Source: Luteitalea pratensis (GTDB lineage Bacteria; Acidobacteriota; Vicinamibacteria; Vicinamibacterales; Vicinamibacteraceae). From it: DNA of 64,000 nucleotides. Location of the stretch: assembly GCF_001618865.1 (NCBI RefSeq), contig NZ_CP015136.1:7413001-7477000 (forward strand), given 5' to 3'. How positions within the stretch are numbered: the stretch's first letter is position 1; each line of letters opens with the position of its first letter. Shown here piece by piece: positions 1 through 64,000 of the stretch. The notes under the pieces are model-generated. The model was given only the letters and a program-made list of their open reading frames with translations, ran no database searches and was not told the origin of the DNA. Both the position numbers and the translations under genes were made by a program.

Positions 1-251
1 ACCTGAGCGACTTCAGCGGCGGTCGCGATGGCTCCCGATGGACTCGGTCCACCGAGCAATGCCGAGGAGACAAAGTAGGTGCCCCGCACGCCGTGCTCGC
101 GCAGGATACGGCCGCCGACCGTGTATGCAGTTCGCGGAAAGTCATCGAATGTGAACGACACGTACGCATGCGGTGCGTCGAGGAGGAAGTGTTGACCTCC
201 CCAGTGCTCGATGGCGTAGCGGCGCCACTTGTTGCGAGCGCGGTGAATCAC
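1..251 (-). CDS. Polysaccharide deacetylase (NodB-type), N-terminal part, cut by the window edge
   Basis: Only the first 83 or so residues are present. Residues 34-37 read TFDD, the metal-binding first motif of the NodB/CE4 deacetylase fold, followed by a stretch typical of the family in which a second strand leads into GTYFVS. The chosen GTG start overlaps the stop of the upstream asparagine-synthase gene as GTGA, so the two are translationally coupled. It is the last visible gene of the exopolysaccharide operon and probably removes acetyl groups from the polysaccharide or from surface glycan. The domain call is firm; the substrate is not known because the rest lies outside the window. Confidence 0.8.
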   Translation of the reverse strand, partial: MIHRARNKWRRYAIEHWGGQHFLLDAPHAYVSFTFDDFPRTAYTVGGRILREHGVRGTYFVSSALLGGPSPSGAIATAAEVAQ

Positions 252-2044
252 GCCCACCTCGCCTGCTCCTCGTCACGGACCGTACTCACGTCGCCAAGCC
301 GCTGCTGCCAGGCCGCGTCGTCGAACAGCATGCGCTCGGCCGTTGCCAACGTCATGACCTTGTCAAGGGAATCGGTGTAATTCGCCTGTCCTCGGCAATG
401 TTGGTCGGCCATCGCCCTGACCCGCTCGAGGTCGAGTGACTGCTCGAGACGCGGAGCGGCAGCGGCCAACACGGCTTTCACCGTCGGCGCGAGCTGATGC
501 CGCATCCAGTGCCGGAAGTGGTAGAACTTGTCCACTCCAAGAAACCGGGTCTCGAGGACCGGAGCCGGCAGCACTGCGGCAAGGCGTGCCATCCAGTCCG
601 GCGCACCATGGCTCGTCATGTACTCGGTCTTGATCGCGGCGCGACGCCACAGTTTGCGAGCGCGTGCCGGGCGCGTGACGACGACACCGGCATCTGTCGG
701 CAAGCCGAGCAGTGCTGGCCGCTGGCCGATGACGGCCGCCGCCGACTCACAGGCGCGCCGCACCTCTGGCGCCGCGCCGTACAGAGCCTCCACGACTTGC
801 GGCGCGAGAAACGGCGTCCGGGTAATCACCTGCGATCGTTCGACGACGTAGCGGCCGTACCCCTGGAGGGGAATCTGATGGAACAGCGTTCCGGAGAGCG
901 GGTCGGCGATTCGTGGAGAGAAGGCCGCCTCGGCCTGGGTCATGCAATCGAGCAGTTCAGGACGAAGGAAGTTGCCCTTCGGAACCGTGAACTTGAATGC
1001 GCGAACCCCGCGCATCATCTCGCCACCCCAGTTACCGGTGATCCGTGCCGGCGCTATGGCACGCGCCAGCGCGTTGACGTGAAGCTCCGCGGCGCCCGAC
1101 AGCCCAAGGTATCCGTCCGAGATGTACACCGATCGGTCGAACGTCTGCCGGAAGTTCGCCAGGAACTCGCCGCCCAGTCCGATCACCTGGTGAGGCAGGC
1201 CACAGATGCCGGCGACTGACTGAGCCACGGAGACGTCACCGGTCTTTCGATACATGCTGCCGAACGTGTAGGACGGCAGCGGCGGTCCGTCGGCGAGGCA
1301 GGCCGCGATCATCCGCGAGTCCAGCCCGCCGGTCAGCGAGAGGGCCGACGCGGGTTCGGCGATTGCTGCTCGTCGAACCTCCGTGCGAAGTGCGGCGGTA
1401 AAGCTCGCACGAAAGTCATCGGCACTCAGTCGTGAGCCGCGTTCGAGCTCCTGCTCGACGAAGTACCTGCTAATCCGCACGCCGTCGCGGTCGAACGACA
1501 GCATGGTCCCGGGTTCCAGTACAGCAATTCCCCTGAACAGCGATCGCGTCGTCAGCGTGCATCCGCAGGCAAGGAACTCTGCAAGACCCTGCGTATCGAA
1601 GGCGCGTGCCTCGGGACAGACAGCAAGGATCGCCTTGGCCTCCGACGCAAAGAACGTCCTTGAACCGACAGTTCGTACGAAGAGACGCTCGCGACCGTAT
1701 CGATCGTTGAAGAGAATGACGCGGCCGCTCGACGGTTCGGCAACAAGGCCCGCCGATGTCCCGCCGATACCCTGGAAAATGTCTTCGGGGGTCGTGCCGC
1801 TTGCGACTGCGGTCGCTCGCTCACCGGTCGTGAGCGTCAGCAGCGGTCCGGACTGGTGCGCAAGCGGCCGCAGCTCGACTTGACCCACGCTTGCTCCGGC
1901 CGCAGGCACATGCATTAGCCGCGACGAATACCATGCCTCGAGGCGCATGCTGCGAAGCATCACCCTCGTCTGTGCCAGCAGTTCCTCTGGCAAGCTGCGC
2001 GAGCCCGACAACGACGCGTCGATGATCCCGAAGATGCCTGGCAT
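248..2044 (-). CDS. Asparagine-synthase-like amidotransferase lacking the N-terminal cysteine
   Basis: A 598-residue protein. The N-terminal half follows the class II glutamine amidotransferase fold (NDRYGRER near 113-120, FFASEAKAIL near 131-140) and the C-terminal half has the ATP-pyrophosphatase loop LTGGLDSR near 237-244. The mature protein would begin Pro-Gly-Ile: the catalytic Cys that normally follows Met in AsnB is replaced by Pro, so glutamine hydrolysis should be lost and free ammonia or another amine used. An open frame continues upstream to 2341, but the start at 2044 fits the family and lies 2 bp after the stop of the GT2 gene. Such proteins are common in exosortase-type polysaccharide clusters, where they may amidate a sugar acid; this role is inferred. 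Confidence 0.85.
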   Translation of the reverse strand: MPGIFGIIDASLSGSRSLPEELLAQTRVMLRSMRLEAWYSSRLMHVPAAGASVGQVELRPLAHQSGPLLTLTTGERATAVASGTTPEDIFQGIGGTSAGLVAEPSSGRVILFNDRYGRERLFVRTVGSRTFFASEAKAILAVCPEARAFDTQGLAEFLACGCTLTTRSLFRGIAVLEPGTMLSFDRDGVRISRYFVEQELERGSRLSADDFRASFTAALRTEVRRAAIAEPASALSLTGGLDSRMIAACLADGPPLPSYTFGSMYRKTGDVSVAQSVAGICGLPHQVIGLGGEFLANFRQTFDRSVYISDGYLGLSGAAELHVNALARAIAPARITGNWGGEMMRGVRAFKFTVPKGNFLRPELLDCMTQAEAAFSPRIADPLSGTLFHQIPLQGYGRYVVERSQVITRTPFLAPQVVEALYGAAPEVRRACESAAAVIGQRPALLGLPTDAGVVVTRPARARKLWRRAAIKTEYMTSHGAPDWMARLAAVLPAPVLETRFLGVDKFYHFRHWMRHQLAPTVKAVLAAAAPRLEQSLDLERVRAMADQHCRGQANYTDSLDKVMTLATAERMLFDDAAWQQRLGDVSTVRDEEQARWA

Positions 2045-2046
2045 GC

Positions 2047-2961
2047 CTACTCGCGGTGCCGCAGCGTCGGCCAGCCCAGTGCCGCCGTCACGACTCCGCC
2101 GAAGTACGCAAGCTTGAGCGCGAGACGCATGCGCCAAGCCGTGGGCGCGAGCAGGGACACTGGCAAGGCAACGACGCCTCCGACCAGCAACACGATGCCA
2201 CGCCAGGCCAGTACCCATGACTGGCGACCGTCGTGAATCCACTGGCCGCGGATCGTCCCCGATCGCCACATTCGCCGTAGCTGGAAGCGGGGCGTCCACC
2301 TCTCGGGCGGGACAACCTCGCTCACGACCGCCTCGTCGCACCAGACAAAACTGTGGCCCCCGGCGACGCCGCGCGCGAAGAAGTCGCTATCCTCACCTCC
2401 GGAACGACCGAGCGCGGCATCGAACCACAAGTCGCCGCGCGTGAAGAGGGGGCGGCGCAACAGCGCGTTTCCGGTCCGCATGTCCTGAGTGCCGATGGCG
2501 TGACCCGTCCGATGACGGGGCCGGTCGAGAACGCCTGACGACTCCAGCCAGGCCGGGGCGCTCGCTGGCAGCACCGGCACGACGGGACCCAGCACGCCTT
2601 GGGCACCGCTCGCCTCGAGCGTCTCGTAGTGCCGAAGCAGCCAGTCCGGCACCGGCGTCTCATCGTCGTCAATCATCGCGATGAGCGTGCCTTGCGCCAG
2701 TCGGACCGCTCGATTTCTGGCAAGCGCGATGTTTCTCTCGGGTTCGCAATCGTACCGGATGGGAATGCGCGCCGTCCGCGCCGCATCGGCAACGGACGCT
2801 TCGCAGAGCCGCTCTAGATCATTTTCGATGACGATGATTTCGTACCCGAATCGATCCGCGGTCTCCTGGCCCTGGAGTACCTCGAGGAGGGTCGTCAACA
2901 GCGCCTGACGGCGATAGGTGCAGACGCAGACGGAAATGAGTTCGCGGGCTGGCGGAGTCAA
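2047..2961 (-). CDS. Glycosyltransferase family 2
   Basis: A 304-residue GT-A fold enzyme. It opens with the usual ISVCVCTYRR strand, has NIALARNRAV near 77-86 and the nucleotide-sugar/metal motif DDDE at 98-101, then GGEDSDF near 197 as the acceptor-side acidic motif. Two hydrophobic segments near the C-terminus (about 252-272 and 285-298) suggest membrane attachment. The start codon is TTG at 2961; no ATG or GTG lies before the first conserved strand. It sits 6 bp after the acyltransferase gene and 2 bp before the asparagine-synthase gene, so it is part of the operon and should add one sugar to the lipid-linked repeat unit. Sugar specificity cannot be read. Confidence 0.88.
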   Translation of the reverse strand: MTPPARELISVCVCTYRRQALLTTLLEVLQGQETADRFGYEIIVIENDLERLCEASVADAARTARIPIRYDCEPERNIALARNRAVRLAQGTLIAMIDDDETPVPDWLLRHYETLEASGAQGVLGPVVPVLPASAPAWLESSGVLDRPRHRTGHAIGTQDMRTGNALLRRPLFTRGDLWFDAALGRSGGEDSDFFARGVAGGHSFVWCDEAVVSEVVPPERWTPRFQLRRMWRSGTIRGQWIHDGRQSWVLAWRGIVLLVGGVVALPVSLLAPTAWRMRLALKLAYFGGVVTAALGWPTLRHRE

Positions 2962-2967
2962 TCCGCT

Positions 2968-3921
2968 TCACGATGCTGACGGCGCGCTGGCATACCAGCG
3001 ACGACGGGCGTCTCGAAAGACGGCGAGCATTGATTCAGGGACGCGGTCGGCGAGCCTGTGCTGAAGTCCGAGTCTCATGGCCAGCTTGCCACGAACGGTG
3101 AGCGGTATGTAGTAACGGGGCACCTCCACGCGCTTGAAGCCGTTGTTCTCCTTGAAATCGGTCAGGCTGTCACGCTGCTTCTTGCCGTAGGAGAACCTGC
3201 CGTAGCACAGGTGCCCGATGTTGCGTGCTGCGCAGGCACGGACGGCTTCGGCTATGAGGGCATTGGTTGGCGACTTATCCCGGTGCGACACTTTGGACAA
3301 AATCTGCATCAGACGGGCTTGCAGGCCGTCATTGGAGATGACCATCTTGGCGAAGCCGACGATCTCGTCCTGCCACAGGGCTGCGAGAAAGACGCTCCTT
3401 TCCAGGAAGCTGGCGTTCTCCCGCTTGACGGTGTCGAAGTCCTTGCCGTAGTGCCAGAATGCCTTGCCGTGCCGCACGGGACACTCGTTGTAGATGTCGA
3501 CGATGCCGCGCACGAGAGGTTCATCGAACGCCAGTTCGCTGACGACGATTCCCTGCTTCTCGCTCTTGCGGACGACGTTTCGTGTCTTCCTGTCGACCTG
3601 GACATTCCACCAGTTCTCGAACGTCGACACCGGAATGGCCGCCGCGTTGTCCCATTCCATGGGATAGCTGAACTCGGGCGATGTGTGCGGCAGCGTCTGC
3701 ACGAGGGTGATGATGTCCAACGCTTGCGGGCCCTGCCGAACGCGACTCAGGAGCGCTGGTACGGCCGTGGGATGGTCGAAGCCATCGGCTTCAAGGCTGG
3801 CGACGCGCACGAGTGTTCCGCGCACGATGAGCGATGGCGCAGCACCTGACTCCCGTACATCGTTCATGGAATGTTGCATGGGACTGATGTGTCCCTGACT
3901 GGTCGCGTTGCCGGCGTTCAC
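2968..3921 (-). CDS. GNAT/FemAB-like N-acyltransferase of the exopolysaccharide cluster
   Basis: A 317-residue protein with a GNAT-like core (VFLAALWQDEIVGFAKMVISNDG near the middle, then a segment LIAEAVRACAARNIGHL) resembling FemAB-type acyltransferases that occur in polysaccharide clusters. The GTG start at 3921 overlaps the upstream aminotransferase stop as GTGA; an ATG 15 codons further in is an alternative. Following directly on a DegT aminotransferase, it may acylate the amino group that enzyme installs on a nucleotide sugar. The family assignment rests on pattern recognition only and the acyl donor is unknown. Confidence 0.6.
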   Translation of the reverse strand: MNAGNATSQGHISPMQHSMNDVRESGAAPSLIVRGTLVRVASLEADGFDHPTAVPALLSRVRQGPQALDIITLVQTLPHTSPEFSYPMEWDNAAAIPVSTFENWWNVQVDRKTRNVVRKSEKQGIVVSELAFDEPLVRGIVDIYNECPVRHGKAFWHYGKDFDTVKRENASFLERSVFLAALWQDEIVGFAKMVISNDGLQARLMQILSKVSHRDKSPTNALIAEAVRACAARNIGHLCYGRFSYGKKQRDSLTDFKENNGFKRVEVPRYYIPLTVRGKLAMRLGLQHRLADRVPESMLAVFRDARRRWYASAPSAS

Positions 3922-5141
3922 GTCAGCGCCGGCGCCATTGCAAGGGTACCGTCAGCGCCGTGCAGACCGACGAACGACCGAATCGCGCTTGCCACGCGTT
4001 CCTGCTGTTCGGCCGTGAGGCCCGGGAACATCGGCAACGACAGAATCTCCTTCGCTGCCCGCTCAGTGACGGGAAGCGCGCCCTCCGCGTACCCCCACCC
4101 CTTGTAACAGTTCTGCAGGTGGACGGGCTGCGGGTAGTGCAGCCCGGTGAACACGCCTTCGGTCTTGAGGTGCTCGGCAAGTGCGTCGCGATTCTCGTGA
4201 CGAATCACGTACAGGTGATACACCGCCCTGCTGCGCTCGGGCTCGTACGGCGTCTGGACGCCCGGCACGTCGGCCAGCAGCTCTGCGTACCGGCACGCGG
4301 CAGCGCGGCGCTGATCGGTCCACTCCTGCAGGCGCCGCAACTTCACACGGAGGAACGCCGCCTGGAGGGCGTCGAGGCGGCCATTGTAGCCCTCGAGGTC
4401 GTGGTAGTACTTCTGCGCCTGGCCGTGCTCGCGCAGCATCCGAATCGTCTTCGCGACCTCCGGGTCCTCGGTGGTCACCGCCCCGGCCTCGCCACATGCG
4501 CCGAGGTTCTTGCCCGGATAGAAACTGAAGGCTGCGGCCTTGCCGAACGTGCCGGCGCGCTTCCACGTGCCGTCGGCCGACTGGTACTCGGCCCCGTGCG
4601 CCTGGCAGGCATCCTCGACGACGATGAGGTCGTAGCGGGCGGCGATCGCCAGGATGGCATCCATGTCGGCGACCTGCCCGTAGAGATGCACAGGGACGAC
4701 AGCACGGATCGGCTTGCCGGTACGTTGACCCAGTGGCCGGCCCGTTCGCGAATCCGTCTCGCACGAGGCCAGGTATGCGTCGAGCGCGTCCGGGCCCATG
4801 CAATAGGTTCGCGCGTCGATGTCCACGAACTCGGTCGCGGCACCAGCCTGACTGATGGCCTCGGTCGTCGCGATGAACGTGTGCGCGACGGTGACGACGG
4901 CGTCACCGGACCCGATGCCTGCCGCCATGAGCGCAAAGCGGACGGCGTCCGTGCCGTTGGCCACGCCGACGCAGTGCGTGCTGCCGCAGAATGCGGCGAA
5001 CTCGCGTTCGAAGCCTTCGACCTCCGCGCCGCCGATGAACGCCGCGGACTGAAGGGCGCGCCGGAACACGTCGACGAGCTCGCCTTCAAGCTCGCGATGC
5101 GGAGTGATCAGGTCGAGAAACGGCACAGGATTGTTGGACAT
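3918..5141 (-). CDS. DegT/DnrJ/EryC1/StrS-family sugar aminotransferase
   Basis: A 407-residue PLP-dependent aminotransferase. Visible family signatures are the N-terminal PFLDLITPHRELEGEL, the VHLYGQVADMDAI segment, the VEDACQAHGA strand that holds PLP and FSFYPGKNLGACGEAGA, in which the Lys forms the Schiff base. It is a little longer than the usual 360-390 residues because of a short insert after the Cys-containing strand near 130. With the Gfo/Idh oxidoreductase and hexapeptide acetyltransferase further up the operon it would form a WlbA-WlbB-WlbC-like set that makes an acetamido sugar acid such as 2,3-diacetamido-2,3-dideoxy-glucuronate; that product is inferred from context. Confidence 0.9.
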   Translation of the reverse strand: MSNNPVPFLDLITPHRELEGELVDVFRRALQSAAFIGGAEVEGFEREFAAFCGSTHCVGVANGTDAVRFALMAAGIGSGDAVVTVAHTFIATTEAISQAGAATEFVDIDARTYCMGPDALDAYLASCETDSRTGRPLGQRTGKPIRAVVPVHLYGQVADMDAILAIAARYDLIVVEDACQAHGAEYQSADGTWKRAGTFGKAAAFSFYPGKNLGACGEAGAVTTEDPEVAKTIRMLREHGQAQKYYHDLEGYNGRLDALQAAFLRVKLRRLQEWTDQRRAAACRYAELLADVPGVQTPYEPERSRAVYHLYVIRHENRDALAEHLKTEGVFTGLHYPQPVHLQNCYKGWGYAEGALPVTERAAKEILSLPMFPGLTAEQQERVASAIRSFVGLHGADGTLAMAPALT

Positions 5142-5149
5142 ATCAGAGC

Positions 5150-5321
5150 AATTCAGAATTCAGAATTCAGAATGAAGCGCGCGGCCGACAACGCCAACGC
5201 TTCCGCGAGATTCCACTTCGTGCCGAAGGCGCGGGGCGGGCAGCGCCGGGCTGCCGCTCAGGGCAATTCAGTATTCAAAATTCAGAATGAAGCGCGGGGC
5301 CGGCAACGCCAACGCTGCCGC
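5150..5321 (-). repeat. Duplicated module carrying aattcag heptad arrays
   Basis: Two related blocks of about 57 bp lie 115 bp apart (5150-5206 and 5265-5321). Each begins with heptads of the aattcag type (three perfect copies at 5150-5170; aattcag, tattcaa, aattcag at 5265-5285), then aatgaag and a GC-rich tail ending in cgccaacgct. They fill the gap between the FemAB-like gene and the DegT gene. No gene or clear promoter is seen here. Confidence 0.8.
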
Positions 5322-5359
5322 AGAGTTCACAATCTGTACAAGGCATGCAGCGACAGGGC

Positions 5360-6388
5360 TCAGCCAAGGTGCCGGTACGCAATACGTCCCGTGAAGTCGA
5401 GGGCCGGATCGGGCAGGCTGGCGATCACCTTCCGGGCGAGCCGCACCAGGGCCCGCTTCTGTGAGGAGGTCGGAGATGGTGCCGGGACGACCCGGTACGT
5501 GAGCCGGCTGGATCGTGCGCCGAGGTGATCCTTGAACGCGATCAGTCCGGCCTGATCGAGATCCGAGCGGCCGAGGTCGAATGTCTTGACGCCGTCTGCG
5601 TGAGCACGCTGGATGACCTGCCAGAACAGGAACGGCATGCCGCCAAGCGAGTGATAGCGGGCATCAGACCCGCCGTACTTGTAGACCAGCGAGGCACCGA
5701 ATCTCAGCGTAAGCAGCGTCGCAATCGGGCGACTCGCCTTGCGCGCCACGTGGACCGTGAGCTGATCGTCGAGTGCGGACGACAGGTTGCGGAACCACGA
5801 AAGCGGTTGTGGCGGAGTGCCGTGGCGGCGACGGGTCAACCGCAGGAGTCCGTAGAACACGTTGAGCAGGGAGTCAGTGCGACCCGACTCATACGTGACG
5901 CCTTCCCGCTCGGCGCGCCTGACCGCCCGGCGTGTATTCGAGGCGTGGAACGACGCAAACATGCGATCCGGCGCTCGATCGAGATCAAGGGTGTGCAATG
6001 CGTACGTCTCGCCCTCGGGGAGGTCGATCGACACTGTTCGAGTGCGTATTTCCAGCGTCCGCCACTTGCCGTTGGTCATCTCGGCGGAGAGCGAAGCGCC
6101 GAGCGCGGTCGCCTCATCAGTGCTGCTCACCAGTGGATCGCAATGGTCCGAGAACGGAAGTGAGACGAGGCGTCGCACCAGCCAGGTGTTCACGCGGCAC
6201 GCCACCAGCCCATTCTCCAGCCGTCCCTGTGCGGTCGTCGTAAGCGCGAACGGCTCATAGCCATAGGTGCGTCGTAACGCGTCGAGCCAGCCACGGGAGT
6301 GGAAGATCGTGGCGTTCGGATGGCTCGCAACGAGCTCAGGCCACCGCGGATCGGCCAGGGGATCGATGACCCGTACCAGCGACGTCAT
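5360..6388 (-). CDS. FemAB/GNAT family acyltransferase
   Basis: A 342-residue protein of the FemAB-like class found in exosortase-type clusters. The N-terminus (DPRWPELVASHPNATIFHS) and the core segment in which a serine/arginine-rich helix (ASNTRRAVRRAEREGV) is followed by a second acyltransferase half (PIATLLTLRFGASLVYKYGG, then KTFDLGRSD) fit this family. An open frame runs upstream to 6898 but overlaps the deacetylase-like gene; the ATG at 6388 overlaps its stop as ATGA. Family members transfer amino acids or acyl groups to amino sugars or peptidoglycan peptides; here an action on the exopolysaccharide is likely but not shown. Confidence 0.78.
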   Translation of the reverse strand: MTSLVRVIDPLADPRWPELVASHPNATIFHSRGWLDALRRTYGYEPFALTTTAQGRLENGLVACRVNTWLVRRLVSLPFSDHCDPLVSSTDEATALGASLSAEMTNGKWRTLEIRTRTVSIDLPEGETYALHTLDLDRAPDRMFASFHASNTRRAVRRAEREGVTYESGRTDSLLNVFYGLLRLTRRRHGTPPQPLSWFRNLSSALDDQLTVHVARKASRPIATLLTLRFGASLVYKYGGSDARYHSLGGMPFLFWQVIQRAHADGVKTFDLGRSDLDQAGLIAFKDHLGARSSRLTYRVVPAPSPTSSQKRALVRLARKVIASLPDPALDFTGRIAYRHLG

Positions 6389-7743
6389 GCCGCTCGCCGC
6401 GATGGCTCCACTTCGTAGACCACGCCGTCGTCCTCGAGCCGCGCCCAGGCCACGCGAGCACGCTCGCTGCCAGGGCCCTTGACGCGCCACGAGGCGCCGT
6501 CGGCCACCAGCGTCATCTCGCGGCGGGCGCGCCACCACCTGTCGATCTCGGCTGGTGGCGCGACCCACACGCCTCGGTCGACGCGTAACGTGCCGAGCAA
6601 CTCGAGCAGTTCGGTGTACACCGCGAGCGCCCGTGGCGCGATCAGGTAGTCCGGGTGCGCAATGAAGCTGACCAGTCCGTTCTGCTCGAGGATGCGCTCG
6701 ATCTGATCGCGCCAGAGATCGGTCGAGTAGCGACCCAGGACATGAAAGACGGTGTAGTCCTGCGCCGTCGTCAGCGGCAGTTCCAGCACGTGGCGGTTGA
6801 AGTACGGCAGCACCGTGCAACACCCACCGCGCTGCGGCTCGAGGTGTGCGACGTTGGGCACCGACATGTCGTACGAGATGTCCAGGGCCCCGAGCCACTC
6901 CTGGCGCCGGTACATGGCCCCCGAACGAAACCCCCGGCTACCGAACTCGCGCCCGCGGGCGTTGATGACGGCGGCGTGGCGAAGAAATCGGCCGCGCTGA
7001 CGGAACAGGCGCCCGTCGTGACTCAGATCGTGGACGTTCACTTCGAAGCCGCGTCGGCGCAGCCCGCCGACGAGCTCCCGTGTCAGTCCGTGCGAGGCCC
7101 AGGGCGCATCGGGAACGACCTGAAAGGCGGACGGGATGCCGAACCGGTCGTCCAGATCCATGAGGACGTTGCAATGGCGAGCCCCGGAGGCACCCTCGAC
7201 ATCGTGCGTCATCATCACGCATCCGGGCGCACCGTCCGGCCAGAACCAGATGAACGGCAATTGCCTGATGCCCGCGCGTCGAAGCGCCACGCCTGCGGAC
7301 CCGCGCATGAGGAGCTCGACAGACACATCGACAGGCCAGCGCGGGAACGGGATCTGCTCCCAGCCCTTCCAGTGCAACCGCTGCAGGTGTTTGCGGACAC
7401 CCACCGGCATCAACGGCCGCAAGCCGTAATACGCGGCCCGCGTGAGGCTCGGCGCCGAGACCTGCGCCACCGCACGCTGTGCCTCCGGATACCTCTCGCA
7501 CCGGAGGTTGCCCACGGCTTCCGCCAGATCGAACGGCAACGTCACTGAATCCGGCGCCAGGGAGACGGCGCTCCGCGCGTTCGCCGGGCCGCGCCCGATC
7601 TCCGAAGGTCCGCCCACGTGGCGCGCATAACCCAGCGCATCGCCGAACCTGAAGTAGCCCGGTTGGTCGGACAGGCCTTCGGCCGTCCCGAGCACCGCGA
7701 GGTGTTCAGGGCAGCGGAAATACTCGATGAGCGGATGCACCAT
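6385..7743 (-). CDS. Polysaccharide-deacetylase-like protein
   Basis: A 452-residue protein. A poorly conserved N-terminal 180 residues leads into a NodB-like barrel with THDVEG near 190 in place of the usual TFDDG, then VNVHDLSHDG with the paired histidine region and SFIAHPDYL towards the end, as in deacetylase-like proteins of polysaccharide clusters. The ATG overlaps the oxidoreductase stop as TGATG. It probably modifies the nascent or exported exopolysaccharide. The metal site looks partly conserved (D and H present), so activity is plausible but cannot be confirmed by eye. Confidence 0.7.
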   Translation of the reverse strand: MVHPLIEYFRCPEHLAVLGTAEGLSDQPGYFRFGDALGYARHVGGPSEIGRGPANARSAVSLAPDSVTLPFDLAEAVGNLRCERYPEAQRAVAQVSAPSLTRAAYYGLRPLMPVGVRKHLQRLHWKGWEQIPFPRWPVDVSVELLMRGSAGVALRRAGIRQLPFIWFWPDGAPGCVMMTHDVEGASGARHCNVLMDLDDRFGIPSAFQVVPDAPWASHGLTRELVGGLRRRGFEVNVHDLSHDGRLFRQRGRFLRHAAVINARGREFGSRGFRSGAMYRRQEWLGALDISYDMSVPNVAHLEPQRGGCCTVLPYFNRHVLELPLTTAQDYTVFHVLGRYSTDLWRDQIERILEQNGLVSFIAHPDYLIAPRALAVYTELLELLGTLRVDRGVWVAPPAEIDRWWRARREMTLVADGASWRVKGPGSERARVAWARLEDDGVVYEVEPSRRAA

Positions 7744-8756
7744 CAGGAGAGTGGAACGACCTTGCCGCGGTCGGCGATCGACTGGTCCGCGGCCTCGAGC
7801 ATGCGAACGACGCGGAGACCGGCAGTGCCGTCATTGAACGGCGTGCAGCCCTGGGCCACGCAGTCGAGGAAATAGGACAGTTCGGTGGTCAGAGCTTCGG
7901 TCTGCGCTACTTTCGGGGCCCAGACGTCCCCGGACCGGTAGCTCACGAGCAGGTCGTAGACGCCTTCCGCGCCGGTCACCGTGACGCCCTTGTCGTAGAC
8001 CTTGATTTTCTCGTCCACCTCGAGGTCGTTCCAGACCAGCATCTTCTCGCGGCCGCCGATCAGCGTGGTGCGGACCTTGACCGGCGACATCCAGTTGACG
8101 TTGATGTGCGCCAGCACGTTGTTCGGGAAGTAGATCGTGAGAAAGGCAATGTCCGCGTGCTTGCCGAAATGCGTGCCGCCTGTAGCAACCACTGCCTCGG
8201 GCGTGTCGCGGATCACGTAGTCCATGATCGCGAGGTCGTGCGGCGCGAGATCCCAGATCACGCTGACGTCGTGCTGGAACAGTCCCAGGTTGATCCGCGA
8301 TGAATCGAAGTACAGCAACGGACCCAGGGTGCCCGCGTCGATGAGCTCACCAATCTTCTTCACGGCGCCAGTGAAGAGAAAGGTGTGGTCCACCATGATC
8401 TGCAGTTTCTTGCGCTCAGCCAGTTCGATGAGCGCCTCGGCCTGCCGCGACGTCGAGGTGAACGGCTTCTCGACGAAGACATGCTTGCCGTTCTCGAGTG
8501 CCTTGCGTGCGAGCTCGTAGTGGGTCCACACGGGCGTGACGATGGCGACAGCGTCGATGTCGGGCGAGGTGAGGACCTCGTCGGCGTCGGTCGTGACGTG
8601 GAGCCCTGGATAGGTACGGCGAGCCCTCTGCAGCGCAGCAGGATTGCGATCGGACAACGCGGTCACTTCGCATGCCTCGAGCGCGAACAGGTTGCGGACC
8701 ACGTTGGGTCCCCAGTAGCCGTAGCCGATCACGCCGACGCGGATCTCACTCACCAA
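7743..8756 (-). CDS. Gfo/Idh/MocA-family nucleotide-sugar oxidoreductase, WlbA-like
   Basis: A 337-residue NAD(P)-dependent dehydrogenase. The Rossmann motif GVIGYGYWGPNVVRN lies at 8-22, VFVEKPF with the catalytic-region EKP near 95, and the substrate-domain segment APHDLAIMDYV further on. In amino-sugar clusters such enzymes oxidise C3 of a UDP-hexuronate to give the substrate of a DegT aminotransferase. The gene overlaps the acetyltransferase gene by 11 bp and the deacetylase-like gene by 1 bp, so the block is co-transcribed. The WlbA-type role follows from the neighbourhood (WlbB-like and DegT genes) rather than from a unique residue. Confidence 0.88.
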   Translation of the reverse strand: MVSEIRVGVIGYGYWGPNVVRNLFALEACEVTALSDRNPAALQRARRTYPGLHVTTDADEVLTSPDIDAVAIVTPVWTHYELARKALENGKHVFVEKPFTSTSRQAEALIELAERKKLQIMVDHTFLFTGAVKKIGELIDAGTLGPLLYFDSSRINLGLFQHDVSVIWDLAPHDLAIMDYVIRDTPEAVVATGGTHFGKHADIAFLTIYFPNNVLAHINVNWMSPVKVRTTLIGGREKMLVWNDLEVDEKIKVYDKGVTVTGAEGVYDLLVSYRSGDVWAPKVAQTEALTTELSYFLDCVAQGCTPFNDGTAGLRVVRMLEAADQSIADRGKVVPLS

Positions 8757-9276
8757 GTTTCCTTGGCCGGCTCGGAGAGCCGGCCCTACCGTCGCCAGCC
8801 GTCGTCACGTGACGCATGAACCTGGCTGGATTGCCTGCGACGATCGTGCCTGGGGCAACGTCCCGGGTGACGACGCTGCCAGCACCGACGATGGCGTATT
8901 CACCAATGGTGAGGTTCGGCAGGATGGTGGCGCCGGAACCGATCGAGGCGCCCTTCTTGACCAGCGTCTTTTCGACCTTCCAGTCCGTTTCGGTCTGGAG
9001 GTCACCCGTGGCCGTTGTCGCACGCGGGTAGATGTCGTTGGTGAACATCACACCGTGACCGATGAAGACACCGTCTTCGATGGTCACGCCTTCGCAGATG
9101 AACGTGTGACTCGAGATCTTGCAGCGCTTGCCAACGGTTGCGCCCTTCTGGATCTCGACGCACGCACCGATCCTCGTGTCGTCGCCGATGTCGCAGCCAT
9201 ACAGGTTGATGAACTTCGAGAGCTTGACGCCACGTCCGAGCTTCACATCCGGCGCGATGGCCAGGTACGGATCCAC
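8746..9276 (-). CDS. Left-handed beta-helix N-acetyltransferase, WlbB-like
   Basis: A 176-residue hexapeptide-repeat acyltransferase. Imperfect (I/V/L)GxxxxI turns run through most of the chain (IGDDTRIGACVEI, VTIEDGVFIGHGV, ASIGSGATI, IGEYAIVGAGSVV) and it ends the helix with TIVAGNPARFM, typical of WbpD/WlbB-type enzymes that acetylate an amino-sugar acid using acetyl-CoA. The last 17 or so residues (reading GRAGSPSRPRK) are encoded by a REP-like palindrome at 8765-8789 and look like an added tail beyond the normal end of the fold. It follows the sugar transferase gene by 1 bp. Confidence 0.9.
   Translation of the reverse strand: MDPYLAIAPDVKLGRGVKLSKFINLYGCDIGDDTRIGACVEIQKGATVGKRCKISSHTFICEGVTIEDGVFIGHGVMFTNDIYPRATTATGDLQTETDWKVEKTLVKKGASIGSGATILPNLTIGEYAIVGAGSVVTRDVAPGTIVAGNPARFMRHVTTAGDGRAGSPSRPRKLGE
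8765..8789 (-). repeat. GTAG-headed REP-like palindrome inside the WlbB-like gene
   Basis: On the minus strand GTAGGG is followed by the palindrome CCGGCTC-TCC-GAGCCGG. It matches the form of REP elements that carry a GTAG tetranucleotide beside a hairpin. It is translated as part of the C-terminal tail of the acetyltransferase. Confidence 0.8.
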
Positions 9277-9277
9277 C

Positions 9278-10393
9278 CTATGCGGCTCCCTTGAACATCG
9301 CGAAGGGCGTGGCGGCGAGGATCCTGATGTCGCCCCACAGCGTTCGCGTCCTGGCGTACTCCAGGTCCATGCGGACCATCTCGTCGAATGTCGTACGGCT
9401 GCGGCCGTTCACCTGCCACAGCCCGGTGATGCCCGGCTTGGCCTCGAGGACGCGGCGACGATGCCAGGGCTGATACTTGTCGACTTCGAAGGGCAGCGGC
9501 GGCCGCGGCCCGACCAGCGACATGTCACCCCGCAGCACGTTCCAGAACTGCGGCAGTTCGTCGAGACTGGTCTTGCGCAACAGGTTCCCCACCGCCGTGA
9601 CCCGGGAGTCGTTGGTCAGCTTGAAGACCTCGCCGCCGCTGCGTGGTTGCGTGCCGCTCGAGGTGATGAACCAGGTCACGTACTCGTTGTGGAGCGCGTT
9701 TCCCGCATCGGCACGCATGCTCCGGAACTTGAGCATCGTGAACGGCTCGCCGCGTCTGCCGATGCGTACCTGCCTGAACAGCGCCGCGCCCGGCGATGTC
9801 ATCCTGACCGACAGGTAGGCGAGCAGCATCAACGGGGCGAACAGGGCGAGCAGAAGGACGCTGCCCACGATGTCCACGGCCCGTTTCGCCAGGTCGGCCG
9901 CGCGATCCGTGTGCACGGGGACGAACGCGTCGATGAGCAGGTCCACGGGCGGCAGGTGCGCGCCTGTGTCCTTCCAGCGAGCGCCGTGGACGTACACGCG
10001 CGTGGAGAGTGACGCGGTGCCGGCCGCTTCCGGGTCGGCGGCAAGGTGACGGCGCAGGCGACGCACCACTTTGTGCGTGAGGTCCCGCGAGGCCTCGGGG
10101 AGGATCAGCCCGAGCACGGTGCCCTGCTCGAGCCAGCCGAGCATGTCGCCGTCGCGCTTGACCAGACCTGCCGCACGCAGGACGGATCCCCAATCGCCGT
10201 CGGTGTCGTGGCCGCGATCGAGCACGATGACGGCGAACGACGCGTTCAACCTGTCGGCCCGCTTGCGCTCCCGCACGAGCGTGTCCTTGAACAGGCGTTG
10301 ACCCAGCAGGTACGCCTCGCGCGGTCGTCCGTCTGCACGCGTGACCGGCGCTGATTGCCGCCCGATGTCCATACCCGTCAGCGGCGCGTTCAC
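9278..10393 (-). CDS. Initiating sugar-phosphate transferase with an N-terminal GGDEF-like domain
   Basis: A 371-residue membrane enzyme. The C-terminal 200 residues are a bacterial sugar transferase domain (WcaJ/PssA/EpsL family): a hydrophobic hairpin near 170-195, FTMLKFRSM, then KTSLDELPQFWNVL and SLVGPRP with the Asp-Glu catalytic pair, ending in PGITGLWQVNGRS. It should move a hexose-1-phosphate from a nucleotide sugar to undecaprenyl phosphate, the first step of the repeat unit. The first 150 residues look like a degenerate GGDEF or related sensor domain (RERKRADRLNASFAV then RDGDMLGWL) without a GGDEF motif. It is related to the small protein encoded just upstream. Confidence 0.9.
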   Translation of the reverse strand: MNAPLTGMDIGRQSAPVTRADGRPREAYLLGQRLFKDTLVRERKRADRLNASFAVIVLDRGHDTDGDWGSVLRAAGLVKRDGDMLGWLEQGTVLGLILPEASRDLTHKVVRRLRRHLAADPEAAGTASLSTRVYVHGARWKDTGAHLPPVDLLIDAFVPVHTDRAADLAKRAVDIVGSVLLLALFAPLMLLAYLSVRMTSPGAALFRQVRIGRRGEPFTMLKFRSMRADAGNALHNEYVTWFITSSGTQPRSGGEVFKLTNDSRVTAVGNLLRKTSLDELPQFWNVLRGDMSLVGPRPPLPFEVDKYQPWHRRRVLEAKPGITGLWQVNGRSRTTFDEMVRMDLEYARTRTLWGDIRILAATPFAMFKGAA

Positions 10394-10403
10394 GAGCGTG
10401 CTC

Positions 10404-10835
10404 CTAGGCGGTGACGAAGGCCATGATGTCCAACTGCACCATCCGCAGCTTCAGGCGCTCGGCGAGGGGTGCTGGCAGCCGACGGCGCAGGGCGGTTTCG
10501 ACGCGCCGTTCGAACGTGGCCACGTCGGCCCCCGCGGTTGCCGGGAACGTCAAGACTGCGCCGGCGATGTGACCCTGGCGATACCATCCGACGACATCAG
10601 TGTCACGGAGCGTCAGGCGAAGGCCCGCGAAGACCTTCTTGGCGCTGGCGTGAGGAAGGCCAGCCGGCTGATTGGGTACAGGCTCCAGGCTGGCGAGCAG
10701 GACGCGAACCGGCTGGTTTGCCCGCTCGGCGCGTGCCCGTTCGATGCCGAGGAAGTACATGAATGCCTCCTCGTCGTACTCCGAGCCCTGCGGGCACTCG
10801 AGCAGTCGGGTAGATCCGACCCAATGCGTGGCCAT
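10404..10835 (-). CDS. Stand-alone degenerate GGDEF-like protein
   Basis: About 143 residues from the ATG at 10835; an open frame runs on to 10895. The pattern ERARAERANQPVRVLL, then VFAGLRLTLRDTDVVGWYRQGHIAGAVL and ERRVETALRRRL parallels the first 150 residues of the downstream sugar transferase, so the two are probably paralogous domains, one free and one fused. No catalytic GGDEF or I-site can be seen. It may tune the transferase, for example by heterodimerising with its N-terminal domain; this is inference. Confidence 0.65.
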   Translation of the reverse strand: MATHWVGSTRLLECPQGSEYDEEAFMYFLGIERARAERANQPVRVLLASLEPVPNQPAGLPHASAKKVFAGLRLTLRDTDVVGWYRQGHIAGAVLTFPATAGADVATFERRVETALRRRLPAPLAERLKLRMVQLDIMAFVTA

Positions 10836-11064
10836 CAACGACATCCTTGTGTGTATGAGGAGCAGCCTCATCCACATAAGCAATCGGAAGGCCACATCGG
10901 AACGACTCGGAAGCGATTGTATCCCGAACTCGCGACTGGCGACTAAATTATTGGAAAATAAACAGATAGGGCTATCAATCTAGCCGCGGAAGGCAATCTG
11001 CCGGAGGATAATAGTCCGCAAAGTAGTCGCGATCCATGGAGCATTAAGTCACCCTGTATGTTGA

Positions 11065-11976
11065 CTATTTCGAGCCGTATCCATAGTAGTTGCCGTAGTA
11101 GTCCTCGCGGTGGATTTCCCGAGGATCGACGGCATTCAGGATGACGCCGAGCAGGCGCCCAGGACCCAATGCATCAGTAGCGGCTTGCAGTTCCGCGAAC
11201 CGGGTGGCCGCGGCACGAACGACGAGAATTGCGCCATCCACCGTTTCCAGGATGATGCGGGCGTCGGCCAGCCCCGCCGCGGGCGGGGAGTCGACGATCA
11301 CCCAGTCGTACGTCGAGCCGGCGTTGGCGATCAGGCGCGACATCCGCCCTGACGAGAGATCGCCGACCGGATTGGCCTGAGGCCGTCCTGCTGGAAGCAG
11401 CGACAGTGTTCCGGTGACGGGTACCACCGCCGGCACGTCCTCTGCCTCTGCTCGCAGTGCGTCCAGCAGGCCATGCGCACCCGACACGTGAAACAAGTGG
11501 TGCAGGGTCGGCCGGCGCATGTCGGCATCCACCAGCAGCACCTTGCGGCGATACGACTCGCTGAGCGTCAGCGCGAGGTTCACGGCGACGTGGCTCTTGC
11601 CGTCTCCAGGGGCCGGCGAGGTAACCAGCAGGCTCTTGAGCGTGCGCTCGGTTTGCAGTCGATTCAGCGCCGCCGCAAGGTTGCGGAACTGCTCGATGAG
11701 CACCGGGTTCGCATCGGCGGCAGAGACCAGCCGCGCAGTCGGCACATCATCGACGCTGCGCTGCACCTGCTCCGGGAGCGGCTTGACGTCGACGCGGGCT
11801 ACCTCGGGAACGCGTGCCGGAGCCGATGTGGGCCGCTGTTCGGGGGGGTGACTCGCACGTGGCGGAGCGGCCGGGCTGTCGGCAAACTGCCACGGCATGT
11901 CGATGTCGGCGTCTGTGGCCGCCTGTTCGGGCTGTTCCCCTCTTGCCCGTCTGAGGGCGTCGTCAATCCGGCTCAT
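11065..11976 (-). CDS. Tyrosine autokinase (CpsD/BY-kinase type) of the exopolysaccharide system
   Basis: A 303-residue cytoplasmic BY-kinase without the membrane half. Walker A is PAPGDGKS at 121-128, Walker A' is LLVDADMRRP near 150-160 and Walker B is VIVDSPP. The C-terminus has a tyrosine cluster (DYYGNYYGYG, last 12 residues), the usual autophosphorylation site. The activating partner is presumably the Wzz/GNVR protein encoded two genes upstream. In known systems cycles of phosphorylation control polymer length and export. The family fits XrtA-cluster kinases, which are also separate from the chain-length protein. Confidence 0.92.
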   Translation of the reverse strand: MSRIDDALRRARGEQPEQAATDADIDMPWQFADSPAAPPRASHPPEQRPTSAPARVPEVARVDVKPLPEQVQRSVDDVPTARLVSAADANPVLIEQFRNLAAALNRLQTERTLKSLLVTSPAPGDGKSHVAVNLALTLSESYRRKVLLVDADMRRPTLHHLFHVSGAHGLLDALRAEAEDVPAVVPVTGTLSLLPAGRPQANPVGDLSSGRMSRLIANAGSTYDWVIVDSPPAAGLADARIILETVDGAILVVRAAATRFAELQAATDALGPGRLLGVILNAVDPREIHREDYYGNYYGYGSK

Positions 11977-11997
11977 TGCGCTGTCGTCGTTCGCTCT

Positions 11998-12960
11998 CTA
12001 CCTGTAAGTCGGCCATCGCTTCCAGAACTGGAGTGCGTGCCAGAAGGAGCGGCGGCGTGGCCTCCCGTTGGTCGCCACCGCCACGGGCACTCCGGGCGGG
12101 GGAGCCGCGCCAGTATCCGATGTGTTACCAGACTGCTCGACCAGACCCGCCGTTGGGTGGAGGTCGAAGTCCCGGGCGACTTCCAGGACGACCTGCTGCG
12201 AGACGAGCGACTCGTCGCGGGCAAACGCCGAAACGAGCGCGTTGTCGCAGAGCACGTTGATCGTTCTCGGAATCCCGCCCGAATACTCGTAGACGGCCAG
12301 AATGGCCTCTCGGGTGAACACCTCGGCGCTGCCGCCAGCCAGGCCGATGCGCTTGGCGATGTAGGCAGCCGACTCGCGCAGGGTGAGGGGCACCAGCTCA
12401 CATCGCAGGGCGATGCGTTGCTTCAGTTGCCGCAATGACGGGTCGTTCAAGCGGTCCGCGAGTTCCGGTTGACCGACCAGGATGAGCGTGAGCAGCTTCT
12501 GATCCGGCTTCTCGATGTTGGCCAGGAGGCGCACTTCCTCGAGGAGTCTGTTCGGCAGGCTGTGGGCCTCGTCGATCACCAGGGCCGTCACCTTGCCCGC
12601 GGCCGCACGGTCCTCCAGCAGGCGCGTCGCAGCCTGCAGGAACTTCGTCTTGCTGGCAGCGACTTCTTCAGGCAGCCCGAGCTGCGCGGTCATGAACTCG
12701 AAGAACTCGGCGCGACGCAGCGTCGGATTGCGGAGGTAGGCGACGAGCTGGCTCGATTGCACGCCCGCCATTGCCACGGTCAGCATCGTCGTCTTGCCGG
12801 TGCCCGCCTCCCCCGTCATCACCAGGATGCCCCTGGGCGACGACAGCCCGTAGCTCAGTGTGCCGAGCGCCTCCCTGTACCGCTCCGTAAGGAACAGGTA
12901 CCGAGGGTTCGGAGTCAGTTCGAACGGCCGCTCGGTGAAGCCGAAGAAGCGCTCGTACAC
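11998..12960 (-). CDS. ExeA/GspA-type AAA ATPase of the exopolysaccharide cluster
   Basis: A 320-residue ATPase opening with MYERFFGFTERPFELTPNP, the standard start of ExeA-like proteins. Walker A is GEAGTGKTT near 50-58 and Walker B is ALVIDEAH near 128; arginine and sensor regions follow (LTLILVGQPELADRL). There is no clear peptidoglycan-binding domain, which ExeA itself has, and the last 40 residues are basic and poorly conserved. The same family is a regular member of XrtA-exosortase polysaccharide clusters, where its exact job is not known. It lies 21 bp upstream of the kinase gene. Confidence 0.9.
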   Translation of the reverse strand: MYERFFGFTERPFELTPNPRYLFLTERYREALGTLSYGLSSPRGILVMTGEAGTGKTTMLTVAMAGVQSSQLVAYLRNPTLRRAEFFEFMTAQLGLPEEVAASKTKFLQAATRLLEDRAAAGKVTALVIDEAHSLPNRLLEEVRLLANIEKPDQKLLTLILVGQPELADRLNDPSLRQLKQRIALRCELVPLTLRESAAYIAKRIGLAGGSAEVFTREAILAVYEYSGGIPRTINVLCDNALVSAFARDESLVSQQVVLEVARDFDLHPTAGLVEQSGNTSDTGAAPPPGVPVAVATNGRPRRRSFWHALQFWKRWPTYR

Positions 12961-12989
12961 GACCGGCTATCGCCTCTATTTCACAGACC

Positions 12990-13010
12990 GGGTACCGGGT
13001 ACCGGGTAAC
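12990..13010. repeat. gggtacc heptad array (3 units)
   Basis: Units gggtacc, gggtacc and gggtaac fill most of the 62-bp gap between the Wzz gene and the ATPase gene. The unit contains the palindrome GGTACC. Confidence 0.85.
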
Positions 13011-13022
13011 GGAGCCGGCGGT

Positions 13023-14624
13023 TCACAGCACGAACTTCCAGAGTCGCAGGAACCATACCAGGCCCACAGTGCCCACGAGCAGCGCTGCTGCTGACGCGGC
13101 TTCGATCCACCGGCGACGCATGCGGCGACGCACGTCCTGCTCGGTGGTCACATACGGCAACAGCGCCAGGACGGGGAGGTCGACCGAGCCCACCAGTTCC
13201 GCCTCAGTGCGCATGGTCGAGTCCCGCAGGAAGGCAAGCCCCACGAGCGCGCAGCCCACGCCCAATCCCGCGGCGGCACCCATCAAGTTGATTCTTGGGC
13301 GGTTGGGACTGGACGGCCGCTGCGGCAGGTTGGGCGGATCGAGGATCCGGAATTGCTCGCCGATCTGCCGCTGTTCCAGGCTGGCGGCGAGCCTGGAGTT
13401 CTCGCTCTTGGACAGCAGTTCGCGGTAACTCGTCTGCAGCGTGTCGTAGTCACGCGTGAGAGCCACCCATTCGGATTCGACGCCAGGTACCGACTCGAGT
13501 CGCGCTTGATAACCGGCGATCTCGGCGCGCAGGCGCCGCTCGGCTTCCGTCTTGAACGCGATCTGCCGATCGAGGCTTTCGATCTCGGCCCCCTGCTCAC
13601 GAAGCTTGTCACGGCGTCGCGTGTCCTCGGAATTAGCCACCCGTGGCGCAACAGCGTCAGGGGAGAGCGGCCGCTGGAGCGCTTCGGCATCGACCTGGCG
13701 CTCGAGGTCCTCGATCAAGCGCCTGGTGCGGATCACGTCAGGATGCTTCGGACTGAGTCGAAGCTCCATCTGGGACAGCGCCCGCCGTGCTGCGTCCAGC
13801 CGTTGCTCTGGACTGGCGTTCTTCGGGAGACCCGACGCCGGATCGGTCGTCGTGCTGGGCTCTTCCTCCTGTGAGGCCTCCGCAAGCAGCCGCTGCAGAA
13901 TGAGCTTGCGATCCCTGTCGCGTGCCAGCGACTCGACGGTGGCCTGCAGGTTGAGCTGGGCGCTCTGGATCGCCTGCATGTTGGTCTGCATCTGCGTCGG
14001 CAGGCGGCCGGCATTGCGTTCGCGGAATGTCTTGAGCTTCTGCTCCTGCGCCTCGAGCCGGGTCCGGGCGTCGCCCATCTGCGCCTCGAGGAAGGCACTG
14101 GTCTGCTCGGCCTGGGTGCCTCGCTCCCGGGCGTTCGTGTCGATGAAGAAGCTGGCGAGACGCTCCACCACTTTCTGGGCCGTGGTTGCGTCCTCGTAGT
14201 CGAAAGACACGCGGAACGATTCTGCTCCAGCGTCACCACGCCGCGACACCTCGATGACAGGCGTGATCGTGACGCGCCCCTGCATGCGCTGGACCACGTC
14301 TTCCATCGGGTACTTGCGTCGATCTTCCGGGAACAGGTTCAAGTCCACGATCAGCCGCTCGAGCTGCGTGCGGCTGAGGACCTGCTGGCTGATCGCACGC
14401 AGACGATCCTCGATGCGCTCGGTGACCGTGGCGCTGACGTAGGCCTCCGGAACCCGCTGCGGCACGATCTGGATCAGTGTCTGCGAGCGGTAGACGCTCG
14501 GCAGTTGGCGTGAGGTGATCAATCCGCCCAGGACTCCGACGAGGAGCGGAACGATCACGAGCCAGCGCCAGCGCAGGAGGGCCTTCAGAATGGCATCGGG
14601 AGAGAGTTGACGACCTGGAATCAT
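13023..14624 (-). CDS. Wzz/GNVR-domain polysaccharide chain-length determinant
   Basis: A 533-residue polysaccharide co-polymerase. A membrane segment lies near 20-40 (WLVIVPLLVGVLGGLI) and a pair near 445-465 and 505-525; between them is a long coiled-coil periplasmic region (roughly 150-410) and the GNVR-like stretch in which a conserved Arg/Gln-rich segment precedes FRILDPPNLPQRPSSPNR. The cytoplasmic C-terminus is short and has no kinase domain, in agreement with the separate kinase gene. It should set polymer length and couple synthesis to the SLBB export protein. The start is 4 bp from the stop of the beta-barrel gene. Confidence 0.92.
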   Translation of the reverse strand: MIPGRQLSPDAILKALLRWRWLVIVPLLVGVLGGLITSRQLPSVYRSQTLIQIVPQRVPEAYVSATVTERIEDRLRAISQQVLSRTQLERLIVDLNLFPEDRRKYPMEDVVQRMQGRVTITPVIEVSRRGDAGAESFRVSFDYEDATTAQKVVERLASFFIDTNARERGTQAEQTSAFLEAQMGDARTRLEAQEQKLKTFRERNAGRLPTQMQTNMQAIQSAQLNLQATVESLARDRDRKLILQRLLAEASQEEEPSTTTDPASGLPKNASPEQRLDAARRALSQMELRLSPKHPDVIRTRRLIEDLERQVDAEALQRPLSPDAVAPRVANSEDTRRRDKLREQGAEIESLDRQIAFKTEAERRLRAEIAGYQARLESVPGVESEWVALTRDYDTLQTSYRELLSKSENSRLAASLEQRQIGEQFRILDPPNLPQRPSSPNRPRINLMGAAAGLGVGCALVGLAFLRDSTMRTEAELVGSVDLPVLALLPYVTTEQDVRRRMRRRWIEAASAAALLVGTVGLVWFLRLWKFVL

Positions 14625-14628
14625 GTGC

Positions 14629-16158
14629 TTATGGCGTCTTGCGTTGGCTCGCCCGCATCGTGGAACCGATGATGGGCAGACGGACCGAAAGGCCTACGCG
14701 GAAGGCGCTCCTGTCGTAGTGAGCCGGGAAGCCGATCGGAACCTCCACCGTCTCGTCGAGCCGCTGACGGTAGCACCCGTAGGACACTGTGGCGGCCAGC
14801 GTGGACGTGAGACGAATGTTGGCCGTTGCGCGGCCACCAAACACATCGCTGGCGTTGCTGGTCGTCAACCCCGTCGGTGAGTTCCAGGTCGTGTAAATCG
14901 CCTCGAAGCGCGTCTCGAGCCTCGACGCGATCTGCCGTGACAGCGACGCTGACAATGCGTCATTGGTGTACACATTTGCAGTGATGCCCTGGAATGGCGC
15001 GAAGTCCCGCCGGTACGACACCTCCGCCGACGTAGTGCCCGTCGAACTCGACACCCGAAAGGTCGCCGAGCCGGACGGCACCCAACTCGTGTAGAGCTGA
15101 GAGGTCTCGGCCACCGTAGACTCGACACGGGTCGCCCCGAAGAGCGCTTGCAAGGTCAGCTGTGTGCGACTTCGACCAACTTCCCCGGAGTAATCAGGCC
15201 CACCCTCGATTCGGTGGGTGTAGGTGGTGATCGCAGCGGTATCGGCCGTCAGCGCCGACGTTTCCATCCGGCTATACCGATACTCAACGCGCCCACGAAC
15301 CCGCGTCTTGTAGCCGAGGTGCTGCGTGATTCCGATCGAGTCGGAGCCGTTATCGGCGTAGCTCTCCTCGCCGTAGTAGCGCTGCGCTCGCTCGTAGATG
15401 AAGGTCGTAGCGGCGCGGTGCCCCATCTCCTGCTCGACGCTCACCAGGCCATTGACGCCGATGGATGCCTGATCGACGAGGCCGGCAAGGGACGCGCCAG
15501 GCTGCGCGTCTGTCACGGGGCCGATGCCGACTGGCGACAGCACGTTCAACAACGGTTCGTAGGCGACCCGCCCCGTGACGTCCGCCGTCGTCGTCCTGCC
15601 GAGTGCCATCGAGCCAGTGAGTGAGGCGCCGCCCCCGGCAGCAGGTCCGGTCAGGTAGGCGGGATACGACATGACAACGCCATTGGTCTCAGCCTGCCAG
15701 GACCGCAGGTTGTTGCCTCGGTGGTAGGTCAATGCGCCATCCAGGCTGCCGGCCGGGCCGCTCTCGGTAAGAATCGGCTGATCGCCGACCACGGCCGCGG
15801 GCGTGCCGCTGTTGTCGTCGTAGCCGCCAAGGGCGCTGGCGGAGAACGTCAAGCTCTGACGCGTCGGTCCGGCGACGCGCGACTGACGGGCCCCGGGTCT
15901 TCCCGCATCGCTCGAGGCTGCGCGACGCGACACTCGACCCTGACGGCCGCCCCGCCCCTGCCGCGCTGGCTCCTGCTGCCCTGTCTCGGGCGGCTGTGCG
16001 TCAGCAGGCGCATCGGCCGGAGCCTGTTCGGCCGGCTGTGCCGGATCGACAGGTTGAGGCTGTGGGCGAGGCGGCACCGGTGCCTGCGCGCGCGCGTCGG
16101 CCGACACCGCCGTCAGCAGCATCGACAGCAGAATCGCGGCGCGGCCCATCGATGTCAT
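14629..16158 (-). CDS. Outer-membrane beta-barrel protein of the exopolysaccharide system
   Basis: A 509-residue secreted protein. An N-terminal signal peptide ends near ADARAQA; a Pro/Gln/Ala-rich and then Arg-rich linker covers about 25-100; from about 105 to the end, alternating hydrophobic/polar strands with aromatic girdles (for example QSLTFSASALGGYDDNSG and RSAFRVGLSVRLP) indicate a barrel of some 16-20 strands. Position between the SLBB export protein and the Wzz protein matches the outer-membrane protein that accompanies XrtA-type clusters (TIGR03016-like). It probably helps the polymer across the outer membrane. Confidence 0.8.
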   Translation of the reverse strand: MTSMGRAAILLSMLLTAVSADARAQAPVPPRPQPQPVDPAQPAEQAPADAPADAQPPETGQQEPARQGRGGRQGRVSRRAASSDAGRPGARQSRVAGPTRQSLTFSASALGGYDDNSGTPAAVVGDQPILTESGPAGSLDGALTYHRGNNLRSWQAETNGVVMSYPAYLTGPAAGGGASLTGSMALGRTTTADVTGRVAYEPLLNVLSPVGIGPVTDAQPGASLAGLVDQASIGVNGLVSVEQEMGHRAATTFIYERAQRYYGEESYADNGSDSIGITQHLGYKTRVRGRVEYRYSRMETSALTADTAAITTYTHRIEGGPDYSGEVGRSRTQLTLQALFGATRVESTVAETSQLYTSWVPSGSATFRVSSSTGTTSAEVSYRRDFAPFQGITANVYTNDALSASLSRQIASRLETRFEAIYTTWNSPTGLTTSNASDVFGGRATANIRLTSTLAATVSYGCYRQRLDETVEVPIGFPAHYDRSAFRVGLSVRLPIIGSTMRASQRKTP

Positions 16159-16162
16159 CGCT

Positions 16163-16792
16163 TTATTTTTCGGGAACCACCACTGTGTCGCCGGGCTCGA
16201 GCACGACGTTCATCTCCACCCGCTTGCCCTTGGCGATGTCCTTGTAGGGCACCTTCAAGGTCGTCGTCTTGCCGTCGGCGACACGGAGAACGGTGATCTC
16301 GTTTGCGTCCGCGAACTCGGTAAGGCCGCCGGCCAGCGCGATGAACTGCATGACCGTGACGGTCGATCGCAGCGGATACACGCCCGGTTTGGCTACCTCT
16401 CCGGTGATGAACACCTTGCGGCTGTTCATCTGCTTGAGGATGACGGTGACCGATGCGTCGGTGACGAACTCACGCAGGGCGGTCTGGATATGGTCCGCCA
16501 GATCGTTGGGCGTAAGCCCGGCGGCCTTGACGTCGCGGATCAAGGGCATGGTGATCATCCCGTCGGTGCGCACCGTGACTTCGACCGAGACGTCCGCCTC
16601 CCGCCAGACATGAATGGCGAGCACATCCTCCGGCCCGATCGTGAAGCCCGGTTCGGTGGTCACGGACGGCTCGGTCGGGGTGCCGGAGCCAGGGGGCGCG
16701 GGACGCGACTGCGCCGTCGCGGCGTGTTCGCTTCCGAGGGTCAGGGCCAGGACCATCGCGAGGAGCACGGGCAACACAGAAATCTTCGACAT
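16163..16792 (-). CDS. Polysaccharide export protein with SLBB domain (Wza-like)
   Basis: A 209-residue periplasmic/outer-membrane protein. A signal peptide runs to about residue 28 (cleavage after ATA-Q); no lipobox Cys is seen. The Poly_export domain begins with FTIGPEDVLAIHVWREADVS and an SLBB domain follows with VFITGEVAKPGVYPL and TVVVPEK at the end. An open frame continues upstream to 17071 but runs through an intergenic repeat, so the ATG at 16792 is preferred. It should form the periplasmic part of the export channel together with the beta-barrel protein. Confidence 0.9.
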   Translation of the reverse strand: MSKISVLPVLLAMVLALTLGSEHAATAQSRPAPPGSGTPTEPSVTTEPGFTIGPEDVLAIHVWREADVSVEVTVRTDGMITMPLIRDVKAAGLTPNDLADHIQTALREFVTDASVTVILKQMNSRKVFITGEVAKPGVYPLRSTVTVMQFIALAGGLTEFADANEITVLRVADGKTTTLKVPYKDIAKGKRVEMNVVLEPGDTVVVPEK

Positions 16793-16819
16793 CTGGAGAG
16801 ACCGCTTCGGCGTCCGTCG

Positions 16820-16852
16820 ACCTTCCGCCTTCGCCGAGGCTACGGCGGACAG
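16820..16852. repeat. Imperfect palindrome of the ccgcc-ttcgcc-gaggc-tac-ggcgg family
   Basis: An imperfect hairpin in the 100-bp gap between the NusG-like and export genes. Related cores (cgccgaagcc and its complement) occur in mfd (31861-31916), upstream of mfd (35416-35468) and four times in the repeat protein gene near 27.3-27.9 kb. Confidence 0.6.
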
Positions 16853-16893
16853 GGAATCGGCGGCTACAAAGTAGCTATGCGGACGCAAGATAG

Positions 16894-17412
16894 CTATGCT
16901 GACGCCGGCCAGGCGGACGACTCCGGCACCTCGACGGCGACGGAACGCTGCAGCAACGAGATCGAGACGATCAGGCGATTCTTGCTCTTCACCGACTGCA
17001 GGATGCCACTCGTGCCGGCCAGTGGGCCGCCGATGATGCGAATCCGCTGCCCGACGTAATGGAACGGCCACGGCTCCACCGGAAGCCCTGACTCCACCAG
17101 TAGGCGCAACGACTCGATCTCCTCATCGTCTATCGGCTGCGGAATCTGCCCGGTGCTGACGACGTGGAGGACGCCCGGTGTGGTCAGGATGGGCAGCCGG
17201 TGCTGGACGTCGAACCGGCAGAAGACGTATCCGGCAAACAGCGGCATCTGCATCGTCTTGACCCGATCGGACCAGCGGCGTCGCTCGGTATGCAATGGCA
17301 GAAAAGTTTCGTAGCATTTACCCGCGAGAGACTCGGTGACGACACGCTCGGTCCGCGGCTTGACGCGCAATGCAAACCACTCGAGCGGGGAATCAGGCAA
17401 TTCGGAATTCAT
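16894..17412 (-). CDS. NusG-like transcription antiterminator of the exopolysaccharide operon
   Basis: A 172-residue NusG paralogue (RfaH/LoaP/UpxY class). The NGN domain covers about 12-110 (EWFALRVKPRTERVV at the start, PLFAGYVFCRFD in the middle) and a KOW domain about 118-150 (GQRIRIIGGPLAGTSGIL). It is the first gene of a 17-kb operon, the usual place for an operon-specific antiterminator that keeps RNA polymerase processive. Its first codons lie in a repeat of the aattccgaattgcc type, so the true start could differ; the ATG at 17412 gives the family's usual length. An open frame to 17646 is less likely. Confidence 0.88.
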   Translation of the reverse strand: MNSELPDSPLEWFALRVKPRTERVVTESLAGKCYETFLPLHTERRRWSDRVKTMQMPLFAGYVFCRFDVQHRLPILTTPGVLHVVSTGQIPQPIDDEEIESLRLLVESGLPVEPWPFHYVGQRIRIIGGPLAGTSGILQSVKSKNRLIVSISLLQRSVAVEVPESSAWPASA

Positions 17413-17827
17413 GATTCTGAGCCTTGGGGCGCGTGCTACCGCCCCGTCAGTCCCATGTTGAATATCGGGACATCCAGGGCCGCAAGACCGCGTCCCCCGC
17501 CGAACCTCGCGTACAAGCGGCCGGTCGGCGGCAACCGAAAGACTCCACCCCAAGTTAAGAACGAGGCAGGCAGTCCCACAGCGAACATTGAACGTACCAC
17601 AACTCCCGCTCGAACGACCGGGTGAAGAAAGTCCACCACCTGGCAAGGTGGGTAACGATTTTCCCTTGAAAAGCGAACACTTCTGGCCGATGCCCTACCG
17701 GAGGTAGTGCACCCCGTGGCCCACTTGATGAGTGCGCGGCGGACCTGGCCGACCGATCTAGCGGCGGATGTGCTAGATGTTGAATCGGGTCAGGATGCTG
17801 GCCGCTGTAACGCAACGAGAGAGACCG
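17413..17827 (-). promoter_or_regulatory. Long leader of the exopolysaccharide operon
   Basis: About 415 bp without a gene between the beta-lactamase stop and the NusG-like start. On the minus strand a hairpin with a CCACCT/AGGTGG stem occurs at 17636-17651, and a GC-rich structured stretch lies at about 17440-17540. A leader of this size ahead of a NusG-like gene fits a site where the antiterminator or a riboregulator acts. I cannot place a promoter with confidence and recognise no known riboswitch. Confidence 0.4.
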
Positions 17828-18802
17828 CTACCGAGCGAGGAGCCGCCCTTCCACGCCGGCGCGCGACAGGCGGGAGAAGTACTGGTAAGACGTTCGCGAA
17901 ATCTCGGTGATGGCCTTCTCGCCGGCCTGATCATCGGCGAGGAAACTGGTCATCACGCAAAGCAGGTAAGGACGGCCCTTTACGTCCACCCAGGAGACTT
18001 CGCTGCGCACACCGTCCAGGCCACCGGGCTTGGTGGCCACCGGCACGTCGGCGGGGATACCGGCACGCACCGACGTGGGGCCGTACTCGCGCAGGATGCG
18101 GATCGCCTCCGCCTGGCTCTCCGGACGAAGGCCGCGGCCGGTCCGGATGGCGTCCATCACGGTCACGAGGTCTGAAGCGCTCGCGACGTTCTCGTCGCCG
18201 CGGGCGGCAGCCGCGCTGTCCATCATCCGGCGGCGCAGGCGATAACCGGAGGTCCCCAGTGCCTGCATGTGCGCGTTGATGGCATCCATTCCCAGTGTGT
18301 CGATCAGGACATTGGTCGACGTGTTGTCGCTCAGCAGGATCATCAACAGGGCGTGGTCGCGCAGCGAGAGCACGGGCGAACGGAGACGATTGATGATCCC
18401 CGAGCCGCCGGCGCGGCTGGCCTCCGGCAGGGGCTTTGGATCGTCGAGCACCTCGCGACCAGCGTCGACCTGCACGAAGAGCTCGTAGAGGATCCCGATC
18501 TTGATCGCCGACGCGGTCGGAAATGGCTCGTCGGCACGCCTGGCGAAGCGCTGGCCGGAGGTCACGTCGACAACGAGATAGGCGACGCTGCCGTCGACGG
18601 ACGAAGCCACCTCGTCGAGCCGCCGCGAAAACCGGCCGGCCAGTTCGGCGGGCTTCGTCAGTAATTCAGGCTCACTTCGCTGAACTGCAGAATTCAGAAA
18701 TGAAGTGCGAGTCGCAGCTTCGCCAGAGCCGCTGCGCCGCACTTCAGCATTCAGGAGTGTCCCGCACACTATCAGGACGTACGCCAGCGTCAACGCACGC
18801 AT
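17828..18802 (-). CDS. Class A beta-lactamase-like serine hydrolase
   Basis: A 324-residue protein. A hydrophobic signal segment covers about 4-18. The serine-hydrolase motifs are all present: SAIK at 98-101 (SxxK), SDN at 158-160, GDENVAS with a candidate general-base Glu, and TKPGG near 256 where the KTG box has Pro at the middle position. The family includes true beta-lactamases and related D,D-peptidase-like enzymes; activity against drugs cannot be claimed. Residues roughly 15-48, between signal peptide and domain, are encoded by an intergenic-type repeat (18659-18760), an apparent insertion. The start overlaps the upstream phosphatase stop as TGATG; a GTG one codon earlier is possible. 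Confidence 0.87.
   Translation of the reverse strand: MRALTLAYVLIVCGTLLNAEVRRSGSGEAATRTSFLNSAVQRSEPELLTKPAELAGRFSRRLDEVASSVDGSVAYLVVDVTSGQRFARRADEPFPTASAIKIGILYELFVQVDAGREVLDDPKPLPEASRAGGSGIINRLRSPVLSLRDHALLMILLSDNTSTNVLIDTLGMDAINAHMQALGTSGYRLRRRMMDSAAAARGDENVASASDLVTVMDAIRTGRGLRPESQAEAIRILREYGPTSVRAGIPADVPVATKPGGLDGVRSEVSWVDVKGRPYLLCVMTSFLADDQAGEKAITEISRTSYQYFSRLSRAGVEGRLLAR
18659..18760 (-). repeat. aattcag-family interspersed element inside the beta-lactamase gene
   Basis: The stretch holds aattcaggctcacttcgctg followed by aattcag-type units and gcattcag, the same order as intergenic copies at 24978-25016, 25117-25165 and 28901-28965. Here it is translated between the signal peptide and the catalytic domain. 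Confidence 0.7.
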
Positions 18803-20595
18803 CACAGCGCTCGCACGGCGAGGGCGGTGATGTCGTCGTTCTGCAACGCATCACCCCGGAAGGCCGCGACGGCCTCGAAGATCGCGTCGACGATCTCGCG
18901 GGCACCGGCACCGCGGCGCGATTGGACGACCGCGGCGATGTTGTCACGGCCGAACTCGTCGCCGCTGGAATTCATCGCCTCGGAGACGCCATCGGAGTAG
19001 AACACGAACACGTCGCCTTTCGCGTAAGGCACGATGCACTCGTCGTACTCGATGCCGGGAAACGACCCCAGCGGCACGCCGGTGACGTCGATCCACTCGA
19101 TGTCGCCAGCCGCGGTCATCTTCAGCGGGTAGGGCACGCCGGAGTTCGAGAGCGTCACCGTTCGTCGCTTGACGTCGAACAGGGCGTAGCAGAGCGTGAG
19201 ATACATCTCCAGGAGCTGGCGATCGTGGAGGATGGTGTTCATCGCCTGGAGGACCGTCGACGGCGTGACCGCGGTGCTGACGTACCGCTTGCGGAACGTG
19301 CGGGACCGCACCAGTTCCGAAGCGAAGGCGCTGTAGAGCGCCGCTGGTACGCCCTTGCCGGACACGTCGCCGAGCACGACTACGAGCTGGTTGGCGAGCG
19401 GATCGAGGTAGTCGTGAAAGTCGCCGCCGAGCTCGCGCGCGGCGTCGAAATGCGCGGCGATGTCGAGGCCGCGGATTCTCGACGGCACCTCCTGCGGCAG
19501 CAGCGCCGTCTGCACGCGCTGCGCGATGCGCAGTTCGCGCTCGATACGCGACTGGTTGGTCGCCAGTTCCTGGTAGAGCCGGGCGTTCTGGATGGCGACC
19601 GCGAACTGGCTGGCGAGCAGCGTCGCGAACTCCACCTTGCCGGGATCGAACGCGTCGCGTTGGTCGGTGCTGAGGTCGAGGACGCCGATGCAATCGCCCT
19701 GGTAGAGCAGCGGCACTGCCATCTCCGAGGTCACGGTGTCGAACAGCTCGATGTAGCGCGGATCCTGGCGGACGTCGCCGCTGACGACGACCTCGCGGTG
19801 CAGCGCCGCGTAGCCGGTGATGCCCTCGCCGACGGCAATCGAGGTGACCTTCTCGTTGATGCCATAGGGCGTCGCCAGGTGCTTGACATCGAGCCGCTGG
19901 TTCTGCGGATTGAGCAGCAGGATGGCGAACGCCTTGTAGTCGATGACCTTCAGCGTGGCGGCGGCAAGCCGCTCGAACAACAGGTCGATGTCGAGGATGG
20001 ACGAGATCTCGCGGCTGATTTCGAGCAGCGTCTCGAAGACCCGGGCATCCTTGGCCGCCTGCGTGTACAGCCGCGCGTTCTCGAGCGCGGTGGCGGCGTG
20101 GACGCCGAACTGGCGGACGATCGCCAGGTCCTTCTCGGTGAACGCGTGGCGATGGGCGCTGAGGATGTTGAGCGCGCCGATGGTCCGCGTGCGGTAGACG
20201 AGCGGCACGACGATGGTCGCGCGCATGCCCGGGACGTACCCCTTGTAGTTGGGGTCGTCGTCGAGATCGTTGACCAGCACGGCGCGGCGATCCTGCACCG
20301 CCAGACCGACGAGGCCCTCTCCCACCGGCAGCCGGATCGCTTCGGCGACGCCGCTCGGATAGCCGACCGAGTAGTCCACATGCAGTCCCGTGCCGGTCGG
20401 GTCGAGCATGTAGATGGCGAACGCATCGAACTGGATCAGGCGCTCGATGAGACGGGGAATCGTCTGCAGGAGCTCCTCCAGCGACAGCACCGACATGACC
20501 CGGCGCCCGAGGTCGAACAGCGTTCGCAGCGTGTCGTGATCGCTGATCGACCGCGCCGGCGGCGCTGGATGACTGGACGAAGGGGTCTGGGTCAC
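18802..20595 (-). CDS. GAF-GAF-SpoIIE-type PP2C phosphatase
   Basis: A 597-residue cytoplasmic regulator. Two GAF domains cover about 40-180 and 200-350 (each with the pattern of a strand, then LVYRTRTIGALNI or LLYQGDCIGVLDL), a helical linker carries ERELRIAQRVQTALLPQ, and the C-terminal PP2C domain has ELGGDFHDYL, VVVLGDVSGKGVPAAL, VFYSDGVSEA and QNDDITALAV, with the Asp residues that bind two metals. It should dephosphorylate an anti-sigma antagonist in response to a small ligand; no such partner lies nearby. A longer frame to 21066 runs through fabZ antisense and is rejected; GTG at 20595 is chosen. It faces fabZ across 72 bp. Confidence 0.9.
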   Translation of the reverse strand: MTQTPSSSHPAPPARSISDHDTLRTLFDLGRRVMSVLSLEELLQTIPRLIERLIQFDAFAIYMLDPTGTGLHVDYSVGYPSGVAEAIRLPVGEGLVGLAVQDRRAVLVNDLDDDPNYKGYVPGMRATIVVPLVYRTRTIGALNILSAHRHAFTEKDLAIVRQFGVHAATALENARLYTQAAKDARVFETLLEISREISSILDIDLLFERLAAATLKVIDYKAFAILLLNPQNQRLDVKHLATPYGINEKVTSIAVGEGITGYAALHREVVVSGDVRQDPRYIELFDTVTSEMAVPLLYQGDCIGVLDLSTDQRDAFDPGKVEFATLLASQFAVAIQNARLYQELATNQSRIERELRIAQRVQTALLPQEVPSRIRGLDIAAHFDAARELGGDFHDYLDPLANQLVVVLGDVSGKGVPAALYSAFASELVRSRTFRKRYVSTAVTPSTVLQAMNTILHDRQLLEMYLTLCYALFDVKRRTVTLSNSGVPYPLKMTAAGDIEWIDVTGVPLGSFPGIEYDECIVPYAKGDVFVFYSDGVSEAMNSSGDEFGRDNIAAVVQSRRGAGAREIVDAIFEAVAAFRGDALQNDDITALAVRAL

Positions 20596-20667
20596 GGGTG
20601 GGGCACGCCTGCGGCAGACGAGGCAGAACGGTGCCGCGAGGGTTGGCGGATTATACTTCCGGAGCGC

Positions 20668-21129
20668 ATGGAACTGACCGTCCCCTTCGACTACCAGGCC
20701 ATCGAGCGGATCCTGCCGCATCGATACCCGTTCCTCCTCGTGGACCGCATCACGGAATTCGAGGTGGACACGCGCGTGGTTGGTGTGAAGAACGTCACGG
20801 GCGACGAGAGCTACCTCTCCCGCGTGCACGGACAGGCGCCCGTGTTGCCGCCGACGATCCTGACCGAAGCCGTTGCGCAGGTGGGTGCGATTCTCATCCT
20901 GGCCAAGCCCGAGAACCGCGAAAAGCTCATCTATTTCATGGGGATCGAGCGCGTCCGTTACCGGCGCCCGGTGCATCCCGGCGACACGGTGATCATCGAG
21001 GCCCGCGTGCAGCGCCTGCGCAGCCGGATGGGCGTGCTGAAGGGCGTGGCCCGCGTCGGCGACCACGTCGTCGCCGAGGGCACGATGACCTTCGCGCTCG
21101 GCCCGCGCAACGAGGCGCGGACCGAGTGA
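20668..21129 (+). CDS. fabZ: 3-hydroxyacyl-ACP dehydratase, FabZ-like
   Basis: A 153-residue hotdog-fold dehydratase of fatty-acid elongation. It has ILPHRYPFLLVDRITEF with the catalytic His at about residue 18, the GIERVRYRRPVHPGDTVIIE segment and the ending VVAEGTMTFAL. The catalytic Glu is kept (ILTEAVAQ), but the usual HFPG-x-PxxPGVL stretch before it reads VHGQAPVLPPTI, so this is a divergent member, perhaps a second copy or one tied to a special lipid. It is a lone plus-strand gene convergent with the CsgG-like gene. Length is normal for FabZ. Confidence 0.85.
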   Translation: MELTVPFDYQAIERILPHRYPFLLVDRITEFEVDTRVVGVKNVTGDESYLSRVHGQAPVLPPTILTEAVAQVGAILILAKPENREKLIYFMGIERVRYRRPVHPGDTVIIEARVQRLRSRMGVLKGVARVGDHVVAEGTMTFALGPRNEARTE

Positions 21130-21131
21130 AC

Positions 21132-21196
21132 GGCTTAGGCTTACGGCTTAGGGCTCAAGCCTCAAGCGTCTAGCCTCTAGCCTCTAGCCTCTAGAA
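21132..21196. repeat. Strand-switching heptad array between convergent genes
   Basis: In-phase 7-bp units go from acggctt and agggctc to aagcctc, aagcgtc and three copies of tagcctc. The two halves are near complements and can form a hairpin. It fills the gap between fabZ and the convergent CsgG-like gene and may serve both as a terminator; there is no T-run. Confidence 0.85.
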
Positions 21197-21203
21197 GCAG
21201 CAG

Positions 21204-21932
21204 TTACTGCAGATTGGTCTTCTTCGCCACGAGGTTGGTCAACAGCATCCCGACTGCCTTCTCGGTTGCTTCCCCGAGAATCGTCTCGCGGAACTCCGAC
21301 GATCCCATCGCCACTTCGCCGCCGCCACCTGCGCCGCCACCGCCGGCGGCACCGAGCAGCAGGCCGCTGCGCGATGATTCGGCCTGCCCCTTGGCGCTGA
21401 TCATGATCTCGCCGGTCGACGTGTCGACCATGCGCACGGTGACCGCGACGGTCGCCTTGCCCTTCGACGTGCCGACCTTGCCCAGGCCGAACTTGCCGCC
21501 ACCGAACGCGCCGCCGTTGACGCCGACGTTCTTGTTCTCGGTGCCGAACTTCGTGATCGACCCGACGATCAGGTACTTCACGCCGAGGGCCTTGCCGATC
21601 TTGGCCACCGAGGCCGCGTCCGGCTCAGCCCGTTCGCTATTGGAGAAGTTCTGTTCGGCAAGGATGGCGTCGAGTCGCTTCCGCTCGATGACGCGGAACG
21701 ATCCGTCGTTGACCAGCTCGTCCACGAGGAGATCGGCCACGCCCTTGCCGATGTCCCAGTTGCCCGACCACCACTGCTGGACGCTGCCAAAGTCCATGTC
21801 CAGCACCGCCACGGTCGGGCGCGAGGCGCGGGCCGACTGGGCGGCAGCAAGGTCTGGCGTCGCGACGACAGCCAGGGCAGCGGCACCAGCGGCGACGATC
21901 GAACGAAGGAAGGTACGCATGAACTTCTCCAT
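21204..21932 (-). CDS. CsgG/curli-assembly-like secreted protein
   Basis: A 242-residue protein with a signal peptide ending near AAAQSA. The core follows the CsgG/HfaB pattern: PTVAVLDMDFGS, GKGVADLLVDELVNDGSFRVIERKRLDAILAEQNF, then VKYLIVGSITKFG and VAVTVRMVDTSTGEIMISAKG. A glycine-rich loop (GGGGAGGGG) lies near 200. No lipobox Cys is present, unlike true CsgG, so it may be a periplasmic relative rather than an outer-membrane pore. The ATG at 21932 gives a slightly long n-region; the Met four codons later is an alternative. No curlin genes lie nearby. Confidence 0.8.
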   Translation of the reverse strand: MEKFMRTFLRSIVAAGAAALAVVATPDLAAAQSARASRPTVAVLDMDFGSVQQWWSGNWDIGKGVADLLVDELVNDGSFRVIERKRLDAILAEQNFSNSERAEPDAASVAKIGKALGVKYLIVGSITKFGTENKNVGVNGGAFGGGKFGLGKVGTSKGKATVAVTVRMVDTSTGEIMISAKGQAESSRSGLLLGAAGGGGAGGGGEVAMGSSEFRETILGEATEKAVGMLLTNLVAKKTNLQ

Positions 21933-21960
21933 GACTCTTTCTGGTCCTGCGACTCGAGTC

Positions 21961-21983
21961 GGGCTTCAGCCAGTCTGAAGCCC
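21961..21983. repeat. Perfect-arm palindrome gggcttca...tgaagccc
   Basis: A 23-bp inverted repeat, GGGCTTCAG with TCTGAAGCCC, lies in the 115-bp divergent gap between the CsgG-like gene and the hybrid kinase gene. It resembles the hairpin repeats elsewhere in the window but lacks the GTAG head. Confidence 0.65.
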
Positions 21984-22047
21984 GTGGCGGCGGGGAGGCA
22001 CTCCCCCGGGGGACGAGCGGAGCGCGTGCTAGAGTGGCCCCGCGTTC

Positions 22048-23613
22048 ATGGCCGCACTGATCGAAACGGACGGTCACCCATCGGACGAACAGCCGTGGCT
22101 CGCATTGGTCGCCGCGTTGCCGGTGGGACTCGCCGTGGCGGCCCTCACCGACGAGGGCGCCGGACGCATCCTGGCCGCCAACCCGGCACTCCGCGCACTG
22201 CTGCGTGGCGCCAGCGGTACCCCCCCCGACCTGCTCGACGAGGGCACCTGGGTCGATCTCGAAGAACGCAATCGGCTGCGCGCGGCGCTGCGTGACTCCT
22301 CGGGGATCGTCGACATGCCGGCGCGCCTTCGCCGCGCCGACGGCACCATTGGCTATGTCGAGATCACCGGGTCCCGGGTCCCGGGTACCGGGTACCGGGT
22401 ACCGGGGCCGGTCGATTCAGGGGCGACTGTCTATCTCCTGGTACGAGATGTCGGCGAGCGGCGGCGACGGGAAGAGCAATCCCGGGACCTCTATCAGCAA
22501 CTACTGCAGTCCGAGAAGATGGCGGCGCTGGGCCAGACGATGTCCGGAGTGGCGCACGAGCTGAACAATCCGCTCGGGGCCATCCTCGCGCTGGCCGAGC
22601 GCCTCCGCCTGCAGGGCGCCCGCACGCCGCTGGCCGCTGGCCTGGCCACCCTGCACAAGGAAGCGGAGCGCGCGGCCCGCATCGCGCGCCAGTTGCTCAC
22701 ATTCGCCCGCAAGCGCCACACCACGCGCCTGATGGTCCCGGTCAACGAAGTCGTCGCCGAAACCGTCCGCCTTCGTGAGGCAGACCTGCAGCGTGCGGGC
22801 ATCCGGGTGACGACGTCGCTGGCCGCCGACCTGCCGGACGTGTTCGCGGACCCGCACCAGTTGCAGCAGGTGGTGCTCAACCTGCTGATCAACGCCGAGC
22901 ATGCCCTGCTCCGCAGCGACACCGGTGGCCACGTGCGCGTGCGAACGCTCGCCGTAAGCGCCGACAGCGTCCGAATCGACATCGAGGATGACGGTCCCGG
23001 CATGAGCGAGGAGGTGCTGGGTCACATCTTCGACCCGTTCTTCACCACCAAGGACGTCGGTGAAGGCACCGGGCTCGGTCTGGCTGTCGCACAGGCGATC
23101 GTCGCTGAGCACGGCGGGCGCATCGACGTGACGTCGCAACCCGGCGCAGGCGCCCGGTTCGCGATCGTCCTGCCGGCGGCGGGCGCGACCGTGCACGCCC
23201 CGCGGGCGCGCACCGCTCCCGTGGCCGACACGTCCGACAGGTTCGGGGAAGGGCTGCGCGTGCTGCTCGCCGACGACGAGCCGGCACTGGCGGGTGCCGT
23301 CGCCGACACGCTGCGCGATGCAGGGTTCGACGTGACGATGGCCAGCGACGGCGAGGAGGCGCTGGCCAAGGCACGGGCGCAGACGTTCGACGCGGTGATC
23401 TGCGACCTGCGCATGCCCCGCGTCGATGGCCCGACGTTCTATCGGGCCATTGCGGAGTTCTCGCCCCCTCAGGCGCGGCGGGTGATTTTCGTCACGGGCG
23501 ACGTCACCGGAACCGAAGCCGCGCGCTTCCTCGATGAGAGTGGCTGTCCCTGGCTCGCCAAGCCGTTCCGGCTTGTCGAACTCCTCCGCGTCGTCCGCGA
23601 CATCGTCGGATAG
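22048..23613 (+). CDS. Hybrid histidine kinase with PAS-like sensor and receiver domain
   Basis: A 521-residue cytoplasmic kinase. A PAS-like input domain covers about 18-140; the DHp helix has VAHELNNPL with the phospho-acceptor His at 170; the ATPase domain carries NLLINAEHAL (N box), DDGPGM (G1) and GTGLGLAVAQ (G2) between about 265 and 370; a receiver domain follows with DD near 410, phospho-acceptor Asp 453 in ICDLRMP and Lys 505. The PAS domain contains a translated gggtacc heptad array (residues about 108-119). Its 3' end overlaps the frame of the convergent sigma-factor gene by 145 bp. The signal sensed is unknown. Confidence 0.92.
   Translation: MAALIETDGHPSDEQPWLALVAALPVGLAVAALTDEGAGRILAANPALRALLRGASGTPPDLLDEGTWVDLEERNRLRAALRDSSGIVDMPARLRRADGTIGYVEITGSRVPGTGYRVPGPVDSGATVYLLVRDVGERRRREEQSRDLYQQLLQSEKMAALGQTMSGVAHELNNPLGAILALAERLRLQGARTPLAAGLATLHKEAERAARIARQLLTFARKRHTTRLMVPVNEVVAETVRLREADLQRAGIRVTTSLAADLPDVFADPHQLQQVVLNLLINAEHALLRSDTGGHVRVRTLAVSADSVRIDIEDDGPGMSEEVLGHIFDPFFTTKDVGEGTGLGLAVAQAIVAEHGGRIDVTSQPGAGARFAIVLPAAGATVHAPRARTAPVADTSDRFGEGLRVLLADDEPALAGAVADTLRDAGFDVTMASDGEEALAKARAQTFDAVICDLRMPRVDGPTFYRAIAEFSPPQARRVIFVTGDVTGTEAARFLDESGCPWLAKPFRLVELLRVVRDIVG
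22369..22403 (+). repeat. gggtccc/gggtacc heptad array translated inside the hybrid kinase
   Basis: Five in-phase heptads (two gggtccc, three gggtacc) encode a Gly/Arg/Val/Pro-rich loop in the PAS-like domain, in the same sequence class as the intergenic arrays at 12990 and 35302. Confidence 0.85.
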
Positions 23614-24440
23614 GCGAGCAGCTTGCCCTTGGGGGTCGCGGCGTCGAGCACGGCGTCCGGCGCAACCGCCCGCAGCGTTCGCGCCTCCTGGAGATCGACC
23701 AGCGCCGCCACCATCCGCGACGGGTTGTCGGCGTAACCGCACGTGAGCAGGGCGTCCTTGAGACGCGTCAGGGCACGGGCGTGCAGTTGCGAGATGCGCG
23801 ACTCGTTCACCCCGAGAGCCTGCCCGATCTGCTTCATCGTGGCGTCCTGGAAGTAGTAGAGCGAGAGCAGGCGGCGGTCGCGCGGCTGCAGGAGACTCAT
23901 CGCGGCGCGGAGGCGTTCGCGCCGCTCCAGCGTCACGTACCGGTCGTCCGGAGATGGAGGCGCGGAAGGCACGCACCCCGGGGGCAGGTTCGCGTCCTGC
24001 GCGTCGCCACCGGCGGCGGCCGACGTCGCCTCGATGGTCTTGATGCGGACGATCGTGCGGCCGAGACGCTCCTCGTCGGTTCCGAGATGGGCGGCCAGAT
24101 CAGCCAGGGACGGCTCGCCACCGGTGCTGACGCGCAGTGCCTCACGCGCGGCCTCGAGTTCCCGGCGGACACGGCGGACGCCGCGCGGCCAGGCGTCACG
24201 CCTCAGCGCGTCAATCATGGCGCCGCGGACGCGGCGTTCCGCAAAGGTCTCGAAGCGGATGCCGCGGTCCTCGTCGTAGCGATGCACGGCGTCGATGAGG
24301 CCGAGCATCCCGTCCTGCACGAGGTCGCCGACGTCCACACCCGACGGCATCGAGGCGGCCATCCTGCGCGCAAGTGCTTCCACGAACGCCCGGCTGGCGA
24401 TCACGCGACTCTGCTGGTCTTCACGAAGGGGCTGCAACAC
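23469..24440 (-). CDS. FliA/WhiG-class sigma factor with C-terminal extension
   Basis: A 323-residue sigma-70 family protein of the sigma-28 type. Region 2 carries MLGLIDAVHRYDEDRGIRFETFA and the VRGAMIDALRRDAWPRGVRR helix that is characteristic of FliA; region 3 follows near 95-140; region 4 has LLSLYYFQDATMKQIGQ and VNESRISQLHARAL with the helix-turn-helix. The sigma domains end near 225, while FliA is usually about 240-260 residues, so some 90 residues are extra; the last 48 codons lie antisense to the hybrid kinase gene. The tail is Arg/Ser-rich and may be mere read-through. No flagellar genes are in the window. Confidence 0.85.
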   Translation of the reverse strand: MLQPLREDQQSRVIASRAFVEALARRMAASMPSGVDVGDLVQDGMLGLIDAVHRYDEDRGIRFETFAERRVRGAMIDALRRDAWPRGVRRVRRELEAAREALRVSTGGEPSLADLAAHLGTDEERLGRTIVRIKTIEATSAAAGGDAQDANLPPGCVPSAPPSPDDRYVTLERRERLRAAMSLLQPRDRRLLSLYYFQDATMKQIGQALGVNESRISQLHARALTRLKDALLTCGYADNPSRMVAALVDLQEARTLRAVAPDAVLDAATPKGKLLAYPTMSRTTRRSSTSRNGLASQGQPLSSRKRAASVPVTSPVTKITRRA

Positions 24441-24699
24441 GTCAGTCTCCTGTCACTCGCGCGCCGGCTGGGAGTCGGCGGGACCGGGCTTGGACCGGTG
24501 CCGGTCTTCCCTAGAGCAACCATGGTGCCAAAGGGATGACGGGAGATACTGTCGCCGGGGAATTACTGATAAATGTCTATTCTGTAATGCTTTGGAGACA
24601 TTCGTCGGACTGGCGTCCGGCCGAGCTGTCCTCCAGGGTCCGGCTCACGTGACGGATTTTTGACGAAACAGCAGATCCGTTCGTCGGATTGTTGACGCT

Positions 24700-24912
24700 T
24701 CAGCGTGAGTCCAGGAGACCTTCCGGGAGCTGCCGGCGGATCTCCTTCACCGCGTCGAGTGCACTGACGGCTGCCTGCACGACGTCGGCCGCACGCGTGC
24801 GGGTCCCCGCGTCAGGACAACGCGTCTCGATCAGCTCGGCGTTGACTAGGACGATGCCCAGGTGGTTGTTGAGGCGGTGGAAGAGTTCGGCCAGGGGCCC
24901 AAGGTCTGTCAT
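24700..24912 (-). CDS. Stand-alone histidine-kinase DHp-like mini-protein
   Basis: A 70-residue protein with LFHRLNNHLGIVLVNAELIE at about 10-29, an H-box of the kind found in soluble histidine kinases, followed by a second amphipathic helix (DVVQAAVSALDAVKEIRRQL). That is a complete DHp-like helical hairpin without an ATPase or sensor domain. It could act as a phosphotransfer relay, dimerisation modulator or remnant of a kinase. It lies between the sigma factor gene and the divergently transcribed sigma-54 regulator. The upstream frame does not continue into an ATP-binding domain on this side. Confidence 0.6.
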   Translation of the reverse strand: MTDLGPLAELFHRLNNHLGIVLVNAELIETRCPDAGTRTRAADVVQAAVSALDAVKEIRRQLPEGLLDSR

Positions 24913-24975
24913 GGCGGGCGGATACCGTGAGGTGGTATCGGGCGTTCGGAGCTACGGCTGTAGGAAAACAGGAAT

Positions 24976-25016
24976 TTGGCAATTCAGGCTTCTTTCACGA
25001 CATTCAGAATGAAGTG
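24976..25016. repeat. aattcag-family interspersed element
   Basis: Reads aattcaggcttctttcacga and then cattcagaatgaag, a diverged copy of the element found at 18659-18760 and, on the other strand, at 25117-25165 and 25262-25310. Confidence 0.6.
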
Positions 25017-25090
25017 CGGGGCTGACACCACCTGGCTGCCGCCCCACTGCAGGCCAGCACCGAGCTGGGTTGCGTGGTTCATTCGTCGGT

Positions 25091-25419
25091 GGACTTGTGG
25101 CGCTGGTGGGGCGGCGCTCAATTCTGAATGTCAGCGAAGTGAGCCCGAATTCCGAATTGCCCCGGGCGTGTGCCTGCACGCCGAAGCGGGGGGGTGCAGG
25201 TCAGCATCAGTTGCGCTGCGTAGTTGTTCCCCGGAGGGACTTGTGGCGCTGCTGGAGCTGCGCCTAATTCTGAATGTCAGCGAAGTGAGCCCGAATTCCG
25301 AATTGCCCCGGGCGTGTGCCTGCACGCCGAAGCGGCGGGTACCCCGAGCCTGCGCCCTGGAGGCGGCGGCCCTCCCGTCGTGGTCCGTGTTGAAGGCGTG
25401 CCTGCACGCCGAAGCGGGG
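25091..25419. repeat. Direct duplication of a 100-bp composite repeat upstream of the sigma-54 regulator
   Basis: Two nearly identical 100-bp copies lie at 25091-25190 and 25237-25336, 146 bp apart. Each joins ttgtggcgctg, the aattctgaatgtcagcgaag element, gagcccgaattccgaattgc and a hairpin of the ggcgtg-cctg-cacgcc type followed by gaagcgg. A third copy of only the hairpin part lies at 25395-25419. The block occupies most of the 558-bp gap before the regulator gene; no gene is seen in it. Confidence 0.8.
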
Positions 25420-25470
25420 ACGCCCCGATTCCGACGCCCCCCGCGAAGGCGTGTCAATATATTGGCGCCC

Positions 25471-26880
25471 ATGAGTCAACCCTCCCGCCCCTTGCTGCTG
25501 GTCGATGACGAGGGCGCGTTCCGGCGCGGGGTTGCGGAGTACCTGTCCGGTACCGGCTTCACGGTGACCGAGGCGTCGACCGTCGCCGAAGCCCTGGAGC
25601 AACTCGAGGGGTTTGCCTTCGACGTGGTGCTCACGGATCTGCGGTTGCCCGACGGTGAGGGCACGACGGTGCTCGACGCGGCCCGTGCCCGCTACCCTGA
25701 CATCCTCGTGCTTGTCGTCACCGGCCACGGATCCATCCGGGCGGCCGTGGATGCCATTCGGCAGGGGGCAGCTGACTTCGTGACCAAGCCCTTCCAGCTC
25801 GCCGAACTCGACCTGGCGCTTGGCCGGGCCATCGAGCGCCAGCGCCTGCAAGCGGAGAACACATACCTGCGCGAGCAGCTTCGGGAACGGTATCGGCTCG
25901 CGCAGTTGGTGGGGCGCAGTCCCGCGATGCAGGAGGTGTTCAAGATCGTCGAGACGGTGGCGCCGACCAACAGCACCATCCTGATCCTCGGCGAGACAGG
26001 CACTGGCAAGGAGCTGGTCGCGCGCGCGATCCATCAGATCAGCACGAGGTCAGGCGAGAAGTTCGTCGCGCTCAACTGCAGTGCCATCCCCGAGTCGCTG
26101 CTCGAGGCGGAGCTGTTCGGGCACGTCAAGGGCGCGTTCACCGGCGCGATCGCGAGTCGCCCGGGCCGATTCGAGCTCGCCCATCGCGGCACCCTCTTCC
26201 TCGACGAGATCGGGACCATGCCCGTGCCGCTGCAGGCCAAGCTGCTGCGGGCGCTGCAGGAGCGCGAGGTGGAGCGCATCGGCGAGGCGCGCCCGATCAA
26301 GATCGACGTGCGTGTGCTGGCCGCGACCAATGCCAACCTGGACGAGATGGTGCGGCAGGGCACGTTCCGCGAGGACCTCTTCTACCGCCTCAACGTCATC
26401 CCGGTGCAGTTGCCGCCGCTGCGGGAACGGCGCGACGATGTGCCGCTGCTGGTGCGCGACATGTTGCAGCGGCTCGGCGCCCAGTCGGTGCCGCCGCGAA
26501 TCGATGTGACGTTCTCGCAGGAGGCGATGCGCCGACTGATGGCGTACGACTGGCCCGGCAACATCCGGCAACTCGAGAACACGGTGGAGCGCGCCCTGGC
26601 GCTGAGTCCGGGCCGATCGCAGATCGACGTGAGCGTGCTTCCGCCCGATGTCCGCGGCGATCGCCCTGACGACCGTGGCGTCACCATCAACCTGCCCGAG
26701 CAGGGACTCGATCTCGAACAGGAACTGGCGTCGGTCGAACGTGTCTACATTGCCCAGGCGCTGGCGCGGACCGAACAGAACCGCAGCCGCGCGGCCGATC
26801 TGCTCGGCGTCAAGCGGACGACGCTGGTAGAGAAGATCAAGCGGCTGGAACGCCTGGGGCTCGGGGACGGGCTACAGTAA
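25471..26880 (+). CDS. NtrC-type sigma-54-dependent response regulator
   Basis: A 469-residue regulator. The receiver domain has acidic residues at 12-13, phospho-acceptor Asp 56 (VVLTDLRLP) and Lys 105. The AAA+ domain has Walker A GETGTGK at 174-180, the sigma-54 contact loop GAFTGA at 221-226 and Walker B TLFLDEIG at 241-248, with the arginine-finger region further on. A Fis-like helix-turn-helix ends the protein (RSRAADLLGVKRTTLVEKIK). The frame is open back to 24976 but passes through repeats; ATG at 25471 starts the domain correctly. The cognate kinase is not obvious; the DHp mini-protein 560 bp away is a candidate relay partner. Confidence 0.93.
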   Translation: MSQPSRPLLLVDDEGAFRRGVAEYLSGTGFTVTEASTVAEALEQLEGFAFDVVLTDLRLPDGEGTTVLDAARARYPDILVLVVTGHGSIRAAVDAIRQGAADFVTKPFQLAELDLALGRAIERQRLQAENTYLREQLRERYRLAQLVGRSPAMQEVFKIVETVAPTNSTILILGETGTGKELVARAIHQISTRSGEKFVALNCSAIPESLLEAELFGHVKGAFTGAIASRPGRFELAHRGTLFLDEIGTMPVPLQAKLLRALQEREVERIGEARPIKIDVRVLAATNANLDEMVRQGTFREDLFYRLNVIPVQLPPLRERRDDVPLLVRDMLQRLGAQSVPPRIDVTFSQEAMRRLMAYDWPGNIRQLENTVERALALSPGRSQIDVSVLPPDVRGDRPDDRGVTINLPEQGLDLEQELASVERVYIAQALARTEQNRSRAADLLGVKRTTLVEKIKRLERLGLGDGLQ

Positions 26881-26906
26881 ATTTCAAATTTCGAATTTCA
26901 AATTTC
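26879..26906. repeat. aaatttc heptad array overlapping a stop codon
   Basis: Four in-phase heptads (aaatttc, aaatttc, gaatttc, aaatttc), AT-rich in a GC-rich genome. The first two bases belong to the TAA stop of the sigma-54 regulator. It ends 12 bp before the next start codon. Confidence 0.85.
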
Positions 26907-26918
26907 AAGGACTCCCAC

Positions 26919-28469
26919 ATGGCACGCGGCGCCTTCTGGACCATCATCGTCGACGATCAGCCGACGGCATTCCGCGCGCCGGTACGCGAGGACCTGCTGC
27001 CGACGCTGAAGCAGCTGCATCGGCAGCACCCGACGGCCGTCATCAAGTGGTTCCAGCGCGGGCGGCTGTGGGAGACCCCCGGCGACGCGATGGATGCCAC
27101 CAAGCCGCCCAGCCGCGGCGTCGGCTGGCGGCCGGGCGGCGCCCACAAGGATCCGCGCGACCAGTACAAGGTGCCGCGCGACGTGAAGCGGGCGCGCTGG
27201 GCGTCGCAGGCTGCAGACGGGCGGGGGCCGTGGATGAAGGGGGACAAACCCTTTAACGCCGAACGCCTGCCGCGCCGAAGCCCCGGGGCGGAGGCGGGCA
27301 GAACGACTTCGTCGACGGGCACCGGGCACCGGGAAACGGGAACCGGCGGACGTCCACCACGCGCCGACAGGCCTACAGGTGATCGGCCGGCGTGGAAGCC
27401 GAAGGGCGACAGCGCGACGAACGACGAACGCCTGCCGCGCCGAAGCCCCGAGGCGGAGGCGGGCAGAACGACTTCGTCGACGGGCACCGGGCACCGGGAA
27501 CCGGGAACCGGCGGACGTCCACCACGCGCCGACAGGCCTACAGGTGATCGGCCGGCGTGGAAGCCGAAGGGCGACAGCGCGACGAACGACGAACGCCTGC
27601 CGCGCCGAAGCCCCGAGGCGGAGGCGGGCAGAACGACTTCGTCGACGGGCACCGGGCACCGGGAACCGGGAACCGGCGGACGTCCACCACGCGCCGACAG
27701 GCCTACAGGTGATCGGCCTGCGTGGAAGCCGAAAGGCGACGGGCCCTTTGCGGCGCGCGGCGAGAAGCCCGCGTGGAGGCCCAGGGAGGATCGGGCGACC
27801 AACGCCGAACGCCTGCCGCGCCGAAGCCCCGGGGCGGAGGCGGGCCGAACGACTTCATCGACGGGCACCGGGAACCGGGAACCGGGAACCGTTGGACGCC
27901 CGCCCCGCGCCGACAGGCCGACAGGTGATCGGCCAACGGGTGAACGGCCTGCCTGGAAGCCGAAAGGCGACGGGCCTTTCGCGGCGCGCGGTGAAAGACC
28001 CGCGTGGAAACCCAAGGCGGACCGTGCGACCAGCGCCGAGGGCAGGCCTGCGTGGAAGCCCAAAGGCGATCGGCCAGCGGGTGATCGACCGGCGTGGAAA
28101 CCAAAGGGCGATGGCCCGCCGGCGGTCCGCGGCGAGAAGCCCGCCTGGAAGCCGAAAGGCGACCGGCCCACTGGCGACCGGCCCGCGTGGAAGCCCAAAG
28201 GCGATCGGCCAACGGGTGATCGACCGGCCTGGAAACCGAAGGCGGACGGCGCGCGGCCGGCAAAGCCCGGCTATCGCGGCACTGGGACCGGTGGTGGAGA
28301 CAGGCCGCGCAGCAGCGCGTCGCGCGGTGACTGGCGTGGCGATCGCCCGGGCCGCGATGCGACTCCGCGGCCCGGCGGCGATCCACCGGCGCCTGCGAAG
28401 AAGGCCCGCACTTGGCGCGCTGGCGAGGTTCCGCCAGCGGATCGGAAGCGGAAAAAGAGCGATGACTAG
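26919..28469 (+). CDS. Arg/Lys/Pro-rich disordered repeat protein with small N-terminal domain
   Basis: A 516-residue protein. Residues 1-110 form a conserved-looking domain (ARGAFWTIIVDDQPTAFRA, then LKQLHRQHPTAVIKWFQRG and RDQYKVPRDVKRARW). The rest is low-complexity and strongly basic: three 55-residue perfect repeats encoded by 165-bp DNA units, then many DRPAWKPKGD units. The 165-bp unit contains two intergenic repeat types (the cgccgaagcc palindrome and cgggcac/cgggaac heptads), so it seems to have grown by capture and tandem duplication of intergenic repeats. The basic tail suggests nucleic-acid or ribosome binding; the true function is unknown. The N-terminal domain is not one I can name. 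Confidence 0.75.
   Translation: MARGAFWTIIVDDQPTAFRAPVREDLLPTLKQLHRQHPTAVIKWFQRGRLWETPGDAMDATKPPSRGVGWRPGGAHKDPRDQYKVPRDVKRARWASQAADGRGPWMKGDKPFNAERLPRRSPGAEAGRTTSSTGTGHRETGTGGRPPRADRPTGDRPAWKPKGDSATNDERLPRRSPEAEAGRTTSSTGTGHREPGTGGRPPRADRPTGDRPAWKPKGDSATNDERLPRRSPEAEAGRTTSSTGTGHREPGTGGRPPRADRPTGDRPAWKPKGDGPFAARGEKPAWRPREDRATNAERLPRRSPGAEAGRTTSSTGTGNREPGTVGRPPRADRPTGDRPTGERPAWKPKGDGPFAARGERPAWKPKADRATSAEGRPAWKPKGDRPAGDRPAWKPKGDGPPAVRGEKPAWKPKGDRPTGDRPAWKPKGDRPTGDRPAWKPKADGARPAKPGYRGTGTGGGDRPRSSASRGDWRGDRPGRDATPRPGGDPPAPAKKARTWRAGEVPPADRKRKKSDD
27258..27740 (+). repeat. Three tandem 165-bp units within the repeat protein gene
   Basis: Units begin at 27258, 27423 and 27588, almost identical, each with a cgccgaagcc palindrome and a cgggcac/cgggaac heptad array. 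A fourth, diverged copy of the core lies near 27805-27895. The period is 55 codons, so the frame is kept. Confidence 0.9.
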
Positions 28470-28496
28470 AGCTGGTCGGACCACGGCGGCCCGGCC

Positions 28497-28847
28497 GTGA
28501 TCGTGCACGTCGTGCTCTTTCGTCCGCGACCGGACGTCAGCGACGGCGACCGCGACCGCATGCTCGAGGCGATGCGAGTGGCGGCGCGAGACATCCCCAC
28601 CGTCCGGCGATTCCGCATCGGCGCACATATCGCGGAGGCGGTGCCTTACGTGATCAGCGGCTTTCCGTCCTTTCCGTGGATCGCACTGCTGGAGTTCGAC
28701 GACGAGGCCGGGCTGCGAACCTACCTCGCGCATCCGCTGCATCGCGACCTTGGCGCGCGCTTCAACGCGACCGCGGAAGCCGCGATGATCTACGACTTCG
28801 CCATCACCGAAGAACTCGGTCAATTCAAAAGTCAATATTCAGAATGA
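28497..28847 (+). CDS. Dabb-family (stress-responsive A/B barrel) protein
   Basis: A 116-residue protein with the dimeric A/B barrel pattern: IVHVVLFRPRPDVSDGDRD at the start, the RRFRIGAHI strand, WIALLEFDDEAGLRTYLAHP and the closing helix-strand. Dabb proteins are small dimeric barrels of mixed or unknown function. It starts with GTG 27 bp after the repeat protein gene. The last eight or so residues and the TGA stop are encoded by an aattcag-type heptad array, so the native C-terminus was probably different. Confidence 0.82.
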   Translation: MIVHVVLFRPRPDVSDGDRDRMLEAMRVAARDIPTVRRFRIGAHIAEAVPYVISGFPSFPWIALLEFDDEAGLRTYLAHPLHRDLGARFNATAEAAMIYDFAITEELGQFKSQYSE

Positions 28848-29040
28848 AGGTCAAGCGATGCGTATCCGCAGCTCGACACACTCGAGGCAGCTCGCAGCGC
28901 CCTCAATTTTGAATTCTGAATGTCAGCGAAGGGCGCCTGAATTGCCTGTGCTGAATGTCATCAACGTGAGCCTCAACTGCCGGATCGCATGATGGCGCTG
29001 TACGCCCCGCGCTCAATTCTGAATTCTATATTCTGAATTA
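28821..29040. repeat. Cluster of aattcag/tgaattc heptad arrays between convergent genes
   Basis: Three arrays: 28821-28848 (caattca, aaagtca, atattca, gaatgaa), 28901-28965 (tcaattt, tgaattc, tgaatgt then a copy of the cagcgaagg element) and 29013-29040 (tcaattc, tgaattc, tatattc, tgaatta). The first gives the Dabb gene its TGA and the last gives dusB its TAA. No gene lies between. Confidence 0.85.
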
Positions 29041-30192
29041 CTTGTAGAAGAATTCGCCGATGAGCTCGCGTACGTGCGTGACCGACTCTGCGTGGTTGAT
29101 CGCCGTACGGAAGTTCGATCCGCCCTCGTAGCCCTTCGAATACCACGCGTTGAGCGCCCGCAGCTTGTTCACCACCCAGCGTTCGCGGCCACGCGCCGGC
29201 GCGCGCAGCGCTGACCGCTGGTAGGGCCCGCTCTCCGAGCGGGCCGTCTCCTCTTCATCGACAATGTGCGGCGCGGTGTGACGGAACCCCTCGGCCTCGC
29301 CAACCCGCTCGTTCATCAGCAACTCGATGTACTCGAGCAGGAACTGCCCGCGGTCGCGCATGGTGACAACGCGTGCGTCGCGTCCGGCAGCCAGGTCGGC
29401 CGCCTGCGCGAGGATCCACGGATTGCGCAGGACGCCGCGGCCCACCAGCACGCCGTCTGGTCCCGTCCGCAAGCGATCGATGACGTGTTCCGGCTCGACG
29501 CAGTCGCCGCTGCCGAACACGGGAATCGAGACCTGCTCGGCCACGAGCGCGATGAGCGACCAGTCTGAGCTGCCGGCGTAGGCCTGCTTCGCGGTCCGGC
29601 CGTGCACGGTCACCGCCGCCGCACCGGCGTCCTCCACCATGCGCGCCAGCACCGGCGCATTGATCTCGTCGTCGTTCCAGCCGGCCCGCATCTTGACGGT
29701 GACCGGGATCCGCACCGCCCTGGCCATCGCTTCGACGATGGCGGCGGCATGCCGCGGGTCACGCATCAACGAACAGCCCGCATTGTGCTTGGAGATCTTG
29801 GGGACCGGGCAGCCCATGTTGATGTCGACGATGTCGGCACCCATGCCCTCGACGATGCGCGCGGCGTCGGCCATCTTCGCCGGATCGCCGCCGAAGATCT
29901 GGATCGAGACGGGGCGCTCTTCTTCCGTGTATTCGGCGTACTCGAGCGTCCTGTCGATGCCGCGCACGAGCCCCTCGGAGCTGACCATCTCGGTGACGAC
30001 GAGCCCGCATCCGCCCTGCCGCTTGACGAGGCGGCGGAAGGCGGTGTCGGTCATGCCGGCCATCGGCGCAACGCCCACGGGCGCGGCGAGCGCGATCCGA
30101 CCGATCCTGGGACGATTGGAGGATTTCGGCTGCGGTGGGTCAGGCGTCGCGGCTACGTCGGTCGCGGTGACGACGGACGTCGGCAGGCTCAC
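29038..30192 (-). CDS. dusB: tRNA-dihydrouridine synthase, DusB-type
   Basis: A 384-residue flavoenzyme that reduces uridine in the tRNA D-loop. It has APMAGMTD at 42-49 (FMN binding), the catalytic-Cys motif NMGCP at 125-129, VTVKMRAGWND, TVHGRTAKQAYAG and VFGSGDCV. The GTG start at 30192 overlaps the SurA-like gene stop as GTGA; the first 30 residues are not conserved. Residues about 316-324 are encoded by a REP-like palindrome, inserted in a loop before the C-terminal tRNA-binding helices (NKLRALNAWYSKG). The stop codon comes from a heptad array. It may be co-transcribed with the chaperone gene. Confidence 0.9.
   Translation of the reverse strand: MSLPTSVVTATDVAATPDPPQPKSSNRPRIGRIALAAPVGVAPMAGMTDTAFRRLVKRQGGCGLVVTEMVSSEGLVRGIDRTLEYAEYTEEERPVSIQIFGGDPAKMADAARIVEGMGADIVDINMGCPVPKISKHNAGCSLMRDPRHAAAIVEAMARAVRIPVTVKMRAGWNDDEINAPVLARMVEDAGAAAVTVHGRTAKQAYAGSSDWSLIALVAEQVSIPVFGSGDCVEPEHVIDRLRTGPDGVLVGRGVLRNPWILAQAADLAAGRDARVVTMRDRGQFLLEYIELLMNERVGEAEGFRHTAPHIVDEEETARSESGPYQRSALRAPARGRERWVVNKLRALNAWYSKGYEGGSNFRTAINHAESVTHVRELIGEFFYK
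29221..29245 (+). repeat. GTAG-headed REP-like palindrome inside dusB
   Basis: GTAGGG followed by CCCGCTC-TCC-GAGCGGG. It lies in the opposite orientation to the gene and is translated as a short Ser/Glu/Gly/Pro segment. Confidence 0.8.
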
Positions 30193-31313
30193 GGGTTCGA
30201 GCCGGCCTTGGGTGGCGCCGCGGGGCGCGCCTTGGCGGCTTCCTCGACGAGGGCCTTTCCGGCCTCCACCACGCCCACGTCGAAGGCGGCCTTGAGCGAC
30301 GGGCTCTTCCACTCGATGATTGCCTGGGCGCGGAGGCGCTCGAGATACTTGAGCACTTCGCCGGCGCGACGCTGGTTGAAGACCTTGTCCGCGATCTGAT
30401 CGCGTGCTTCTTCGAACGTCGCCTGCTTGCGGGGCACCCGCGCGTCCAGCTTGAGGAGCCGATAGCCATTGCCGGCATCGAGCGGCTCGGACACCTGCCC
30501 GACCTTGAGCGTGGACAGTAGCTTCTGGATGTCGGGATTGAGTTCCTCCACCCCGAGCGGACCGATCAGGCCGCCGTTGGCCTTGGACGCGGCATCGGAG
30601 ACTTCACCGGCGACGGCAGCAAAGTCCTCCTTCAGCACGCGCTGGCGGATCTGTTCGATCTTCTCGCGCGCGGCGGTCATCGCGGCTTGCGCGGCGGCCG
30701 GGCCCTCGGCCGGCGCCGTCGTCGCGGCGCGCACGAACAGTTCCCGCAGGGTGACGGACTCGTTGGTGAGGAACTCTTCCTTGTGCGCATCGAAATACGC
30801 GCGCGACTCCTCTTCCGAGATGCTGATGCGCGCGAACACGTCCTGCTGCTGAACGCGATTGATCAGCATCTGCTTTTCGAACGCCTTGCGCAGCCCGGGA
30901 ATCGTCAGGCCTTCCTGCTTCAACGCCGCCTGGAACTTCTCCTCGGTATCGAGCTTGTTCTCCTTGCGGATGTTGGCGAGGATGCCGTTGAACTGCTCGT
31001 CGGTCATCTTGAGCCCGAGCTCGCGCCCGCGCTGGACGAGCAGCAGTTCGTCGATGGCGTTGACGATGACTCGCGGCGTGACCTCGTCGAGCATCTTGCG
31101 CAGCGCCACGTCGTTCTGCAGGTCGGCGGCCGTGACGTTCGGGTTGCTGGCGCGCAACGCCGACACCTGCAACTGTTCGACGTCCGTCTTGGTGAGGATC
31201 TCGCCGTTGACCTTCACCAGCACCTGCTCGATCACGTCGGCGCGCAATCCCGCGACCGACAGGCCGAGCGCCAGCCCGAGGACCCCGAAAATACGCAAAG
31301 TCATACGCTTCAT
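30189..31313 (-). CDS. SurA/PpiC-type periplasmic peptidyl-prolyl isomerase
   Basis: A 374-residue exported chaperone. A signal peptide covers about 1-25 (ends near LRADV). A SurA_N-like helical domain follows (VLVKVNGEILTKTDVEQLQ, then DELLLVQRGRELGLKMTDEQ), then one parvulin domain of roughly 180-300 (SVTLRELFV ... GGLIGPLGVEELNP ... VSEPLDAGNGYRLLKLD). It should assist folding of outer-membrane proteins. E. coli SurA has two parvulin domains; this has one. The last 25 residues are Ala/Lys/Pro-rich. The stop overlaps the dusB GTG. Confidence 0.88.
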   Translation of the reverse strand: MKRMTLRIFGVLGLALGLSVAGLRADVIEQVLVKVNGEILTKTDVEQLQVSALRASNPNVTAADLQNDVALRKMLDEVTPRVIVNAIDELLLVQRGRELGLKMTDEQFNGILANIRKENKLDTEEKFQAALKQEGLTIPGLRKAFEKQMLINRVQQQDVFARISISEEESRAYFDAHKEEFLTNESVTLRELFVRAATTAPAEGPAAAQAAMTAAREKIEQIRQRVLKEDFAAVAGEVSDAASKANGGLIGPLGVEELNPDIQKLLSTLKVGQVSEPLDAGNGYRLLKLDARVPRKQATFEEARDQIADKVFNQRRAGEVLKYLERLRAQAIIEWKSPSLKAAFDVGVVEAGKALVEEAAKARPAAPPKAGSNP

Positions 31314-31342
31314 CGCTTTACACAGTGTAACCGGGGCGGGCC

Positions 31343-31388
31343 AGGATCTCAGGATCTCAGGATCTCAGGAACCCAGGGCTTAGGGCTT
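31343..31388. repeat. aggatctc octamer and agggctt heptad arrays
   Basis: Three tandem aggatctc octamers (31343-31366) followed by two agggctt heptads (31375-31388), upstream of the SurA-like gene. The octamer is the only clear non-7 period besides the hexamers at 37.2 kb. Confidence 0.75.
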
Positions 31389-31557
31389 AGGCTCAGAATC
31401 TCGAGCTCAGCCGCAGCGGGGACACACGCCAGCGCCCTTGAAAACCTGGAACCTGCAGCCGGCATGTCATTTGACGATCCCGACCGTAGCTGTGGCGGTA
31501 CAACATACAGGTCCTGGACGCCTGTGACCGCAATAACTGGTGTTGGTGCGCTAGACC
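31389..31557. other. Intergenic spacer between repeat arrays upstream of the SurA-like gene
   Basis: About 170 bp of unique sequence between two heptad arrays. It must hold the SurA-like gene promoter on the minus strand, but no convincing -35/-10 pair is visible. No gene or structured RNA is recognised. Confidence 0.4.
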
Positions 31558-31632
31558 GTAAGCCCTAAGCCTCAGCCCGTAGCCCGTAGCCCGTAGGCCG
31601 TAGCCTGTAGGCTGTAGGCTGCAGGCTGCAGG

Positions 31633-31634
<2 letters not shown>
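31558..31634. repeat. Strand-switching array of 11 heptads at the mfd stop codon
   Basis: Eleven in-phase 7-bp units: gtaagcc and ctaagcc pass through gtagccc copies to gtaggct and gcaggct. The two halves are complementary in type, so the array can fold into a long hairpin. Its last bases form part of the TAG stop of mfd. Confidence 0.9.
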
Positions 31635-35265
<3,631 letters not shown>

Positions 35266-35301
35266 CGTGAGGCGGTCGGCCAGACTCACCAGAATAACAG
35301 C

Positions 35302-35343
35302 GGGTACCGGGTACCGGGTACCGGGTACCGGGTACCGGGTACC
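35302..35343. repeat. Perfect gggtacc heptad array (6 units)
   Basis: Six identical gggtacc units directly upstream of mfd. The perfect identity suggests recent expansion or active maintenance. Confidence 0.95.
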
Positions 35344-35415
35344 GGGAGTCGGCTGGGGCTCGGGTAGGGCCACGTAATGCCGGAATGCCTCGAATGCCGG
35401 GAATGTCGAAGGAAG

Positions 35416-35468
35416 CGCCGGGCTGTGCCTTGGGCGCCGAAGCCTGGGCGGAGGCGGCCAGCCCGGCG
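35416..35468. repeat. Long inverted repeat with internal cgccgaagcc palindrome
   Basis: Nine-bp perfect arms, CGCCGGGCT and AGCCCGGCG, enclose ggcgccgaagcctgggcgg and its tail. It is the same composite architecture as the element in mfd, but without the GTAG end. Confidence 0.75.
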
Positions 35469-35520
35469 TTCGGGCCCTCGGAGTCGAGAGTCGGCAGCGA
35501 CTGCAGGCCGCGGCCCGCGG

Positions 35521-36396
35521 TCAGGACCGGGATCGCAGCTGATCGGCCGGGATGCCGAGCGCGATGCCGAATGCCCGCAGCCGCTCCTGCACGCGGCGTG
35601 CGCGATCCGGCCCAAGGCGCAACAATTGCCGCTGCGCGGCCGAGAGGCCCTCGTATCGCTCGTCGTTATACGCGTAGTTGATGCCCCTGGCCTGCTGCAT
35701 TTGAGCGTTCGGCGGTGGTAACGGTGTCGCCAGCAGATGCCGGATGGCGCGGGTCATCGCGTCGTCGAACGTACCGCCAGCGCCAAGCTCCGCGTACGCC
35801 TCCTCGAGGCGTGGCTTGAGCCGTCCATAGAGCCGCGCGAGCTGGGGGGTCGGCATGTCCTCGACGAGGATCACGAGCCCGTCGTACCGTGCGTAACTGG
35901 CCGGATCGATCGTCAGTTCGTCGCCACGCTGCTGCACCTTGAACGGCGCGCGGGGTGCGACGGCACGAACCTGGCCCGCGGGTGAGTCTCCCCGCGCAAT
36001 CGCGTCGACGCTGACGGCGAACCGGCGTACAAGGCCGTCCGAGGCCAGGAGGGCTGCAAGCTCCGGACGCGACGAAAGGACGGCGAGGAGCGGCCTCACG
36101 TACCCGTCGAGGTTACCCAGGGGAGGAAGGTTCGGGTCGGGCTCCCCGACGCCCAGCCCTTGTACCTGCGGCACCGGGCGCTCCACCACCTCCTCGGTCG
36201 GGACCCTGCCGATGGCCTCGGCCGGGGACTTCGACGTCCGCGGTGCCCACCACCACAAGGCACCGACGACGACGGCGACGAGCACGAACAGCCCGATCCA
36301 GGCGAGGCGGTTGTTCGCGGTGTGGTCGCGTCGGGGCACGAGCAGCGGCTCCCGCCCATCGTCTTGTCCGCGCAGTCGATCGAGGTCCTCGTCCAT
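35521..36396 (-). CDS. DUF3014 membrane-anchored protein
   Basis: A 291-residue protein with one membrane helix near 31-51 ([20 protein letters not shown]) and a periplasmic domain that follows the DUF3014 pattern: [41 protein letters not shown] in successive pieces, then [22 protein letters not shown] and [22 protein letters not shown]. No function is known for the family. It is transcribed away from the ACT-domain gene, with which it shares an 85-bp divergent gap, and lies upstream of mfd. Confidence 0.85.
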
Positions 36397-36481
36397 GGCA
36401 TTTCTCCCGGCTCACCCACCGCTCGCTGACCTTCTGACGTCCACCTTCTTCCAAAGGCTCGTCTTCCCGTACCATTCCCGC

Positions 36482-37144
36482 GTGCCAGATCGGGTCACCC
36501 CGCTTGCCCTCGTGCTTACCACCCGGAGCGGGCCGGGCGTACTTCATGCCGTAAGCGGAATCATCGCCGAACATGGCGGCGACATCACCAGCCTGACGAT
36601 CGTCGAGAACAGCCCGGACGTGACGCGCCTGCTGCTGGAGGTGTCGGCACCGGATGCCGAGGCCCTACTGACCGATCTCGCCGCCGCCGAGCCGGTGCAG
36701 GCCGTCGAGCGCGTGGCCACGTTCCAGCACGTGTTCGGCAAGCGCGTGATCATCATGGGTGGCGGCGCGCAAGTTGGCCAGGTCGCCATAGGCGCCATCG
36801 CCGAGGCCGACCGGCACAACATCCGCGGCGAGAAGATCTCGGTGGACACGATTCCGCTTGTCGGTGAACAGGCGCTCGCCGAAGCCGTGCGCGCCGTGTC
36901 GCGCCTGCCGCGCGCCCGCGTGCTCGTCCTCGCGGGATCGCTGATGGGTGGCGAGATCGAGACGGCGGTCCGCGAAGTTCGCGCGCAGGGGTTGACGGTC
37001 ATCAGCCTCAACATGGCCGGCAGCGTGCCGGACGCGAGCGATCTCGTGGTGACCGATCCGGTGCAGGCCGGCGTGATGGCAGTGATGGCCATCGCCGACA
37101 CGGCGCGTTTTCGCATCGACAGGCTGACGAAGCGAGTGTTTTGA
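36482..37144 (+). CDS. ACT-domain protein with C-terminal DUF5612-like region
   Basis: A 220-residue protein. An N-terminal ACT domain ([28 protein letters not shown]) binds a small ligand, often an amino acid. The rest has [38 protein letters not shown] and a Rossmann-like half ([18 protein letters not shown]), a combination I associate with DUF5612-type proteins. The GTG start at 36482 fits the ACT fold; the longer frame to 35939 lies antisense to the DUF3014 gene. A ligand-sensing or regulatory role is likely; nothing more specific can be said. Confidence 0.7.
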
Positions 37145-37152
37145 AACGTCTT

Positions 37153-37251
37153 GCCTACGGCCTACGGCCTGCAGCCTGCCTGAGGCAGCACTGTAAGTGT
37201 GGGTGTGGGTGTGGGTTGGATGTGTAGGCTGTAGGCTGCAGGCGGTAGGCT
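37153..37251. repeat. Inverted pair of heptad arrays flanking a gtgggt hexamer array
   Basis: Left array 37153-37180 (gcctacg, gcctacg, gcctgca, gcctgcc), right array 37224-37251 (gtaggct, gtaggct, gcaggcg, gtaggct), roughly complementary, with about three gtgggt hexamers (37198-37217) between. A large hairpin is possible. It fills the gap between the ACT-domain gene and the amidohydrolase gene. Confidence 0.85.
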
Positions 37252-37267
37252 GACAGGCCCGGAGGGC

Positions 37268-38511
<1,244 letters not shown>

Positions 38512-38515
<4 letters not shown>

Positions 38516-38718
38516 ACGGGCGCTTCGTCAGACGAGGGCTCATTCGGCCGACGCCGGCGCTTCGGCGTCGCCGACCTGGCCCTTTCGTCCGTGAGGGCCT
38601 CGAGCCTCTCGCGCACGATGACCGCATCACTGGTCGCCGCGGTGGACTTGGTCAGGGTCGATGACCACTCCTGCCGCCGCGGGGCGAGCACTTCGAACGA
38701 GTCGAGCCAGACAAGCAT
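38512..38718 (-). CDS. Small hypothetical protein, uncertain
   Basis: A possible 68-residue protein on the minus strand with high GC at the third codon position. It overlaps the amidohydrolase stop by 4 bp, and the Arg-rich C-terminal half (KRRRRPNEP) shows no recognised family. No good ribosome binding site is seen. It may be chance; the remainder of 38719-38852 holds nothing I can identify. Confidence 0.3.
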
Positions 38719-38852
38719 GCCTGTGCCTGTTGCGAGGAGCTTGCCGACGCCTGGGCGGGCCAGGTCTGGCTCGACGACACGTGTCGAGGGCGTTCAGGGA
38801 TGCACAGGGCACCTGCTTCCCTGGGCAGGGAAGCGGGTACTCATCGTCGCGG

Positions 38853-39503
38853 TCAATGCAAGCCGTACTCGTCGGCGAACGCGATCAGTTGACCGCGCCG
38901 GTGCACCGAGAGCTTCTCGTAGATGTTGTGCAGGTGCACCTTCACGGTACCTTCGGCAACACACAGCGCATCTGCGATTTGACGGTTGGCCAGACCCCGC
39001 CGGACGAGCCGGACGATCTCGATCTCCCGCGGCGTCAGCATGGTGGCGAGCTTGCGGTGCCGGTCCTCGTTGCGCACCAACTTCGCCATCGCGCGAGCGG
39101 CCGAGTCCTTCTCCAGCCACTGGCCGCCCGCGTGGACACGGCGGAGGCACAGCACGAGCAGCGACGGTGCCATCTCCTTGAGCACGACGCCGCGGACGTC
39201 GTAGCGCAACGCTTCGATCAGCTGGTCCTCGTTCAATCCTGCGGTCAGCAGCACGACACGGGGCCGTGGGTCGCGTGCCTGGAGTGCGGCGAGGACGGCG
39301 AGGCCGTCCATGTCGGGCATCTGCAAATCGAGCAGGAGGATGTCCGGGCGGGAGGCGTCAACGGCGGCGAGGGCCGCGGCTCCGGTCGAGCACCGCGCGA
39401 CGACGTCGAATCCCTCGTGTTCGCGGAGCAGGTGTTCGAGCCCGGTCAGGACGAGGGGATGGTCGTCGGCGATGGCCACGCGGATGGTCGACGGGTGCGG
39501 CAT
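38853..39503 (-). CDS. NarL/LuxR-type response regulator
   Basis: A 216-residue regulator. The receiver domain has IADDHPLVLTGLEHLL, phospho-acceptor Asp in ILLLDLQMPDMDGL (about 56) and VLKE with the conserved Lys region; the LuxR helix-turn-helix covers about 150-210 (LTPREIEIVRLVRRGLANRQIADALCVAEGTVKVH in two parts). ATG at 39503 gives a standard N-terminus; the frame to 39695 has no homology. The kinase encoded at 44186-45952 is the matching NarX/DegS type and is the likely partner, with the large secreted protein gene between them. Confidence 0.92.
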   Translation of the reverse strand: MPHPSTIRVAIADDHPLVLTGLEHLLREHEGFDVVARCSTGAAALAAVDASRPDILLLDLQMPDMDGLAVLAALQARDPRPRVVLLTAGLNEDQLIEALRYDVRGVVLKEMAPSLLVLCLRRVHAGGQWLEKDSAARAMAKLVRNEDRHRKLATMLTPREIEIVRLVRRGLANRQIADALCVAEGTVKVHLHNIYEKLSVHRRGQLIAFADEYGLH

Positions 39504-39851
39504 GGGTCGCGCGTCAGCGTCCCGCGGATTACGAGGCCACGAGCACACCTCGACGAAGGCGTCGCCGAGGTCTGCGGGCGCGAGTAAACGCGGGAATGTG
39601 CGCAGGGTATCACCAGACATTGCGGGAGCGGTGCGAGGGCCTGGCGACTGGGCGACTGGCAGTGATGAGGGAACCGCCAGCGCGAGGCAGGACAAGGCGT
39701 CCTGCCTGGAGCGGCTGCGGCAGGCCGGGAGCTCATGCTCCCGGCGCTGCGCGTGTGTATGCCGCTTGCGGAGGGCCGGCGAGGGGCTCCGGCCGTGACC
39801 GGAGACCCCGCGTGATCGAGGAGTGCCCGGTCCTCTGGTGGTGAACCTCGT
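39504..39851. other. Intergenic region between the LuxR-type regulator and the large secreted protein gene
   Basis: About 350 bp. It holds a weak ggcgact-type tandem near 39640-39660 and a GC-rich palindromic stretch near 39765-39805 that may end transcription of the large gene. No coding frame looks real and no promoter is convincing. Confidence 0.5.
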
Positions 39852-42800
39852 CTACTTCGTGAGGCAGATGTCCACCGATTGGGCCGTGCCATCCGCGAGG
39901 TTCGCGAAGATGCGATACAGGCCCGCCGTCAGCCCCTTCGTGCTCCAGTTGTAGTGGTACTGACTACCGTCCCATTGGTACAGGGGCACGACGGATGCCG
40001 ACACGGGCTCCGGAGTCTCGAGCGCCGCTGCCGAATCGCACGCGCCAAGTCTTCCGGTGCGCGTGAAGGTCGGAATGCCCGTCTGTTGCACGACAGCGCC
40101 GGCTGCGTTCTTGAGGACGAACTTCGCCGGAATGGTTTGACCCGTCTTGAACTTGCTCATGAGGACGAGATCATGGGCCGTGTCGTTGATTGGCTGCAGG
40201 AAGCCGTCCCACCCGTAGACGACATCGATCTCTACCGTTATTGACGCGCCGTTGTAGTTCGCCGTATCGGTCGGCGTGAACGCTACCGTCAGCTTCTGGT
40301 TCAGACCGACGTTCAGCGTCACGCCGGCGGCCGGTTCGTAGCTGAACGAGCCCGCGACGTTCGCGGTGGCGTTCAGTTGCGTCGCACTCAGCGCGGTCCC
40401 GTAGATGATGTCGGCGGGATTCGTCCAGGTGACGACCGGCGTCGCCTTGAGCACGGTGATCTGTACCGTCTTGGACGCGCCGTTGTAGTTCGCGGCATCA
40501 GTCGGCGTGAAGCTCACCGACAGCGTCTGCCCCGGACCGGCGTTGAGCTGCGTGCCCACGGGCGGCGTGTAGACCAAACTGCCCGCGACATTCGCGGCCG
40601 CATTGAGCTGCGCGGCGCTCAGCAGCGTGCCGTAGGTGATGTCGGCCGGCGTGGCCCAGGTGATCACCGGCGTCGCCTTGGCGATCTCGATGGCCGCCGT
40701 GTTGGAGGCCGCGGCGTAGTTGTCGTTGCCGGCAAAGTTACCGGTCGCAACGTAGCTGCCGGCGTTCACCGGCGCCTGCCCGTTGGTCGTGTCGTAGCTG
40801 ATCGTTGCGGCACCCAGGTCCGCGCCACCCACGCCCGCCACCGTCCCCGTCGTCCCGTGCGCCTGGCCGTCGAAGGTGGCGCTCACCGATTGCACGTTCA
40901 CCGTCGGAGTCGCCTTGCTGATCACGATCGCCGCCGTGCCGCTGGCATTGTTGTAGTTGCCCGTGATGTCGGTGAATGCCCAGTTGGCCGTCCCACCCGG
41001 CACGTTGGTGTAGCTGTCACCGAGCACCAGGCCCGTCAGGGTCTCGCCCTTGACACCCGTGGCCGAGCCCGTCGCGCCATGCGCCGCGCCGTCGTATGTA
41101 CCGCTGTAGCCATCGACCTGGATCGTCGCGTCCGCCTTGCTGATCACGATCGCCGCCGTGCCGCTGGCGTTGTTGTAGTTGCCCGTGATGTCGGTGAATG
41201 CCCAGTTGGCCGTCCCACCCGGTACGTTGGTGAAGCTGTCACCGAGCACCAGGCCCGTCAGGGTCTCGCCCTTGACACCCGTGGCCGAGCCCGTCGCGCC
41301 ATGCGCCGCGCCGTCGTATGTACCGCTGTAGCCATCGACCTGGATCGTCGCGTCCGCCTTGCTGATCACGATCGCCGCCGTGCCGCTGGCGTTGTTGTAG
41401 TTGCCCGTGATGTCGGTGAATGCCCAGTTGGCCGTCCCACCCGGTACGTTGGTGAAGCTGTCACCGAGCACCAGGCCCGTCAGGGTCTCGCCCTTGACAC
41501 CCGTGGCCGAGCCCGTCACGCCATGCGCCGCGCCGTCGTACGCACCGCTGTAACCATCGACTTGGATCGTCGCGTCCGCCTTGCTGATCACGATCGTCGC
41601 CGTGCCGCTGGCGTTGTTGTAGTTGCCCGTGACGTCGGTGAATGCCCAGTTGGCCGTCCCACCCGCTACGTTGGTGAAGCTGTCACCGAGCACCAGGCCC
41701 GTCAGGGTCTCGCCCTTGACACCCGTGGCCGAGCCCGTCGCACCATGCGCGTCGCCGTCGTACACGCCCGTGTAGCCGGTGACCGCGACCGTCGCGTTGG
41801 CCTTGCTGATCACAATCTGAACCGTGCCGTTGGCGTTGTTGTAGTTGCCGGTCACGTCGGTGAACACCCAGTTGGCCGCGCCGCCCGGGACGTTGGTGAA
41901 GCTGTCACCGAGCACCAGGCCCGTCAGGGTCTCGCCCTTGACACCCGTGGCCGAGCCCGTCGCACTATGCGCGTCGCCGTCGTAAGTAAAACTCCCACCC
42001 TGAACGTTGATGGTTGCCGAAGCGCGGCTTACCAATTGCTGTAGCGTTGCCTGACTTTGCGCGAACTGCGGTGTGGTCCCCTGGCTTGTACCGCTGTACG
42101 CCGCCGCGATCGTGTACGCACTTGTTGCGGCAGGCAGCGTTGACGCACTGCATGTTGCAGTGTTGCCCAGGAGGGGCACGGCGGCGCAGAGTACCGTCGA
42201 GCCGTTCGTGAACGTAACCGTCCCGACGCCGCTCGGGTTTGCCGGCACTGCGTTTACTGTTGCCGTGAACGTTACAAGAGTGCCGTACGTACTGGGGTTC
42301 GCACTGGAGATGATCGCGGTGGTAGTGGCTACCTGGGCCACCGCAGCGTAGTTCGCGTCAACATTCCGGGTTGAATTGTCGTGGTTCAAACAAATCGGAT
42401 TAGACGCATCTTCCGCCTGGCCAACCTTCCAGTTGGCGAACGTGTACTGTGTGCCGACGCTAGATAATGGCATCGCCGTCAGCCGCAAAGACTGTGGGGA
42501 GGCAGTAGCTTGCGGAATATTCGTCCCATTGTTACCGGTGTCAGCAAGAATGGATCCAGAGGAGACAACTAACCCGGAACAGTCGGCGGCGCTGTATAAC
42601 TGCCACTCGATCGTGGCTTTGTTACCAGCGGTGCCAGTGGTCTTGACACGTACCGCACCGTCCGTGAACGTGACCTGCGCCTGGGACGCAGCGCCACGCG
42701 CCGTTAGATAGAACTTCACACCGAGGTGGTGCGGCTCCACGAGGAATAGCGTGGCGTTGTTGATGCGACCGAGTTCATCAGCCTGGATGGTGAAGCTGCG

Positions 42801-43934
42801 GGTTTCGTGTTCGAGAGGCAGTTCCTGCAGGCCCAATGTGATCGTCTCGTTCGGCTGCCAGCCGGTGCCGGAGACGTACACCGTGTCTCCCGGGAGGTAG
42901 TCATCGCGGTCGGTGCGGATCGTCGCGAAGGTGTAGCTCTCGGCGCTTGCCTCGCCGCGACCCTCAGCGCCGGCACCACCGGTGACGAGCGCCTGCCCTT
43001 CCCGGCCGCGGTACGGCCACTCCGTTGCCAAAGCCACTGCGGTCGCGCCCACGCGGGCAACGGCCGGCGAGCCCGTCGGCAGGAACGTGCCCGTCCAGGG
43101 GCGATACAACTCGGCACCAGCGACCTGCCCGTTCGACGCACCGCCGATCAGCAGCACCTGGTTGTTGTGCGCGAGCAAGACCGCCTGGTGGTCACGCCGC
43201 GGCGCTGACATCTCACTGGAGATGAGGATGCCGTCCTCGGTGTCGTAGATATCGACGAGCGCGAGATCATGGACGCCATCGTTGCCGCCCGCGAGCAGCA
43301 CGCGGCCGTTCATCAGCGTGGTGGCGCTCAGACCGGCACGCGCGACCTCGAGGTCTGCAGGACCCGGGGAGACCAGCCCGGTCTCCGGATCAAGGATCTC
43401 CACATCGGCCACAACGGCATTGCCGTCGTAGCCGCCGGCAAACAGCACGCGACCGTCAGCCAGTCGCGCGGCGGCATGGCCCGTGCGCGGTCCCGACAGG
43501 AACGCCAGCGGCGTCACTTCACCCGTGGACGGATCGAACCGCTCGATCGCGGCGGTGGGAGCCGTCACGGGTTGGCCCTGCTCGTCCACGCTCGTCACGC
43601 CGGTGCCGCCAGCGATGATCACCGTACCGTCGGCAAGGGTCGTCGCGGTCTGCCCCCAGCGTTGCACCGGACTGGCGCCAGCCGGCGACCACGTCCCTCC
43701 GGCGAATCGCTCGGCGACGGCCATGGACGCGCCAGACTCGCGGCCGCCGAACACCAGCACACTGCCGTCCGGCAGGAGTGCAGACGATGCGAACTCGCGT
43801 CCGGCGGTCATCGCACCCGAAGGCGACCACTTACCGGATGGATCGATGGGCGTCTCGCCCTTCACGCCGACCATCAAGGCGCCGGCTGTCGTGGCCACTG
43901 CTACGAGCGTAGCCACACTGCTGTGCAATCTCAT
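39852..43934 (-). CDS. Large secreted kelch / Ig-like / MBG-repeat protein with PxKF C-terminus
   Basis: A 1360-residue surface or secreted protein. After a signal peptide (about 1-27) come six or so kelch-like blades (SSALLPDGSVLVFGG, ARLADGRVLFAGG and similar, 30-330), a filamin-like domain (DDYLPGDTVYVSGTGW), a bacterial Ig-like domain (about 540-632), five nearly identical 74-residue MBG-type repeats (about 635-1004), two further MBG/Ig repeats, and a C-terminal PxKF-type domain (FLQPINDTA ... IPAKFVLK). There is no sortase or PEP-CTERM signal. An adhesin or matrix protein is likely. It is flanked by a two-component kinase and regulator that may control it. Confidence 0.88.
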   Translation of the reverse strand: MRLHSSVATLVAVATTAGALMVGVKGETPIDPSGKWSPSGAMTAGREFASSALLPDGSVLVFGGRESGASMAVAERFAGGTWSPAGASPVQRWGQTATTLADGTVIIAGGTGVTSVDEQGQPVTAPTAAIERFDPSTGEVTPLAFLSGPRTGHAAARLADGRVLFAGGYDGNAVVADVEILDPETGLVSPGPADLEVARAGLSATTLMNGRVLLAGGNDGVHDLALVDIYDTEDGILISSEMSAPRRDHQAVLLAHNNQVLLIGGASNGQVAGAELYRPWTGTFLPTGSPAVARVGATAVALATEWPYRGREGQALVTGGAGAEGRGEASAESYTFATIRTDRDDYLPGDTVYVSGTGWQPNETITLGLQELPLEHETRSFTIQADELGRINNATLFLVEPHHLGVKFYLTARGAASQAQVTFTDGAVRVKTTGTAGNKATIEWQLYSAADCSGLVVSSGSILADTGNNGTNIPQATASPQSLRLTAMPLSSVGTQYTFANWKVGQAEDASNPICLNHDNSTRNVDANYAAVAQVATTTAIISSANPSTYGTLVTFTATVNAVPANPSGVGTVTFTNGSTVLCAAVPLLGNTATCSASTLPAATSAYTIAAAYSGTSQGTTPQFAQSQATLQQLVSRASATINVQGGSFTYDGDAHSATGSATGVKGETLTGLVLGDSFTNVPGGAANWVFTDVTGNYNNANGTVQIVISKANATVAVTGYTGVYDGDAHGATGSATGVKGETLTGLVLGDSFTNVAGGTANWAFTDVTGNYNNASGTATIVISKADATIQVDGYSGAYDGAAHGVTGSATGVKGETLTGLVLGDSFTNVPGGTANWAFTDITGNYNNASGTAAIVISKADATIQVDGYSGTYDGAAHGATGSATGVKGETLTGLVLGDSFTNVPGGTANWAFTDITGNYNNASGTAAIVISKADATIQVDGYSGTYDGAAHGATGSATGVKGETLTGLVLGDSYTNVPGGTANWAFTDITGNYNNASGTAAIVISKATPTVNVQSVSATFDGQAHGTTGTVAGVGGADLGAATISYDTTNGQAPVNAGSYVATGNFAGNDNYAAASNTAAIEIAKATPVITWATPADITYGTLLSAAQLNAAANVAGSLVYTPPVGTQLNAGPGQTLSVSFTPTDAANYNGASKTVQITVLKATPVVTWTNPADIIYGTALSATQLNATANVAGSFSYEPAAGVTLNVGLNQKLTVAFTPTDTANYNGASITVEIDVVYGWDGFLQPINDTAHDLVLMSKFKTGQTIPAKFVLKNAAGAVVQQTGIPTFTRTGRLGACDSAAALETPEPVSASVVPLYQWDGSQYHYNWSTKGLTAGLYRIFANLADGTAQSVDICLTK
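40921..42030 (-). repeat. Five tandem 222-bp units encoding MBG-type repeats
   Basis: Unit boundaries recur every 222 bp (40921, 41143, 41365, 41587, 41809). The three units from 40921 to 41586 are almost identical at DNA level; the one at 41809 is the most diverged. The period is 74 codons, so gain or loss of units keeps the frame. Confidence 0.93.
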
Positions 43935-44127
43935 GACGATGTCCTTCGTTAGGAGTGAGGGTCACGCTGGCCGAATCCGGGCTGTCCTTCGATAGGTCAG
44001 CGCCTGTCGACCGATGCGTGCATCACTTGTCACGCTGCGGGGAGCAGTGCTGTAGCGAGTCTAGAGATGGCGCCGGCACGACACCATACGCCGTCGGCTA
44101 CATCCTTCTATGGCGAGAATGCAGAGG

Positions 44128-44147
44128 CCGGTATACCGGTCGGTATA
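44128..44147. promoter_or_regulatory. Palindromic operator candidate in the divergent region
   Basis: The palindrome CCGGTATACCGG is followed by a half-copy cggtata in the 250-bp gap between the large secreted protein gene and the kinase gene. It may be a binding site for the LuxR-type regulator; this is inference. Confidence 0.4.
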
Positions 44148-44185
44148 GAAGCGCGGGCTTTTGCCGAATACCTGATTACGGATCC

Positions 44186-45952
44186 ATGACTGACACGCCC
44201 GGCTACGCGCCTCGGCACAGGGTGGAGCGAGTCGTCTCCGCAGGACGACTCGTGCTCGCCGCTTTCCTGTGCCTGGCGCTGCTGATCGACCCGAGCGAGC
44301 CGGGCCGTCATGGCGCGGTCGTGCGGGGGATCGCTGCGGGATACCTGGTGTACGCGCTCGCTCTCGCCGCGTGGTCGTGGCTCGGAAGCACGACGCTCGG
44401 CGGCCTGGGGATCGCGACGCACGTCCTGGATCTGGTGCTGTTTGCGCTGCTCATGCACCTGTCGGACGGGCCGGCGAGCCCGTTCTTCGTCTACTTCATG
44501 TTCGCGACGCTGTGCGGCGCCATCCGATGGCATGGCCGGGGCGCGCTCGTGACTGGTGTCGTCGCCCTCACGTTGTACGTTCTGGTCAGCGCCGCCGGGG
44601 TCAGGTACTTCGGCACCGGCACGCTGGACGGTCTGCGCTTCGTGACACGCTGCGCGCACCTGGCGACGATTGCCGCACTGCTTGCCTATCTCGGGGCCCA
44701 CCACAGGCGACTCGAACGTGAGCTCGGAAGCCTGGCCCGCTGGCCGCGGCGACACTCGGCCGGAGACGAGGAGGGGCTGCGGGCGATCCTCGCGCATGCC
44801 GCGGAGACGCTCGGCACGCAGCGTGTCGTCCTGGTCTGGGAAGAACACGATGAGCCGTGGCTTCAGGTGGCGCAGCAGGACGGCCCCTCATTCCAGCGCT
44901 CGAGTGAAGCGCCCGACACCTTCGGGGAGATCGTGACTGGTCTTGCGGCCAGCTTCGTGGCCGAGAACGTGATGCAGCAGCCTCCGGCGCGAGTGGTCGC
45001 GCGGACGAGCCACGGGATTCAGTACTGTTCCGGTGTCGTGGTGTCGCCGCAGTTCCTGCGGCGGTTCCCCGCGCGGAGCGTGCTCGCCATCCGCATCTGT
45101 GACGACAGCCTTCGGGGATGGCTCATCGCGTTCGACAAGCGCGCAATGTCCATCGACGATCTCGTGCTCGGTGACATCGTCGGGCGCCTCGTGGCAGGAG
45201 CGCTGGAACTCGAGGTGCGACTCGAACAGTTGGGGGAGCGTGCGGCCAGCGATGAACGCCTACGCCTTGCCAGGGATCTGCACGATGGTGTGCTGCAGGC
45301 ATTGACTGCAGCCGCCCTTCAGGTACAGGCCGCTCGCGACGTGCTGCACCTGGATGTCGCCGCCGCGGAGGAGCGGTTGGCCCGCGTGCAGGACACGGTC
45401 TTCACGGAACAGCAAGTCGTCCGGCGCGCAGTCGAGACGCTCAACCCCCGGCACGTCCGCTTCGTACCGCGGCTGGACAGCCTCGCATCGCTGCGCGAAT
45501 GCGTGCGTGCGGTGGCGCGACAATGGGACCTGCGCGTCCGGCTCGACATGGCCGGCTCATCACCGGTGCCCCAACACGTCGTCCACGAGATCTGTCGGAT
45601 GGTGACCGAAGCACTCGTGAACGCGGCGCGGCATGGCGCTGCAAGGGATGTTTTCGTCGCATGCGAGACGTCGGCAACCATCGTCCGTCTGGTCGTCGAG
45701 TACGAGGGACGCGGGTTCGTGGGCCTGGACGGCCGTCACGATCTCGCGTCGCTGTCGGCGATGGGGCAGGGTCCGCGGACGCTGATGCAGCGCGTCGCCG
45801 CCCTCGAGGGAGCGTTCTCCATCGAGTCGTGCACGACTGGCGCGCGGCTCGAGATCGAGGTGCCACTCCAGGAGCCGGGAGGGCACGCTCGCCCGCGCCT
45901 TGTAGCCTGCGCCGGTCCGCTGCGCGAACAAGTGCCGGCTACGTCTTCCTGA
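44186..45952 (+). CDS. Membrane histidine kinase, NarX/DegS (HisKA_3) type
   Basis: A 588-residue kinase. Six membrane helices cover about 15-180, a GAF-like region about 195-350, and the HisKA_3 DHp helix reads LRLARDLHDGVLQALTAAAL near 365 with the phospho-acceptor His. The ATPase domain keeps an N-box (MVTEALVNAARHG) and an EGRGF G1 box in which the usual Asp-Asn is replaced by Tyr-Glu, and has GQGPRTLMQRV where GLxxMxxR is expected. ATG at 44186 is chosen; the frame to 43955 lacks homology. It probably phosphorylates the LuxR-type regulator across the intervening secreted protein gene. Confidence 0.88.
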   Translation: MTDTPGYAPRHRVERVVSAGRLVLAAFLCLALLIDPSEPGRHGAVVRGIAAGYLVYALALAAWSWLGSTTLGGLGIATHVLDLVLFALLMHLSDGPASPFFVYFMFATLCGAIRWHGRGALVTGVVALTLYVLVSAAGVRYFGTGTLDGLRFVTRCAHLATIAALLAYLGAHHRRLERELGSLARWPRRHSAGDEEGLRAILAHAAETLGTQRVVLVWEEHDEPWLQVAQQDGPSFQRSSEAPDTFGEIVTGLAASFVAENVMQQPPARVVARTSHGIQYCSGVVVSPQFLRRFPARSVLAIRICDDSLRGWLIAFDKRAMSIDDLVLGDIVGRLVAGALELEVRLEQLGERAASDERLRLARDLHDGVLQALTAAALQVQAARDVLHLDVAAAEERLARVQDTVFTEQQVVRRAVETLNPRHVRFVPRLDSLASLRECVRAVARQWDLRVRLDMAGSSPVPQHVVHEICRMVTEALVNAARHGAARDVFVACETSATIVRLVVEYEGRGFVGLDGRHDLASLSAMGQGPRTLMQRVAALEGAFSIESCTTGARLEIEVPLQEPGGHARPRLVACAGPLREQVPATSS

Positions 45953-45970
45953 TGTGAGCGATCGGTCCGC

Positions 45971-45995
45971 AGGCGCCTCAGAGAGGCGCCCCTAC
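45971..45995 (-). repeat. GTAG-headed REP-like palindrome upstream of the antitoxin gene
   Basis: On the minus strand GTAGGG is followed by GCGCCTC-TCT-GAGGCGC. It lies in the gap between the histidine kinase and antitoxin genes. Confidence 0.75.
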
Positions 45996-46044
45996 CACCC
46001 CGCCTCGTGACCGCCTCATGGCGCGGCGGGAGGCCTGATGGCGA

Positions 46045-46074
46045 TTGACTAATCAGATTAGCTAACAGCATGAT
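46045..46074 (+). promoter_or_regulatory. Promoter with palindromic operator of the antitoxin gene
   Basis: A -35-like ttgact (46045-46050) and a weak -10-like catgat (46069-46074) are 18 bp apart, and the 13-bp palindrome CTAATC-A-GATTAG (46049-46061) lies between them. An operator in the spacer fits autorepression by a Phd/VapB-type antitoxin. The short distance to the ATG would make the mRNA nearly leaderless. Confidence 0.45.
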
Positions 46075-46080
46075 TCGGGC

Positions 46081-46326
46081 ATGAAGCCGCTCAGGCAGGT
46101 CAACGTTCATCAAGCCAAGACGGAGCTGTCACGACTGCTCCTGGACGTGGAGCGTGGTCACGAAGTGGTCATCGCGCGCAACGGCGCGCCCGTCGCCAAG
46201 CTCGTGCCGCTTCCGGCGGCAGGCACGAAGCGGCTGTGCGTCGACACATGGAAGGGGCGCATCCAGATGGGCGAGGACTTCGACGCGCCGCTCACGGATG
46301 CGGAGCTCGAGGAGTGGGGGGCATGA
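46081..46326 (+). CDS. Phd/YefM-type antitoxin (VapB-like)
   Basis: An 81-residue protein with the classic antitoxin start VNVHQAKTELSRLL and HEVVIARNGAPVAKLVPL, i.e. the Phd/YefM DNA-binding fold, and an acidic C-terminal tail (FDAPLTDAELEEWG) that would wrap a PIN toxin. It overlaps the truncated toxin frame by ATGA. Because the toxin is broken it is now an orphan, although it may still repress its own promoter. Confidence 0.88.
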   Translation: MKPLRQVNVHQAKTELSRLLLDVERGHEVVIARNGAPVAKLVPLPAAGTKRLCVDTWKGRIQMGEDFDAPLTDAELEEWGA

Positions 46327-46409
46327 CGTTCCTGCTCGACACGCATTGCTGGCTGTGGTTGAAGGCCGATTCGCGCCGCTTTCCTCGCCGGTGCGGTGCC
46401 GCGTACTGA
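46323..46409 (+). pseudogene. Truncated PIN-domain toxin (VapC-like)
   Basis: A 28-codon remnant reading MTFLLDTHCWLWLKAD before it diverges and stops at TGA 46407-46409. The first Asp of the PIN active site is present, but over 100 residues with the other catalytic acids are missing. A REP-like palindrome lies 50 bp further on at the end of rfaE2, close to the break. The toxin cannot be active. Confidence 0.8.
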
Positions 46410-46458
46410 GGAATCCGCGCGCGCGCGTGCTGTCCAGGCATCCAAAACCACCCCCCAC

Positions 46459-46483
46459 GGGCAGCTCGGGGAGCTGCCCCTAC
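46459..46483 (-). repeat. GTAG-headed REP-like palindrome providing the rfaE2 stop
   Basis: On the minus strand GTAGGG is followed by GCAGCTC-CCC-GAGCTGC. The TAG of its head is the stop codon of the heptose-phosphate adenylyltransferase gene. Confidence 0.85.
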
Positions 46484-46971
46484 CTCCTGATCTTGCCGAT
46501 GAGGCCGGTCGTCGAGTGGCCCTGCTCGGTCGGCACGCGGACGACGCGGCCACCGCGGGCCCACACGATCTCTCGCCCCACGACCTGGTCGAGCGGCCAG
46601 TCGGCCCCCTTCACGAGGACATCAGGCTGCAGCGCGGCGATGATGTCGGCCGGGGTCGGCTCGTCGAAGGTCACCGCGAGGTCCACCACCCGAAGTGCCG
46701 CGACGAGCTCGGCCCGCTCGGCGGCGGGATGTACAGGGCGATCTGGCCCCTTGGCGGCGCGCACGGTGTCATCGGTGTTGATGGCCACCACGAGGTGGTC
46801 GCCTTCGGCCTTCGCCGCGGCGAGGTAGCGGACGTGACCGGCGTGCAGCAAGTCGAACACACCGTTGGTGAACACCACCGTCCGACCCGCTGCCTGCCAG
46901 GCCCGAACGCGCGCCAGGCACACTTCGCGCGAGACGACACCGCCGCCCTCCCGCTCAGGCAGTCGGCTCAT
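46480..46971 (-). CDS. rfaE2: D-glycero-beta-D-manno-heptose 1-phosphate adenylyltransferase (RfaE2/HldE C-terminal type)
   Basis: A 163-residue nucleotidyltransferase with TNGVFDLLHAGHVRYL near 35-50 (the HxGH motif reads HAGH), GDHLVVAINTDDTVRAAKG, LQPDVLVKGADW and the C-terminal GHSTTGLIGKI. It forms ADP-heptose from heptose-1-phosphate for lipopolysaccharide core assembly. It is the stand-alone form without the kinase half of HldE. The gene overlaps the Wzt gene by 17 bp, so heptose activation and O-antigen export are co-expressed. The TAG stop is part of a REP element. Confidence 0.92.
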   Translation of the reverse strand: MSRLPEREGGGVVSREVCLARVRAWQAAGRTVVFTNGVFDLLHAGHVRYLAAAKAEGDHLVVAINTDDTVRAAKGPDRPVHPAAERAELVAALRVVDLAVTFDEPTPADIIAALQPDVLVKGADWPLDQVVGREIVWARGGRVVRVPTEQGHSTTGLIGKIRR

Positions 46972-48376
46972 CGTCCTTCATGTGCGGACGCCAGCCCTCG
47001 GGTCCCCGCAACTGCGTGAGGCGCACGCTGGGGCTGAACGTCCACGAATGGCGAGGACGGAAGAAGCCGACGTCCTTGACCGGCGACTTGACGCGGAAGG
47101 TGTAGAGCTGGCGATGGTAATCGTACGGGAAGCCGTCGAGCTTGTGGACCGCCAGATCGAGCTTGAAGGTCCCTTCGGTGAGGGCCAGTTCCTCGATCAC
47201 GAAGTCCACCTGACCGTCGCCCGAGATCTCCTGCGCCGACATCTCTTCGATGTTGGTGTTGGTGCCGTAGATGCAGACGCCGTCGGCGTTGAACAGGCCG
47301 ATGCCGAAGACGAAGTCCTTCACCGGCGTGCGCGCCGTGAGGTGCAGCCGGATCGTCATCGATTCGCCCGAGTGGAACACATGCCCGACCGTGCCGTCGG
47401 GCCCGATCAGGTCGACGCGGGCGATCTCGATGTCGCCCGATCCCCATCGTCCGGCTTCGGCCTTGAACATGTCGGCGGGCGCTTCCACGTTACCCGCCGT
47501 GACCCCGTCGTTCGGCTCACCACCCTCGGGCGCCGGCACCGAGCTTCCAGCACCCAGGTCCACACGCACACGCGCGCGTGCATCCTCGGCCGCGAGAAAG
47601 GCTTCCTCGCCCTCCTCGATTTCGGTGACGTAGGCATCGATGACCCGCTTCGGATCACCGACCCCCTTCACCTTGCCCTTGTCGAGCCACAACGCCTCGT
47701 CACAGAACCGCTCGACCAGGCCGAGCGAGTGCGTCACCAGCAGGATCGTCTTGCCGCGTCGACGGAACTCGGCGAACTTGTCGAGGCACTTGTGGGCGAA
47801 GCCTTCATCGCCGACGGCGAGGACTTCGTCCACCAGCAGGACGTCCGGGTCGACGTGCACGGCGACGGCAAAACCGAGCCGCATGTACATGCCCGACGAG
47901 TATGTCTTCACCGGCGCATCGATGAAGGGCGCGAGCTCGGCAAACTCGACGATCTCGTCGAACCGGCGCTCGATTTCCGCCTTGGAGAGACCGAGCATGA
48001 TGCCGTTGATGAAGACGTTCTCGCGCCCGGATATCTCCGGATGAAACCCGGCGCCGAGTTCGATCAGCGCCGAAATGCGGCCGTTGACCGTGATCTTCCC
48101 CGTGGTCGGCTTGGCGATGCCGGCAACGCACTTGAGCAAAGTGCTCTTGCCGCTGCCGTTGCGTCCGATGATGCCGTAGGTGCGGCCGGCCTCGACGTCG
48201 AACGACACGCCGTCGAGGGCGCGGAACGTTTCGTCGGGCTTCAGGTCCCGCACCAGGCTGCCACTGAGGATCGCGCTCTTCAGCGTCGCGAACTGTCGTT
48301 TGTGCGCGAAACGCCGGTAGATCTTGGTGATGTGCTCGGCGTGGATGGCGAGGGGAGGGGACGGCATCGCGATCAC
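46955..48376 (-). CDS. ABC transporter ATP-binding protein of polysaccharide export (Wzt-like)
   Basis: A 473-residue protein. The nucleotide-binding domain covers about 1-260: Walker A GRNGSGKST, the Q-loop region, SSGMYMRLGFAVAV (signature variant YSSGM) and Walker B VLLVDEVLAVGD. The C-terminal about 300-440 is a Wzt_C-like carbohydrate-binding domain (DLIGPDGTVGHVFHSGESM and later VDFVIEELALTEGTFKLDLAVH) that recognises the finished O-antigen end. The start is GTG overlapping the permease stop. The hinge of about 40 residues between domains is acidic and low-complexity. Export of an O-polysaccharide or similar glycan is very likely. Confidence 0.92.
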   Translation of the reverse strand: MIAMPSPPLAIHAEHITKIYRRFAHKRQFATLKSAILSGSLVRDLKPDETFRALDGVSFDVEAGRTYGIIGRNGSGKSTLLKCVAGIAKPTTGKITVNGRISALIELGAGFHPEISGRENVFINGIMLGLSKAEIERRFDEIVEFAELAPFIDAPVKTYSSGMYMRLGFAVAVHVDPDVLLVDEVLAVGDEGFAHKCLDKFAEFRRRGKTILLVTHSLGLVERFCDEALWLDKGKVKGVGDPKRVIDAYVTEIEEGEEAFLAAEDARARVRVDLGAGSSVPAPEGGEPNDGVTAGNVEAPADMFKAEAGRWGSGDIEIARVDLIGPDGTVGHVFHSGESMTIRLHLTARTPVKDFVFGIGLFNADGVCIYGTNTNIEEMSAQEISGDGQVDFVIEELALTEGTFKLDLAVHKLDGFPYDYHRQLYTFRVKSPVKDVGFFRPRHSWTFSPSVRLTQLRGPEGWRPHMKDDEPTA

Positions 48377-49170
48377 ACTTCCTCGGCGAACGAATCACGC
48401 AGGCGATCGAACAACCAGTACCCCACCAGGAACAGCAGCACCGATCCCGCGGCGACCCCGAGCAGCCAGCGCCAATGTCCGAAGGGCCCAGAGTAGAAGA
48501 GGATCTCCTGGTACGACACGGCGAAGTGCGAGAACGGGTTGGCGTTCAGCACCGTCTTGCTGATGGTGCCGGGCGCGAGGTGCATCGGGTAGATGATCGG
48601 CGTGGCGAAGAACCAGAGCGTGAGCAGGTTGCTCAGGATGTCCTTGATGTCGCGGAAGTGCACCGTCAGCGCCGCGAGGAGCAGGCTCAGGCCCAGCGTG
48701 AACAGCAACTGCACCGCGACGACCACGGGGAACCACAGGACCTCGACGATCGTGATCGTCGGCCGGAACCACACCAGGAAGACGAGCAGGATCGGCAGGC
48801 CGAAGAAGAAGTGCATCATGTTCGACAGCACGGCGACGATCGGCAGGATCTCGGCCGGGAACAGCACCTTCTTGATCAGGTTGCCACCGGACATCAGGCT
48901 GTTTGCGGCCTCGGTCAGCGATGACGAGAACCACGTCCACGGCAGGATGCCGCAGAACATGAACAGCGCGTACGGCTCGATCTCCGGCGGATGGGTGCCT
49001 GGCAGCACCACCGTGAAGACGAACGAGTAGACGGCCAGCAACAGCAGCGGGTTGATGAACGACCAGAAGAAGCCGAGCACGCTGCCGCGGTAGCGCGCCT
49101 TGAGCTCGCGTGTCACGAGGCTCTGGATCAGGGCACGGTACCGCACGAGCTGGCGGAGGTTATGGAACAT
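48373..49170 (-). CDS. ABC-2 permease of polysaccharide export (Wzm-like)
   Basis: A 265-residue membrane protein with six helices and the ABC2-membrane pattern: ELKARYRGSVLGFFWSFINPLL at the start, GILPWTWFSSSLTEAANSLM, LIKKVLFPAEILPI and NPFSHFAVSYQEILFY before the last helix. It forms the membrane channel for the Wzt-like ATPase encoded just downstream. Its start overlaps the PP2C phosphatase gene by 11 bp. Confidence 0.92.
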   Translation of the reverse strand: MFHNLRQLVRYRALIQSLVTRELKARYRGSVLGFFWSFINPLLLLAVYSFVFTVVLPGTHPPEIEPYALFMFCGILPWTWFSSSLTEAANSLMSGGNLIKKVLFPAEILPIVAVLSNMMHFFFGLPILLVFLVWFRPTITIVEVLWFPVVVAVQLLFTLGLSLLLAALTVHFRDIKDILSNLLTLWFFATPIIYPMHLAPGTISKTVLNANPFSHFAVSYQEILFYSGPFGHWRWLLGVAAGSVLLFLVGYWLFDRLRDSFAEEV

Positions 49171-49906
49171 CGATCTCCAGGATCAGCGTCGTGATGTTGT
49201 CGGGGCCACCCGCCCCGTTGGCATCGTCGATCAGTTGCTGACACATCCGCTCGAGGCTCTCGGCGCTGCCGAGGACCACGGCAATGCGTTCGTCGCTGAT
49301 CACGCCATGGAGGCCATCCGACGAGATCAGCAGGCGATCGGCGTGCTGCAGCGTCAGTGGCGACAGCTCCACCTGGGGAGGGTCTGAGGCCGACAGCGCG
49401 CGGGTGACGACATTGCGCCAGGGGTGCTGACGCGCCTCGGCCGGAGAGAGCAGGCCCATCGTGACCTGTTCGGCCACCCACGAGTGATCGTGCGTCAGTT
49501 GCTGCAGGAGTTGATCGCGCCACAGATACACGCGACTGTCACCGACGTGGGCAATCGCACTCGCGTCAGCCCCGATCAGGATCGCCGAGGCGGTGGTCGC
49601 CATGCCTCGCAGACGTGGCTGGCGGGCTGTCTGTTCGGAGATCGCCTGGCTCGCGCGCTCGAATCCCGCCTGCAGGCGCCGCTCGGCAAGCGTGCAATTG
49701 CTGCTGTCGGGAGGATTGGCGTCGCCCGCGGCGACGGTGGCTTCGATCGTGTCGACAGCGAGACCCGAGGCGATCTCTCCGGCGACATGGCCGCCCATGC
49801 CATCGGCGACGATGAACAGGCCGAGGTCGGGCCGGGCGCAGAACGCGTCCTCGTTCGAGGCGCGGCGCCGTCCCGGGTGCGTTACAGCGGCCCAGCGCAC
49901 ACCCAT
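49160..49906 (-). CDS. PP2C-type Ser/Thr protein phosphatase (Stp-like)
   Basis: A 248-residue enzyme with the bacterial PP2C motifs in order: TNEDA-like RRRASNEDAF, FIVADGMGGHVAGE, AHVGDSRVYLWRDQLLQQLT, HDHSWV, SSDGLHGVI and GGPDNITTLI; the Asp residues that bind two metals are all there. It reverses phosphorylation by Ser/Thr kinases, none of which lies nearby. A frame to 50128 extends antisense to other sequence; ATG at 49906 starts the domain. It lies 52 bp downstream of atpC and may be read from the ATP synthase operon. Confidence 0.9.
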   Translation of the reverse strand: MGVRWAAVTHPGRRRASNEDAFCARPDLGLFIVADGMGGHVAGEIASGLAVDTIEATVAAGDANPPDSSNCTLAERRLQAGFERASQAISEQTARQPRLRGMATTASAILIGADASAIAHVGDSRVYLWRDQLLQQLTHDHSWVAEQVTMGLLSPAEARQHPWRNVVTRALSASDPPQVELSPLTLQHADRLLISSDGLHGVISDERIAVVLGSAESLERMCQQLIDDANGAGGPDNITTLILEIDVP

Positions 49907-49958
49907 GCGCCTCAGGCCCTCGATCGCACCGACACGTCGGACGGCCGGACGGCGGTGG

Positions 49959-50372
49959 TCATCTGGCGCGGGCGCGGGATGCGACCTGCAGCCGCAGGAT
50001 GGCCTTGTCGAGGGCGTTGCGGGCACGCTCGTAGTCGAGGTCGTCGCCCTTGCTTCCCAGCCGGGCCTGGGCACGCTTGCGTGCCTCTTCGGCGCGTCCG
50101 ACGTCGATGTCTTCGGGGAGTTCGGCAATCTGCGAGAGCACGGTCACCTGGTCGGGAAGCACCTCGGCCAGGCCGGTCGCGATGGCGAGGACGTGGCGCT
50201 CCTGGCCGACCCGGTAGGTGAGCCGGCCGACGGTGAGCGCGGCGAGGAGCGGTGTGTGCCCCGGCAGCACGCCGAAGTAGCCCTCGGTGCCTGGCAGCTC
50301 GACCTCGTCGGCCTGGACGCGCACGAGTTCGCGTTCGGGCGTGACGATGCTGAGCGTGAGCTGGCTGGCCAT
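49959..50372 (-). CDS. atpC: ATP synthase F1 epsilon subunit
   Basis: A 137-residue subunit with the beta-sandwich signature LTLSIVTPERELVRVQADEVELPGTEG in pieces and YFGVLPGHTPLLAAL, followed by the C-terminal helical hairpin (GRAEEARKRAQARL). It completes the central stalk and inhibits ATP hydrolysis. It is the last gene of the operon, 19 bp after atpD. Confidence 0.95.
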   Translation of the reverse strand: MASQLTLSIVTPERELVRVQADEVELPGTEGYFGVLPGHTPLLAALTVGRLTYRVGQERHVLAIATGLAEVLPDQVTVLSQIAELPEDIDVGRAEEARKRAQARLGSKGDDLDYERARNALDKAILRLQVASRARAR

Positions 50373-50391
50373 GCGATCCGTTGCCTTCCGC

Positions 50392-51864
<1,473 letters not shown>

Positions 51865-52734
51865 CTAGAGCGCCTGCGCGCCGGATACCACTTCGATGAT
51901 CTCGCGGGTGATCGCGGCCTGCCGCACCTTGTTCATGTACAGCGTCAGCTTGTCGACCATCTCCTGCGCGTTGCTCGTGGCGGCGTCCATCGCGGTCATC
52001 CGCGCGGCATGCTCGGCGGCCGCGGACTCGAGCAGCGCGCGGTAGACCTGGATCTCCACGTGTCGCGGCACGATCACCTTGAGCAACTCGTCGGCCGACG
52101 GCTCGTACAGGTAGTCCACCTGCGGACCTTCGACGCCGCCGTTCTCGGGCGTGAGGCGCGGGATCGGCAGCAGGCGCTCGATCACCACGTTCTGGCTCAT
52201 CACCGACTTGAACTCGTTGTACAGCAGGTACACCGAACTGACGCGGCCTTCGGCGAACGCCTCGATCGCGGATGCGGCCAGTTCCTGTGCGTGCGAGTAC
52301 TTCACCAACTGGAAGATGTTGACCGCCTCGTAACGGACGTCGACGCGACGGCGCACGAAGAAGTCGCGGGCCTTGCGGCCGATCAGCGCCATCGCGACCT
52401 GCCGGTCCGGCGTGTCCTCCAGGAACGTGGCGGCCTTCTTCAGGATGTTGCTGTTGAAGCTGCCACAGAGGCCGCGGTCCGCGGAGATCACGATGAGCAG
52501 CGGCGGTGCGCCGGGGACCTCGGATTCACGCAGCAGCGGATGCGCCTCGGGATCGACGCGCCTGGCGATGCTGCTCATCACCCGCAGCGCCTGCCGGGCG
52601 TACGGTCGCGCGCCGATGATGCGTTGCTGGGCCCGGCGCAACTTGCTCGCCGAGACCATCTTCATCGCCTTGGTGATCTGTTGCGTCGACTTGACCGCAC
52701 GGACCCGGCGACGGATGTCAATGAGGGAAGGCAT
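51865..52734 (-). CDS. atpG: ATP synthase F1 gamma subunit
   Basis: A 289-residue rotor subunit with the paired end helices: DIRRRVRAVKSTQQITKAMKMVSASKLRRAQ at the N-terminus (here cut in two) and TLYMNKVRQAAITREIIEVVSGA at the C-terminus, and SADRGLCGSFNSNI in the Rossmann part. A longer open frame to 52965 lies inside atpA and is rejected. Confidence 0.97.
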   Translation of the reverse strand: MPSLIDIRRRVRAVKSTQQITKAMKMVSASKLRRAQQRIIGARPYARQALRVMSSIARRVDPEAHPLLRESEVPGAPPLLIVISADRGLCGSFNSNILKKAATFLEDTPDRQVAMALIGRKARDFFVRRRVDVRYEAVNIFQLVKYSHAQELAASAIEAFAEGRVSSVYLLYNEFKSVMSQNVVIERLLPIPRLTPENGGVEGPQVDYLYEPSADELLKVIVPRHVEIQVYRALLESAAAEHAARMTAMDAATSNAQEMVDKLTLYMNKVRQAAITREIIEVVSGAQAL

Positions 52735-52742
52735 AGGGCCGC

Positions 52743-54275
<1,533 letters not shown>

Positions 54276-54314
54276 GGGTCAGGGTTCGATGAAGAATTGG
54301 CGGTTCGCGCAGGA

Positions 54315-54857
54315 TCAGCCCTGCTGGACGAACTGCTCCTTGATGCGGGCCAGCTGGCGGGCAAGGCTGCCGTCGTACACGAGAGTGCCGACGCGAGTCA
54401 CGGCGCCGCCGATGATCCCGGGGTCGACGCGGGTCGTGACCGTCACGTGCTGGTCGGTCGCCTGCGACAGCGCGTCGCGCAGGCGGTCCACCTGCGCGCC
54501 GCTCATCGGCACCGCGGTCGTGATCTCGGCATCGACGCGCCGCTCGGCGCGGTTCACGAGCGCCTTGAGTTCCTTGATGATCCCGAACAGGCCGGCCGGT
54601 TGGCGCATCTGCGCCAGGATCAACAGCGTCTGACGGGCCGCCGGTGCGGTACCCAGCAACTCGGCCACCTGCGTGATGGCGGCCATCTTCCGGTCGGCAG
54701 GCACGAACACGGACATCAGCGCGTCGCGGAGCTCGGCCTCTTGGCCGAGGAGCGCCGCGAATTGCTCGAGGCTGTCGAGCGTGGCGCGCGCTGCGCCCTT
54801 GGGTTGCGTGGCCTGAAACAGCGCCCGGCCGGCGCGCTTGGCGTCGAGCGACGTCAT
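54315..54857 (-). CDS. atpH: ATP synthase F1 delta subunit
   Basis: A 180-residue peripheral-stalk subunit of the OSCP/delta family: an N-terminal helical bundle (ARATLDSLEQFAALL) and the C-terminal signature VTTRVDPGIIGGAVTRVGTLVYDGS. It overlaps the atpF stop by 4 bp. Confidence 0.93.
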   Translation of the reverse strand: MTSLDAKRAGRALFQATQPKGAARATLDSLEQFAALLGQEAELRDALMSVFVPADRKMAAITQVAELLGTAPAARQTLLILAQMRQPAGLFGIIKELKALVNRAERRVDAEITTAVPMSGAQVDRLRDALSQATDQHVTVTTRVDPGIIGGAVTRVGTLVYDGSLARQLARIKEQFVQQG

Positions 54858-55621
54858 TGCACGTTCCTCATCTGGCTGGCGTACTGGTCCACCAGGGCCG
54901 ACTGCTCGGCGGGCGTCAGCGTGCTGCGCAGCCTGGCATCGGCGACGTCGACTGCGAGCGCCGCCGCGTGGGCGCGCAACTCGGCGCGGGCGTTGCGGGT
55001 CTGCGACGCGATTTCGCGACGCGCCTGCTCCACGAGTCGGTCGCGCTCGGTCTCTGCCGCAGCGCGGATTCGGGTCCGCTCGGCTGCGAGCTCCTCGGCG
55101 CTTCGTGCACGCATCTGTTCGAGCTCGCCCGGCAACGCGGCCAGCTTGGACTCGATCTCGGACAGGCGCGCGCTCGCCGTCGCGCGCATCTCCGCGGCAT
55201 CGACGAGGTCCTTGCGGATCTGCGCGCCACGAGCGGCCAGATGCTCGGCAACCGGCTTGCGCCCGAACCAGTAGAGGATGCCCGCCAGGATCGCGAAATT
55301 GGCGATGCGGGCGAGAGTGACCCAGATGCTCTCACCGTGCGACTCGCCGTGCGGGGCGGCGGGAGCATGGGCGCCAGCGGGCGCGGCTTGCTCACCGGCC
55401 GGCGCAGCGTGGCCGGCATCCGGTGCGGCGTGATCGGCCTTCGCGTCGGACTGACCCACGGAGGCGGGTTCGGCGTGCGCGGGGGTAGAGGGCCCTGCGG
55501 GTTCGGCGGGCTGGGCGTACGCACCAGCGGCAACCAGGACCACGACACCCGCGAGCAAGACCACGACAAACGGGGAACTCGTCTTCGGGTGCTCCAGCTT
55601 TCCCATCGTCGGCAGCGGCAT
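54854..55621 (-). CDS. atpF: ATP synthase F0 b subunit with signal-like N-terminal extension
   Basis: A 255-residue peripheral-stalk subunit, about 90 residues longer than usual. An extra hydrophobic helix at about 16-36 (VVVLLAGVVVLVAAGAYAQ) is followed by an Ala/Pro/His-rich linker (about 38-95), then the normal membrane helix (SIWVTLARIANFAILAGILYW) and a long amphipathic helix to the end with EIESKLAALPGELEQMRA. The extension would cross the membrane or be cleaved as a signal peptide. Such b subunits occur in some Acidobacteriota and Deltaproteobacteria-type bacteria. It overlaps atpF' by TGATG. Confidence 0.9.
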   Translation of the reverse strand: MPLPTMGKLEHPKTSSPFVVVLLAGVVVLVAAGAYAQPAEPAGPSTPAHAEPASVGQSDAKADHAAPDAGHAAPAGEQAAPAGAHAPAAPHGESHGESIWVTLARIANFAILAGILYWFGRKPVAEHLAARGAQIRKDLVDAAEMRATASARLSEIESKLAALPGELEQMRARSAEELAAERTRIRAAAETERDRLVEQARREIASQTRNARAELRAHAAALAVDVADARLRSTLTPAEQSALVDQYASQMRNVQ

Positions 55622-56043
55622 CAGCGTGTGCGTCCCGCGAGACGGTCGGCGAGTTGCTCGCCGAGTTGCTGGGCATCCAGCTCGAGCTGGGTCTTTGCGG
55701 CAGCGGTGTCCGCTGCCAATGCGACGCGAGCCTGCGCCAGGTCGGCGTCGGCCTGTTCGCGGGCAGCGGTAATCAACGAGGCGCGCTCGTCCTGGCCACG
55801 CTTCCTCATGTCGTCGAGCTCGCGGTGGAATTCGGCCCTGGCGGCGGTCGTCCTGGAGTCGAACTCTTCGCTCGCTCGGCGCGCCTCGGCCGCGCTGCGC
55901 TCCGCCAGCGCGCGCGCCGACCGGACCGCCTCCTCGCGCGCGTGCATCACGCGAAGGAGTGGCTTGAAGAACAACTGCTGAAGGATGACCGTCAGCAGTA
56001 GCACGAGCGCAATGACCCACAGGACCAACAGGTCCGGTAACAC
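55621..56043 (-). CDS. ATP synthase F0 b' subunit
   Basis: A 140-residue second b-type subunit (atpF'/atpX class). One membrane helix at about 2-22 (LPDLLVLWVIALVLLLTVIL) and a long helix rich in Ala, Arg and Glu follow. GTG at 56043 is the preferred start; the frame to 56214 passes the predicted promoter. It heads the operon and pairs with the longer b subunit to form a heterodimeric stalk. Confidence 0.88.
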   Translation of the reverse strand: MLPDLLVLWVIALVLLLTVILQQLFFKPLLRVMHAREEAVRSARALAERSAAEARRASEEFDSRTTAARAEFHRELDDMRKRGQDERASLITAAREQADADLAQARVALAADTAAAKTQLELDAQQLGEQLADRLAGRTR

Positions 56044-56137
56044 GGTGCCTCCGGGAGTAACCGACGTGGGCGGGGCGCTCCCCGCCGCGGCAAGACACTG
56101 GCACAGGGGATAGTCAGCGTGCCAGCTGAAACACGCA

Positions 56138-56167
56138 TTTATACCATCATCCGAAAAAGTCGTGCAA
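56138..56167 (-). promoter_or_regulatory. Sigma-70-type promoter of the ATP synthase operon
   Basis: On the minus strand TTGCAC (56162-56167) and TATAAA (56138-56143) are 18 bp apart, close to consensus and in an AT-richer patch, about 95 bp upstream of the atpF' start. Confidence 0.65.
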
Positions 56168-56452
56168 CACAGCGAGGGCCTGCGACGTAGCGGGCGGGCA
56201 CCTTCCCGCCACACCTGTCGAGGGGTTACGGCAGCGCTCGACGTGGCTAGTTGGCCACAAGAGCAGGTTTACGCCCACGACTCGCTTGAGTTGAGTACGT
56301 CGTGGGCGAATCGGCTCAGGGCTCAGGACTCAGGGCTCTCAGTGCTCTCTGAGCCTTGGGCCTTGAGCCATGAGCCACCCAAGTGAACGCCGGTTTTTTA
56401 GGATCTAGGGATGGCCAGCGCGTTGACCGGGAACCGAATCGACGCCGACCGG
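56168..56452. other. Intergenic repeats between the ATP synthase operon and selD
   Basis: No gene. Contents in order: a possible GTAG-type hairpin (56187-56212), a hairpin with 9-bp perfect arms gcccacgac/gtcgtgggc (56273-56307), a strand-switching heptad array (56313-56380; ggctcag, ggctcag, gactcag, later cttgggc, cttgagc, catgagc) and a 7-bp-stem hairpin at the selD end (56424-56455). One or more may terminate selD. Confidence 0.65.
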
Positions 56453-57484
56453 TCAGCGAAGGAAGACGCGCGTTGGCAGCGTGGCCGGGACCACGCGACC
56501 CACGCGTGCCGCGGTCACGCCGGCGTCGCCGAGTGCCGCCAGGATGGTCTCGGCCGACGCGGCGTCAACCGAGGCGAGCAGGCCGCCGGAGGTCTGGGGG
56601 TCGAAAGCCAGCGCGAGGAGGTCGGGCGGCACCGTGCCCGCGTCCACCACGGCGCCGAAATGCGCCCGGTTGTTCACCAGTCCGCCGGTTCGGTTGCCGA
56701 GGGCGAGGTCCCGCGCACCAGGCAGCACGGGGAGCGCCGCGGCGTCGATCTCGAAGGCCACCCCACTCGCGGTCGCCATCTCAGAGGCATGGCCCACCAA
56801 TCCGAAGCCGGTCACGTCGGTGCAACCGTGCACGACGCCAGGCAGTCCGCGCAGGACCTCCGCGGCCACTCGATTCGTGCCCTGCATCGAGGTCATGGCG
56901 CCGGCCAGCACGTCGGCATCGGTCCGCCCGAACTTCGCCGCCGTCGCGATCACGCCGGTGCCCAGGGCCTTGGTGACGATGAGGACGTCACCGGCGCGGG
57001 CGCCGGCATTGGTCCACACCGCGGCCGGCGCGACAAGCCCGGTCACCGCGTAGCCGAACTTCACTTCGAGATCCTGGACGGTGTGTCCGCCCAGCAGCGC
57101 CACGCCGCACTCCTGGAGGACCGACAAGCCACCGGCGAAGATCGCCTTCACGATCTCCACGGCGAAATCCTTGGCTGGAAACGCGGCGATCGCAAGCGCC
57201 GTGATCGGACGTCCGCCCATCGCGTAGACGTCACTCACGGCATTGGCCGCGGCAATCCTGCCATACGCGAATGGGTCGTCGACGATGGGCGTGAAGAAGT
57301 CGACAGTCTGCACCAGCGCCATGTCGCCGACAACGAACACACCGGCATCGTCCGCGTTCCGGTAGTCGACCAGGACACGGGGATCCGAGGGCACGGGCAG
57401 ATCGCTCAGCACCTGAGCGAGCTCGCCAGCGGCGAGCTTGCTCGCTCAACCGGCGCAGGCGGCGTAGTCGGTCAGTCTCTTCAT
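56453..57484 (-). CDS. selD: Selenide, water dikinase (SelD), a selenoprotein with in-frame TGA
   Basis: A 343-residue enzyme that makes selenophosphate from selenide and ATP for selenocysteine and selenouridine synthesis. Translation from ATG 57484 passes an in-frame TGA at codon 13 (57446-57448) in the context Ala-Cys-Ala-Gly-U-Ala-Ser-Lys-Leu, the normal place of the SelD Cys/Sec, followed by ELAQVL. Gene finders would start it at 57412 and lose the active site. A hairpin right after the TGA fits a bacterial SECIS. The remainder shows DPRVLVDYRNADDAGVF, VQTVDFFTPIVDD, NAVSDVYAMGG, GGHTVQDLE and DPQTSGGLL. Sec insertion genes selA, selB and selC must lie elsewhere. Confidence 0.93.
57414..57448 (-). 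promoter_or_regulatory. Bacterial SECIS hairpin of selD
   Basis: Starting with the UGA codon, an outer stem tgagcga/tcgctca and an inner perfect 7-bp stem GCTCGCC/GGCGAGC close a GCU loop; the inner 17-nt minihelix begins 8 nt after the UGA. This geometry is like known bSECIS elements recognised by SelB, although the loop is GCU rather than the common GGU. Confidence 0.75.
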
Positions 57485-57495
57485 GGTTCCATTGA

Positions 57496-57620
57496 CGGCC
57501 TTCGGCATTGGGCCTTCGGCCTTCGACATACAGCATTCCGCCCACCTTCGCGTCTCGGCTTCGGCGCGTTCGGCGTTCGGCGTGCGGCGTTCGGCGTTCG
57601 GCGTTCGGCGTTCGGCGTTC
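57496..57620. repeat. ggcgttc heptad array upstream of selD
   Basis: Looser ggccttcgg-type copies (57496-57530) precede seven in-phase heptads at 57572-57620 (six ggcgttc and one ggcgtgc). They separate selD from parB, leaving little room for a selD promoter outside the repeat. Confidence 0.88.
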
Positions 57621-57641
57621 GGCAGTATTGTTAGTCTTTAC

Positions 57642-58538
57642 TTACCTTTCGACCAAGTACTCGTACAGGCGAATGAGTTCGTCTTCGTTGACGAATTCGA
57701 TCTCGACGCGGCCGCCCTTGCCCTTGCGCTGGATGTGCACGCGGGTGCCGAGCACGACACGCAGTCGCTCCTCGGCCTGGCGCGTGTGGACGTCCTTCTC
57801 GGCAACGTCGGGCTTTGCCACGTCAATCGGCGGAGGCGCGGACAGCTTCCGGGCGAGCGCTTCGGTGGCGCGGACCGACATCCCGCTCGCGACCACGCGG
57901 TCCACCGCCTTGAGCAGGGTCGCGGTGTCTTCCACGGCCAGCAGCGCACGCGCGTGCCCCATCGAGAGCTCTCCGGAAGCGACGCGGGCGCGCACCTGCT
58001 CGGGCAGACGGAGCAACCGCAGGTAATTGGCGATCGAGGCGCGATCCTTGCCCACCGCGACAGCAATCTGCTCCTGCGTGAGGCCGGATTCGTCGCCCAT
58101 GCGCTTGTAGGCCTGCGCTTCCTCGATGGGATTCAGGTCCTCGCGCTGGATGTTCTCGATCAGCGCGGTCTGGAGCAGTTTCTCGTCGCTGACGTCGGAG
58201 ACGTGAACCGGCAGCTTCAGCAGGCCCGCGATCTGTGCTGCCCGCCACCGGCGCTCGCCGGCGACGATCTCGAAGCGCTCGCCCTTGCGGCGCACGACGA
58301 TCGGCTGCACCAAGCCTGCGCTGCTGATCGACTCGGCCAATTCCTGCAACTTCACGTCGTCGAACCGAGTCCGAGGCTGCAACGGGTTGGGGTCGATCAG
58401 ATCGAGGTCTACCTCCCGTTGTGGTTGCCTGGCCTCAACGACAGCTACCGGAGGCGCGACCGGCACGGCCGGTTTTTCGGGGATGAGGGCGCTGAGCCCT
58501 CGCCCGAGTGCAGGACGACGTTCAGGTTTCGGTGCCAC
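57642..58538 (-). CDS. parB: Chromosome-partitioning protein ParB
   Basis: A 298-residue CTP-dependent DNA clamp. The N-terminus has LGRGLSALIP, the CTP-binding ParB/Sulfiredoxin domain follows (LQELAESISSAGLVQPIVVRR, then IVAGERRWRAAQIAGL), the parS-reading helix-turn-helix reads LTQEQIAVAVGKDRASIANYLR in pieces, and a C-terminal dimerisation domain ends the chain. GTG start at 58538. Three parS-like sites lie upstream of parA. Confidence 0.95.
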   Translation of the reverse strand: MAPKPERRPALGRGLSALIPEKPAVPVAPPVAVVEARQPQREVDLDLIDPNPLQPRTRFDDVKLQELAESISSAGLVQPIVVRRKGERFEIVAGERRWRAAQIAGLLKLPVHVSDVSDEKLLQTALIENIQREDLNPIEEAQAYKRMGDESGLTQEQIAVAVGKDRASIANYLRLLRLPEQVRARVASGELSMGHARALLAVEDTATLLKAVDRVVASGMSVRATEALARKLSAPPPIDVAKPDVAEKDVHTRQAEERLRVVLGTRVHIQRKGKGGRVEIEFVNEDELIRLYEYLVER

Positions 58539-58544
58539 GGCGGA

Positions 58545-59333
58545 TCAGGCCTTCGCGGACGCGGCGCGACGAGGCGCCGCGCCATTGCGGGACAGGAGTT
58601 CATGGGAAAGGGCGACGTAGGCCTCGGCGCCACGCGACCGGGGGTCGTACAGCAGGACGGGTAACCCGTGGCTCGGCGCTTCCGCCAGGCGAACATTTCG
58701 GGGGATGACCGTGTTGAAGACCTTCTCTTCGAAGAACTGCCGGATCTCCCTGGCGACTTGGGCGCCGAGATTCGTGCGATCCCCGTACATGGTCAACACG
58801 ACTCCCTCCACGTCGAGACCAGGGTTGAGACTGTTGCCGATCCTGGACAACGTCGCCATCAGGTCCGCCAGTCCCTCGAGCGCAAAATACTCGCAGTGCA
58901 ACGGGATCAGGACCGTGTCGGCCGCCACCAGCGCATTGAGAGTCAGCAACCCGAGCGATGGGGGCGTATCGATGAGGATGAAGTCGTAGCGGTCCCGCAC
59001 GGTTGCCAGGAGTTTGCGCAGGCGGCGCTCACGTTCCTCGAGGGGCACCAATTCCACTTCCGCTCCGGCCAGATGACGGTCGGCGGGAACGAGATGAAGC
59101 AGGTCCACTGGCGTCTGGAGAATCGGCAACTCGCCGTGCCCGAGCAGTGCCTCGTACACCGTGTGCTCGGTCCCCGCCTTCTGGCCCAGGCCGCTGGTGA
59201 GATTCCCCTGCGGATCCATGTCGACGACGAGGACGCGCTGATCGGCCATCGCAAGCGACGCGGCGAGGTTGATCGTGGTGGTGGTCTTGCCGACCCCACC
59301 CTTCTGGTTGGACACCGCGATGATCTTGCTCAT
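58545..59333 (-). CDS. parA: Chromosome-partitioning ATPase ParA/Soj
   Basis: A 262-residue deviant Walker ATPase. KGGVGKTTTTINL near 11-23 has the signature Lys, VLVVDMDPQGN is the A' box and FILIDTPPSLG the B box. It binds non-specific DNA as an ATP dimer and is stimulated by ParB. The ATG at 59333 begins the conserved MSKIIAVSNQ; the frame to 59612 crosses a parS site and is not used. Confidence 0.96.
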   Translation of the reverse strand: MSKIIAVSNQKGGVGKTTTTINLAASLAMADQRVLVVDMDPQGNLTSGLGQKAGTEHTVYEALLGHGELPILQTPVDLLHLVPADRHLAGAEVELVPLEERERRLRKLLATVRDRYDFILIDTPPSLGLLTLNALVAADTVLIPLHCEYFALEGLADLMATLSRIGNSLNPGLDVEGVVLTMYGDRTNLGAQVAREIRQFFEEKVFNTVIPRNVRLAEAPSHGLPVLLYDPRSRGAEAYVALSHELLSRNGAAPRRAASAKA

Positions 59334-59550
59334 GACCTGATGGCTGCCTGGCGGGATGGCGAGCGACCAAGGAGGGGTCGCCGTGACGTCGTCGCCCAAC
59401 AGCGGCAACGGACGAACCCGGGGCGAACCGGCAGGATACCATCGCATGGCCCGACGTCGCCTCGACTGGTTGGTTCGCTTGGGTGAACCCACATTAGAGA
59501 CCACCTGTAGAGCTGAGACAGCTAGGCACAACGACTGATGTGCTCTGTGG

Positions 59551-59566
59551 TGTTCCACGTGGAGCA
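59551..59566. promoter_or_regulatory. parS-like site, imperfect
   Basis: TGTTCCACGTGGAGCA, one mismatch from a perfect palindrome of the parS type (consensus TGTTTCACGTGAAACA). Confidence 0.75.
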
Positions 59567-59674
59567 CTGAAGAGCTTCGCGGAGTTGGGGCCGTTTGGCG
59601 ACGTTCCAGCACAACAGGATCCCGTCAGCTTGCGCCGAGTGCGTACTGGTGAGGAACTCTGTGTGCCACTACGA

Positions 59675-59690
59675 TGTTCCACGTGGAACA
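59675..59690. promoter_or_regulatory. parS site
   Basis: TGTTCCACGTGGAACA, a perfect palindrome matching the parS consensus in 14 of 16 positions. Confidence 0.9.
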
Positions 59691-59700
59691 TGTGCCCAAT

Positions 59701-59742
59701 AGGGCTTAGGGCTTAGGGCTCAAGCCTCAAGCCTCCAGCCTC
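59701..59742. repeat. Strand-switching agggctt/aagcctc heptad array
   Basis: Six in-phase heptads: agggctt twice, agggctc, aagcctc twice, cagcctc. The halves can pair. It begins 10 bp after the central parS site. Confidence 0.9.
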
Positions 59743-59773
59743 AGAGACGAGCCCCAAAGCCGTCCAGTAGTTC

Positions 59774-59794
59774 GGCGTTCAGCGTTCGACGTTC
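59774..59794. repeat. ggcgttc-type heptad array (3 units)
   Basis: Units ggcgttc, agcgttc and gacgttc, close to the third parS site. Confidence 0.75.
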
Positions 59795-59810
59795 GTCACT
59801 CTCAGGTTGG

Positions 59811-59826
59811 TGTTCCACGTGGAACA
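59811..59826. promoter_or_regulatory. parS site
   Basis: A second perfect TGTTCCACGTGGAACA, 20 bp downstream of the rsmG stop. Confidence 0.9.
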
Positions 59827-59846
59827 CCGCGTCCCAACATCCAAGC

Positions 59847-60509
59847 TCAGGCGGCTTTTCGGATCACCAGCAGGCGGCTTCGAAGCGACTCCACGAGAGG
59901 AAAATCGCGTTCGACCCGCAGCGGCAGGGGCACCACTGGCGCAGGTTGCGCACCACTCAAGAACCACAACTGTTGACCGCCTGGCCGCAATGCGGCGCCA
60001 AATAGACGCAATTGCTCTGTTTCCGCCCTGACGGCCCGGATAGAAACGACATCCACGGCAGAAAACAGGGAGGGTCTGGACAGGACCTGCTCGAACCGTG
60101 CGGTCTCTACCGTGCACATGGCCAGTGCCAGATGACGTACGACCTCCCGCAGAAACACGGACTTCCGCGTCTTGACCTCGATCATCGTCAGGGCCAGTTC
60201 GGGCCTCGCAATCTTCAGGGGTATGGCCGGTGACCCGCCACCAGATCCGATATCGACGAGGATGCGTGCGTCGTCCGCGATCGCGGCCGCCGCAAGGATG
60301 GGTTCGACAATCAGGCGATCAACAGCTGCATCCGGGTCGTCCAGCGCCGTGAGGTTCATGCGCCGATTCCATCGGTCAAGCAAGAGCAGGTAGTCGACCA
60401 GTTGCTCGACCTGCGAGTCTGGCAACCGCCCCCCGACCTTTGCCAGCCGACGTTCGACCCGCTTTCGTGCGTCGTGCATGTGCGCAGCGCGTACGCCGAC
60501 AACCGTCAT
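59847..60509 (-). CDS. rsmG: 16S rRNA (guanine-527-N7) methyltransferase RsmG
   Basis: A 220-residue SAM-dependent enzyme that methylates G527 of 16S rRNA. LLLLDRWNRRMNLTALDDPD near 42-60 and the SAM-binding strand VDIGSGGGSPAIPLKI (usually DIGTGAGFPGIPL) are visible; EVKTRKSVFLREV follows as the family's E-x-K-K-x-x-FL block with a Thr-Arg variation. The C-terminus is shorter in conserved motifs than in E. coli RsmG. It sits 31 bp after mnmG in the usual order. Confidence 0.92.
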   Translation of the reverse strand: MTVVGVRAAHMHDARKRVERRLAKVGGRLPDSQVEQLVDYLLLLDRWNRRMNLTALDDPDAAVDRLIVEPILAAAAIADDARILVDIGSGGGSPAIPLKIARPELALTMIEVKTRKSVFLREVVRHLALAMCTVETARFEQVLSRPSLFSAVDVVSIRAVRAETEQLRLFGAALRPGGQQLWFLSGAQPAPVVPLPLRVERDFPLVESLRSRLLVIRKAA

Positions 60510-60540
60510 GCGACCTCCTCCGCTGGAAGAGGTCTGCCGA

Positions 60541-62433
60541 TCAGTCCGGCGAGCCTCCAGAAGAGATGTCGTCCGCAGCGACCGTGGCCGACAGGGTCCG
60601 CCGCGAAATAGCCGCCGAGACCAGGGCGAGTGCTGCTGGAGTCATGCCCGACACCGATCCGGCCATGGCCACCGTCGTCGGCCGGACTTCCGTCAGGCGC
60701 TGCTGCAACTCCCGCGACAACCCGGGGAGATCGGTGAACGAGAAGTGAACGGGCACGCGCTGCGATGCATAGCGTTCTGCCCGCAGGACTTCCTGCTCCT
60801 GTCGCCGGACGTAGCCGACGTACCGGCAATCAGCGTCCAGGCTGGCGATGTCGAGTGTGGGGGTCAGCGGGTCGAGGTCCAGTCCGAGCGCGGATTCCGT
60901 CCTGACCAGGTCGGACAGTCGAATGGACGGGTTGCGCAGCGCCTCAGCCGCGGCGACGCGGTCGCCGGAGCCAATCCTGACCAGGGTGGACTGCAGGCGG
61001 GTCGTGTTCGTCGTGTACCGCTGCCGCCTGGTTTCGAACCGCGCCCAGCGCTCGTCGGACACGGTGCCAAGGGAACGCCCAATCGGCGTGAGGCGCAAAT
61101 CGGCGTTGTCGATGCGCAGCCGCAGCCGGTGCTCGGCCCGCGACGTGAACATCCGGTAAGGCTCGAGGCACCCACGCGTGACGAGGTCGTCGACGAGGAT
61201 GCCGACATAGCTTTCGTGCCGTCCGAGGACGATTGGCGGCCGGTTGGTCGCCCTCAGGCCGGCGTTGACGCCAGCCACCCACCCTTGGGCGGCGGCCTCT
61301 TCGTATCCGGAGGTGCCGTTGATCTGGCCGGCGAAGTACAGCCCTCCAATCGTTTTCACTTCCAGCGTGTGGTGAAGGCTCGTTGGCTGGATGAAGTCGT
61401 ACTCGACGGCGTAACCGGGCCGGATCAGTTCGGCGTCCCCAAGACCTGGCAGCGCGCGAACCACCGCGTGCTGCACCTCGGCAGGCAGGCTCATCGAGAA
61501 GCCGTTGATGTAGATCTCGTCCACGTCCAGGCCTTCGGGCTCGAGGAAGACCTGATGCGCCTCCTTGTCGGGGAAGCGCATGACCTTGTCCTCGAGCGAA
61601 GGGCAATACCGCGGGCCTATCCCTGTGATCTGACCGTTATATAGAGGTGAGTCCGCGACCGACGCACGAACCAGCCGATGGACGCGCTCGTTCGTCCGCG
61701 TCGTGTGACAGCACACTTGCGGCTGCGGCAGTTCCGCGGTCTGGAAGGAGAACGGGACAGGTTCCTCGTCGCCGGCCTGTGCCGTCAGCGCCGAGAAGTC
61801 GATCGATCGCCTGTGAACGCGTGGCGGCGTGCCCGTCTTCAGCCGTCCCCCTGCCAAGCCCAGCGATCTGATGGACGCGGCAAGTGCGACCGCTGCGGGT
61901 TCGTCGTATCGGCCCGCCCGGCGCTGCTCGCGACCGACATGGATCAACCCGTCCAGGAACGTCCCCGTCGTCACCACGACCTGTGCGGCTTCGAGGCAGT
62001 GGCCGCCCTCCAGGCGAACGCCACGGACGGCCTCACGCTGCACGATGAGCTCGGAGACCTGCCCATACAACATCGTGACGCCGGGAGCCCACTCGAGGCG
62101 CTCGAGGAGGGCTTCGGCGTACAGCCGCTTGTCCGCTTGCGCACGCGGCGACCAGACGGCGGGGCCACGGCTGCGGTTCAGGAGCCTGAACTGGATGCCG
62201 GTCGCGTCGATGGCCTGGCCCATCAAACCACCGAGCGCATCGATTTCACGCACCAGGTGACCCTTGGCAGTTCCGCCGATCGCTGGATTACAGGGCATTT
62301 GCCCTACTGTTGAGGGCGCTAAGGTGCAGACCACGACCGTCGCGCCAAGCCGCGACGCGGCCCACGCGGCCTCGATGCCCGCGTGACCGGCGCCAATCAC
62401 GACCACGTCTGCGCGATCCAATGAGTCAGTCAT
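60541..62433 (-). CDS. mnmG: tRNA U34 carboxymethylaminomethyl-modifying enzyme MnmG (GidA)
   Basis: A 630-residue FAD enzyme that acts with MnmE on U34 of certain tRNAs. VVVIGAGHAGIEAAWAASR near 10-28 is the FAD Rossmann motif, followed by MPCNPAIGGTAKGHLVREIDALGG, GRLKTGTPPR, the ITGIGPRYCPSLEDKV block and the C-terminal helical domain. Length is normal. The start lies 63 bp after mnmE. Confidence 0.97.
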   Translation of the reverse strand: MTDSLDRADVVVIGAGHAGIEAAWAASRLGATVVVCTLAPSTVGQMPCNPAIGGTAKGHLVREIDALGGLMGQAIDATGIQFRLLNRSRGPAVWSPRAQADKRLYAEALLERLEWAPGVTMLYGQVSELIVQREAVRGVRLEGGHCLEAAQVVVTTGTFLDGLIHVGREQRRAGRYDEPAAVALAASIRSLGLAGGRLKTGTPPRVHRRSIDFSALTAQAGDEEPVPFSFQTAELPQPQVCCHTTRTNERVHRLVRASVADSPLYNGQITGIGPRYCPSLEDKVMRFPDKEAHQVFLEPEGLDVDEIYINGFSMSLPAEVQHAVVRALPGLGDAELIRPGYAVEYDFIQPTSLHHTLEVKTIGGLYFAGQINGTSGYEEAAAQGWVAGVNAGLRATNRPPIVLGRHESYVGILVDDLVTRGCLEPYRMFTSRAEHRLRLRIDNADLRLTPIGRSLGTVSDERWARFETRRQRYTTNTTRLQSTLVRIGSGDRVAAAEALRNPSIRLSDLVRTESALGLDLDPLTPTLDIASLDADCRYVGYVRRQEQEVLRAERYASQRVPVHFSFTDLPGLSRELQQRLTEVRPTTVAMAGSVSGMTPAALALVSAAISRRTLSATVAADDISSGGSPD

Positions 62434-62496
62434 CGCTTACTTGATTGGCACGGACGGTCGTCCACCTGGATGCAGGGACTCCACCGCCTGCAAGAG

Positions 62497-63846
62497 CTAC
62501 TTCCCGAGGCAGAACGTCGAGAATATCGACGCCAGGACATCGTCTGCACTTTCGACGCCGCGCAGATCCTGGAGGGCGGTCAAGGCCTCCTTCAGGTCGG
62601 CGAGGATGTACTCCTCCGACCCGCCGGCGCGCGCCGTCGAGACCGCCTGCGACAGCGCCATTCCACACTCCGCCGCCAGCGATCGATGCCTGGCCCTCGT
62701 AAGAGTGACACCGTCCCACGTCGCCTGGCCGAGGATCGCCGCCAGTCGTGATTCGAGGGCCGCGATACCGGCGCCGTCCTTCGCGCTGACGACCAGTGCG
62801 TCCGGGCCGCACCACGATGGCACTGGAAGCGCGGCTGAGGTTCGCGTATCGCCCTTGCTGATTACACAGATGCGGGATCGCCCGCCAAGCGTGTCCCACA
62901 ACCGCCGCGCCGACGACGCATCATCGCCATCGTCACCGAGGTCGAGCACCAACACGACGACGTCTGCCGACGCCACACTCTCCTCTGCCCGCGATACGCC
63001 CTCACGCTCCACCGCGTCGGTTGCCTCACGGATGCCGGCCGTGTCCACCAGTGTCACCGGGACACCGCCAAACGTCGCGCCCTCCGCCAACAGATCCCGG
63101 GTCGTCCCAGGCACCGGTGTGACGATGGCCCGGTCGCGCTTGAGGAGGGCATTGAACAGGCTCGACTTCCCTGCATTCGGCACCCCGGCGATCACGACCA
63201 GTGCACCATCCCGCAGGCGCTGACCCGACGCGGCCGATCCCATCAACCGCTCGCACGTCGTCGAGAGGCCCTCCAGCCTGCCGACCAGTGCCTCCGGTTC
63301 GATGAAATGAAACCCCTCGTCCGGAAAATCCAGGGACGCTTCGAGCAGTGCCCGCAGTTGCGCGATCTCGTCGCCCATCGCCGCAATGGCGCGGCTCAAC
63401 GCGCCTTCGAGGTGTGAGGAGGCGACGCGCACCTGCGCGGCAGTCGTCGCGTCGATCAGGTCGGCCACGGCTTCTGCCTGGATCAGGTCGAGTTTGCCGT
63501 TCAGGTAGGCACGCAGCGTGAACTCGCCCGGGCGCGCCACGCGCGCGCCCCGTGCCACGCAGGCCTGGAGCACCGCGTCCACGATGACCGGACTGCCATG
63601 CGTGCTGATCTCGGCGGCGTCCTCTCCGGTGAAGGAGTGCGGCGCAGCAAACGTCGTGATCACCGCTGAATCGCTGAGACCGTCGGGCAGTCGCAACTGC
63701 ACGTGCGTCGCCACCCTTGGACGAAACACATGGCGTCCCGCGAGTGCTGCGACCAGTTCGATCGCCCCCGGGCCGCTCAACCGGATGAGCGCCAGCGCGC
63801 CACGCCCCGGAGGCGTCGCGGGCGCCACGATCAGGGTCTCTCGCAC
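62497..63846 (-). CDS. mnmE: tRNA modification GTPase MnmE (TrmE)
   Basis: A 449-residue GTPase. The tetrahydrofolate-binding N-domain (RETLIVAPATPPGRGALALIRLSG in pieces), the helical domain and the inserted G domain are clear: G1 GVPNAGKSS, G2 PGTTRDLL, G3 DTAGI. The G4 motif reads SKGD where NKxD is expected. The C-terminal FCLGK carries the catalytic-type CxGK motif. It pairs with MnmG. The order khpB-mnmE-mnmG-rsmG-parA-parB is the conserved one near many bacterial origins. Confidence 0.96.
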   Translation of the reverse strand: MRETLIVAPATPPGRGALALIRLSGPGAIELVAALAGRHVFRPRVATHVQLRLPDGLSDSAVITTFAAPHSFTGEDAAEISTHGSPVIVDAVLQACVARGARVARPGEFTLRAYLNGKLDLIQAEAVADLIDATTAAQVRVASSHLEGALSRAIAAMGDEIAQLRALLEASLDFPDEGFHFIEPEALVGRLEGLSTTCERLMGSAASGQRLRDGALVVIAGVPNAGKSSLFNALLKRDRAIVTPVPGTTRDLLAEGATFGGVPVTLVDTAGIREATDAVEREGVSRAEESVASADVVVLVLDLGDDGDDASSARRLWDTLGGRSRICVISKGDTRTSAALPVPSWCGPDALVVSAKDGAGIAALESRLAAILGQATWDGVTLTRARHRSLAAECGMALSQAVSTARAGGSEEYILADLKEALTALQDLRGVESADDVLASIFSTFCLGK

Positions 63847-63870
63847 GGGACCGGTCCGTCCCCGCGCGTC

Positions 63871-64000
63871 AGCGCGGCGAGATGATGACCGTCTTCACGA
63901 GGCCGTCGCCCTGGCTCTCGGACGCGACGGCCGGATCCAGCGAGACCTCGAGGTGCACCAGGCGCCGCGAGTACGAATTGAGCGGCCCCATCTCCTGCGG
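63871..64000 (-). CDS. KhpB/Jag R3H-domain RNA-binding protein, C-terminal end
   Basis: Only the last 43 codons are present. They read like the end of the R3H domain (PLNSYSRRLVHLEVSLDP followed by SQGDGLVKTVII), in which the Arg-Arg-x-x-His pattern is expected. The position upstream of mnmE is the normal place of the SpoIIIJ-associated protein gene. The stop at 63871 is 24 bp before the mnmE start. Confidence 0.8.

Follow-up and report, generated by a model that had tools for sequence, protein, structure and literature searches.

The window analysed in this study, a stretch of 64,000 nucleotides, is the final part of the Luteitalea pratensis genome (G000), a single contig of 7,480,314 bases whose first ORF was read by eye as dnaA. 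On the + strand, at 26919..28469, it contains an ORF of 516 aa (ATG to TAG) that joins a conserved N-terminal domain to a repetitive, basic tail. AT-rich heptads (AAATTTC) at 26879-26908 fill most of the gap between the stop codon of a response regulator and the start of this gene. The N-domain (codons 1-108; 26919..27242, +) is supported by alignments and carries a WRPGGxHxDPR motif. Its core was predicted by AlphaFold2 to be strand-strand-helix-strand-strand-helix (mean pLDDT 83; 91-97 per block for residues 11-60). Searches of Pfam and NCBIfam with the window protein gave no family at E ≤ 1, and Pfam searches with 27 family members reached a best E of 0.0096. With the N-domain, a PDB profile search gave a best E of 0.13, and a PDB fold search returned nothing at E ≤ 0.001 (best E 0.67). 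TPR was considered as the identity of the domain and rejected, since weak matches in only 2 of the 27 members are not credible.

The N-domain was detected in 47 of 59 relatives (48 of 60 if the own genome is included) and is missing from 12, among them the same-genus draft G003. In a draw of 199 genomes across the phylum it was found in 15, the own genome counted, all of which belong to the same order; 20 of the 184 misses were listed, and of these 3 share the order, 1 the class and 16 only the phylum. On GTDB contigs, 97 places with the domain were found and 80 were kept as loci, whose titles mostly name Acidobacteria, Acidobacteriota or Vicinamibacterales, while a few draft genomes name other phyla. 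At 78 of the 80 loci a sigma-54 response regulator precedes the gene on its strand by at most 4 kb, and genes encoding Dabb (38), Dus (40), PPIC (33) and Mfd (26) were found downstream, with many contigs too short to tell. Because the neighbouring genes are conserved, most of the 80 loci are orthologues in a fixed place. The gene is incomplete at 18 of them, and one locus (L110) is the same contig as the congener G004. Besides the window species, three congeners possess the gene (G001, G002 and G004).

Behind the N-domain lies a tandem array (27255-27740; period 165, 2.9 copies, 98% matches). An earlier note on this DNA, made from the sequence alone, described three perfect tandem copies and a diverged fourth; the array and the fourth copy are there, but the copies are not perfect. 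Unit 1 (27260..27424) and unit 2 (27425..27589) agree in 163/165 positions, units 2 and 3 (27590..27754) in 152/165, with divergence at the end of unit 3. The fourth unit (27806..27980) matches units 1 and 2 each in 119 of its first 130 bases. Every unit contains a 39-bp element, here called REP (ERLPRRSPGAEAG; 27261..27299, 27426..27464, 27591..27629 and 27807..27845), followed by heptads. In unit 1 these read GGGCACC, GGGCACC, GGGAAAC, GGGAACC (27317..27344) and they recur at the same offset in units 2 and 3; those of the fourth unit lie at 27863..27890, where a repeat was detected at 27862-27891. All these features are on the + strand. The best heptad stretch of the tail agrees in 27/28 letters, and 0/300 codon shuffles were as good. 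The REP copies of the gene are flanked by GAACGC-like sequence, and the tetranucleotide GTAG, present in a copy in mfd, is absent beside them. Two of them fold somewhat better than shuffles (z -1.85 and -2.04), and for three copies elsewhere (L002 in a BNR-like gene, L004 and mfd) folding does not surpass that of shuffles (z 0.06, 0.69 and 0.03). As folding is unconvincing for the copies outside the gene, the name REP rests on sequence recurrence. Near-identical repeat copies are a known assembly hazard. The near-identity of the 165-bp copies might thus suggest that three or four units are an assembly artefact, which we regard as very unlikely, because the units carry private differences, the fourth is both diverged and displaced, and the genome is one contig.

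As claimed previously for DRPAWKPKGD units, GDRPAWKPKGD-type units follow the array (27981..28256, +). They are a repeat kind separate from REP and heptads and are shared with G001 and G004 but absent from G002. Together with the short spacer that separates them, REP and heptads make up 120 of the 516 residues. What had been described as almost wholly repeats beyond a 110-residue domain is thus a low-complexity, repetitive tail, of which REP and heptads are only a part. The tail is basic (pI 11.3; 94 K+R vs 54 D+E in 408 aa), with 5.9% hydrophobic residues, and past residue 110 it was modelled without structure (pLDDT 33-46 per ten-residue block). The proposal of a long basic disordered tail is therefore borne out for its basic character, while disorder comes from a weak model, built on an alignment of two sequences in which the N-domain scored low as well.

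The ORF might not be translated as one protein, either because the gene is decaying or because the product ends early. The third-position GC, which is 0.91 in the N-domain but only 0.73 in the tail (congeners' tails 0.73-0.80), and the antisense and other-frame ORFs, which are likewise open across the gene, would fit such a reading. Nevertheless we consider it improbable, since no stop interrupts the 516 codons and the frame runs to a conserved C-terminal motif (RTWRAGEVPPADRK; 28407..28448, +), at which selection was measured across four species. The motif, [RK]T[WY]R.G[ED][LV]PPADRK, is in frame in the window species and in G001, G002 and G004. In the six species pairs its 14 codons gave pS 0.68 and pN 0.125 (the codons were picked for likeness, which lowers pN), and codons 1-60 gave pS 0.50 and pN 0.042. 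As the C-terminal end is kept in frame across four species, the insert is probably translated, and judging from these sequences the repeats sit in a frame that stays open from one conserved end to the other. The claim that coding sequence was made from REP and heptad DNA can be kept in so far as both lie in frame between the N-domain and this end, but an origin of the tail from them is not supported.

The gene is complete at 62 of the 80 loci, and the tails, counted from 18 residues beyond the WRPGG motif, span 0-521 residues with a median of 133: 16 have at most 25 residues, 13 have 26-100 and 33 have more than 100. True short forms of 101-133 aa occur in 11 of the 62, so that short forms beside variable tails, the pattern for which the earlier note had suggested comparing orthologues, do exist. 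This count leaves out L174, L183, L186, L188 and L189, which are among the 16 shortest tails. In these five the WRPGGxHxDPR motif lies near the C-terminus, and the variable stretch is internal and not terminal. Two or more occurrences of a motif [WF][KR]P were counted in 17 of 47 tails (mean 5.7 and maximum 12 in 200 rounds of shuffling), and W-K/R-P motifs recur in distant genera. By sequence comparison, the orthologous tails have a common grammar and not a common sequence.

REP DNA (at most 7/37 substitutions, either strand) was found four times in the window gene, in 0/3 congeners and in 0/80 orthologous genes. Three heptads (at most 2 substitutions) were found in the window gene and in G001, and the one match among the orthologous genes (1/80) was a weak one in L183. 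The outcome that the earlier note had named as evidence against growth by capture, distant orthologues sharing both the repeats and their order, was accordingly not seen. In G001, heptads directly follow the N-domain (27/28 letters over four units; 0/300 codon shuffles as good) without any REP, and in G004 they are borderline (5/300 shuffles as good). The G002 gene has none (99/300 shuffles as good). Further down, the G001 tail contains another hairpin-like element (PFDSAQG; CCCTTCGACTCCGCTCAGGGCA), which has three exact sites within 27 kb, namely in the orthologue of the window gene, in mfd and before another gene; mismatched sites were sought in that neighbourhood only. All three exact CCCTTCGACTCNGCTCAGGGCA sites of G001 (L198, L039 and L108; 6,415,489 to 6,442,142) cluster around a match to Y1_Tnp at 6,430,954, as if by local hopping. 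Taken together, the earlier proposal that the gene itself grew from captured repeats is not supported: long basic tails occur throughout the order without them (33/62 complete genes), WKPK units are present in G001 and G004, and the repeats with the residues between supply too small a share of the protein. Because tails of more than 100 residues are found order-wide without REP or heptads, long repetitive tails exist independently of captured repeats. On this sequence evidence, the tail is older than the captured DNA.

At E ≤ 0.001, a BLAST search of the gene against its own genome matched at least 46 further places (scores were computed for 40 of the 230 first-look candidates), with REP matches down to 9.3e-13 in addition to heptad matches. 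Among the matches listed, none is a REP-heptad composite that could have served as donor, and the longest is 55 bp. As no other listed match spans both, a single capture of REP together with heptads is not established. The exact REP pattern GCCGAAGCCN{0,10}GGCGRAGGCGGG has 23 sites, 4 in the gene, 1 in mfd and 18 elsewhere, and 4 sites each in G001 and G004. The heptad pattern CCGGGNACC x3 has 156 exact sites in the window genome, 79 in G001, 54 in G002, 31 in G004 and 0 in G003, G005 and G006; its reversed control gave 0 everywhere except in G005 (1). Read backwards, REP and heptad patterns have 0 sites in the window genome. In principle, the tail could have grown by internal slippage or duplication alone, its likeness to dispersed repeats being chance at high GC. 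Relatives' tails do gain repeats without any REP: a 5-mer is repeated at least three times in 25/62 complete orthologues (including two loci whose unread bases count as a repeated 5-mer). The strength of the REP matches, the many heptad matches, the empty backward controls and the codon shuffles, none of which equalled the heptad score, make this reading extremely improbable. A reversed direction, in which the gene exported its repeats to other sites of the genome, would be suggested by its 4 of the 23 exact REP sites. We give it hardly any credence, since the other sites are diverse, several of them lie within GTAG-headed palindromes, and G001 and G004 have sites of the pattern while their genes lack the element.

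A period-7 array lies within about 150 bp of REP at 5/18 of the other sites vs 8/108 background windows (p 0.02). A general REP-heptad association was dropped as a main argument because this excess is only modest. The strand of the heptad CCGGGNACC arrays in G000 follows chromosome position: 31/34 lie on the minus strand below 4 Mb and 13/15 on the plus strand above it (Fisher 1.9e-7), for 49 arrays merged by eye among the sites listed (up to 5.7 Mb) and with a 4-Mb cut that was chosen post hoc and not placed from a mapped terminus. Other tandem repeats of the window, of 231 bp (2 copies) and 222 bp (4.9 copies, 94%), lie at 40227-41988. Matches to Y1_Tnp (PF01797) were found in G000, G001 and G004; none was found in G002 or, in the window species, in the vicinity of the gene. 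GTAG-type REPs were seen near Y1_Tnp at 2/3 loci checked in G000 and at the single locus checked of two in G001. At L201 (G000, 3,999,441-4,000,223), fifteen GGTAGGG-headed REPs on one strand, mostly 56 bp apart, adjoin a Y1_Tnp match at 4,000,455.

Both repeat families had been called intergenic elsewhere in the genome. Both are indeed dispersed, but REP is not only intergenic: 9/19 pattern sites outside the gene (8/18 and the one in mfd, a sample from one exact pattern) fall in recognised genes, the remaining 10/18 being neither shown coding nor proved intergenic. The eight genes are mutL (between the N-terminal part and MutL_C), pheT (where REP adjoins heptads), trmFO, a LutB-like gene (within the final residues), a DUF58 gene, a cytochrome c/HEAT gene, a gene with sub-cut-off matches to anti-phage ProA/Hhe models, and a gene judged by eye to be BNR-like. 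In mfd, a GTAG-headed REP that starts GGTAGGG lies in frame in the C-terminal linker (31843..31920, -). A CGGGTAC heptad array (35301-35346, -) lies within the predicted N-terminus of mfd (PGTRYPVPGTRYPVP), where the true start may lie further in. Direct comparison with relatives covered two of the eight genes (BNR-like and pheT) and mfd. In the BNR-like gene and in pheT, congeners show clean gaps where the REP-type insert sits. The BNR-like gene, which has the same REP subfamily and GAACGC-like flanks, exceeds its G001 counterpart by 87 bp and its G004 counterpart by 81 bp, and each difference is a multiple of 3. The pattern site of pheT is a linker that is filled in G001 and G004 by other or heptad-like peptides, and a second REP-like stretch, which is not an exact pattern site, is absent in all six relatives compared. 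The mfd linker holds REP in G000 and a different kind of element at the same place in G001. The REP element is read in different frames and on both strands in these other genes, which fits tolerated insertions. That four copies are held open in one frame in the window gene could point to a REP-encoded peptide that gained a specific function and was multiplied by selection. We think this unlikely, given the varied frames and strands in other genes and its absence from every other orthologue examined.

The best explanation, in which we place considerable confidence, is that dispersed repeats were captured into a pre-existing repetitive tail and that a frame-neutral unit was then duplicated. The orthologues show a gene present across the order, in which a small N-domain that folds is followed by a basic tail that evolves fast and is probably disordered. 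In the window species, this tail would have taken up dispersed DNA without loss of frame, heptad arrays close to the junction of domain and tail as well as a REP-type element. REP is present in one species only, and the heptads probably entered before it. As the near-identity of the units suggests, local duplication of a 165-bp segment (REP, heptads and a WKPKGD unit) would then have produced four copies, and the length of the segment makes such duplication frame-neutral. Insertions would survive in linkers, loops and tails if they are multiples of three without stops. REP was probably moved by REP-associated tyrosine transposases, given that Y1_Tnp genes are present, and the REP/heptad part may be tolerated filler. 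Since the tail is basic and tryptophan-bearing, it is tempting to guess that it is a putative multivalent binder of RNA or another polyanion.

Capture of palindromic DNA by genes has been described in other bacteria. Rickettsia palindromic elements (RPE) are reported from intergenic DNA and also, as in-frame insertions, from solvent-exposed parts of conserved genes' products (Ogata et al. 2000, as described in PMC2229807 and PMC3767692). A figure legend shows that pheT was hit in Rickettsia, as it was here (PMC3767692). RPEs measure 100-150 bp, whereas the element reported here has about 40 bp, is joined with heptads and is tandem-amplified in a low-complexity tail; the likeness is drawn without sequence comparison. 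GTAG/CGTC REPs were reported inside genes of several bacteria, many of them for DNA synthesis and repair, with encoded stretches of 20-30 residues, or 43-82 in clusters, and GTAG REPs were linked to RAYT transposases; in the parts of that paper used here, Acidobacteria appear for transposase genes and not for intragenic REPs (PMC3733652). The GGTAGGG start of the mfd element resembles these REPs. In contrast, the REP of the gene described here lacks the GTAG head, has GAACGC-like flanks and was duplicated with heptads and host codons (compared with excerpts of PMC3733652). G-rich heptameric repeats of Xanthomonas and Nostoc are, in the sections of the source used here, dispersed 7-bp tandem arrays, mostly between genes, in which each unit has GGG; they are about equal on both strands and show no regional preference (PMC4692102). 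Here the unit is GGGNACC, lies inside an ORF and is joined to REP, and the strand of the arrays follows chromosome position. Our searches of open papers turned up no account of REPs inside genes of Acidobacteriota. In-frame capture of REP is thus already known; new in this study are the heptad partner and the fourfold amplification in a disordered tail.

In summary, these results extend the known range of in-frame REP capture to a soil lineage. For annotation, they warn against taking the peptides that REPs encode in mfd, mutL, pheT and trmFO for conserved domains. Genus-wide, disordered tails and linkers might be open to the landing of dispersed REPs and heptads, which would keep entering the proteome in this way, as regular raw material for new disordered sequence that is then duplicated locally; we offer this generalization tentatively and would put it at somewhat below an even chance. 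The congeners show states of one process, with no captured DNA, with heptads and another hairpin element, or with heptads and fourfold REP, and thus the gain of new sequence by bacterial disordered segments becomes testable.
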